Shown here: positions 1 through 33,142 of the stretch, piece by piece
How the letters are laid out: each line of letters begins with the position of its first letter
Numbering within the stretch: the first letter of the stretch is position 1
Origin: a virus
Reading direction: 5' to 3' (one strand)
DNA length: 33,142 bases
Virus record (IMG/VR): IMGVR_UViG_3300027712_000084
Location: 1 to 33,142 of that record
Notes under the pieces: generated by a model
Told to the model about the DNA's origin: nothing
The model's database searches: none
What the model saw: the letters and a program-made list of their open reading frames with translations, nothing else
Position numbers and translations under genes: made by a program

Positions 1-99
1 CAGGCAGGAGTTCCTGATGCTCGTATTCGAACACAAAATATAGCACCAAGAACATCTGAAATATCTGCATCACAACAGGCAGGAGTTCCTGATGCTCGT
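1..99 (+). repeat. 24-bp direct repeat inside the Pro-rich gene
   Basis: Bases 1-24 and 76-99 are identical and both encode QAGVPDAR in frame. The 51 bases between them are not repeated inside the window. The start of the window may cut a longer repeat array, so the copy number cannot be judged. Confidence 0.85.
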
Positions 100-1647
100 T
101 ATCAAACTGCGCAACGTCCAGTACCAACTCCACCACCACGTCCAGCACCAGCTGCTCAACGTCCAGCACCAACTCCAGCACCACGTCCAGCACCTGCAGT
201 TGATCCAAATGCTAAATCAAAAGAAATGTTTCAGTCATATCAAAACAATAAAAATCAAGGCGATGATAGCGCTGCATCTTTCTTTGCTGCCGATGCGCAA
301 CGTATGAAAGAACAAGGTAAAAAAGCACCAAATGATTTTTCACAAGAAAACGAATCCGGTAAACCAAAGGGAAAAAAGAAAATGTCAGAATCAACTAATC
401 CAATGATCGCTGCATTCCTAGCTTTACAGGAAGCAAATCCACACAATATGTTCGAGGCGATGAAGATAAAACTTGCCAAAAAAGATTGGGATGGCAATGG
501 TAAAATGGAAGAAGGTGTTTCATCAGATCCTGATATGCTCGTTCCTAAAAGAAAAGATGCACCTGTTGACAACGTAACACCTATTCCACCTGAGTACAAG
601 CCAGCTCCAAGTACAAACGTTCCTCTTCCACCACCTCGTCCAAAGAACCTAAAAGAAACTGAAGGTCCTGACAGCTGGGAAAAAAATTCTCCAGAGAAAA
701 GAAAAAAAACTGTAAAACATAGAGAAGATAAGATTGTCAGAACTATGGGCATGAAAGAAGAAGTAGAAGCACTTGACGAGGGCATTTTTGATTCTGTGAA
801 AAAAGGTTTAGGTTTAAAAAACCCTCATCAAAAAGCTGCAGAAGAACACGCAAGGCTGGCTAGTGTAGCTTATGATGCTAGAGATACAGCACGCTTTGCT
901 AAACATAAGGATTTAGAGGCGTACCATAAATTTATGGCTAATCCTGATACAAGAATTCCTCAAATTCCAGATCCTGAACATTTCAAAAATATAGTAAGAA
1001 AAAAATATCCTAATGATGTCATGGAAAATTATTCACCAAAAGATATAAAGGAAGAAGCTGAGCACATCAATGAAGAATTTAAAAAAGGCGATGCAGTAAC
1101 GTACCAAAAAAATAAAAAGGAACGTGGCCAAGCAACTATTCATTCACCTTCAACTACTAAGAAAAATCATTGGTATATTAATACTAAAGATGAAGGTACC
1201 ATTTTAGTTCCTCACAAAGAGTTAGAGCATCATAACATTAAAGAAAATTCCGAACACATCGTTGAAAAAGTTGGTTTCTCTGATGCAGAACTTGCTCACT
1301 TTGCTTCTGTTTTTGAAACAGCTGTTGCACCACAGACTGATAAAAATGCTGCTGATGTTGGACAGCGTCCAGAATCAGAAGTACTTGATGAAGGTGGTCG
1401 TAAAAAAGATAGAGAAGAAAATCCAAATGAAGACAAAGGTCGTGCACCCGATCAGCATATTCAGGTAATCGCCGGTCGTGCGATGGCTGGTAATGCTCTA
1501 CCTTTCAAACATAATGATGGTACAACTAGCAAAATCACTCCTGCAATGGGTCGTGCTATCACCGCCCATCTACAGGGTTTAAAACCAGCTGAACGTCAGG
1601 CAGCTGTTAATAGAATGCATGACAGTGCCGATGGTCTAAGAGGTTAA
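1..1647 (+). CDS. Pro-rich virion/assembly protein (5'-truncated by window edge)
   Basis: The reading frame is open from base 1 to a TAA at 1645-1647, so the gene starts before the window; an internal ATG at 226 is not a convincing start because the upstream frame codes for a clear low-complexity protein. The N-terminal part has two copies of QAGVPDAR and a Pro/Ala/Arg-rich stretch (RPAPTPAPRPAP). A second Pro-rich linker follows, then a charged Lys/Glu-rich region and a small C-terminal domain containing IQVIAGRAMAGN. The linkers suggest an extended, multi-domain virion or prohead-core protein. It lies directly upstream of probable structural genes, which supports that placement. I do not recognise a catalytic domain; the exact role is unknown. 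Confidence 0.75.
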   Translation, partial: QAGVPDARIRTQNIAPRTSEISASQQAGVPDARYQTAQRPVPTPPPRPAPAAQRPAPTPAPRPAPAVDPNAKSKEMFQSYQNNKNQGDDSAASFFAADAQRMKEQGKKAPNDFSQENESGKPKGKKKMSESTNPMIAAFLALQEANPHNMFEAMKIKLAKKDWDGNGKMEEGVSSDPDMLVPKRKDAPVDNVTPIPPEYKPAPSTNVPLPPPRPKNLKETEGPDSWEKNSPEKRKKTVKHREDKIVRTMGMKEEVEALDEGIFDSVKKGLGLKNPHQKAAEEHARLASVAYDARDTARFAKHKDLEAYHKFMANPDTRIPQIPDPEHFKNIVRKKYPNDVMENYSPKDIKEEAEHINEEFKKGDAVTYQKNKKERGQATIHSPSTTKKNHWYINTKDEGTILVPHKELEHHNIKENSEHIVEKVGFSDAELAHFASVFETAVAPQTDKNAADVGQRPESEVLDEGGRKKDREENPNEDKGRAPDQHIQVIAGRAMAGNALPFKHNDGTTSKITPAMGRAITAHLQGLKPAERQAAVNRMHDSADGLRG

Positions 1648-1650
1648 TCA

Positions 1651-1896
1651 ATGCCAATCTTTGCTAACAATTTTATTGATCAAAGTAAATTGGTAGAAGA
1701 AGTTAAGCTGGTGGAAATTACTCCACCAGCTGCTGCACCTATTCCAAAACCTATTGTTAGTAAAGTAATATCGACACCTGCCATAGAGGCAAAAGAAACC
1801 GAAGATCACAATCTTTTAATCGTCAATGGTAAAGCTAAAAAAGTAAGTAGGCATTCTGCTTATATGCTTGACATGCTAACCATAGATATCGAATAA
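1651..1896 (+). CDS. small hypothetical protein
   Basis: Product of 81 residues starting MPIFANNF, three bases after the previous stop, so it is probably co-translated with it. The middle is Pro/Ala-rich (PPAAAPIPKP), echoing the linkers of the upstream protein. The C-terminus is more structured (LLIVNGKAKKVSRHSAYMLDML). No motif is recognised. A late-type promoter motif begins right at its stop codon and serves the next gene. Confidence 0.65.
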   Translation: MPIFANNFIDQSKLVEEVKLVEITPPAAAPIPKPIVSKVISTPAIEAKETEDHNLLIVNGKAKKVSRHSAYMLDMLTIDIE

Positions 1897-1904
1897 CATA
1901 AATA
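1897..1904 (+). promoter_or_regulatory. T4-type late promoter motif upstream of structural gene
   Basis: CATAAATA matches the T4 late promoter consensus TATAAATA at seven of eight positions and ends 27 bases before the ATG at 1932. The leader carries a clear AGGAG Shine-Dalgarno. A gp33-like co-activator gene in the same window (32383) supports T4-style late transcription. Confidence 0.6.
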
Positions 1905-1931
1905 CAAAAAACAATTTCTAGGAGAAAATAA

Positions 1932-2945
1932 ATGGCACAATGGGGTAGAAACGACCAGTCTGTTACTGCTAACAGCACTACAACTACAGAAACATCTAAT
2001 GGTGCACCAATCGGCACTTACGCTCTTGTTAATGGTGGATCCACTTCAAATATTACGTCAGTTGCTGTGGCTCATACACCAAATGGTCACTTCGGTAACA
2101 CATCATCCGGTTCACGTGCATCTGTTGATGCTGCTATGTTCGGTAACACCACAATCAATGCTTTCCGTCAGGGTCAGGCAATCGGTGTTTACGGTGTTGA
2201 TGCTGCTGAAATGGGTGTAATTACCGGTACTTCTAATGGTATCTATCGTATAACTTCCGGTGGTACTGGTTATGGCGCTAACGCTGCTGTAACGATTAAT
2301 TTCTCTAATAGCACATCGACATATGCAAACGTATCAGCCGCTAACTCTACTGTAAATTCAACGAGCAATGCTGGCCGTGTTACTGCAATGACTGCTAATC
2401 AAACAATCGTTGGCATTATTGGTCAGGTATCAGTAACGATTGCTGCTCCTGCTGCCATTAACATTACCGCAAACTCGGTTGGTTTCAGCAATACCACTGA
2501 TACTATTGCAGTTGCAACTGCAAACTCTAAGTGGCAGGTCGGTGACCGTTTATTTTACGGTGTTCCAACAAGCAATACACCAATCGCGCCGCTTGCAGGT
2601 AATACTTACTATTATGTTTCTTTCGCAAACACTACAACAATTGCTCTTTCAACAACAGCAACTGGTGCTAATATCGATATTACCGATGTTCGTACTACCG
2701 CAACTGGTGAAGTTCACACTATCCAGGGCGACACTGCCACTGGCCTATTGATTCCATCGGGTGCGAAAAGACATGCTGCACATGCTGGTTGGGTTCTTCG
2801 TACCGAAGGTACTGGTGGACGTGCCGGACGTGTTCAAATGGAAACATTAGTTGCCATGGGTTCACTTGGTGCTCAAACTGCTGCATACGGTACACCTGCC
2901 GCTGTAGCTGATGCTACGGACGACAATATTCTTCACGATTCTTAA
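1932..2945 (+). CDS. virion structural protein, Thr/Ser/Asn-rich
   Basis: Product of 337 residues with a strong RBS (AGGAG, 7-8 bases upstream) and a late-type promoter motif. Composition is dominated by Thr, Ser, Asn, Ala and Gly with alternating polar/hydrophobic stretches, typical of beta-rich phage surface or tail proteins. The N-terminal MAQWGRNDQ and the C-terminal region (GWVLRTEGTGGRAGRVQMETLVAM) resemble a conserved group of structural proteins in marine and soil T4-like phages. No signal peptide or membrane segment is seen. The exact virion location (head decoration, neck or tail) cannot be told from sequence alone. Confidence 0.7.
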   Translation: MAQWGRNDQSVTANSTTTTETSNGAPIGTYALVNGGSTSNITSVAVAHTPNGHFGNTSSGSRASVDAAMFGNTTINAFRQGQAIGVYGVDAAEMGVITGTSNGIYRITSGGTGYGANAAVTINFSNSTSTYANVSAANSTVNSTSNAGRVTAMTANQTIVGIIGQVSVTIAAPAAINITANSVGFSNTTDTIAVATANSKWQVGDRLFYGVPTSNTPIAPLAGNTYYYVSFANTTTIALSTTATGANIDITDVRTTATGEVHTIQGDTATGLLIPSGAKRHAAHAGWVLRTEGTGGRAGRVQMETLVAMGSLGAQTAAYGTPAAVADATDDNILHDS

Positions 2946-2965
2946 TAGCAAGTGAGGATTAAATT

Positions 2966-3520
2966 ATGACGGATAATTCACTTAAAATATCTGAATTACC
3001 AACAGCTGCGAATGTTGCCTCTACTGACAGGATCTTGGTTCTCCGAGATCCTGCCGGATCCCCTTCTGTTCGTACTGTTACTGTTGGCGCTATAACAGGG
3101 TTTGCGCAAACGACATCATATAGTCCTAATTTTTGTACAAATACCGGTAACGTCGTTTCTATTTCTAGTGGAACACAGACGGGTAATTATACTAAAACTG
3201 GTAAAATCTGTTATTTTAGAGTATATGTACAGTTTGCTAATTCAACATACGCCGATGGATCTGGGCAGTATCAAATTACGCTTCCGTTCCCATCTGTCGC
3301 AACTATTTCTATACGAGGCGGAACACTTCATAATACAAACACTGCTTCAATATATCATATATCTGGTATTTTAGACGTTGCCTCTAATACTACAGTAATG
3401 CCTTTATATTATACCGGTGGTACTACTGACTTAGCATGGAAAAATACTACTCCTGTTAGTTGGATGTCAGGTAATAGTACCCATTTTGACATATCGGGTG
3501 TTTACGAAACAACTACATAA
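2966..3520 (+). CDS. probable tail/neck fibre or virion attachment protein
   Basis: Product of 184 residues with RBS GTGAGG. The N-terminus (LKISELPTAANVASTDRILV) matches the 'KISELP...D.ILV' head segment common at the N-terminus of phage fibre and appendage proteins, where it serves as a virion-anchoring domain. The remainder is beta-rich, polar, Thr/Ser/Asn-rich and ends in a short C-terminal domain, as expected for a small receptor-facing appendage. It follows a structural gene with a 20-base gap. The assignment rests on family resemblance and composition, not on a defined catalytic motif. Confidence 0.6.
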   Translation: MTDNSLKISELPTAANVASTDRILVLRDPAGSPSVRTVTVGAITGFAQTTSYSPNFCTNTGNVVSISSGTQTGNYTKTGKICYFRVYVQFANSTYADGSGQYQITLPFPSVATISIRGGTLHNTNTASIYHISGILDVASNTTVMPLYYTGGTTDLAWKNTTPVSWMSGNSTHFDISGVYETTT

Positions 3521-3534
3521 TAAAAGAATAATTA

Positions 3535-3924
3535 ATGAATGAATATTTGACGGATAAGAATTTTTTATTATTTTGTGCGCATCATTATGATAATGCTCAG
3601 TACGCTTCTACTGAAGATTTCATTGAAGACCTTAACCGTATCAAGTATATTAAAAAGTTAGTTACAAGATATATTGAGAATGGTGATTTGAAAGAGAGAT
3701 TAATTCTCAATCATATTATCGTTCTCAATAATTGTTTTGGCCCCGAGGCTTTATGTAAAATACTTTATTTGAAACTTAATACTCAAATGAAGTATGTAAA
3801 GCCCTTTTTAGTTTTATTAAATATAATACCAGACTTAATTTATAATGTGGGTGATGAAAAAGTTGTGGACACTAATTTAATTGAAATGGACGAGCTAATA
3901 GTCGCAAAACTAAGGAAAGTATAA
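3535..3924 (+). CDS. conserved T4-like phage protein of unknown function
   Basis: Product of 129 residues, mostly alpha-helical. The segment EDFIEDLNRIKYIKKLVTRY followed by LKERLILNHIIVLNNCFGPEA is a pattern I associate with a widely conserved hypothetical protein in T4-like phages of marine and alphaproteobacterial hosts, usually next to structural genes. No catalytic motif is visible. Its stop overlaps the start of the metallopeptidase gene by one base (TAATG), so the two are probably translationally coupled. Confidence 0.65.
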   Translation: MNEYLTDKNFLLFCAHHYDNAQYASTEDFIEDLNRIKYIKKLVTRYIENGDLKERLILNHIIVLNNCFGPEALCKILYLKLNTQMKYVKPFLVLLNIIPDLIYNVGDEKVVDTNLIEMDELIVAKLRKV

Positions 3925-4547
3925 TGAGTGCATCGATAAAATACGTTAAAGATTTCATTCGTTTTGCCGTAAAACATATTGGCCTTACAACAGTTCCAAC
4001 AATTCATTTAGTTGGTAGTTCGGAAAATAAACATAACGCCTTCGGTCATTTCCTTGGCACTCGTAAAGGCACTACTATATCTGTTCGCATTACCGATCGT
4101 CATCCAATTGACGTTATGCGCACTATTGCACACGAATTAATTCACTATCATCAGAGAATTAAAGGTGTTACTAAATCAGAACAGATGAAAGAAGACGAGG
4201 CTAATGCATTGGCCGGACGTATTATGCGAGAATACGATAACGCTTATCCTCATGTTTTCAAAGCCAAACCAATCGGAAATATTAGAGAAGATGGTGCAGC
4301 GATGTCCACTGGAGCTGGAATTTCTGGCTCGGCCGGAGATCCTGATCCATCTAATCCTCTTGCGAAACCTCTTTTAAATAAAAATAAAACAGCTATGCTA
4401 CGCAGAGCGAATGTTCTTGAAGGCATAATCAATCAGTTACTGGCAGGTAATATGAACGCCAGAGATAATCCAAAGAAAAAAGGTCTTGGTAAAATTTTAG
4501 GTCATGAAAAAGCACTCGAAAAAAGAGCGGAGACAAGAATCTCATGA
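3924..4547 (+). CDS. HExxH zinc metallopeptidase
   Basis: Product of 207 residues. The zinc-binding motif is HELIH at residues 70-74 (TIAHELIHYHQR), with a downstream acidic helix (KEDEANALAGRIM, about 89-101) that can supply the third ligand in gluzincin fashion. The C-terminal half is a Gly/Ser/Pro-rich linker and a basic tail (KKKGLGKILGHEKALEKR). It overlaps neighbours on both sides by 1-4 bases in the structural block, so a role in virion maturation or in cleaving host protein or peptidoglycan is possible, but the substrate is unknown. A second HExxH protein is encoded on the opposite strand at 21704-22186. Confidence 0.7.
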   Translation: MSASIKYVKDFIRFAVKHIGLTTVPTIHLVGSSENKHNAFGHFLGTRKGTTISVRITDRHPIDVMRTIAHELIHYHQRIKGVTKSEQMKEDEANALAGRIMREYDNAYPHVFKAKPIGNIREDGAAMSTGAGISGSAGDPDPSNPLAKPLLNKNKTAMLRRANVLEGIINQLLAGNMNARDNPKKKGLGKILGHEKALEKRAETRIS

Positions 4548-4936
4548 TTGCAGAAGATTACCGAAACAATCGTATGGAAGATGCGATTGAAAAATTAACA
4601 GAAGTTTCAAGCGATTTGAATAAAGTTATTGCTGTTCATGAACAGCGACTGAATCAACAGGAAAAACAAATGGGCAATTTAGAAACGGTTGTTGAAAAAA
4701 GACGTGAAGAATCTGAAATTAAATTAAAAGATGTTTATGATACCATTCGTAGTGAAGATCGTAGCATATTGGAAGAATTAAACAATATGCGCCAAGAAGC
4801 CAGCATTCAACACGAGAAACTCCAGGATCGTATTACTCTCATGGAGCAGAAAATTTGGATGTATGCAGGTGCAATCTCCGTGTTGTTTTTCTTTATCTCC
4901 TATGGACCATCCCTGCTTAAGTTATTTGGAAAATAA
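4544..4936 (+). CDS. coiled-coil protein with C-terminal membrane anchor (XhlA-like)
   Basis: Product of 130 residues overlapping the metallopeptidase stop by four bases (ATGA). Residues 10-105 are a long charged heptad-like coiled coil, followed by one hydrophobic segment (MYAGAISVLFFFISYGPSLL) and a short basic end. This N-coil/C-anchor layout resembles XhlA-type holin-associated or phage membrane proteins. A lysis or membrane-scaffold role is plausible but not shown. Gene order places it at the end of the structural block, just before a new promoter. Confidence 0.6.
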   Translation: MIAEDYRNNRMEDAIEKLTEVSSDLNKVIAVHEQRLNQQEKQMGNLETVVEKRREESEIKLKDVYDTIRSEDRSILEELNNMRQEASIQHEKLQDRITLMEQKIWMYAGAISVLFFFISYGPSLLKLFGK

Positions 4937-4939
4937 CAC

Positions 4940-4968
4940 TTGCCTTATTAACTGAATGACAGTATAAT
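4940..4968 (+). promoter_or_regulatory. sigma70-type promoter for primase gene
   Basis: TTGCCT, 17-base spacer, TATAAT. Predicted transcription start is about 4975. That makes a GTG at 4975 unusable as a start codon and supports the ATG at 4999 as the primase start. Confidence 0.65.
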
Positions 4969-4998
4969 AGTACTGTGCTGTTGAATAAGGTAAGAGTT

Positions 4999-6021
4999 AT
5001 GGATTGGTTAGAACACAAATACATCGGTTTGATCTCCTCTAGACTTGAGAAGTTTAAACGAAAGGGACCAAGTCTCTATAACTTTCGTTGTCCCCTCTGT
5101 GGAGACTCTGAATCGTCACGTAGCAAAGCACGTGGATATATCTATGAGAAAACTGGAAAGATGCTTTTCCACTGTCACAACTGCAATGCAACTTCAGGTG
5201 TGCCGAATTTCATTAAGATGCTTGATCATAATATCTATAATGAATTTATGTATGAGAAACTTCTCGATAAGAAATCTCCAGAACAGATTAATCTTGATAA
5301 TTTCGTCGATAAGATGAAGAAACCTGTCTTCATGACTGGTGGGCCTTTGCGAGGATTAAGGAAGGTAAGTCAGTTATCTCCGAATCATCCTGTCAAAAAG
5401 CTAGTTGATAAACGAAAAATTCCCAACCCTTATCATGCGAAGCTGTTTGCATGTCCTAATTATAAAGCATTTACCAATAATTTGCTTCCGGGAAAGTTTG
5501 ATGAGGAAACTCTTCAGAGAGATGAAACACGTCTCCTTATTCCCTTTATTGATAAAAATAAAAATGTACATGCATACCAGGGCCGAGCTGTCGGCGAGAG
5601 CAAGGTTAAATACATCACTATTGTCCTTGATGATGCCGTACCGAAAGTTTATGGTTTAGACACAGTAGATTTTAATAAAACTGTTTACGTTATGGAGGGT
5701 CCCATTGATTCTATGTTTATTCCTAATAGTATTGCTACTGCCGGTGGTGATCTGGCTTCGGCGATTCATTCTTTCCCTAAACAAGGAATGGTGGTAGTTT
5801 ACGACAATGAGCCTCGTAGCAAAGAAACAATAAAAAAGCTTGACAAAGCAATCCTAAACGGGTATAATGTATGCATATGGCCTGACAACCTTGAGCATAA
5901 GGACGTCAACGATATGGTGCTTGCTGGTCTGTCCTCGGATTTTATCAAGCATATCATCGACAAAAATACGTATAAAGATCTTGCTGCCAAAATGGCGCTT
6001 TCAAAATGGAGTAAAGTATAA
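4999..6021 (+). CDS. 61: DNA primase, T4 gp61-like
   Basis: Product of 340 residues (T4 gp61 is about 342) that makes RNA primers for lagging-strand synthesis with the gp41 helicase. An N-terminal zinc ribbon uses C31, C34, C59 and C62 (CPLC and CHNC). The TOPRIM core shows YVMEGPIDSMF near 230-240 with the EG motif, and VVVYDNEPRS near 265-274 with the acidic pair. I chose the ATG at 4999, with AAGG eight bases upstream, over the in-frame GTG at 4975, which coincides with the predicted transcription start. The gene overlaps the next ATG by one base. The helicase loader gp59 lies about 27 kb away in this window. Confidence 0.9.
   Translation: MDWLEHKYIGLISSRLEKFKRKGPSLYNFRCPLCGDSESSRSKARGYIYEKTGKMLFHCHNCNATSGVPNFIKMLDHNIYNEFMYEKLLDKKSPEQINLDNFVDKMKKPVFMTGGPLRGLRKVSQLSPNHPVKKLVDKRKIPNPYHAKLFACPNYKAFTNNLLPGKFDEETLQRDETRLLIPFIDKNKNVHAYQGRAVGESKVKYITIVLDDAVPKVYGLDTVDFNKTVYVMEGPIDSMFIPNSIATAGGDLASAIHSFPKQGMVVVYDNEPRSKETIKKLDKAILNGYNVCIWPDNLEHKDVNDMVLAGLSSDFIKHIIDKNTYKDLAAKMALSKWSKV
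5840..5868 (+). promoter_or_regulatory. perfect sigma70 consensus inside primase gene
   Basis: TTGACA, exactly 17 bases, TATAAT, all within the primase reading frame. If used it would transcribe the last part of the primase gene and the downstream run through thyX and nrdA. A coding-sequence coincidence cannot be excluded, but both hexamers are perfect at optimal spacing. Confidence 0.5.
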
Positions 6022-6260
6022 TGGCACTTACTAAGCTTACCTATCCTGGTCTTGACATTTACGTCGACCTTTCTGAAGTCAAGTATATTGAGCGAGAAAT
6101 TCGCCCCAATAATCATGGACTAATTCTTCCCAATGAAAAAGATTATTACACCAAGATCGCACTAGGTAATGGTCGTGTTATTGCCTGTACTGAATCTGTT
6201 GAGTACATTATGGAAAAGATGAACATGGCTACTACTGAAAAAACCTGTACCTGCGCATGA
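6021..6260 (+). CDS. small conserved protein, FlbD-like pattern
   Basis: Product of 79 residues whose ATG overlaps the primase stop by one base. The pattern (L-x-Y-P..IYVDLSEVKYIERE, then ALGNGRVIACTESVEYIMEKM) follows the strand order of FlbD-like small proteins: a positional 'I..V....I' strand, then a 'NG....V.ES...I' end. The next gene shares this layout, so the two look like diverged paralogues. The C-terminus ends in CTCA with two cysteines. Function is unknown. Confidence 0.6.
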   Translation: MALTKLTYPGLDIYVDLSEVKYIEREIRPNNHGLILPNEKDYYTKIALGNGRVIACTESVEYIMEKMNMATTEKTCTCA

Positions 6261-6478
6261 TTAAGCTAACAAATGCAGTTGAAGCACATAAAGGTAATTT
6301 GATTTATATCAATCCTTATCATATCAGTGCTGTTTATGAATTTGCCAAAACAAATGGCGGTAGTTTAACGACTGTAATTTATGGTGGTTATACTGGCATT
6401 AATTGGGAAGTTGAAGAAAGTTTGAACGAAGTGCTTAAGCTTATAAAGAAAACAGAAGTACAAACCGATTGGTTCTAA
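6257..6478 (+). CDS. small FlbD-like protein
   Basis: Product of 73 residues overlapping the previous stop by four bases. MIKLTNAVEAHKGNLIYINPYHISAVYEF...TTVIYGG....NWEVEESLNEVLKLI has the recognisable FlbD-family order: MIxLT start, INPxxI strand, T-x-V strand and a V-x-ES-x-x-EVxxLI tail. FlbD-like proteins are also common in phages, where their role is not established. No RNA- or DNA-binding motif is evident. Confidence 0.6.
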   Translation: MIKLTNAVEAHKGNLIYINPYHISAVYEFAKTNGGSLTTVIYGGYTGINWEVEESLNEVLKLIKKTEVQTDWF

Positions 6479-6494
6479 CATAATGGAGTAGGAT

Positions 6495-6803
6495 GTGAGT
6501 CTCGAATCGTTCTTTGATAAAAATGAACCTGATATATTTTGTAAAGAAACACATCTTAGGATTAAACTAAGTATCGCAGCATATGCATACGAATTTGATG
6601 CTAACTCCATTATGTCAGATAATCAGTTCGATTATCTTTGTTCTAAAGTTGATTTGATTGCTAAAACTAACAATGAAGATATGGATAGGTGGTTTATACG
6701 GAACTTTGATAAATCAACTGGTCAATGGATTCACCACCATCCTAATCTAAAAAGAATTAAATATCTTTATGAAAAACATTTTAAAGCGAAGGGTGTAAAA
6801 TGA
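6495..6803 (+). CDS. conserved small phage protein, GTG start
   Basis: Product of 102 residues; the start is a GTG at 6495 preceded by GGAGTAGGA. It overlaps thyX by four bases (ATGA). The segment KLSIAAYAYEFDANSIMSDNQFDYLCSKVD faintly resembles the N-terminal 'hYYxxD.P.isD.eYD.L' helix pair of NAD+-dependent DNA ligases. The nucleotidyltransferase core is absent, so it is not a ligase. It may be a stand-alone NMN-binding-like or unrelated helical protein. Confidence 0.6.
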   Translation: MSLESFFDKNEPDIFCKETHLRIKLSIAAYAYEFDANSIMSDNQFDYLCSKVDLIAKTNNEDMDRWFIRNFDKSTGQWIHHHPNLKRIKYLYEKHFKAKGVK

Positions 6804-7501
6804 ACACTGCTAAGATTATTGCCTATACTAACCCCTTTATTAAAATTTATGATAAGGAAGATAACGAAGAATCATTTCGACTTATGGGTGTTGATGAGTT
6901 CATTGCCTACGTTGCTCGTGTTAGCAATCCATCAAATCAGAATAACACGTTGACCGCTCCAAAATTGCTTAGGTATCTTGCTAAGAATAAGCACTGGTCA
7001 CCATTCGAAATGGTTGATGTTGTGATGGAAATAAATACGACAAGGGATATTGGTCGTCAGATTCTTCGCCATCGTTCATTTACCTTTCAGGAGTTTAGTC
7101 AGCGTTATGCTGATCCTACCAAGGACATGGGGTTTGTTCACCGTGAAGCTCGTCTTCAGGACACAAAGAATCGTCAAAACAGTATTGAGATTAGTGAAAA
7201 GGACGATCCTTTTCTTGAATTGGATTGGCAGAAAAGGCAAGCAAAGTTGCTTGAAATGGTGGACGATACCTATAACTGGGCAATTGAACAGGGTATTGCC
7301 AAGGAACAGGCTCGTGCAGTTCTTCCTGAAGGTCTGACTATGTCACGTATGTATATGAAGGGTTCTCTTCGCTCGTGGATTCACTACTGTCAGGTTCGTA
7401 TGGATGTATCTACTCAAAAAGAGCATCGTGACATCGCCACTGATGCTTGGTATGAAATTACTAAGAAATTTCCGTCACTCAAGGATGCACTGGACATTTA
7501 A
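6800..7501 (+). CDS. thyX: flavin-dependent thymidylate synthase ThyX
   Basis: Product of 233 residues, a normal ThyX length. It makes dTMP from dUMP using methylene-tetrahydrofolate and FAD/NADPH. The signature RHRx7S is present as R90-H91-R92...S100 (RHRSFTFQEFSQRY), preceded by the HWSPFE segment (65-70) and followed by the dUMP-site region LPEGLTMSRMYMKGSLRSWIHY. The last part keeps the usual Q-x-E-x-R pattern (TQKEHRDIA). With NrdA, NrdB and glutaredoxin it supplies dNTPs for replication. It overlaps its neighbours by four and one bases, indicating one operon. T4 itself uses ThyA-type Td, so this is a non-orthologous replacement. Confidence 0.95.
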   Translation: MNTAKIIAYTNPFIKIYDKEDNEESFRLMGVDEFIAYVARVSNPSNQNNTLTAPKLLRYLAKNKHWSPFEMVDVVMEINTTRDIGRQILRHRSFTFQEFSQRYADPTKDMGFVHREARLQDTKNRQNSIEISEKDDPFLELDWQKRQAKLLEMVDDTYNWAIEQGIAKEQARAVLPEGLTMSRMYMKGSLRSWIHYCQVRMDVSTQKEHRDIATDAWYEITKKFPSLKDALDI

Positions 7502-8238
7502 TGAATAGTTACAGATCAGTTTTTCTATCAGATATTCATCTTGGAACACAGTCTTGCCAATCGAAAGCACTGCTTTCTTTTTTGAAATCGTTTGAATGTG
7601 AAAAGCTGTATCTGGTTGGTGACATCATCGATGGCTGGGAGATGCATAAACGCATGTACTGGCCACAAGATCACAACGACGTAATCCAAAAGATCTTAAG
7701 AAAAGGTCGTAAAGGTACTGAGATATTTTATATTCCCGGTAACCACGATGAGTTTTTAAGGTCTTTTGGGTCTCAGTTTTTTGGCAATATACATCTTCTT
7801 CCAGAAACTGTACATATATCTCCTGCTGGAAAAACATATCTGGTAATTCATGGAGACCAGTTCGATGTAGTTATTAAAAACGCTAAGTGGTTGGCTCATG
7901 TAGGATCATGGGCTTATGATGTGGCAATAGTTTTAAATATCATATTGAATAAGGTAAGAAACTTTTTTGGACTGCCATATTGGTCAATTAGTGCTTGGGC
8001 CAAGTATAAAGTTAAATCAGCAGTTAACTTTATCGGAAACTACGAAGAAACTTTATCGAACTTTGCTAAATCAAAGCACGTCGATGGCATAATCTGTGGT
8101 CATATCCACCATGCTAATATAAAAGATATTGATGGTCTTAAATACATCAACTGTGGAGACTGGGTAGAGTCTTGCACTGCAATCGTAGAACATCATAATG
8201 GTAAATTAGAATTATTGAGGTATGCAAATGAAACTTGA
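7501..8238 (+). CDS. LpxH-like calcineurin-type metallophosphatase
   Basis: Product of 245 residues with all five metallophosphoesterase blocks: SDIHLG (D11, H13), GDIIDGW (D41), GNHDE (N81, H82), HGDQFD (H117) and GHIHHAN (H201, H203). The overall sequence, notably YWPQDHNDVIQKILRKGRKGT, resembles the UDP-2,3-diacylglucosamine diphosphatase-like family common in alphaproteobacteria rather than DNA-processing Mre11-type enzymes. A long middle helix pair (about 125-180) could contact membrane lipid, as in LpxH. It starts one base before the thyX stop ends. In a phage it may alter lipid A synthesis or act on another nucleotide-sugar lipid; the substrate is inferred. Confidence 0.75.
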   Translation: MNSYRSVFLSDIHLGTQSCQSKALLSFLKSFECEKLYLVGDIIDGWEMHKRMYWPQDHNDVIQKILRKGRKGTEIFYIPGNHDEFLRSFGSQFFGNIHLLPETVHISPAGKTYLVIHGDQFDVVIKNAKWLAHVGSWAYDVAIVLNIILNKVRNFFGLPYWSISAWAKYKVKSAVNFIGNYEETLSNFAKSKHVDGIICGHIHHANIKDIDGLKYINCGDWVESCTAIVEHHNGKLELLRYANET

Positions 8239-8413
8239 AGTAACATCATACACTGAAAATGATGACGGTAGTGCTACTGTAGTTTTTGATATGGATAATG
8301 ATACGCTGCATTGTTTTGCTAAAATTGGTATTATGAAGGCGCTGACAGAAGCAGTTGAACGAACAAAAGAAGAACACGGAGAATATAAGAATGACGACAA
8401 TTCAGGTAGTTAA
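8228..8413 (+). CDS. small conserved phage protein upstream of nrdA
   Basis: Product of 61 residues from the ATG at 8228, chosen over the ATG at 8222 because GAGG (8217-8220) is seven bases from 8228 but only one from 8222. The sequence (LEVTSYTENDDGSATVVFDMDNDTLHCFAKIGIMKAL) is a beta-hairpin followed by an amphipathic helix, a pattern common in small T4-like phage proteins. It overlaps the phosphatase end by 11 bases and the nrdA start by 23 bases. Function is unknown. Confidence 0.65.
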   Translation: MKLEVTSYTENDDGSATVVFDMDNDTLHCFAKIGIMKALTEAVERTKEEHGEYKNDDNSGS

Positions 8414-10685
8414 GCGTAATGGATCAAAAGAGCCTCTAGATTTAAAGAAGTTCCATAAAGTCGTCTCTTGGGCGTGTGAAGGTATCAATGGCGTTTCAGA
8501 GTCTGAAATAGAAATTAAATCTCGAATTCAGTTCTATAATGGTATTAAAACATCTGATATTCAGGAGACGCTGATTAAAGCTTCGGCCGACCTTATTTCA
8601 GAAGATACTCCTGGCTACCAGTACGTCGCAGGTCGACTGGTAAATTACCATCTTCGTAAACAAGTATATGACAGTTATAATATTCCTGTTCTTCTAGATC
8701 ACATTATCAACGTTGTTTCTGTTGGTTATTATGATAAAGATATTCTAGGTTGGTATGATTTAGAAGAGATCAATACTCTAAACAATTATATTGATCACGA
8801 TCGTGACTATAAGATTGCCTATGTAGGTATGGAACAGTTTCGTGGCAAGTATCTTATCAGGAACCGAGTAACTAATCAAACTTACGAAACGCCACAGATG
8901 TGCTATATGCTCATTGCAATGGTTCTGTTTCGTAATTATCCCAAAGAAACCCGACTAAAGTGGGTAAAGGATTTCTACGATGCGACAAGTACTTTTGAAA
9001 TATCGTTGCCGACTCCTATTATGGCAGGTCTCCGCTCGCCTCAAAAGCAATTCAGTTCGTGCGTACTTATCGAGGCTGACGATTCCCTCGATTCAATCAA
9101 CGCTACATCTTCTGCAATTGTTAAGTATGTTTCTCAAAAAGCTGGCATTGGCGTTAATGCTGGTCGTATTCGTGCTATCGGCTCTCCTATTCGCGCAGGC
9201 GATGCTTCGCATACTGGTGTTATTCCCTTTTACAAACACTTCCAAAGTGCGGTTAAATCTTGTTCACAGGGAGGTGTCCGTGGCGGTGCAGCAACTCTTT
9301 ATTATCCTATCTGGCATTTGGAAGTTGAAGATCTGTTAGTACTTAAAAATAATAAGGGTACTGAAGATAACCGAATTAGAGGATTAGATTATGGTGTTCA
9401 GTTTAACAAAGTTATGTACGAGCGGCTTTTGCAGGGCGGTGTTATTACTCTTTTTAGCCCTAATGATGTTCCTGGTCTTTATGAGTCTTTTTTTATTGAT
9501 ACCGATAAGTTTAGAACGCTTTATGAACAAGCAGAACGAAACGACAAGATTAGAAAGAAGTCTATCCCGGCAATTGAACTCTTCTCAGGATTCATGCAAG
9601 AGAGGAAGGATACCGGACGTATTTATTTGCAAAATGTAGATCATGCAAATGATCATGGGTCGTTCATCAAGGAACTTGCTCCCATTCATCAATCAAATCT
9701 TTGCTGTGAAATTGATCTACCAACTAAGCCACTAAATGATATTAACGATCCTGATGGAGAAATTTCACTATGTACGCTTGCTGCTATAAACTGGGGGAAG
9801 ATTCGTGATCCTGCTGACTTTGAACGTCCTTGTACTCTTGCTGTTCGTGCTCTCGACGAGCTACTGGACTACCAAAATTATCCAGTTTTGGCAGCAAGGA
9901 ACTCTACGATGGAGAGAAGACCCCTCGGTGTCGGTATTATTAATCTCGCTTATTGGCTCGCTCGTAACGATCTATCTTATCAGCACATTGATCACGACGG
10001 GTTGAATAAACTTCATAGTTTTGTAGAGGGTTGGTCATACTATTTAATCAAGGCATCTATCGATCTTGCCAAGGAGAAGGGTGCTTGCCCTAAAAGTGGA
10101 GAAACAAAGTATGGTCAAGGAATTTTTCCTATCGATACTTACAAGAAAGAAGTCGACGAGCTTGCAGTCCCACAGTACCGTTTCGACTGGGGATTTTTGG
10201 CTTCCGAGGCGAGAACCTATGGAATCAGAAACAGTACGCTCATGGCGCTTATGCCATCAGAGACATCAGCTCAGATTAGTAATGCTACGAATGGTATCGA
10301 GCCGCCGAGGTCTCTTGTCTCTGTCAAACAGAGTAAGGATGGAGTCCTTAAGCAGGTTGTACCAGAAGTACGGAAACTCAAAAAGAAGTATGATCTGCTT
10401 TGGGATCAAAAGTCGCCCGAAGGATATCTTAAAATCGTTGCCGTCCTCCAGAAGTTCATTGATCAGGGCATCTCGGTCAATACCTCATACAACCCCAAGT
10501 TTTATGAAGACGAGAAAATCCCGATGTCTGAGATGATTGGTCACCTTTTGATGTTTTATAAGTATGGTGGCAAACAGCTTTACTATTTTAACACCAACGA
10601 TGGTGCCGGTGAATATGACGAAGTTTCACCTCTCCGCATAGGAGACATAGTTCAAGAAGAGGATTGCGAGGCATGCAAAATTTAA
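8391..10685 (+). CDS. nrdA: class Ia ribonucleotide reductase large subunit NrdA
   Basis: Product of 764 residues (E. coli about 761) that reduces ribonucleoside diphosphates together with NrdB. An N-terminal ATP-cone (residues 4-90, VVKRNGSKEPLDLKKF) gives allosteric activity control. Catalytic residues align with E. coli: C224 and C461 form the redox pair, N436, C438 and E440 sit in NLCCEI, and the radical-path tyrosines lie in KQLYYFNT. The C-terminal CEACKI provides the thioredoxin/glutaredoxin-exchange cysteines. I chose the ATG at 8391, with GGAG nine bases upstream, over an in-frame upstream ATG lacking an RBS. The gene appears intact with no intron or split, unlike some T4-like nrdA genes. 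Confidence 0.96.
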   Translation: MTTIQVVKRNGSKEPLDLKKFHKVVSWACEGINGVSESEIEIKSRIQFYNGIKTSDIQETLIKASADLISEDTPGYQYVAGRLVNYHLRKQVYDSYNIPVLLDHIINVVSVGYYDKDILGWYDLEEINTLNNYIDHDRDYKIAYVGMEQFRGKYLIRNRVTNQTYETPQMCYMLIAMVLFRNYPKETRLKWVKDFYDATSTFEISLPTPIMAGLRSPQKQFSSCVLIEADDSLDSINATSSAIVKYVSQKAGIGVNAGRIRAIGSPIRAGDASHTGVIPFYKHFQSAVKSCSQGGVRGGAATLYYPIWHLEVEDLLVLKNNKGTEDNRIRGLDYGVQFNKVMYERLLQGGVITLFSPNDVPGLYESFFIDTDKFRTLYEQAERNDKIRKKSIPAIELFSGFMQERKDTGRIYLQNVDHANDHGSFIKELAPIHQSNLCCEIDLPTKPLNDINDPDGEISLCTLAAINWGKIRDPADFERPCTLAVRALDELLDYQNYPVLAARNSTMERRPLGVGIINLAYWLARNDLSYQHIDHDGLNKLHSFVEGWSYYLIKASIDLAKEKGACPKSGETKYGQGIFPIDTYKKEVDELAVPQYRFDWGFLASEARTYGIRNSTLMALMPSETSAQISNATNGIEPPRSLVSVKQSKDGVLKQVVPEVRKLKKKYDLLWDQKSPEGYLKIVAVLQKFIDQGISVNTSYNPKFYEDEKIPMSEMIGHLLMFYKYGGKQLYYFNTNDGAGEYDEVSPLRIGDIVQEEDCEACKI

Positions 10686-10858
10686 ATAACTTGACTTATG
10701 AAGAAATTTATAGTAAAATATTCCTTGGCTCGTACACTTTGGTTCATATGAAGGAAACTATGGAACCAAAGTTGTATGATAATGATAATGAAGCACTTCT
10801 TGACGTTCCAGACGGATATTTGGAATACGACAAAGAAAGATACTACAGGAAATATTAA
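10673..10858 (+). CDS. small acidic hypothetical protein
   Basis: Product of 61 residues. The ATG at 10673 has AAGAGG ten bases upstream and lies inside the last codons of nrdA (13-base overlap), so it is probably translationally coupled. The sequence is acidic and Tyr-rich at the end (YLEYDKERYYRKY). No known motif is seen. It sits between nrdA and the SET-domain gene. Confidence 0.6.
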   Translation: MQNLNNLTYEEIYSKIFLGSYTLVHMKETMEPKLYDNDNEALLDVPDGYLEYDKERYYRKY

Positions 10859-10859
10859 T

Positions 10860-11270
10860 ATGCCTATGTTATATAAAACTACAGTAGCAAAAAGTAATAT
10901 ACATGGTTTAGGACTTTTCTCGAACGAATTTATAAAGAAAGGTTCTGTCTTTTGGAAACATGATCATATCATCGACGGATGGATCGATATCAGGACTGCC
11001 GAGAGGCACAAATATGATGCGTTCATCGAGAACATAGATTATTTCTATTGCTATGATAAGGAATTAGATTTATTCATACGCCATGCTGATACGATCATAT
11101 TCATTAACCATAGTGATTCTTCTAACCTAGATAGTCCATCAAAGTATATACACATAGCCAATAAGGACATTGAAAGAGGTGAAGAGCTTACCTTAAACTA
11201 CCGTGATATTTGTGATTATGGCTGGCAAACAGTGGAGAATATAAAAAATGGCAGACGTTCAGAGGATTGA
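10860..11270 (+). CDS. SET-domain protein (putative lysine methyltransferase)
   Basis: Product of 136 residues from the ATG at 10860, one base after the previous stop and preceded by AGGA. An ATG further upstream lies inside the previous gene in another frame and is unlikely. SET features are in order: SNIHGLGLFS (residues 12-21) with the Gly-x-Gly SAM-binding turn, a hydrophobic core (IDYFYCYDKELDLFI), FINHSDSSN in place of the RFxNHSCxPN block, and GEELTLNY with the catalytic-type tyrosine near the end. There is no post-SET cysteine cluster. It would transfer a methyl group from SAM to a protein lysine; the target is unknown. It lies between nrdA and nrdB. Confidence 0.75.
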   Translation: MPMLYKTTVAKSNIHGLGLFSNEFIKKGSVFWKHDHIIDGWIDIRTAERHKYDAFIENIDYFYCYDKELDLFIRHADTIIFINHSDSSNLDSPSKYIHIANKDIERGEELTLNYRDICDYGWQTVENIKNGRRSED

Positions 11271-11472
11271 TCCACCTATTCCCTTAATGACACCTAAAGG
11301 AAGAGCAATTGCACACTGGATGATTTGGAGCGGTCCAGAGAATGATATATTCTGGGTTTGTTTTCAAGATGATACTGGTGAGTGCTGGACTTGGGAGAAT
11401 GCCGAAATTCGTTCTCGAAAAAACAGAACGCTTAGACGTAACGACATTTCCTTTTTAGAAAAAGATGAGTGA
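11248..11472 (+). CDS. small conserved phage protein
   Basis: Product of 74 residues with GGAGAATATAA upstream; its first 23 bases overlap the SET gene. The sequence DPPIPLMTPKGRAIAHWMI...FWVCFQDDTGECWTWENAEIRSRKNRTL is a conserved pattern among phage hypothetical proteins, with a PMTPKG-type start and a Trp-rich core. It looks like a compact beta-barrel. Role unknown. Confidence 0.65.
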   Translation: MADVQRIDPPIPLMTPKGRAIAHWMIWSGPENDIFWVCFQDDTGECWTWENAEIRSRKNRTLRRNDISFLEKDE

Positions 11473-11475
11473 TAA

Positions 11476-11649
11476 ATGTTTGAAGTAACGAAAGATAACT
11501 ACCATACGTTCCTGACATTTCATGGAATGAATCCAGAAGTAGCCGAATACGTTATTGAGATGTATGATGGCTCTACTGGATATAAAACATTTAAGTCGGT
11601 TTATCTATGGGTTGAAGCATCAAAATTTGTACTAGGGATTAATAAATGA
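11476..11649 (+). CDS. 57-residue hypothetical protein before nrdB
   Basis: A short frame (MFEVTKDNYHTFLTFHGMNPEV...) that fills the gap between the previous gene and nrdB and overlaps the nrdB start by four bases (ATGA), which supports it as real. The composition is aromatic and helical (VAEYVIEMYDG, VYLWVEASKFVLG). The RBS is weak (GAGTGA). No family is recognised. Confidence 0.5.
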   Translation: MFEVTKDNYHTFLTFHGMNPEVAEYVIEMYDGSTGYKTFKSVYLWVEASKFVLGINK

Positions 11650-12752
11650 GCTACTCAGTATTCGATTCAAACAATAAAAAAGATGCTACTAAGGTCAATT
11701 GCTTCTTTGATGATGCTCCTACTATTGCACGTTATGACAAGCAAAAGTATCCTTGGATTGAAAAACTCACTGACAAACAGCTTGGTTTTTTTTGGCAACC
11801 GTCAGAAGTTGACATCTATAAGGATGCAAAAGACTTTAAGGATTTAACTGTACATGAGCAACATATCTTCACATCAAATCTCAAGCGTCAAATCCTTCTT
11901 GACAGCGTGCAAGGTAGAGCCCCAACAATGGCATTTGGACCTATTTGTAGCTTGCCTGAACTCGAAACTTGGATCACTACATGGACTTTCTCAGAGACAA
12001 TCCACTCCAGAAGCTATACGCATATCATACGAAACATATATTCAAATCCTTCAAAAGTATTTGACGAACTGACTGACATTCCTGAAATTATAGACTGTGC
12101 TGGTGATATCAGTAAATATTATGATGAGTTGATTGAATATAATACACAAATGACATATAATTCATCACCAAATAATTATTACAACTTATATCAACACAAG
12201 AAAGCACTCTGGCTCGCACTTATGTCGGTCAATATTCTTGAGGGAGTTCGTTTCTATGTATCATTTGCATGTTCATGGGCTTTTGCCGAAGTTAAAAAAA
12301 TGGAAGGTAATGCAAAGATCATTAAGTTCATTGCACGTGATGAAAACCTTCACCTTGCTGGAACACAGCAGTTACTCAAGGCGCTACAGAAAGAAGATGA
12401 AGACTTCTCACGAATTGCAGAAGAAACACGGGATGAATGTATCAAATTATTTACCGATGCTGTTGAACAAGAAAAAGCGTGGGCTGGTTATCTATTCAAA
12501 GACGGATCGATGGTTGGTCTCAACGAAGCCTTGCTTTCGGAATATATAGAATGGATTGGTAACAAGCGAATGACTGCTATTGGGTTGCCTACACCTTATA
12601 AGGGTGGGTCAAATCCGTTACCATGGACGCAAAAGTGGATTGCTGGGTCTGAAGTTCAGGTTGCTCCACAGGAAACTGAGATTACCAGTTATATAAATGG
12701 CGGTATTAAAAAAGATGTAAATGGTGAGACATTTAAGGGGTTTAGTTTATGA
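11646..12752 (+). CDS. nrdB: class Ia ribonucleotide reductase small subunit NrdB
   Basis: Product of 368 residues (E. coli NrdB 375-376). It houses the diiron-tyrosyl radical cofactor needed by NrdA. Metal ligands are visible: D86 in ILLDSVQG, E117 and H120 in FSETIHSRSY, a glutamate in NILEGVRFY, and the E and H of ARDENLH. The radical tyrosine is Y124. The region SNLKRQILLDSVQGRAP to SRSYTHIIRNI is nearly identical in pattern to enterobacterial NrdB. The C-terminal tail ends FKGFSL, the short flexible end that docks onto NrdA. It is separated from nrdA by four small genes. Confidence 0.95.
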   Translation: MSYSVFDSNNKKDATKVNCFFDDAPTIARYDKQKYPWIEKLTDKQLGFFWQPSEVDIYKDAKDFKDLTVHEQHIFTSNLKRQILLDSVQGRAPTMAFGPICSLPELETWITTWTFSETIHSRSYTHIIRNIYSNPSKVFDELTDIPEIIDCAGDISKYYDELIEYNTQMTYNSSPNNYYNLYQHKKALWLALMSVNILEGVRFYVSFACSWAFAEVKKMEGNAKIIKFIARDENLHLAGTQQLLKALQKEDEDFSRIAEETRDECIKLFTDAVEQEKAWAGYLFKDGSMVGLNEALLSEYIEWIGNKRMTAIGLPTPYKGGSNPLPWTQKWIAGSEVQVAPQETEITSYINGGIKKDVNGETFKGFSL

Positions 12753-12779
12753 AAAAGATTTTATCAAAGGAAAAAATAA

Positions 12780-12947
12780 ATGAAAGATAACGAATTTTTA
12801 TGTGGAACATGTGAAGCAGAATTTTCACTAATTCATGATGGAATTGATACACCTATGTTTTGCCCATTTTGTGCTGAAAAGTTAAGTTATAATGATCTTG
12901 ACTTGGGTGAAGATTGGGAAGAAGATGATCAGGATAGGGATCGATAA
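12780..12947 (+). CDS. 55-residue double CxxC zinc-ribbon protein
   Basis: A short frame with RBS AAGGAAAAA upstream. Two CxxC pairs (FLCGTCEAEF and MFCPFCAEKL) form a compact zinc ribbon, followed by a strongly acidic tail (DLGEDWEEDDQDRD). Small zinc ribbons of this kind often act in transcription or as protein adaptors in phages, but no specific role can be read here. It is the last gene before a late promoter-hairpin element. Confidence 0.65.
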   Translation: MKDNEFLCGTCEAEFSLIHDGIDTPMFCPFCAEKLSYNDLDLGEDWEEDDQDRDR

Positions 12948-12953
12948 GAGAAT

Positions 12954-12983
12954 ACTAAATATCAGGAATGAGGAGTTCCTGAT
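12954..12983 (+). promoter_or_regulatory. late promoter overlapping an SD-clamping inverted repeat
   Basis: ACTAAATA (12954-12961) resembles the T4 late motif. It abuts a perfect 8-bp inverted repeat, ATCAGGAA (12961-12968) and TTCCTGAT (12976-12983), whose 7-base loop TGAGGAG carries the Shine-Dalgarno. The ATG is at 12984. In T4 late promoters transcription starts about six bases after the motif, here about 12967. A late transcript would therefore lack most of the left arm, while read-through RNA could form the full hairpin. Confidence 0.6.
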
Positions 12984-13394
12984 ATGTCTTATGAAAATCC
13001 GTGGTTATATGAAAATAAAATATTTGAATCAGATGATATTGACAACTACATTGGGTTTGTATATCTTATAACCAACTTAACTGATAATAAAAAATACATT
13101 GGTAAAAAATTATTCGGTACGACAAAAGTTCGTCAAGTGAATAAAAAGAAAAAGAGATATAAAGTAGAATCAAATTGGAAAGATTATTACGGTTCGTCAG
13201 AAAATCTCTTGACAGATGTAGATAAATACGGTAAGTTAAATTTTAAGCGTCAGATAATTCGCTTATGTAAAACCAAAGGCGAATGTTCTTATTTCGAAGC
13301 TAAAGAACAATTTGCTGTTGACGCTGTAATCGATCCATGCTACTATAATTCTTGGATATCGGTTAGAGTAAGAAGAAATCACTTGAAGATTTAA
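12984..13394 (+). CDS. GIY-YIG nuclease-family protein
   Basis: Product of 136 residues. The GIY-YIG core begins at about residue 22: IGFVYLITNLTDNKKYIGKK, where GFVY replaces GIY and KYIG gives the YIG block; a Lys-rich insertion (VNKKKKRYKVES) and YYGSS follow. It has no DNA-binding domain typical of free-standing homing enzymes such as T4 Seg proteins, so it may be a domesticated single-domain nuclease. It is controlled by a late promoter with a hairpin over its RBS and ends one base before tRNA-Leu. Confidence 0.7.
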   Translation: MSYENPWLYENKIFESDDIDNYIGFVYLITNLTDNKKYIGKKLFGTTKVRQVNKKKKRYKVESNWKDYYGSSENLLTDVDKYGKLNFKRQIIRLCKTKGECSYFEAKEQFAVDAVIDPCYYNSWISVRVRRNHLKI

Positions 13395-13395
13395 T

Positions 13396-13478
13396 GCCCA
13401 CGTGGAGAAATTGGTAAACTCAGGAGACTTAAAATCTCCCGCTTCGGCTTGTCGGTTCGATTCCGACCGTGGGCACCA
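13396..13478 (+). tRNA. tRNA-Leu (anticodon UAA)
   Basis: Acceptor stem GCCCACG pairs with CGTGGGC. The anticodon arm is GGAGA-CTTAAAA-TCTCC with anticodon TAA at 13430-13432. A long variable arm (GCTTCGGCTT) gives the class II shape expected for Leu. The T-loop is TTCGATT and the 3' ACCA is encoded. Confidence 0.95.
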
Positions 13479-13495
13479 ATTTAATGGAGAATATA

Positions 13496-13861
13496 ATGAG
13501 CTATAAAAATGATGTAAAAGAATTTACCCAAAACTTTTCTCTACTTGGATTTGGTATTTGGGGATTAGCACTGGTTTTACTGCCGCTGCTTGGTGTTGTA
13601 GGGTATATTTCCTACCTAGCATATTCTTTCTATGCTCCTAAGTATGAGCAAGTTCGCTATGATACATTTAAAGAGAGCCAAACATACAATGATGGTATGC
13701 TTCGTGATCTTCAAAATATTCAAATGGAATATACAAAGTCTAATGAAGAGCAAAAGGCTGCTTTGAGAGCTATTGCTTTGCATCGTTTCAGTGTTTACCC
13801 TGAAAATAAACTTCCTATCGATCTTCGTAATTTTTATGACAACTTGAAGAAGGGTTATTGA
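13496..13861 (+). CDS. single-span inner-membrane protein
   Basis: Product of 121 residues from the ATG at 13496, with GGAG six bases upstream; an in-frame ATG upstream overlaps tRNA-Leu and is rejected. Residues 16-50 hold a long hydrophobic stretch (FGIWGLALVLLPLLGVVGYISYLAYSF), followed by a soluble helical domain (RYDTFKESQTYNDGMLRDLQNIQMEYTKSNEEQKAALRAI). This domain pattern recurs in T4-like phage membrane proteins. It is directly followed, with one base between, by a lipoprotein gene, which suggests a paired envelope function. Confidence 0.65.
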   Translation: MSYKNDVKEFTQNFSLLGFGIWGLALVLLPLLGVVGYISYLAYSFYAPKYEQVRYDTFKESQTYNDGMLRDLQNIQMEYTKSNEEQKAALRAIALHRFSVYPENKLPIDLRNFYDNLKKGY

Positions 13862-13862
13862 T

Positions 13863-14360
13863 ATGTTTAAGTATGTTATGATTGCTGCCGCTGCATTGGT
13901 TTTGGCTGGTTGTAATAACCCTAGTTCTGATAAAGTTCAGCGACAACAGCAGGAAGCGATTGCAATGCAAGCTACAATGTCTGTTGGTATGCCTTCTATC
14001 ACTAACTTCGCAGAAAAGCGACTGCTCAAGGATATTTACGAGCTTCGTGACAAGATGCAGCCAACTTACACCTACCTAGCTGGTGAGCAGTCTGGTGTTA
14101 TTGGCGAAAAGATTTGTGACTCTCTTGGTTATGGTATTCCCTATGCTACTCAGTACACTAACCCTCAAAAGATTGCATATTCAGACGGTGGTGGTCATGT
14201 TGTAACTTTGCCACAAGCCGATCCAAATGGATTGTTCTCTCCTGCTCAGGCAGATGGTACATGGGTCATGTGTAAGGTTCCTAATTCTGATAAAATTATG
14301 CCTCAGTTTATTGAACCAAAGGTTATCACTCTAACTTTTCCAAAGGAATCTCGTAAGTAA
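13863..14360 (+). CDS. lipoprotein
   Basis: Product of 165 residues with a classic lipoprotein signal peptide: basic start, hydrophobic AAAALVLAGC and lipobox cysteine C17. The mature part has several cysteines and no recognised catalytic motif. A predicted outer- or inner-membrane lipoprotein right after a membrane protein resembles phage superinfection-exclusion or lysis pairs, but that is inference. Its last base overlaps the start of a tiny basic peptide gene. Confidence 0.7.
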   Translation: MFKYVMIAAAALVLAGCNNPSSDKVQRQQQEAIAMQATMSVGMPSITNFAEKRLLKDIYELRDKMQPTYTYLAGEQSGVIGEKICDSLGYGIPYATQYTNPQKIAYSDGGGHVVTLPQADPNGLFSPAQADGTWVMCKVPNSDKIMPQFIEPKVITLTFPKESRK

Positions 14361-14455
14361 TGGCACACCCCCATAAGAATCGTCCACGTAAGGGGCGTCG
14401 TAAGATTGGTTCTAAGAAGCGTCGAGCACGTCGCCAAACTGGTAAAAAGAAGTAA
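14360..14455 (+). CDS. 31-residue polycationic peptide
   Basis: A short frame starting on the last base of the lipoprotein stop (TAATG) and ending before a strong terminator, so it closes this transcription unit. More than half the residues are Lys or Arg (KNRPRKGRRKIG, KKRRARRQTGKKK), and there are no acidic residues. This resembles very small ribosomal or nucleic-acid-binding basic peptides. The RBS overlaps the lipoprotein end (AAAGGAA). Likely role: RNA or DNA binding or condensation; this is inferred from charge only. Confidence 0.55.
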   Translation: MAHPHKNRPRKGRRKIGSKKRRARRQTGKKK

Positions 14456-14456
14456 G

Positions 14457-14480
14457 AAAAGGAGCTACGGCTCCTTTTTT
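14457..14480 (+). terminator. rho-independent terminator
   Basis: Stem GGAGC (14461-14465) and GCTCC (14470-14474) with a TACG tetraloop, followed by six T residues; flanking AAAA can pair with the first Ts. It ends the unit containing tRNA-Leu, the membrane protein and the lipoprotein. Confidence 0.85.
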
Positions 14481-14484
14481 CATA

Positions 14485-14512
14485 TTGACAATTAAATTCT
14501 ATGTGATATAGT
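14485..14512 (+). promoter_or_regulatory. sigma70-type promoter for the early small-gene cluster
   Basis: TTGACA, 16-base spacer, TATAGT, placed five bases after the terminator. The predicted start at about 14519 gives a short leader containing AGAGGA before the kinase gene ATG at 14535. Confidence 0.75.
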
Positions 14513-14534
14513 AATTGCAAATAGAGGACATATT

Positions 14535-14945
14535 ATGAAAACTTGTGAACTGATTATTATTCGTGGAATTCCCGGCTCTGGTAAAAGTACGTATGCTGGT
14601 GGATGTTATCCACGACACATTAAGCTTGAAGCTGATATGTATTTTATCAATCAAAATGGTGATTATAAATTTGATGGTAAAAAAATCAAGGATGCACATA
14701 AGTGGTGTTTTGATACTGCTTGTATTTTTATGAATAATGGTTACAATGTCGTTGTTTCCAATACATTCACTCGCATTTCTGAAATGCAAAAATATATTGA
14801 CCATGCAAACTCTCTTGACATTTTGGTAAATGTGATTAGAATGAATAATGAGTTTGGATCGATTCATAATGTTCCTGATGAAATAATTCAGAATATGAAA
14901 ACTCGGTTTGAAGATTACCCTGATGAAATCAAAGTGAAAATGTAA
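14535..14945 (+). CDS. P-loop kinase (AAA_33 / polynucleotide kinase-like)
   Basis: Product of 136 residues. Walker A is GIPGSGKST at residues 11-19. A LEADMYF segment and the VVVSNTFT strand follow in the order seen in small zeta-toxin or polynucleotide-kinase-like P-loop proteins, and the end NVPDEIIQNMKTRFE resembles the lid and helix of the NEDD4BP2/PNK-type group. It has no phosphatase domain, unlike T4 Pnk. With the RNA ligase gene 3 kb downstream it could take part in RNA end-healing, but the substrate is uncertain. Confidence 0.75.
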   Translation: MKTCELIIIRGIPGSGKSTYAGGCYPRHIKLEADMYFINQNGDYKFDGKKIKDAHKWCFDTACIFMNNGYNVVVSNTFTRISEMQKYIDHANSLDILVNVIRMNNEFGSIHNVPDEIIQNMKTRFEDYPDEIKVKM

Positions 14946-14975
14946 CAAACAAAGTTATTTAAATGAGGATATGTG

Positions 14976-15224
14976 ATGACTGATAAGACATTCACGTTTA
15001 CCATCGAACAAATCAAAGATATCTATCGTGCTGGTATTCGGCGTGGTGGAGATGAACAGTCTGCTTATGATTGGGGTTGCAGTCCATCTGGTAAAGAGTT
15101 TGATGAATGTGTTTGCGTCATTGAAGATATCGTAAATCAAGGTATCAAACTTGGTGAAGAAGGCGCTCGTTATACCAGTTATGATACTATTGAATCTTGG
15201 TTCAAGGAGAAAAGTGATGACTGA
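14976..15224 (+). CDS. small hypothetical protein in early cluster
   Basis: Product of 82 residues from the ATG at 14976, with GAGG seven bases upstream; a GTG one codon earlier is less likely. The sequence TFTIEQIKDIYRAGIRRGGDEQSAYDWGCSPSGKEFDECV is a helical pattern found in small phage early proteins. Two cysteines are spaced too far apart for a zinc ribbon. It overlaps the next gene by eight bases. Confidence 0.6.
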   Translation: MTDKTFTFTIEQIKDIYRAGIRRGGDEQSAYDWGCSPSGKEFDECVCVIEDIVNQGIKLGEEGARYTSYDTIESWFKEKSDD

Positions 15225-15501
15225 TATTATCGAACGACTTGAAAAACTGGTTGGTATTCATATTGGTGATGCAGACATTGATAATGATCTGTTGGATGCT
15301 ATTGCTGATATCAAACAACTGCGTGAAGAGATTATAGAGTTGAAAACTAGCTGCACAACCTTTATACTAGACCTTGGTAAGGCAATCGACGAAAAGGTTG
15401 AGCTTCGAGAAGAGATTGAGCGTCTTCAGTGGGAAATGGCAGCAACTAAAGCTGATCATCAAGAAGAGATTGAGCGTTTAGAGTGGATCATTCGGCATTA
15501 A
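15217..15501 (+). CDS. coiled-coil small protein
   Basis: Product of 94 residues from the ATG at 15217, preceded by AAGGAGA. The C-terminal two-thirds are predicted coiled coil (LREEIIELKTS..., VELREEIERLQWEMAATKADHQEEIERLEW), including a near repeat of EEIERL-W. It probably oligomerises. Function is unknown; its position in a run of tiny early genes suggests a host-takeover role. Confidence 0.6.
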   Translation: MTDIIERLEKLVGIHIGDADIDNDLLDAIADIKQLREEIIELKTSCTTFILDLGKAIDEKVELREEIERLQWEMAATKADHQEEIERLEWIIRH

Positions 15502-15521
15502 CTCATGAAAGGAACTAAGTG

Positions 15522-15776
15522 ATGACTAAGAAAACTGTATATAAGTGGGGGCCGTTTACTGGTGATCCCCTTTCCATTGAAGGCCGTGTTGTACATGTAG
15601 GGTATCAAGGTGAGCATAATGTCTATGTATGGACAGAGGTTGAACTTGATAATGATATTATATATAATAAACGCTATGTGAATATCTATGGTACTGGACA
15701 GCATTATACTGGTCAGCATCTAGGTACTGTTGTTATGCCATCAGGTTTGGTTTGGCATATTGTGGAGGAAATGTGA
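15522..15776 (+). CDS. small conserved phage protein
   Basis: Product of 84 residues with RBS AAAGGA. The pattern 'W.pf....iEgrVvHVGyQ...vYvWTEve' followed by 'YGTGqHytGqHLGTVVMPSGLVWHIVEE' is a recurrent small beta-sandwich protein in many phages. No catalytic residues are apparent. It overlaps the next start by one base. Confidence 0.65.
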   Translation: MTKKTVYKWGPFTGDPLSIEGRVVHVGYQGEHNVYVWTEVELDNDIIYNKRYVNIYGTGQHYTGQHLGTVVMPSGLVWHIVEEM

Positions 15777-15934
15777 TGAAAATTTTATTTCCGATTATTC
15801 TAGGTGCCACATACGGAGGACTTTGTAGTTACGTTATATCGGCTCCGTATGTTTACCCGGTTGTTATAGCAGGTGCTATTGCTATTGGTTACTTCAGCGA
15901 TAAACTTTACGATATTTTGTTTGGAGATTGGTGA
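15776..15934 (+). CDS. 52-residue membrane protein, paralogue A
   Basis: Starts at ATG 15776 with GGAGGAA upstream. Two hydrophobic segments (ILFPIILGATYGGLCSYVI and YPVVIAGAIAIGYF) are joined by a short APYV turn, and the end is DKLYDILFGDW. The layout and the PY...IGY...LY-FG spacing match the 51-residue product at 16495, so the two look like a diverged duplication. Function is unknown. Confidence 0.6.
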   Translation: MKILFPIILGATYGGLCSYVISAPYVYPVVIAGAIAIGYFSDKLYDILFGDW

Positions 15935-16230
15935 TGACTAAAGTCGTATATAATGCTTGCTTTGGTGGTTTTGGTTTATCTGAAAAAGCTATTAATCGAT
16001 ACTGGGAACTGAAGGGTGAACCTGCTCCTATCGATTGGTGGCCTATCGATGTTGACCGTACTGATCCAATCTTGGTTAAGGTCGTGGAAGAACTTGGGGA
16101 GGATGCTGGCGATGGCTGGGGCGACCTGAAAATACGTGATGTGCCTACTGGGTCATTATATAGAATCGAAGAATATGACGGATATGAAGCAGTTGTCCTT
16201 CAAGATGAATATAACTGGAGTGTTGCATAA
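15934..16230 (+). CDS. conserved small phage protein (CFGGFGLS type)
   Basis: Product of 98 residues from the ATG at 15934, which overlaps the previous stop by one base and has GGAG eight bases upstream. The start KVVYNACFGGFGLSEKAINRYWELKG is a recognisable N-terminal signature of a small protein found in many unrelated phages. The C-terminus (RIEEYDGYEAVVLQDEYNW) completes the pattern. The biochemical role is not established. Confidence 0.7.
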   Translation: MTKVVYNACFGGFGLSEKAINRYWELKGEPAPIDWWPIDVDRTDPILVKVVEELGEDAGDGWGDLKIRDVPTGSLYRIEEYDGYEAVVLQDEYNWSVA

Positions 16231-16484
16231 TGACTATGGATAAGGTTTTGTTGGCTCTTTATGAGCGTGAAGGTGCTTATCGTGCTGAGTTAGAACTGAA
16301 GTGTCCAGATTGGTATAATCCACATGATTATGCTTCTGGTCATTGGCAGGGCCGTGTTGGTGTACTCAAGCGTGAACTAGCTTGGATTGAATCTCTTATT
16401 GATGAAATCCAGAAGCCTCAGTCTAAGCCAGTCATCAAGAGCATTAGTCCTGAAGATATGGTTTTTTGGTCAGAACGTAACTGA
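16230..16484 (+). CDS. small hypothetical protein
   Basis: Product of 84 residues starting at the ATG overlapping the previous stop (TAATGA); a second ATG two codons later is also possible. It is helical and charged with a central Trp/Tyr-rich part (CPDWYNPHDYASGHWQGRVGVLKRELAWIESLIDEIQ). No motif is recognised. Confidence 0.6.
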   Translation: MTMDKVLLALYEREGAYRAELELKCPDWYNPHDYASGHWQGRVGVLKRELAWIESLIDEIQKPQSKPVIKSISPEDMVFWSERN

Positions 16485-16494
16485 GGATAAGACA

Positions 16495-16650
16495 ATGGAA
16501 AAACTTTTGTTCGTTACCTTAATCGCTGGTGCTATCGGTGTTTTGGTTGCTCTCATTCTACCTTATCCATATAACTTTTTTGTATCTTTTCCTATGGCTA
16601 TGGTTATAGGTTGGTGTGGTAACGAAATTTACAATTTTTTCTTTGGATAA
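16495..16650 (+). CDS. 51-residue membrane protein, paralogue B
   Basis: Starts at ATG 16495 after TGAGGATAAG. Two hydrophobic segments (LLFVTLIAGAIGVLVALIL and FVSFPMAMVIGWC) and the end EIYNFFFG mirror the product at 15776. A much longer in-frame reading exists upstream but overlaps the previous gene and lacks an RBS. Probably a small inner-membrane protein acting on the host. Confidence 0.6.
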   Translation: MEKLLFVTLIAGAIGVLVALILPYPYNFFVSFPMAMVIGWCGNEIYNFFFG

Positions 16651-16657
16651 AAAGTAA

Positions 16658-16685
16658 TTGACTTTTCTATCAAACCTGTTATGAT
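16658..16685 (+). promoter_or_regulatory. sigma70-type promoter
   Basis: TTGACT, 16-base spacer, TATGAT, in the gap after the membrane-protein gene. It would start transcription near 16692, upstream of the gene at 16718. Confidence 0.55.
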
Positions 16686-16717
16686 GATTATGTTGAGTAA
16701 ATCAATGGAGCCATCCA

Positions 16718-16957
16718 ATGCGTCTGACCACAGAATACATTCGTCGTATCGCCAAGCGTGATCCTCGTATTGAATTGATCGTGATTGAGCCAGATCATCA
16801 AGTTACGGTCTGGCTCGACCCACAGTGGACGTGGTGTGCCAATGACGGAAACATCACTTGTATGATATACAATGTTGAAGGTAGTGACCCATCATATCGT
16901 GACGATGTGGCTACGTTTTTGGAACATGTCAAATATATTGAAGAAGCGAGGGAGTGA
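16718..16957 (+). CDS. small hypothetical protein
   Basis: Product of 79 residues with GGAG eight bases upstream. It has a basic N-terminal helix (TTEYIRRIAKRDPRIE) and a Trp-rich centre (VWLDPQWTWCAND). First gene behind the promoter at 16658. No family recognised. Confidence 0.6.
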   Translation: MRLTTEYIRRIAKRDPRIELIVIEPDHQVTVWLDPQWTWCANDGNITCMIYNVEGSDPSYRDDVATFLEHVKYIEEARE

Positions 16958-16959
16958 AA

Positions 16960-17118
16960 ATGAATAATCTTGTTGAATTGAATGATCTTCTTTTGGAAGA
17001 AATCCACCGTCTTATGGATACAGATGATGAACGAGAACTGTCTCTTCTTGAAGTCCTAACGGATGCTTGTATGGAGATAGAAGAGTTTCTGGGCTACGGT
17101 AAATCCTTAGCTCATTAG
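16960..17118 (+). CDS. 52-residue acidic helical protein
   Basis: A short frame two bases after the previous stop, with GAGGGAG upstream. The sequence NNLVELNDLLLEEIHRLMDTDDERELSLLEVLTDACMEIEEFLG is a strongly amphipathic acidic helix pair. It fills the gap before the homing endonuclease exactly, which supports it. Function unknown. Confidence 0.5.
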   Translation: MNNLVELNDLLLEEIHRLMDTDDERELSLLEVLTDACMEIEEFLGYGKSLAH

Positions 17119-17133
17119 TTATTGGAGAATATA

Positions 17134-17634
17134 ATGAAACCACTACCTTTTGTAGAAGAATTGAACGAACTTTTTAACTATGATCCAGATACAGGTCTGT
17201 TCACATGGAAAAAAACTTTGTCTAATAGGGCTGTTGCTGGCTCTATCGCAGGGTCTCTACAAAGTCAAGGATATATCTATATCTCTATAAATGGAAAAAA
17301 ATATAGTGCACACCGTCTTGCATATAAGGTGTTTCATGGTTCCGATCCAGTTGACCAAATAGATCACATTGATATGGATAAATCGAATAATCGTATAGCC
17401 AATCTTCGTGATGCTACAAATACTCAAAATAGTGGAAATACTGGACCGTATAAAACCAATACCTCTGGTATCAAAGGTGTGTATTGGGTTTCTGGGAGAA
17501 AGAAGTGGCGAGCACGTATAATGTGTAATGGAAAAAAAATTGATCTTGGTTATTATCAGATCAAAGAAGAAGCCGCATTAGCATATGAAAAAGCCGCCAA
17601 GGAATACTTTGGTGACTTTGCGAGAACAGAGTAA
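17134..17634 (+). CDS. HNH homing endonuclease with AP2 DNA-binding domain
   Basis: Product of 166 residues from the ATG at 17134, with GGAG six bases upstream. The N-terminal half is HNH_3-like: LFNYDPDTGLFTWKK, GYIYISINGKKYSAHRLAYKVFHG, then QIDHIDMDKSNNRIANLRDAT with the catalytic His pair. The C-terminal half is an AP2 domain (GIKGVYWVSGRKKWRARIMCNGKKIDLGYYQIKEEAALAYEKAAKEYFG). It is a free-standing mobile gene; no intron or split gene is visible around it. It lies just upstream of the RNA ligase gene. Confidence 0.9.
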   Translation: MKPLPFVEELNELFNYDPDTGLFTWKKTLSNRAVAGSIAGSLQSQGYIYISINGKKYSAHRLAYKVFHGSDPVDQIDHIDMDKSNNRIANLRDATNTQNSGNTGPYKTNTSGIKGVYWVSGRKKWRARIMCNGKKIDLGYYQIKEEAALAYEKAAKEYFGDFARTE

Positions 17635-17677
17635 AATATAATGGTTAGCAGATATTAATTCTCAAGGAAAATAAATT

Positions 17678-18862
17678 ATGAAGTATAAATTTCCGTATAT
17701 CACTCACATTAATGATGTTCTGCCAGCCATTGAAGGCCGTGATGAGTTCATCGTGGCTGAACGGGAACATTATACGGTTATCAACTATATGGTAGCAATG
17801 ACTGATACGTTTCCTGAAGTTCGCCGTAAGGTCGGTGATACTTGGGAAGAAAATTGTGATCATACCATCCGCCGTGAGTGTCGTGGTCTGTTGTTTTATC
17901 CTGACGGTCGTATCATGTCACGTCGCCTTCACAAGTTCTTCAACATCAATGAGCGTGATGAGACGCAGTTTTACGATGTTGATTTTACCCAGCCGCACGT
18001 GATACTTGAGAAGTTAGATGGATCGATGATCACTCCAGTGGTGACTCCTGATGGTATCCGTTGGGGTACCAAGATGGGTCTTACTGACGTTGCTATGGGT
18101 GCAGAGGAGTTCGTTGCCGCTCATCCTCGATATAGCGATTTTGCACAACTTTGTATCGAGCAATTTGGGTATACTCCAATCTTTGAATGGTGTAGCCGTA
18201 AGCAACGGATTGTTGTGGATTATCCAGAAGATCGTCTTGTATTGATTGCAGTACGTGAAACACAAACTGGTGTCTATCGTAGTTTGTTATGGATGCAACA
18301 GTATGCCAAAATGTTTGACCTTGATGTAGTCAAGGCATATGAAGGCACTGCCAAGTCAATGGCTTATCTGATGGATGAGACTAAGGGCGCTGAAGGCATT
18401 GAAGGGTGGGTTATCCGCTTTGATGATGGTCATATGCTTAAACTCAAGGGTGAGTGGTATATTCGTATCCACAAGTCCAAAGACATTTTGTCTCAGGAAA
18501 AAAGTGTTATTGACCTTATCGTCAATGAACAAATGGATGATGCTAAAGCATTTATGATGGAAGAAGATCGTAAACGAGTTGAAGAGTTTGAACGTCAATT
18601 TTGGTATCAGATTGATTTTACTATACAAACTATTACTCATACGTTAAATACAACTTTGAAAAATCAAACTCGTAAAGAATTTGCGTTGACTTCAAATTCA
18701 ATGCTTTCTACTCATCGAGCTATTATTTTTTCTTGTTGGGATGGTAATAAAAATGTCTGCGATGAACTTCTTAAGGTGATTAAGAACAACATTGGTACAC
18801 AGACTCGTGTGGACGAAATTCGCCATCTATTTGGTGAATTAAAATGGAATTATGATTGCTAA
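17678..18862 (+). CDS. rnlA: RNA ligase 1 (T4 Rnl1-like)
   Basis: Product of 394 residues (T4 Rnl1 374) that joins RNA 5'-phosphate and 3'-OH ends, in T4 mainly to repair anticodon-cleaved tRNA. The lysine-adenylation motif I is EKLDGS with K112. The Rnl1-type ECRGLLF block (67-73) precedes it, and motif IV (EGWVIRF) and motif V (LKLKGEWYIRIHK) follow. The C-terminal all-helical domain is present, so it is the Rnl1 rather than the Rnl2 type. The RBS is AAGGAAAA. Context with three tRNAs, a tmRNA and a P-loop kinase supports an RNA-repair role. Confidence 0.92.
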   Translation: MKYKFPYITHINDVLPAIEGRDEFIVAEREHYTVINYMVAMTDTFPEVRRKVGDTWEENCDHTIRRECRGLLFYPDGRIMSRRLHKFFNINERDETQFYDVDFTQPHVILEKLDGSMITPVVTPDGIRWGTKMGLTDVAMGAEEFVAAHPRYSDFAQLCIEQFGYTPIFEWCSRKQRIVVDYPEDRLVLIAVRETQTGVYRSLLWMQQYAKMFDLDVVKAYEGTAKSMAYLMDETKGAEGIEGWVIRFDDGHMLKLKGEWYIRIHKSKDILSQEKSVIDLIVNEQMDDAKAFMMEEDRKRVEEFERQFWYQIDFTIQTITHTLNTTLKNQTRKEFALTSNSMLSTHRAIIFSCWDGNKNVCDELLKVIKNNIGTQTRVDEIRHLFGELKWNYDC

Positions 18863-18873
18863 ATAAAATAATC

Positions 18874-18937
18874 TTGACAATAATATTAATCATGATATCA
18901 TTGTCATATTACAGGAATGAAAAAAAATTATTCCTGT
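18874..18937 (+). promoter_or_regulatory. sigma70-type promoter followed by a leader hairpin
   Basis: TTGACA, 16 bases, TATCAT (18874-18901). Just downstream is a perfect 8-bp inverted repeat, ACAGGAAT (18911-18918) and ATTCCTGT (18930-18937), around an A-rich loop. The predicted start is near 18908, so the hairpin would cap the 5' end of the mRNA for the gene at 18961. The same hairpin followed by TTTCCTT could alternatively be a weak terminator of the RNA ligase unit. Confidence 0.5.
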
Positions 18938-18960
18938 TTCCTTAAAATCAAAGGTGACAT

Positions 18961-19434
18961 ATGTCAAAGGAATTCGACATTGAAGAAGTTAAACGATTTA
19001 TCCTTCAATCTTCAGCTTCATCCAATATTTACATTGGAGCCGATAGCGAGCGGTATCGTCGTGGCGATGACTGGTACGCTGATTACACAGTTGCTATCGT
19101 TGTTCATCTTGATGGCTCACGTGGATGTAAAGTATTTGGGCAAGTCAGTACCGAACGGGATTATGACAAAAAGCACAACCGTCCAGCATATCGCCTAATG
19201 AATGAAGTGTATAAGGCTTCAGCAATGTATATCGATTTGTTTGAATCGATAGGCGAACGACATTGTGAAGTTCACCTTGACATCAATCCTGATGAGATGC
19301 ATGGTTCTTCATGTGTGATTCATCAGGCTACTGGTTATATTCGTGGCATGTGTGGATTCGCACCAAAAGTAAAGCCTGAAGCATTTGCGGCTTCATATGC
19401 CGCAGATCGCCTGAAGGAAATTTTGGCAGCATAA
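18961..19434 (+). CDS. RNase H-fold protein of the YkuK/DUF458 family
   Basis: Product of 157 residues with RBS AAAGGTGA. The pattern IYIGADSER...DYTVAIVVHLDGSRGCKVFGQVSTERDYDK, then RPAYRLMNEVYKAS and HCEVHLDINPDEMHGSSCVIHQATGYIRGMCG, up to KPEAFAASYAADR, is that of YkuK-like proteins. Conserved acidic residues (the D in GADSE, the D in HLDINPDE, and the final ADR) fit a metal-dependent RNase H-like core. Substrate unknown. It ends six bases before a tRNA gene. Confidence 0.8.
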   Translation: MSKEFDIEEVKRFILQSSASSNIYIGADSERYRRGDDWYADYTVAIVVHLDGSRGCKVFGQVSTERDYDKKHNRPAYRLMNEVYKASAMYIDLFESIGERHCEVHLDINPDEMHGSSCVIHQATGYIRGMCGFAPKVKPEAFAASYAADRLKEILAA

Positions 19435-19440
19435 TTAAAT

Positions 19441-19516
19441 GCGCTGGTAGCTCAATGGTTAGAGCTATCCGCTCATAACGGATTGGTTGGGGGTTCGAGT
19501 CCCTCCCGGCGCACCA
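19441..19516 (+). tRNA. tRNA with anticodon CAU (Met elongator or Ile2)
   Basis: Acceptor stem GCGCTGG pairs with CCGGCGC. The anticodon arm is ATCCG-CTCATAA-CGGAT with CAT at 19474-19476; the T-loop is TTCGAGT and the CCA is encoded. Initiator-type features are absent. Elongator Met and lysidine-modified Ile cannot be separated by anticodon alone. Confidence 0.93.
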
Positions 19517-19546
19517 CTATTAACAACAGTAAGTGAGGTTTTTACC

Positions 19547-19915
19547 ATGAAATATTTTACGATTTTGATTGTATCAATCTTGCTTACTGCTTGTCAAACC
19601 ACTAATTCTTATGCTATAAATAAGAATACCACTTTAAACAGTGGTATCGTTGCCTCTTGGTATTCTACTGGTAAGTGGACTGCTTCTGGACAACGATTCG
19701 ATCCCAACGGGCTTACTGTCGCACATAGAACCCTACCGTTTGGGACAAAACTTAAACTGACCAATCCTAATAATGGAAGGTCCATAATTGCTACGGTTAA
19801 CGATAGGGGTCCCTTTATAAAAGGCACTGGGTTAGATGTTTCTAGAGGTGGTGCTCATGAACTTGGCTTTATCAAGCAAGGTAAAACGAGACTGATTATG
19901 CAAGTTATGAGGTAA
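19547..19915 (+). CDS. RlpA-like double-psi beta-barrel lipoprotein
   Basis: Product of 122 residues from the ATG at 19547, after GTGAGG; a longer frame starting inside the tRNA is rejected. The signal peptide ends in a lipobox (SILLTAC, C16). The mature protein is a single DPBB domain: GIVASWYSTGKWTASGQRFDPNGLTVAHRTLPFGTKLKLTN, then IIATVNDRGPF and LDVSRGGAHELGF. RlpA proteins bind or cleave denuded septal peptidoglycan. It has no SPOR domain, so it is a short form. Located directly before an exported CHAP-type hydrolase, it may help cell-wall breakdown. Confidence 0.85.
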   Translation: MKYFTILIVSILLTACQTTNSYAINKNTTLNSGIVASWYSTGKWTASGQRFDPNGLTVAHRTLPFGTKLKLTNPNNGRSIIATVNDRGPFIKGTGLDVSRGGAHELGFIKQGKTRLIMQVMR

Positions 19916-19958
19916 AATATATTACTCTGTCCGTAGCAATATAGAAAAGGAAAGAGTA

Positions 19959-20594
19959 ATGAAAAAACTTATATTTTTGCTAACAGTGATGTTAGTTAGC
20001 TTTAGTTTCGTAAATGTTTCTGAGGCTAGACCAAAACATAAGAACTATCATTATAGTACAGTATATAAGCATAAGCATAAAAAAGTGAGGCATGTAAAGA
20101 GAGTTGTACCCGTACAACAAGTTCAGCAGCCAAATTCAAATGATGAAATAAGTACATCTATGTATTGGATAAATGAAAAGGCTAGAATGGCCCAAGTCCA
20201 ACACGTAGTTGTTGATATGTCGAGAAAGTCATTTCTTTCTGTAGAAAATACATTTATCTATAGTGGTGATTTGGCAAAAAAAGCTTCTCGTTATATTGGC
20301 GCAAATGCCAGTCAATTAGGATTACCTTCGAGACTTTGGTGCGCTGATTTTATGAATATGATCGCAGGTGGCCATGACCGTCGAGCGATTTCATATGTTC
20401 ATCGTGGTAAACCCGCTACGTATGGTTGTACAAATTGTGTAGCTGTAACTAATCGTAGGGGTGGTGGTCATGTTGGTGTGGTGACAGGCTACGATGGAAG
20501 AGGGAACCCAATTATTCTTTCTGGTAATCATAATAGAAGAGTTGGGGTTGGCGTATATGCAAAACAAAGAGTTATTGCATATCGTTATATCTAA
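19959..20594 (+). CDS. exported CHAP/NlpC-type peptidoglycan hydrolase
   Basis: Product of 211 residues. A Sec signal peptide (KKLIFLLTVMLVSFSFVNVSEA) is followed by a basic His/Lys-rich linker, then a cysteine-peptidase domain of the TIGR02594-like type: ASRYIGANASQLGLPSRLWCADFMNM with the probable nucleophile C128, GGGHVGVVTGYDGRGNPIILSGNHNRRVGVGVY with H171 and N190. RBS GGAAAG. A signal-bearing endolysin would reach the periplasm through Sec and might not need a holin for export. It forms a unit with the RlpA-like lipoprotein and is closed by a terminator. Alternative role: virion-independent cell-wall remodelling. Confidence 0.8.
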   Translation: MKKLIFLLTVMLVSFSFVNVSEARPKHKNYHYSTVYKHKHKKVRHVKRVVPVQQVQQPNSNDEISTSMYWINEKARMAQVQHVVVDMSRKSFLSVENTFIYSGDLAKKASRYIGANASQLGLPSRLWCADFMNMIAGGHDRRAISYVHRGKPATYGCTNCVAVTNRRGGGHVGVVTGYDGRGNPIILSGNHNRRVGVGVYAKQRVIAYRYI

Positions 20595-20597
20595 ATT

Positions 20598-20627
20598 AAT
20601 GGGTGGGGGTAATTCCTCGCCCATTTT
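20598..20627 (+). terminator. probable rho-independent terminator
   Basis: Stem AATGGGTG (20598-20605) pairs with CGCCCATT (20618-20625) with one G-U pair, followed by a short T run. It lies four bases after the hydrolase stop. Confidence 0.65.
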
Positions 20628-20643
20628 AACATAGGAGTCATGA

Positions 20644-20805
20644 ATGATCGAAAAACTTGATATGTGTAAGATTCAAAATACTTGGTTAGTTGATATCATG
20701 AATCGTATTCAACAAACCGCAGCAAGTTCAAAATATTCTGATGAAGAAAAGATTGTTGCAATTATTTGGTTGACAAAACAAGCAATTAAGGCAGAAGAAG
20801 ATTGA
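20644..20805 (+). CDS. 53-residue hypothetical protein
   Basis: A short frame with AGGAG upstream (the ATG at 20640 gives only six codons and is out of frame). The sequence IEKLDMCKIQNTWLVDIMNRIQQTAASSKYSDEEKIVAIIWLTKQAI is helical and amphipathic. Its stop overlaps the start of the next small gene by one base. No family is recognised. Confidence 0.5.
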   Translation: MIEKLDMCKIQNTWLVDIMNRIQQTAASSKYSDEEKIVAIIWLTKQAIKAEED

Positions 20806-20966
20806 TGAAAAAATTTTGGTCATTGTGGGCAAAAGCTCTTGGTGATAAAGGTGTGAAGGACGATGATAAAGACTCTGATATTATTGCTATTATCAGGACT
20901 GTCATCGTCCTTTGTTATATTGGCACTAACATTTTCATCGTGGCTGGAGTCATCCGACATTGGTGA
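20805..20966 (+). CDS. 53-residue single-span membrane protein
   Basis: A short frame starting on the previous stop (TGATG). Charged N-terminal part (KDDDKDSD), then one strongly hydrophobic segment (IIAIIRTVIVLCYIGTNIFIVAGVI). The pattern 'FWSLWAKALG.KG...D.D..AIIR..IVL......NIFI' resembles small conserved membrane proteins in T4-like phages. Role unknown. A late promoter follows three bases after its stop. Confidence 0.6.
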   Translation: MKKFWSLWAKALGDKGVKDDDKDSDIIAIIRTVIVLCYIGTNIFIVAGVIRHW

Positions 20967-20968
20967 TA

Positions 20969-21000
20969 TATAAATAATTCTAAGTACAGGAGCTTAGAAT
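20969..21000 (+). promoter_or_regulatory. late promoter overlapping an SD-clamping inverted repeat
   Basis: An exact T4 late consensus TATAAATA (20969-20976) runs directly into a perfect 8-bp inverted repeat, ATTCTAAG (20977-20984) and CTTAGAAT (20993-21000). The loop TACAGGAG holds the Shine-Dalgarno, and the right arm includes the first two bases of the ATG at 20999. The expected late start near 20982 removes most of the left arm, so only read-through RNA can fold the full clamp. The layout matches that at 12954-12983. Confidence 0.65.
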
Positions 21001-21718
21001 GATAACTTTTAAAGAATATCTAACTGAAATTAAAATTGGATTAGAATATCATACAGAACTCAATCCCAAACTATGGGATGGTGATAAACTTCGCCCAAAT
21101 GTTAGAGCGGCTCTTTTGAAGTTCATCGACGCATGGCGTGAATATGCAAATATTCCAAATAATTTAGTTCAAGATATAATCATGATTGGTGGTAATTGCA
21201 ATTACAACTATACGTCCAAATCAGATATTGATGTTCATTTGATCGTTGATAGATCGAAGCTAGGAACTGATAGGAAGCTCGTGGACGATTACCTTCAGGA
21301 TAAGAAGGTATTGTGGACACTAACACACAAGATTACCGTCCTTGGGTATCCTGTAGAGCCTTATGCCCAAGACCCTGTTGGATCATATCCCAAGGGGCAA
21401 GGTATTTTTTCGTTGAAGAAAAATACATGGGTCCAGAAACCAGTTCATGGTGAATACGATTTCAAAAATGATAAAAATCTCAAATTAAAAGTGCAAGATT
21501 ATATGCATACGATTGATCGTATGATCAAAGATAAAATGGACATGGATCAATTTAATAATCTAAAAGACAAAATCAAAACCATGCGTGGTGCTGCTATTCA
21601 AAAGGGCGGTGAATTTTCATTAGAAAATCTTGTCTTCAAAGAACTTCGTAATCGTGGATATCTAGATAAAATGAGTAAATATGAAAAAACTTTGCAGGAC
21701 AAATCACTTTCTCTTTAA
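20999..21718 (+). CDS. nucleotidyltransferase-fold protein with capsid-targeting-like N-terminus
   Basis: Product of 239 residues. A Pol-beta-type nucleotidyltransferase signature is present: IGGNCNYNYTSKSDIDVHLIVD with the GG turn (64-65) and metal-binding D76 and D78. The first ten residues, MITFKEYLTE, fit the T4 capsid-targeting sequence pattern (MKTYQEFIAE), which directs internal proteins into the prohead and is cleaved after the Glu by the prohead protease. With a perfect late promoter, this suggests a packaged enzyme delivered with the DNA. Substrate is unknown; the targeting claim is inference. Its end overlaps the convergent metallopeptidase gene by 15 bases. Confidence 0.75.
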   Translation: MITFKEYLTEIKIGLEYHTELNPKLWDGDKLRPNVRAALLKFIDAWREYANIPNNLVQDIIMIGGNCNYNYTSKSDIDVHLIVDRSKLGTDRKLVDDYLQDKKVLWTLTHKITVLGYPVEPYAQDPVGSYPKGQGIFSLKKNTWVQKPVHGEYDFKNDKNLKLKVQDYMHTIDRMIKDKMDMDQFNNLKDKIKTMRGAAIQKGGEFSLENLVFKELRNRGYLDKMSKYEKTLQDKSLSL

Positions 21719-22186
21719 TTTTTTTTCTTCTTTTATGTATTTACTGTATAAAACAAACAATCCAACTTCTCGTCCATATGCTTCGATTTCCCATGGATAT
21801 GTCCAATAATTATCATTCATTTCTGAGATATTTTCATGAATTTTACCTTCCCATTTGGTAGAATCGTTGCTGAATAAATCTTTCATTTGACCTGTCGCAT
21901 ATTGTTTCAAGTGAACCATTTCATGGGCAATGGCACGACTTTTTTGATTAGCACTTAAATTAGCATCAATTTCGATTTCGAATTTTTTTGGTCTTACGTT
22001 ATTATCTACCCACATACATGTAGCGATACATTTTGTGTTTTTATTAAATCCTTTGGTAAAAATTATTTTTACAGAAAGTGTTTTACTTAATCTAGTAGAT
22101 ATCAGGCTGTTTGAAAAGAATTTTACCGCTTTTCTCACTACAGCTTTTTCAATTTTATAGGGGTCATTTTTGATTGATATAATCAT
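21704..22186 (-). CDS. SprT-like HExxH metallopeptidase (only minus-strand gene)
   Basis: Product of 160 residues. The motif HEMVH (H88, E89, H92) in RAIAHEMVHLKQYATGQM is followed by KWEGK and, about 40 residues on, YWTYPWEIEAYGREVG, which supplies the acidic third ligand in the manner of SprT-like and related phage metallopeptidases. RBS TTAGGAG is seven bases upstream. It is the only gene on the minus strand here, converges on the nucleotidyltransferase gene, and has its own late-like motif on that strand. Substrate unknown. Confidence 0.8.
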   Translation of the reverse strand: MIISIKNDPYKIEKAVVRKAVKFFSNSLISTRLSKTLSVKIIFTKGFNKNTKCIATCMWVDNNVRPKKFEIEIDANLSANQKSRAIAHEMVHLKQYATGQMKDLFSNDSTKWEGKIHENISEMNDNYWTYPWEIEAYGREVGLFVLYSKYIKEEKKLKRK

Positions 22187-22216
22187 AAATTTACTCCTAA
22201 CTGAAACGTTCTTGAA

Positions 22217-22223
22217 TATTTAG
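22217..22223 (-). promoter_or_regulatory. late-like promoter motif for the minus-strand gene
   Basis: Read on the minus strand the bases are CTAAATA, the variant form also seen at 12955 and 22899, about 30 bases upstream of the ATG at 22186. The gap also contains + strand elements, so this is a compact divergent promoter region. Confidence 0.4.
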
Positions 22224-22224
22224 C

Positions 22225-22253
22225 TTGACACAATATAAATATCCAAGTATAAT
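22225..22253 (+). promoter_or_regulatory. perfect sigma70 consensus promoter (with an embedded TATAAATA)
   Basis: TTGACA (22225-22230), 17 bases, TATAAT (22248-22253). The spacer contains TATAAATA (22234-22241), the T4 late consensus, on the same strand. It drives a 33-residue peptide gene, the glutaredoxin gene and the genes after it, and could be active both early and late. Confidence 0.8.
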
Positions 22254-22271
22254 AACTATATGGAGATTAAA

Positions 22272-22373
22272 ATGAGTGAACTAGAATTAATGGTACTATA
22301 TGACATGTACGAAAATGGATATAATCCACTGAACCCAGAAGATGTAATTGAATATTGGAAGGAAAGACTATGA
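22272..22373 (+). CDS. 33-residue peptide ahead of glutaredoxin
   Basis: A short acidic frame (MSELELMVLYDMYENGYNPLNPEDVIEYWKERL) with GGAG at correct spacing. It is the first gene behind a perfect promoter and overlaps the glutaredoxin ATG by four bases (ATGA). The coupling suggests it is translated; it might be a leader or a small regulatory peptide. No family known. Confidence 0.55.
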   Translation: MSELELMVLYDMYENGYNPLNPEDVIEYWKERL

Positions 22374-22630
22374 TTGAATTATACACTACAGACAATTGCA
22401 ATTATTGCAACAAAGCCAAGAATATTTTGAATTCTCTTAAAGTTCAATTCAAAACTTATTCTGTAGGCAAAGATGTTTCACGAGATTTCATTGTAGAAAA
22501 GTTTCCCAACGCCAAGTCATATCCAGTTGTTGTAATCAATGGTGAATTTGTTGGTGGGTATAATGAGCTTGAAATGCGAGTGTACGAAGAAAGAAATAAT
22601 TTCGGCAAAACTTTATTGGTCGAGTCTTGA
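22370..22630 (+). CDS. nrdC: glutaredoxin (T4 NrdC-like)
   Basis: Product of 86 residues (T4 NrdC 87). It delivers electrons to ribonucleotide reductase. The active site CNYC is at residues 10-13 after a short first strand (IELYTTDNC). A cis-Pro region (SYPVVVINGEFVGGYNEL) and the final helix follow in glutaredoxin order. RBS GGAAGGAA. It lies away from nrdAB but is driven by the strongest promoter in the window. Confidence 0.92.
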   Translation: MIELYTTDNCNYCNKAKNILNSLKVQFKTYSVGKDVSRDFIVEKFPNAKSYPVVVINGEFVGGYNELEMRVYEERNNFGKTLLVES

Positions 22631-22902
22631 TGTTTATTCGTGATGAAATTTTAAAAGAGTTGACAGATTCTGTCATTGAGGTTACATTCCTCAAGAAGGA
22701 TGGTATTACTCCTCCACCTCTTCGGTGTACTTTGATGCCAAGGATTTTACCTCCTGCATTCAATGATGAAGATCGTAAGCAAATGCAAGATTTTCATAAT
22801 CGTGAGCCTAGTCTTGTAGCCTCATGGAATGTTCAAAGAAACAGTTGGTGTGTATTTCCAATTGACATGGTTGAGTATATTCAGGCTCAAGATAACTACT
22901 AA
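22630..22902 (+). CDS. small SH3-barrel-like (WYL_2 type) phage protein
   Basis: Product of 90 residues from the ATG at 22630, overlapping the glutaredoxin stop by one base. The pattern EVTFLKKDGITPPPLRCTLMPRILPP...SWNVQRNSWCVFPIDMVEYIQ follows the small SH3-like family common in T4-like phages ('TF.KkDG..r...cTl.p..lp', then 'vwd...n.wr.f..d.v'). Role unknown. Confidence 0.7.
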   Translation: MFIRDEILKELTDSVIEVTFLKKDGITPPPLRCTLMPRILPPAFNDEDRKQMQDFHNREPSLVASWNVQRNSWCVFPIDMVEYIQAQDNY

Positions 22903-22905
22903 ATA
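22898..22905 (+). promoter_or_regulatory. late-like promoter motif before AdoMetDC
   Basis: ACTAAATA, 37 bases upstream of the ATG at 22943. It begins inside the last codons of the preceding gene. The leader carries AGGAG and no strong hairpin. Confidence 0.45.
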
Positions 22906-22942
22906 ATATATCTTTTAACAAAAAAACAGGAGCACAAATGGC

Positions 22943-23308
22943 ATGGCATATTGGGGGTTTCATCTCGTATTAGATTGCGCTGATCTAAATTCATTTTCAA
23001 TTGATGATTATGATACGATTTATAATTTTACAAAGCAGCTTGTTAATGATATTGACATGGTTGCATACGGCGACCCACAAATCGTTAGCTTTGGTTCCGG
23101 CAATAAAGCTGGATATACTTTAGTACAGTTGATTGAAACTTCAAACATTTGTGCTCATTTTGTTCCTGATGATCTAAAAGGCGGAAATGCTTTGTATCTT
23201 GATGTGTTCTCATGTAAGTCTTTTGACTCTGATATTGTTATCGGTCTTGTCAAGAAGTATTTTGACGCAAAGACTGTTCGCCCAACTTTCCTTACTCGAC
23301 AGGCTTAA
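22943..23308 (+). CDS. speD: S-adenosylmethionine decarboxylase proenzyme
   Basis: Product of 121 residues. It makes decarboxylated SAM, the aminopropyl donor for spermidine. The prokaryotic class 1b core is recognisable: GFHLVLDCADLN at the start, then LIETSNICAHF, where S67 is the likely pyruvoyl-forming serine, H72 lies five residues later as in the Thermotoga enzyme (S63/H68), and C91 in LDVFSCK matches the catalytic cysteine. An ATG five bases upstream at 22938 is nearer the RBS but opens only an 11-codon out-of-frame reading. No spermidine synthase is visible in this window. Confidence 0.82.
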   Translation: MAYWGFHLVLDCADLNSFSIDDYDTIYNFTKQLVNDIDMVAYGDPQIVSFGSGNKAGYTLVQLIETSNICAHFVPDDLKGGNALYLDVFSCKSFDSDIVIGLVKKYFDAKTVRPTFLTRQA

Positions 23309-23326
23309 TAATTAATAGGTGAATTG

Positions 23327-24337
23327 ATGAATGTTTTGTTGACTGGTGGTGCTGGATTTATCGGGCATCACATTATTGAATATCTTCTTGATAATACTGA
23401 TTACAACATTGTTAGTCTAGATCGTTTAGATTTCTCTGGTAATCTAAATCGTATTCAAGAAATTATTAAAGACAGAGATGATAAGCATCGTGTGAAGGTT
23501 GTGTATCATGACCTTCGTGCTGTTATTTCACCACAGATTGCAGATGTGATTGGCGATATTAATATTGTCCTTCACATCGCTGCTGCTTCTCATGTAACTC
23601 GTTCCATTAGGTTTCCAATGGAATTTGTTGAGAATAATGTGATTGGTACAGTTAATCTTTTGGAGTATGCTCGTACTTTAAGGAACTTAGATCGTTTTGT
23701 TTATTTTTCTACAGATGAAGTGTTTGGTCCTGCTGTTGATGGAGTGACATTCAACGAATATGACAGGATGAATCCTACCAATCCATATTCAGCATCCAAG
23801 GCTGCTGGTGAACTTATGTGTGTATCTTATCAAAACACATACAGAATGCCTATATACATTACACATACGATGAATGTATATGGTGAGCGTCAGAACCCTG
23901 AGAAGTTTATTCCAATGGTTCTTAAAAAGATAATCAATAATAAAAAAATTATTATTCATTATAATGCAGAAACAGGCAAAATTGGCTCACGTTGTTACCT
24001 TCATGCCAAAGACGTTGCATCGGCTCTTTTGTTTATTTTGAAACTTGAACATCAATCCACTTATGGTATAATGGGTGGAACTTGTCCCAAGTTTAATATT
24101 GCTGCCGAAAAACAATATGATAATCTTGATATTCTTCAAATTATAACAATGGGTCTTGGCGTATCGGTTCCTTATGAACTTGTTGACCCTAATATTGATC
24201 GTCCCGGTCATGATTTCAGTTATGCAATTTCGGGCAATTTTTTAAAATCACTCGGCTGGAAACCGTCGATGGAAGTAGAAAAAAGACTTCCATTGGTCTC
24301 ACAATGGTACATGAAAAATCAAAATTGGTTAAAATAG
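23327..24337 (+). CDS. NAD-dependent sugar-nucleotide dehydratase/epimerase (RmlB-like)
   Basis: Product of 336 residues from the ATG at 23327. Rossmann motif GGAGFIG (7-13), catalytic STDEVFG (128-134) whose Asp-Glu pair is typical of dTDP-glucose 4,6-dehydratases, and YSASK (Y154, K158). It probably acts on a nucleoside-diphosphate sugar and not only as an epimerase. A glycosyltransferase follows nine bases later, so the pair likely makes and transfers a modified sugar. Target (DNA base, virion or host surface) is unknown. Confidence 0.88.
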   Translation: MNVLLTGGAGFIGHHIIEYLLDNTDYNIVSLDRLDFSGNLNRIQEIIKDRDDKHRVKVVYHDLRAVISPQIADVIGDINIVLHIAAASHVTRSIRFPMEFVENNVIGTVNLLEYARTLRNLDRFVYFSTDEVFGPAVDGVTFNEYDRMNPTNPYSASKAAGELMCVSYQNTYRMPIYITHTMNVYGERQNPEKFIPMVLKKIINNKKIIIHYNAETGKIGSRCYLHAKDVASALLFILKLEHQSTYGIMGGTCPKFNIAAEKQYDNLDILQIITMGLGVSVPYELVDPNIDRPGHDFSYAISGNFLKSLGWKPSMEVEKRLPLVSQWYMKNQNWLK

Positions 24338-24346
24338 GAGTTTATT

Positions 24347-25336
24347 ATGCCTTTTGCAAAAGATAGTCTTTCCACTAATGCTATGGGTGGAACTGAGTTA
24401 ATGAAGTATGCGCTTGAAAAGCGTCTTGATACTGCTCTACTAGATAAGTTTCAGATTTTTGTTTCTCGTGTTCATGAAGAACTTTCTGATAAGCACGTTC
24501 GTATTCTTTGGTGTCAAGATTTGGCTGGTGACCCAGAATCCGAACATCTTCAAAATCGTGGATGGGAAAAGTTTCATCGTATCGTATTCTCATCACACTG
24601 GCAGATGCGTGGTTATCTAGAACGATATAATATTCCTTGGTCTAAGTGTGTTGTTCTTCCTAATTGTATCGAGCCTATCAGTTTCGATTTGGAACAAAAG
24701 AAACGTGACACTATTCGTTTAATTTATCACACTACACCTCATCGTGGACTTCAGATTCTTATTCCTGTTTTTAAGAAACTCCGTGAAGAATTTGATAACA
24801 TTGAACTTGACGTTTATTCTTCATTTAATGTGTATGGATGGGGCCAGAGGGATGAGCCGTTCCAACAGTTATTCGATGATTGTAAGTCAACTGTTGGAAT
24901 TAATTATTATGGTTCTGTTTCAAATCCAGAAATTAAAGAAATTTTGAAATCCAAGCATATCTATGCCTATCCTAATATTTGGCAGGAAACATCTTGTATT
25001 TCTCTTATGGAATCCATGTCTGCTGGTCTTATATGCGTTCATCCTAATTATGGTGCATTGCCTGAGACTGCTTCTAATTGGACTCATATGTATCAGTGGA
25101 ACGAAAATATTAATCAACATGCTAATATTTTCTATTCTGTTCTTCGTGCTTCTATTGAATCAATTTCTACGATGACAGATGATGAATATCATAATAAAAT
25201 TATGACACAAAAGGCTTATGCTGATATTTTCTATAATTGGGCAAATAGAATTTCACAATGGGAAGCTATGCTTCGTTCACTTGAAAACGAATCCCCGGAA
25301 ATGCCGAAAGAACAATTTGTCTATAGAACCACTTGA
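24347..25336 (+). CDS. GT-B family glycosyltransferase
   Basis: Product of 329 residues, RBS AGGAG. The N-terminal half has a Gly-rich start (STNAMGGTELMKYALEKRL) and the VLPNCIEP loop. The C-terminal half shows the GT4-like donor-binding motif: KHIYAYPNIWQETSCISLMESMSAGLICVHPNYGALPETA with the acidic E-x7-E pattern. The N-terminal Rossmann half is shorter than usual. It is coupled to the dehydratase gene and ends just before a late-like promoter. Confidence 0.88.
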   Translation: MPFAKDSLSTNAMGGTELMKYALEKRLDTALLDKFQIFVSRVHEELSDKHVRILWCQDLAGDPESEHLQNRGWEKFHRIVFSSHWQMRGYLERYNIPWSKCVVLPNCIEPISFDLEQKKRDTIRLIYHTTPHRGLQILIPVFKKLREEFDNIELDVYSSFNVYGWGQRDEPFQQLFDDCKSTVGINYYGSVSNPEIKEILKSKHIYAYPNIWQETSCISLMESMSAGLICVHPNYGALPETASNWTHMYQWNENINQHANIFYSVLRASIESISTMTDDEYHNKIMTQKAYADIFYNWANRISQWEAMLRSLENESPEMPKEQFVYRTT

Positions 25337-25339
25337 AAA

Positions 25340-25366
25340 GATAAATATGTCATCGGCAATGCCGAT
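25340..25366 (+). promoter_or_regulatory. late-like promoter followed by a hairpin
   Basis: GATAAATA (25340-25347) followed by ATCGGC-AAT-GCCGAT (25352-25366). The predicted late start is near 25353, so the hairpin lies at the very 5' end of the mRNA, upstream of an AGAGG RBS and the ATG at 25381. Here the hairpin leaves the RBS free, unlike the elements at 12954 and 20969. Confidence 0.5.
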
Positions 25367-25380
25367 TAAAAAGAGGTCAA

Positions 25381-25767
25381 ATGACAAATAATATCATTAA
25401 ATTTCCAAAGAGTAAGATTATTCAAAAGGGGGCCGACGCCCCCGTCAATCTAGAAGAAATAAAAAATAATATTGATATGGTAAAACAAACTCATATTCAA
25501 GAAACAATAGCTTTGATTGCTCCAATGTTATTTCAACAATTATCTTTAGCGGGATTTGAATTAATTGAAGAAGATGATGATGCAGAATCGATAAAAGACT
25601 CTGCATTCCTAATCGAATCTATTAGATCAATATTATTTAAATATTATGGATTGATTCATCCATTTCAAAAAATTTCACAAAACGTTTTTGATATAGAAGA
25701 AAGTGGTTTACTTTGTATCAAAGATACGTTAGAATTAGTTTTGAAAATAGATGAGGAGAGGGTTTAA
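25381..25767 (+). CDS. conserved T4-like phage protein of unknown function
   Basis: Product of 128 residues. The start TNNIIKFPKSKI and the helical body (MVKQTHIQETIALIAPMLFQQLSLAGFEL, then DSAFLIESIRSILFKYYG) match a hypothetical protein often seen in marine T4-like phages near late genes. Codons 16-21 contain a GGGGGC-CGAC-GCCCCC hairpin, very GC-rich for this genome. The end overlaps a candidate SD used by the next gene. Confidence 0.6.
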   Translation: MTNNIIKFPKSKIIQKGADAPVNLEEIKNNIDMVKQTHIQETIALIAPMLFQQLSLAGFELIEEDDDAESIKDSAFLIESIRSILFKYYGLIHPFQKISQNVFDIEESGLLCIKDTLELVLKIDEERV

Positions 25768-25779
25768 CCCATAATTAAA

Positions 25780-26661
25780 ATGATGATATTAGACTTGAAT
25801 CAGGTCATGATTTCAAATTTATTTAGAATGATAGAAAATCGAAATAGTATTCAGATAGATAAAAATGTGCTTCGTCATATGATATTGAATTCTATTCGTG
25901 CAATTAAAGTCAAATTCTTTAATGAATTTGGTGAACTTGTTATAGCATGTGATGATAAAAACTATTGGCGAAAACAATTTTTCCCTTATTATAAAGCCAA
26001 TCGTAAAAAGAACAGAGATAAATCTGATCTCAATTGGTCTGAGATTTATGAATATCTTGGTGAGATAAAACAAGAACTAAAAGAATATTTTCATTATAGA
26101 GTAATCAGCATTGAAAATGCTGAAGCTGATGATATCATTGGTACTCTTATTATGGAATATGGTGAACTTATTAATGATTGGTCATTTGGACAACCTGAAG
26201 CTGAAAAAATCCTTATTGTTTCTGGTGATAAAGATTTTATTCAACTACACAAATATCAAAATGTCAAACAATATGATCATGTAAATAAGAGATATATCAC
26301 ACATGATAACCCAGATATGTTCATTAAAGAACACATTTTAAAGGGTGATGTTAGTGATGGTATTCCTAATTTCCTGTCTAATGATAATTGTTTTGTTATC
26401 GGTGAGCGTCAGAAATCATTAACTTTTAAAAAGATAGAACATTACTTAAGTATTTCTCCTGATGAATATGAAGATGAAAGACTCAAGAGAAATTATTATA
26501 GAAATGCATATCTTATTGATTTGACCTATATACCTGAAGAGATTAAAGGTCGTGTTATTGAAGAATATAAATCTGAAGCAGGTAAAACTAAAACTAAACT
26601 TTTCAATTATTTTGTCAAAAAAAGATTGAATATTTTAATGGAACATATCAACGAATTTTGA
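25780..26661 (+). CDS. rnh: T4 RNase H-like 5'-3' nuclease
   Basis: Product of 293 residues (T4 RNase H 305) that removes RNA primers and adjacent DNA from Okazaki fragments. Acidic metal-binding clusters are at D5 (ILDLNQ), D58/D59 (ACDDKNYWRKQFFPYYKANRK, which also carries the conserved Lys/Arg), E115/D117/D118 (NAEADD), D150/D152 (VSGDKDFIQL) and D190/D193 (GDVSDGIPN). The only SD-like sequence (GAGGAG, 25753-25758) lies 21 bases upstream; a GGGT-TTA-ACCC hairpin in between could bring it to about 10 bases. ATG at 25783 is an alternative start. Confidence 0.9.
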   Translation: MMILDLNQVMISNLFRMIENRNSIQIDKNVLRHMILNSIRAIKVKFFNEFGELVIACDDKNYWRKQFFPYYKANRKKNRDKSDLNWSEIYEYLGEIKQELKEYFHYRVISIENAEADDIIGTLIMEYGELINDWSFGQPEAEKILIVSGDKDFIQLHKYQNVKQYDHVNKRYITHDNPDMFIKEHILKGDVSDGIPNFLSNDNCFVIGERQKSLTFKKIEHYLSISPDEYEDERLKRNYYRNAYLIDLTYIPEEIKGRVIEEYKSEAGKTKTKLFNYFVKKRLNILMEHINEF

Positions 26662-26668
26662 GGACACT

Positions 26669-27097
26669 ATGAGATTATCAATATCTGAAATTTTAATTAA
26701 TACATCTAAGCTTTCAAAGAAAGAAGAAAAGATTGCATATTTGAGAAACAATTACAATCCTGTTCTTGGACAGATTCTCAAATACACATTCGAACCCCAA
26801 TTTGTTTGGGAATTGCCACCCGGTGATCCGCCATATAAACCATCGGATTACCCTGATTCACATGGAATGCTGTATACTGAAGCAAGGCGCTTGTATTTGT
26901 TCCTAAAAGGTGGTAATCCTAATCTAACACAATTTAGAAGAGAAATACTCTATATCACTCTTCTGGAGACTGTGCATCCTGATGATGCGAAGCTTCTGTT
27001 GGCCATTAAGGAAAAGAAGCTTCCTTACAAAGGATTAACCATTAACTTTATCAAAGAGGCATTGCCGGGATTGATCGATGAGCAAGTCAACGTTTAA
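26669..27097 (+). CDS. conserved T4-like phage protein
   Basis: Product of 142 residues with RBS GAGGA. The helical start (ISEILINTSKLSKKEEKIAYLRNN) and the body FEPQFVWELPPGDPPYKPSDYPDSHGMLYTEARRLYLFLKGGNPNLTQFRREILYITLLETVHPDDAKLLLAIKEKKLPYKGLT are a conserved pattern in T4-like phages of marine and alphaproteobacterial hosts (I think DUF6433, but cannot verify the number). Located between RNase H and small genes of unknown role. It overlaps the next gene by 20 bases. Confidence 0.7.
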   Translation: MRLSISEILINTSKLSKKEEKIAYLRNNYNPVLGQILKYTFEPQFVWELPPGDPPYKPSDYPDSHGMLYTEARRLYLFLKGGNPNLTQFRREILYITLLETVHPDDAKLLLAIKEKKLPYKGLTINFIKEALPGLIDEQVNV

Positions 27098-27275
27098 AAA
27101 GTTTAAAAAGAATGACTATTCGTATGATGACGAGGGATATTCTGAAAATACTCGTCATCATATAGACAAGCGTAAGGAAAAGCGAGTAGAGCGAGCTTTA
27201 AAAGTTAAAGACATTTCTGCTCTTATAGAAGATGAAGATGAGTTCGAAGATTATCAATGGAGCGATCAACGCTAA
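27078..27275 (+). CDS. small highly charged protein
   Basis: Product of 65 residues beginning in the last codons of the previous gene. It is basic at the N-terminus (SKSTFKKFKKND), with alternating charges (IDKRKEKRVERALKVKD), and acidic at the C-terminus (EDEDEFEDYQW). This looks intrinsically disordered and may bind nucleic acid or RNA polymerase. No family is recognised. Stop overlaps the next ATG by one base. Confidence 0.55.
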   Translation: MSKSTFKKFKKNDYSYDDEGYSENTRHHIDKRKEKRVERALKVKDISALIEDEDEFEDYQWSDQR

Positions 27276-27517
27276 TGCCTACGTATAAGTTTCTAAACAA
27301 TGATACTGGCGAGGAGTTTGAAAATTTTATGACAATTTCGGCTCTAGATGTTTATTTAAGTGAAAACGCCAACTTAACGCAACTCGTTAACGGTGCTCCT
27401 ATGATTCACTCTGGAAGAGGCATGAGTAAGCCCGATCAAGGGTTTCGTGATCTTCTTAAAGATATGAAAAAGAACCATTCTAAAGGTATCACTGGGAGCA
27501 CCATTAATAATTTTTAA
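27275..27517 (+). CDS. FmdB-like small protein lacking the zinc cysteines
   Basis: Product of 80 residues from the ATG at 27275. MPTYKFLNNDTGEEFENFMTISALDVYLSEN matches the FmdB/zinc-ribbon opening pattern 'MPTY.F.C..CG..FE.....' but the cysteines are replaced by Asn, Asp and Thr. The end FRDLLKDMKKNHSKG is helical and basic. This is a typical T4-like phage version, probably no longer metal-binding. Confidence 0.65.
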   Translation: MPTYKFLNNDTGEEFENFMTISALDVYLSENANLTQLVNGAPMIHSGRGMSKPDQGFRDLLKDMKKNHSKGITGSTINNF

Positions 27518-27528
27518 ACAGGAATAAA

Positions 27529-28278
27529 ATGGAAGAGACAAAGCGACTAACTAGAAAAGAAAAAAGAGTTCTTCGTCAAAATGGAAAGGCTCCACCAACA
27601 GTACCACAAGAGAAATTAAATTTCAATCTCAAGAAGATTGAACCGCTAACGGAAAACCAAAAGTTTACATTTGAATCTTATAATTCAGGAAAAAATCTAC
27701 TTCTTCATGGTATTGCTGGAACTGGTAAAAGTTTCATATCTTTGTATCTTGCACTCAATCAAATTTTATCTGGTACAAGTCAATATAAAAAAATTATTAT
27801 TATTAGATCAGTTGTGCCAACTCGTGATATGGGTTTCTTGCCCGGTAATAATAAAGAAAAAACTAAGGTATATGAAGCTCCATATACAGCCATTTGTACA
27901 GAACTATTTGGTAGAGGTGATTCATATGAATACCTTAAATCGAAAGGTGTCATCGAATTTATCTCGACTTCCTTTATTCGTGGTGTTACTCTAAATGATT
28001 GCATCATTATAGTGGATGAAATTGCTAACTGTACGTTCCATGAACTCGATTCTGTCATCACTCGTGTTGGTAAGAATTGTAGGATAGTGATGTGTGGCGA
28101 TTTTAGACAATCCGATTTTGTAAAAGAAAACGAAAAAGATGGTCTCTTCGATTTTATGAAAATTGTTAAAAGGATGAAAATGTTTACATTTGTTGACTTT
28201 ATGGAAGATGATATTGTTAGAAGTAGTCTTGTCAAGTCTTATATTATTGAAAAGACAAGACTTGGAATTATCGCTTAA
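27529..28278 (+). CDS. phoH: PhoH-like P-loop ATPase
   Basis: Product of 249 residues. Walker A is GIAGTGKS (61-68). The PhoH-type SVVPTRDMGFLPGN block, TSFIRGVTLNDCIIIVDEIANC (Walker B; usual PhoH has DEAQN), and RIVMCGDFRQSD follow. A Lys/Arg-rich N-terminal extension (RLTRKEKRVLRQNGK) may contact RNA. PhoH proteins are predicted ATPases or helicases, widespread in marine and soil T4-like phages, and linked to phosphate stress mostly by name. The true role here is unknown. Confidence 0.88.
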   Translation: MEETKRLTRKEKRVLRQNGKAPPTVPQEKLNFNLKKIEPLTENQKFTFESYNSGKNLLLHGIAGTGKSFISLYLALNQILSGTSQYKKIIIIRSVVPTRDMGFLPGNNKEKTKVYEAPYTAICTELFGRGDSYEYLKSKGVIEFISTSFIRGVTLNDCIIIVDEIANCTFHELDSVITRVGKNCRIVMCGDFRQSDFVKENEKDGLFDFMKIVKRMKMFTFVDFMEDDIVRSSLVKSYIIEKTRLGIIA

Positions 28279-28283
28279 AAATT

Positions 28284-28949
28284 ATGAACAACCAAAGAAA
28301 AATCTTCAGGCATAATCTGGTGCCTGAAGAAACCTTGACAGATCAAATTATTGATGGTAAGCGTTACTATTTTCTTGAAAATGGAGAATCGTTTAAATCA
28401 GTGACTACTATCCTTGGTGAAAGAACAGATAAATCTGCCATCGATAAATGGCGCAAACGAGTTGGTGAAGCAGAGGCTAATAAAATAACAGCTATTGCTA
28501 CACGTCGTGGTACCTCTATCCACAATATGTGTGAACGATATGTTCTCAATAAGGAAAATTATCTAGGTGATGAATCTCCAGATAACATTTATTCTTTCCT
28601 ACCCATTCAAAATTTGTTAGAAGAACATGTCGATGATATATTAGGTATTGAGTTACCTTTGTATTCAAGAATGTTACAGACTGCTGGTCGATCAGATTTG
28701 ATTGCTAATTATGATGGACAGTTATCGATCATTGATTTCAAAACTTCTACAAAACCAAAAAAAGAACAGTGGATCGAAAATTATTTTCTTCAATCGACTG
28801 TTTACTCCTTGATGTTTGAGGAAATGTATAATATAAAGATTTCTCAGTTGGCAATCATGATCACAGTCGATCATGAGCACCCACAGGTTTTTGTAAGGAA
28901 AACCAAAAACTTCTATCCAAGGGTCAAGGAAATTTTTTTACAAAAATGA
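28284..28949 (+). CDS. PD-(D/E)XK (RecB/Cas4-like) exonuclease
   Basis: Product of 221 residues. A helical block with RRGTSIHNMCERY (H80) precedes the core GRSDLIANYDGQLSIIDFKTSTK, where D138 and D151-F-K153 form the metal-binding and catalytic set. QSTVYSLMFEE (Q170, Y174) completes the RecB-type QxxxY motif. It probably degrades DNA ends, as in phage recombination and host DNA breakdown. A strong promoter starts two bases after its stop. Confidence 0.85.
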   Translation: MNNQRKIFRHNLVPEETLTDQIIDGKRYYFLENGESFKSVTTILGERTDKSAIDKWRKRVGEAEANKITAIATRRGTSIHNMCERYVLNKENYLGDESPDNIYSFLPIQNLLEEHVDDILGIELPLYSRMLQTAGRSDLIANYDGQLSIIDFKTSTKPKKEQWIENYFLQSTVYSLMFEEMYNIKISQLAIMITVDHEHPQVFVRKTKNFYPRVKEIFLQK

Positions 28950-28950
28950 G

Positions 28951-28979
28951 TTGACAGTGGGTAGCAAGTCGAGTACATT
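28951..28979 (+). promoter_or_regulatory. sigma70-type promoter for the DUF932 gene
   Basis: TTGACA, 17-base spacer, TACATT. It lies alone in the gap between the nuclease and the DUF932 gene, whose leader ends in GGAGAATATAT. Confidence 0.7.
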
Positions 28980-29020
28980 ATGAAAGTCAACAGCGACACA
29001 TACACACAGGAGAATATATT

Positions 29021-29983
29021 ATGGCTCATATGATTGAAATGATCGACGGCAAGGCTCAGATGGCTTATACCGGCGAACTCCCGTGGCATGGCCTTGGTGT
29101 CAAGGTTCCTGCCGATCTTACCTCTGATCAGATGCTTAAGGCTGCTGGTCTCGACTGGACTGTTCGTAAGGTTCCTGCTTTCGCCAATGTCGGCGGTAAT
29201 CAGGTGGCAATTGGTCATTCGGCTCTGGTGCGTGAGATGGATGACAAGATTCTCGATGTTGTTTCTGATGATTGGAACTACATTCAGAATACTGATGCTT
29301 TCGATTTCTTCAATGAATTTGTTGCCGCTGGTGACATGGAAATGCACACTGCTGGCTCTCTTCGTGACGGTCAGATCATCTGGGGTCTTGCAAAGGTAAA
29401 GGAATCCTTTGAACTCTTTAAGGGCGACCAGATCGATTCATACCTTCTGTTCACCAATTTCCATCGTTATGGTTTCTCGACTGACGTTCGTTTTACGCCA
29501 ATTCGTGTTGTTTGCAATAATACCTTGACTCTTTCTCTTAACTCTGCTGTCGAACGCATGGTTAAGTTCTCCCATCGCAAGGAATTTGATGCGGCGGTTG
29601 TCAAGGATATGCTTGGTATTGCTACTGACAAGCTTTCCAAGTACAAGGAAATTGCCCAGTTTCTGGGTTCTAAGATGGCCAAAGAAGAGAATATCGTTGA
29701 TTACTTTAAGCGTATCTTCCCAATGACTGGTAAGACCAAGGACGAAAGTTCCAATGAACTTTCTCGCAACGCTAAGGTTGCGATGGATATCCTTCACACT
29801 CAGCCCGGTGCTGAATATGCTGAAGGTTCTTGGTGGCAACCCTTCAATGCGGTTACTTTCATGACTGACCATGTTCTTGGTCGTTCTGCTGATAATCGTC
29901 TTGCTTCGGCTTGGTATGGCCAGAATAAGAACCTCAAGACCAAGGCTCTTGAGACTGCTATCGAAATGGCAGAAGCCGTTTAA
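29021..29983 (+). CDS. DUF932 (phage/plasmid-like) protein
   Basis: Product of 320 residues. The pattern AYTGELPWHGLGVKVP, then WTVRKVPAF, LDVVSDDWNYIQNTDAFDFFNEFVAAG, SLRDGQIIWGLAKV, and the FTPIRVVCNNTLTLSL core fit DUF932 (TIGR03299-like), seen in phages, plasmids and mobile elements. The function is not established. It forms its own unit between a promoter and a terminator. The gene uses more C- and G-ending codons (GAC, AAG, TTC) than its neighbours, as expected for strong expression or a separate origin. Confidence 0.85.
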   Translation: MAHMIEMIDGKAQMAYTGELPWHGLGVKVPADLTSDQMLKAAGLDWTVRKVPAFANVGGNQVAIGHSALVREMDDKILDVVSDDWNYIQNTDAFDFFNEFVAAGDMEMHTAGSLRDGQIIWGLAKVKESFELFKGDQIDSYLLFTNFHRYGFSTDVRFTPIRVVCNNTLTLSLNSAVERMVKFSHRKEFDAAVVKDMLGIATDKLSKYKEIAQFLGSKMAKEENIVDYFKRIFPMTGKTKDESSNELSRNAKVAMDILHTQPGAEYAEGSWWQPFNAVTFMTDHVLGRSADNRLASAWYGQNKNLKTKALETAIEMAEAV

Positions 29984-30010
29984 TCATAAAAATAATTAAA
30001 ATGATAGGAG

Positions 30011-30037
30011 ATGGAGGGTAGCCAATCCCTCCATTTT
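30011..30037 (+). terminator. rho-independent terminator after DUF932 gene
   Basis: Perfect 8-bp stem ATGGAGGG (30011-30018) and CCCTCCAT (30027-30034) with an 8-base loop, followed by TTT. It closes the DUF932 unit. Confidence 0.75.
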
Positions 30038-30074
30038 CATATATACTCTTTTAAATGGAGTAAGGAGAACATTC

Positions 30075-31154
30075 ATGGCTCGTAAATCAGAATCATACCT
30101 AGTTAATAAAAAATATCTAGGTGATGAACCTGTTAACACGGGAGTTGCCCTGTCTGTTTCTCAGTATGGTCGGTATCTTAACTGGTACAATTATATGTGT
30201 ACTATTGAAGATGCTCGTGAATATATTTCAGATTATCTTACATCTGAGACACGAGATGAAGATATTAAGACGTTTGAAAAAGTCAATGATATGTGGATTA
30301 CTACATCCACCGCTTGGCTTTGTCGTATGAAAATGCGTGGCTTGATTTTGCCTATTGATCATCTTGATGCATTGATTAATTTGAAAATTAAAGATATTCT
30401 TAATCGTGCTCCTGTTAAAGTTGAAGTAATTGCTGATGTTGTTAAAACATCTGTACGTGATCGCATGAAAGATAAAGGTTCTGATATCATCGCTGATATT
30501 GAATCGATGATTGATTCTGGTAAACCATTTTCTCTTTATGTTTGGCTTCAACAAAACAATATTCCTGTTCTTTACATTCCTACAATTGTGAACTATTATT
30601 CCCCATGGCGTGATGAGCTTGGGGAGGCTGTAGAAGGCAATGATCGTGATTTGAAGCAAGCATATGCTTATATGACTCGCAAGCAGTTGAAGCTTCGCCA
30701 TGCGTTCTTTGTTACTCTTGTTGATGATGCTCTTCGATATGGTGGTAATGTCAAGAAAGAACGTAAGCCTCGTAAGAAGAAATTTATATCTGTTGATAAA
30801 AAACTCAAAACCTTCAAATATCAGAAGACTGATGCTGAATTGAAGCTTACATCTTTCAATCCTGAAAAGGTAATTGGTGCTCAAGAACTTTGGGCATATA
30901 ATACACGATATAAAACAGTCACTGTTTATCGTGCAATTGATCGTGGTGGTCTTCAAGTTAAGGGGACAACTATTATTGGATTTGATGAAAAAACTTCTGT
31001 CACCAAAAGGCTCAGTAGAAAAGGACAAGAATTTATTGACAAAGTTTTGACTTTCAATAAAATACAACTTCGAAAGTTGATGGACGAACTTAAATTGGTG
31101 GCACCTATGGCCGCACGAACGTCTGACAATACAATCCTATTGAGGATGTTATGA
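30075..31154 (+). CDS. large conserved T4-like phage protein of unknown function
   Basis: Product of 359 residues with RBS AAGGAG. The N-terminal two-thirds are helical; a Lys/Arg-rich linker (KKERKPRKKKF, about 234-244) separates them from a C-terminal beta domain (KTFKYQKTDAELKLTSFNPEKVIGAQELWAYNTRYKTVTVYRAIDRGGLQVKGTTIIGFDEKTS). The C-terminal pattern recurs in conserved hypothetical proteins of marine T4-like phages. A nucleic-acid-binding role is plausible from the basic linker; no catalytic motif is seen. Confidence 0.65.
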   Translation: MARKSESYLVNKKYLGDEPVNTGVALSVSQYGRYLNWYNYMCTIEDAREYISDYLTSETRDEDIKTFEKVNDMWITTSTAWLCRMKMRGLILPIDHLDALINLKIKDILNRAPVKVEVIADVVKTSVRDRMKDKGSDIIADIESMIDSGKPFSLYVWLQQNNIPVLYIPTIVNYYSPWRDELGEAVEGNDRDLKQAYAYMTRKQLKLRHAFFVTLVDDALRYGGNVKKERKPRKKKFISVDKKLKTFKYQKTDAELKLTSFNPEKVIGAQELWAYNTRYKTVTVYRAIDRGGLQVKGTTIIGFDEKTSVTKRLSRKGQEFIDKVLTFNKIQLRKLMDELKLVAPMAARTSDNTILLRML

Positions 31155-31183
31155 AAAATAATGTCAAAGATAACAAATAATCC

Positions 31184-31214
31184 TTGACTATTTTACTGAT
31201 AATCTATATAAATA
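31184..31214 (+). promoter_or_regulatory. dual sigma70-type and late-type promoter for tmRNA
   Basis: TTGACT (31184-31189), 17-base spacer, TATAAA (31207-31212); the same -10 region is also an exact T4 late consensus TATAAATA (31207-31214). This would allow tmRNA synthesis early and late. Predicted start is about 31219-31220. Confidence 0.6.
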
Positions 31215-31218
31215 AAGT

Positions 31219-31510
31219 TGCTAAGGTTGTTGAGACGTAAAGAATAGGTCAGTAAGACTGGGGGGCAGTACCCCACGCCTCCACCATATGTGCTAGAGAT
31301 AGTTCACTCTACAGTCTGTGAAGTCAGACCACATATGATGGGGGCGAAATAGGCTCGATTATTGATAGTAAAGGTACGAGTAGACCAAAGCTAAATCTAA
31401 ATGCAAACGATAACTTTGCACAGGACTTCGCTCTAGCAGCGTAAGCACCTTGGGTATGGGTTCCACCTAGAAACAGAACGGGCCTATTAACACACAGTGC
31501 AATAATGCAC
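31219..31510 (+). ncRNA. ssrA: circularly permuted two-piece tmRNA
   Basis: The 3' acceptor half comes first: T-arm TGGGG-GGCAGTA-CCCCA, then CGCCTCC, A and an encoded CCA (31259-31286). A 53-base intervening segment (31287-31339) follows, then the 5' half starting GGGGGCG (31340-31346) with a TAGGCTCGAT D-loop-like segment. GGGGGCG pairs with CGCCTCC over seven base pairs, with G-U as the third pair, the alanine identity element. The tag frame begins at 31403. AATAGGTC (31243-31250) pairs with GGCCTATT (31481-31488), tying the two pieces together. Removal of the intervening segment gives the two-piece molecule known from alphaproteobacteria. It rescues stalled ribosomes together with SmpB, presumably from the host. 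End positions are estimates. Confidence 0.9.
31403..31444 (+). other. tmRNA proteolysis-tag reading frame
   Basis: Resume codon GCA at 31403 encodes ANDNFAQDFALAA followed by TAA (31442-31444). With the alanine from the charged acceptor this gives AANDNFAQDFALAA, very close to the Caulobacter tag AANDNFAEEFAVAA and ending in the ALAA degron recognised by ClpXP. Confidence 0.92.
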
Positions 31511-31531
31511 AAACACACAAGGAAAATAAAA

Positions 31532-31786
31532 ATGACTAATCCATATCTTATTCGTCTAGAACTTCTAAAGCTTGCTCAGTCAATTGAAGAAGCTCGTTAT
31601 TTCGCAGAACGTCAACGTATTGAAAATGACTGGTCTACAAAACGTGAATTTGCGATGAATAATAACCACATGGGTATTCCCACAGAACTTCCATTGTTTC
31701 CTGATATCAAAGCTGTTGACCATCAACAAGTTATTGATGTTGCAACAGAACTTAATAAATTCGTTTCTAACGAAATCAAGAAGTGA
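31532..31786 (+). CDS. small hypothetical protein after tmRNA
   Basis: Product of 84 residues from the ATG at 31532, with AAGGAAAA upstream; a frame starting at 31505 lies in the tmRNA 3' hairpin and is rejected. The sequence LIRLELLKLAQSIEEARYFAERQRIENDWSTKREFA is a long amphipathic helix, followed by a Pro-containing segment (MGIPTELPLFPDIKAVDH) and a final helix. This pattern occurs in small T4-like phage proteins. Function unknown. Confidence 0.65.
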   Translation: MTNPYLIRLELLKLAQSIEEARYFAERQRIENDWSTKREFAMNNNHMGIPTELPLFPDIKAVDHQQVIDVATELNKFVSNEIKK

Positions 31787-31815
31787 TTTATTAACAAGTA
31801 TAACTAATATGAATT

Positions 31816-31892
31816 GGCCACTTAGTTCAGCCGGATAGAACAACGGATTTCTACTCCGTATGTCGGGGGTTCGAATCCCTCAGTGGTCGCCA
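31816..31892 (+). tRNA. tRNA-Arg (anticodon UCU)
   Basis: Acceptor stem GGCCACT pairs with AGTGGTC. The anticodon arm is ACGGA-TTTCTAC-TCCGT with TCT at 31850-31852; the T-loop is TTCGAAT, discriminator G, CCA encoded. It reads AGA/AGG, codons favoured in AT-rich phages and rare in most alphaproteobacteria. Confidence 0.93.
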
Positions 31893-31919
31893 TTATTTTT
31901 TCACACTCAGGAGTTAAAT

Positions 31920-32054
31920 ATGAGATATAACCATTGGTTCTGGAACAGTAAACCAGTTGTTTATTTGGCTAATAAACTTGTAAAATTTAACTCTTGGGTG
32001 TGGAAGAATCAATATGATCGCATCAAAGAGATTGACAAGACATATAAGAAGTAG
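31920..32054 (+). CDS. 44-residue aromatic basic peptide
   Basis: A short frame from the ATG at 31920, with AGGAG six bases upstream; the longer reading that enters the tRNA is rejected. The sequence RYNHWFWNSKPVVYLANKLVKFNSWVWKNQYDRIKEIDKTYKK is rich in Trp, Lys and Asn, so it may be an amphipathic membrane-associated peptide. Its last part contains a sigma70-like promoter for the next RNA. Confidence 0.5.
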   Translation: MRYNHWFWNSKPVVYLANKLVKFNSWVWKNQYDRIKEIDKTYKK

Positions 32055-32060
32055 TATATT
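32032..32060 (+). promoter_or_regulatory. sigma70-type promoter for tRNA-like gene
   Basis: TTGACA, 17-base spacer, TATATT. The predicted start near 32067 lies three bases before the 5' end of the tRNA-like gene at 32070. Confidence 0.65.
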
Positions 32061-32069
32061 TTGATCATT

Positions 32070-32161
32070 GGGGGCGGGTGTTGGTACACGGGAGGCATTT
32101 ATAAAGCCTTTAGCATCAGATGGGTGTTCTTGACTAGGTTCGAATCCTAGCGTCCCTACCA
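32070..32161 (+). tRNA. atypical tRNA-like gene with long variable arm (possible anticodon UAU)
   Basis: Acceptor GGGGGCG pairs with CGTCCCT using two G-U pairs. A perfect T-arm CTAGG-TTCGAAT-CCTAG, discriminator A and an encoded CCA follow. The D-arm is reduced to GTGT-TGGT-ACAC with a four-base loop. The anticodon stem AGGC/GCCT encloses ATTTATAAA; a seven-base loop gives TAT at 32100-32102 but needs an A-A closing mismatch. The variable region is about 23 bases, longer than usual for Leu or Ser. It has its own promoter. It could be a divergent class II tRNA, a tRNA-like regulatory RNA or a decayed tRNA. Confidence 0.55.
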
Positions 32162-32176
32162 TCCTTTGGAGATATT

Positions 32177-32386
32177 ATGAAAATTATTAAAGACTTGCCG
32201 CTTGGTGTTTTGATTATGGTTCTATCATTTTTTATTTTGTATTGGGTTAACAATTTAATTGGACCCAAGAATTGGTATGAATTGCCAATCATTATAATGC
32301 TGTCAATTTTTTATTTTAAACTCAATGATTTTGGATATCAGTTGGCCTTTAAAGGCATTGAAGTTGATCTTGAGTCAAAGAAATGA
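32177..32386 (+). CDS. two-span small membrane protein
   Basis: Product of 69 residues with GGAG upstream. Two hydrophobic stretches (LPLGVLIMVLSFFILYWV and ELPIIIMLSIFYF) are separated by NNLIGPKNWY. It ends in a short charged tail (GIEVDLESKK). Probably an inner-membrane protein; the family is unknown. It overlaps the next gene by four bases. Confidence 0.6.
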   Translation: MKIIKDLPLGVLIMVLSFFILYWVNNLIGPKNWYELPIIIMLSIFYFKLNDFGYQLAFKGIEVDLESKK

Positions 32387-32610
32387 TAATCAATACAAAA
32401 GCAAATAATTTTATTCAAGAAATTGAAACGCTTTGTAAAAAGAAAAATATCGAGTATATCGATGCTATTATTCTTTGGTGTGAAAATAACAATTTAGAAA
32501 TTGAATATGCAGCCGAATTAATCAAAAACAATATGGTGATTAAATCTAAAATTCAAGTTGAAGCAGAAAATCTTAATTTTCTCAAGAGACCAGCACGTCT
32601 CCCTTTTTAG
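32383..32610 (+). CDS. 33: gp33-like late transcription co-activator
   Basis: Product of 75 residues. A helical start (NNFIQEIETLCKKKNIEYIDAIILWCENNNLEIEYAAELI) is followed by the conserved C-terminal pattern KIQVEAENLNFLKRPARLPF, which matches the 'EA..LNFL.R...LP' end of short gp33 proteins in T4-like marine phages. In T4, gp33 binds the RNA polymerase beta flap and links the sliding clamp to late promoters. It supports the TATAAATA-type late promoters found in this window. No gp55 sigma factor is seen here. Confidence 0.8.
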   Translation: MIINTKANNFIQEIETLCKKKNIEYIDAIILWCENNNLEIEYAAELIKNNMVIKSKIQVEAENLNFLKRPARLPF

Positions 32611-32619
32611 GAGTTTGAT

Positions 32620-32904
32620 ATGTCCAAGACAATTGTGACTGCATATATTGAAACAGAAGTTGATGTGTGTCTTGATGATATCGATGTTGATGATATGATC
32701 AATTATATTGAAAAAAAAGGTTTTGTTATCCAATCTGAAATTGAAAAAAAAGGTTTTGTTATCCAATCTGAAGAAGACGAACTTAATTTTATTTCTCAAG
32801 TTGAACGACTGTATTCGACTTGGCGCACATGTGACGGTAAAATATTCGAGAAAGAACTTTGTGAATTTTTCTCTGAATATCTAGAAAAAGATATTCGCCC
32901 ATGA
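32620..32904 (+). CDS. small acidic protein with an 11-residue tandem duplication
   Basis: Product of 94 residues. Acidic N-terminus (VDVCLDDIDVDDMINY), then IEKKGFVIQSE twice in tandem, then an aromatic/acidic tail (LYSTWRTCDGKIFEKELCEFFSEYLEKD). RBS AGGAG. It overlaps the gp59-like gene by four bases (ATGA), suggesting coupling. No family is recognised. Confidence 0.6.
   Translation: MSKTIVTAYIETEVDVCLDDIDVDDMINYIEKKGFVIQSEIEKKGFVIQSEEDELNFISQVERLYSTWRTCDGKIFEKELCEFFSEYLEKDIRP
32707..32772 (+). repeat. perfect 33-bp tandem duplication in a coding gene
   Basis: Bases 32707-32739 and 32740-32772 are identical, each encoding IEKKGFVIQSE in frame. An eight-A run inside each copy may have helped slippage. 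No decay between the copies suggests a recent event. Confidence 0.92.
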
Positions 32905-33142
32905 CACCATTTGAAGCGTACCGTGAGTACGTAGCTCTAAAGAATCATTTTACATCCAAATCTTATGACTATATCAAATACTCTGGTAAAACCAAATCAG
33001 CTACACCTGATTCTTATGAACAGAGGAAAGATAAAGTTTTTTTTATTAAACTTGCAAAACATAAAGATGTCAAAGGGTTTTTGATTGCAAATCTCATAAC
33101 AACTGATAGAGCTTGGATTGGTAATCTCGCATATAACGAACA
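32901..33142 (+). CDS. 59: helicase loader, T4 gp59-like (3'-truncated by window edge)
   Basis: Eighty codons are visible. The start FEAYREYVALKNHFTSKSYDYIKYSGKTKSATPDSYEQRKDKVFFIKLAKHKDVKGFLIANLITTDRAWIGNL matches the N-terminal domain of T4 gp59 ('Y.LKqHFn..YD.iKY.gk......ys.RrDK.fF.kL', then 'IaNl......WIGdl'). gp59 loads the gp41 helicase at forks, complementing the gp61-like primase found in this window. The ATG overlaps the previous stop. Confidence 0.85.
   Translation, partial: MTPFEAYREYVALKNHFTSKSYDYIKYSGKTKSATPDSYEQRKDKVFFIKLAKHKDVKGFLIANLITTDRAWIGNLAYNE

Follow-up and report, generated by a model that had tools for sequence, protein, structure and literature searches.

The locus studied here raises the question of what the short spacer between a phage late promoter and the start codon of a gene of the function-unknown family phrog_36119 does. 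It lies in a 33,142-base virus fragment (the window, i.e. the whole stretch of DNA analysed) of a T4-like phage, whose gene content includes a gp61-type primase, the small subunit of a class Ia ribonucleotide reductase and a T4-type RNA ligase/tail-fibre attachment protein. At this place an earlier note had described an exact late promoter, an 8-bp inverted repeat, a loop carrying AGGAG and a right arm running into the start codon, and direct reading of the sequence confirms all four elements (copy 2 in table 1). The 8-bp arms are perfectly complementary and the AGGAG lies 6 nt from the ATG. Copy 1, reported in the same note at 12961-12983, is also real; its extent is slightly larger than was thought, the device occupying 12954-12985. 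We interpret copy 2 as a cis-acting timing switch, composed of a late promoter and a hairpin that hides the ribosome-binding site, with a probability of about 0.82.

Table 1. Positions of the features discussed in the text, counted from the first base of the window.
Feature	Position	Strand	Sequence	Remarks
Copy 1, late promoter	12954-12961	+	ACTAAATA	
Copy 1, 10-bp arms	12959-12968 and 12976-12985	+		loop TGAGGAG; ATG at 12984
SegE-like GIY-YIG endonuclease gene (PF19835)	12984-13394	+		gene under copy 1
Genes resembling a cell-wall/lysis cassette	19541-20966	+		just before the putative nucleotidyltransferase gene
Small ORF (phrog_1679)	20805-20966	+		hydrophobic stretch; ends 2 bases before the copy 2 promoter
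Weak terminator-like match, 5 bp	20895-20911			inside the upstream gene
Copy 2, T4-type late promoter (-13 to -6 box)	20969-20976	+	TATAAATA	exact consensus; position rule from PMC2988020
Copy 2, left arm	20977-20984	+	ATTCTAAG	directly adjoins the promoter box
Copy 2, loop	20985-20992	+	TACAGGAG	Shine-Dalgarno AGGAG at 20988-20992
Copy 2, right arm	20993-21000	+	CTTAGAAT	takes in the AT of the ATG at 20999-21001
Putative nucleotidyltransferase gene (phrog_36119)	20999-21718	+		239 aa; gene under copy 2
Late promoter without clamp	22898-22905		ACTAAATA	
S-adenosylmethionine-decarboxylase-like gene	22943-23308	+		
Permuted tmRNA	31180-31488	+		

Transcripts reading in from the upstream genes would carry both arms, and the resulting hairpin would occlude the AGGAG and the AUG and make translation poor. 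The late sigma factor gp55 would initiate at TATAAATA. The T4 late box occupies positions -13 to -6 (PMC2988020), and with this spacing the late +1 of copy 2 is predicted at about 20982, inside the left arm. The late RNA would thus lose five of the eight left-arm bases, AAG alone remaining, so that the hairpin could not form and the ribosome site would be open. The nucleotidyltransferase would in this way be made late only. The start site, the read-through RNA and the translational effect proposed here are modelled on T4.

The two predicted RNAs differ markedly in folding calculations. Opening the region from the Shine-Dalgarno (SD) sequence to the AUG costs 9.0 kcal/mol in the read-through RNA of copy 2 and 1.9 kcal/mol in its predicted late RNA, a value that depends on the start (2.6 kcal/mol if 1 nt earlier, 5.1 kcal/mol if 2 nt earlier). 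The corresponding costs for copy 1 are 14.1 and 4.3 kcal/mol. Comparing the cost of opening the ribosome site in the long and the late RNA gives a score of 7.05 kcal/mol for copy 2 and 9.75 kcal/mol for copy 1. The T4 genes soc, segB, 49 and I-TevI score 4.2, 9.3, 11.2 and 11.9 kcal/mol, respectively, e scores 12-14 kcal/mol and I-TevII 14.5 kcal/mol; simple as it is, the score recovers the known T4 cases. A gene start was considered clamped when the difference was at least 5 kcal/mol and leaders were considered redundant at 85 per cent similarity, both thresholds being chosen in this analysis.

Homologues of gp55 are present in all seven long relatives searched. A phage-borne tmRNA in the window is permuted and of alphaproteobacterial type (RF01849, 112 bits; RF04321, 98 bits; ARAGORN tag ANDNFAQDFALAA), and points to an alphaproteobacterial host. 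The phage group bears gp55 and probably has alphaproteobacterial hosts. A DNA search for near-identity among isolate phages gave no match. A permuted tmRNA is reportedly mentioned in a paper on a marine methylophage (PMC9004378).

The ORFs 5' of copy 2 are co-directional with it, and the region of the phrog_1679 small ORF is a possible source of read-through. No strong terminator-like site was detected between the upstream genes and the copy 2 promoter. The single weak match, within the upstream gene, and the terminator-like hairpins that several homologues have right before the late promoter of the gene could be taken to mean that the copy 2 stem is itself a transcription terminator, or an RNase processing hairpin, of the upstream gene. 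This is highly improbable, as the stem contains only two G-C among its eight perfect pairs, is followed directly by GATAACTTTT rather than by a U tract, is not called as a terminator on the + strand and sits downstream of the promoter box. The upstream genes code for an RlpA/DPBB lytic transglycosylase-like protein, a TIGR02594-like protein and the phrog_1679 product, and by their similarities look like a cell-wall/lysis cassette. In the Caulobacter phage Cr30, the nucleotidyltransferase homologue comes after a gene annotated 'lytic enzyme'. The S-adenosylmethionine-decarboxylase-like gene of the window is preceded by a late promoter without a clamp.

The product of the gene under copy 2 carries a motif, GGN-N-NYT--SDxDxH, that is invariant in 19 aligned homologues. 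Its AlphaFold model (pLDDT 85) gives weak fold matches to AadA, CdnD/CdnE and MNT, with Z of about 5-6.5 only. The Pfam search yielded no match and domain searches revealed no nuclease domain. Judging from the motif and the model, it is probably a nucleotidyltransferase of the polymerase-beta type.

One alternative to a timing switch is fortuitous self-complementarity of an AT-rich spacer that lies between a genuine late promoter and a genuine ribosome-binding site. Taken singly, copy 2 is only moderately improbable (p 0.003-0.016): shuffling the spacer 20,000 times yields 8-bp arms in 67 cases, and when the upstream bases are shuffled along with it, 94 of 6,000 trials reach the clamp energy (p about 0.016). 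Six late-promoter gene starts were examined in the window. The strict pattern (a promoter adjoined by an inverted repeat with arms of 7 bp or more around an SD, and a start codon nearby), for which the earlier note had proposed a search, is found exactly twice on the two strands of the window, as copies 1 and 2, and never in 60 Markov shuffles. The related contigs (230 loci, 2.58 Mb) contain 12 distinct hairpins of this kind, including the two of the window, and three shuffled copies of these contigs contain none. All strict matches in the relatives other than copies 1 and 2 precede SegE-like genes, with one exception (L173), which precedes a different putative GIY-YIG gene.

The SegE-like genes provide the most regular picture. 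Of the SegE-like gene starts that have a late promoter, 18 are non-redundant, and 17 of these are clamped, with arms that differ from one another. When the upstream halves were exchanged between homologues, the mean difference fell from 9.7 to 3.1 kcal/mol. Such chimeras were preferred to a comparison of cognate and swapped arm pairing, which would be circular, the arms having been defined by pairing. The late box varies as well: ACTAAATA, AATAAATA and CATAAATA are interchangeable at the same place, and the ACTAAATA of copy 1 matches the late consensus of the Aeh1 type (a/gC at -13/-12; PMC2988020). A third clamp geometry was observed 5' of the SegE-like genes of L306, L330, L320 and L350, where a long stem is formed between the TATAAATA box itself and the region of the start codon (TATTTATG), and no clear SD is present. 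In L227 and L229, gene starts on opposite strands are clamped; late promoter boxes lie within the stems on either strand (AAATAAATAT...ATATTTATA), and the two starts may share one palindromic intergenic stem.

The leaders of the nucleotidyltransferase homologues are more diverse. The list was checked by hand. Among non-redundant homologues, a clear SD is combined with a late promoter (at about -26 to -32) in the window virus, L312, L002, L172, L216 (with its near relative L189) and L177; L008 and L034, whose ORFs do not begin at the true start, were left out, and the list replaces a count of 5/7 obtained by single linkage. In L312, where counterparts of copy 1 and copy 2 are found within 3 kb of DNA, the protein is 60 per cent identical, the arms are kept (ATTCTAGG/CTTAGAAT, with one G-U pair), the loop is changed and the score is reached in one of 1000 shuffles. 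The hairpins of L002, L172 and L189 (0, 34 and 37 of 1000 shuffles, respectively) are unrelated to those of the window and span the promoter: the left arm is located in the promoter box or 5' of it, and the right arm overlies the SD, which falls in or beside the stem. The hairpin of L216 is no better than those of shuffled sequences (533/1000), and that of L177 is weak and unremarkable. L031, L353 and L040 carry, instead of a clamp, a terminator-like hairpin immediately 5' of the late promoter; by its position this hairpin would be another route to blocking read-through. Most of the remaining homologues have neither a late promoter at a recognizable distance with an SD nor a clamp, and their start often overlaps the upstream gene; tight control of this gene is thus not universal. 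It appears from these leaders that, where a private late promoter is present, some insulation from upstream transcription is usual.

The retention of the arms in L312 despite the changed loop, the alternative clamps of L002, L172 and L189 at the same gene, and the complete lack of strict matches in shuffled sequences make an accidental origin of copy 2 unlikely. The further instances and the conserved arms on which the earlier note had staked its interpretation were both found, the latter in one relative (L312).

A palindrome that touches a promoter might also be an operator, bound by a protein as DNA and not folded as RNA. There are precedents in T4, where intron endonucleases autorepress at late promoters and I-TevI binds an operator that overlaps the late promoter of its gene (PMC2988022). 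Such an operator is very unlikely here. In the homologues complementarity is kept, but the arm sequences differ and the hairpin sits at other positions with respect to the promoter, changes that would not be compatible with a sequence-specific operator; the SD and the AUG lie within or next to the arms; and the product of the gene under copy 2 shows no nuclease domain in the domain searches.

The timing switch is not a general trait of late promoters. In arbitrary viral contigs that had not been picked for hairpins, 11 of 115 TATAAATA-SD-ATG sites are clamped (9.6%, against 7.1% of chimeras). This absence of enrichment, which could be cited in favour of chance, led us to reject a general late-promoter regulon. 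Among the relatives, if the SegE-like family is set aside, 29 of 150 gene starts with a late promoter are clamped, compared with 28 of 500 control starts (p 1.5e-6); when the nucleotidyltransferase family is excluded as well, the proportions are 16.8 per cent and 5.4 per cent for chimeras (p 7e-5), a modest excess in which several genes again look like endonucleases and the related virus sequences are not independent. The relatives and the chimeras bear out the view that the architecture, and not the sequence, is conserved. The word 'regulon-like', also used in the earlier note, is too strong, since arbitrary contigs show no enrichment and the strict cases, copy 2 excepted, lie almost solely at GIY-YIG endonuclease genes. 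The device is tied to particular genes, and 'regulon' is the wrong word for it.

It is tempting, if still tentative, to suppose that in this T4-like group the nucleotidyltransferase gene, beside its cell-wall-lysis-like neighbours, has gained insulation from read-through several times independently: by a leader-stem clamp in the window virus and L312, by promoter-spanning hairpins in L002, L172 and L189, and by terminators in L031, L353 and L040. If so, this would suggest that early expression harms the phage and that the product, like T4 lysozyme, is a late enzyme whose timing is critical. The recurrence of unrelated clamps and terminators at one gene indicates that its early expression may be costly, and makes the gene worth assaying.

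Our interpretation is built on the sequence itself, the difference in folding, the recurrence of the device in relatives and the presence of gp55 in related phages; the comparison with relatives is the strongest of the new evidence. Copy 2 is real and looks functional, and it belongs to a known kind of device, which has been studied experimentally for T4 e and I-TevI and is also listed for soc, 49, segB and Aeh1 mobE (PMC3014915, PMC2988022). The mechanism itself is already established in T4; what is new is its target, a gene that does not code for an endonuclease, and the phage group. This classic T4 device of translational timing is thereby extended to an uncultivated phage group, where it reaches a non-endonuclease gene of unknown function and nearly all of the late-promoter-driven SegE-like genes found.

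Copy 2 has two features of the T4 class: a gp55-type late promoter directly upstream and a hairpin, in the predicted read-through RNA, that sequesters the SD and the AUG. It resembles T4 gene e (lysozyme), in which a late promoter lies beside the left arm and the SD and AUG are occluded in long transcripts only; loss of the arm is predicted for the late RNA of copy 2 too (PMC3014915). However, gene e is a different gene with other arms; it has two late promoters, and its 5' ends have been mapped, whereas the start in copy 2 is predicted. The hairpins of T4 I-TevI, I-TevII and segB and of Aeh1 mobE follow the same logic and are directly comparable to copy 1, with its SegE-like GIY-YIG gene; unlike them, the gene under copy 2 is not an endonuclease gene. 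T4 soc and 49 are also late genes that do not code for homing endonucleases, and their ribosome-binding site is sequestered in early RNA; the gene, the arms and the phage group all differ from those of copy 2.
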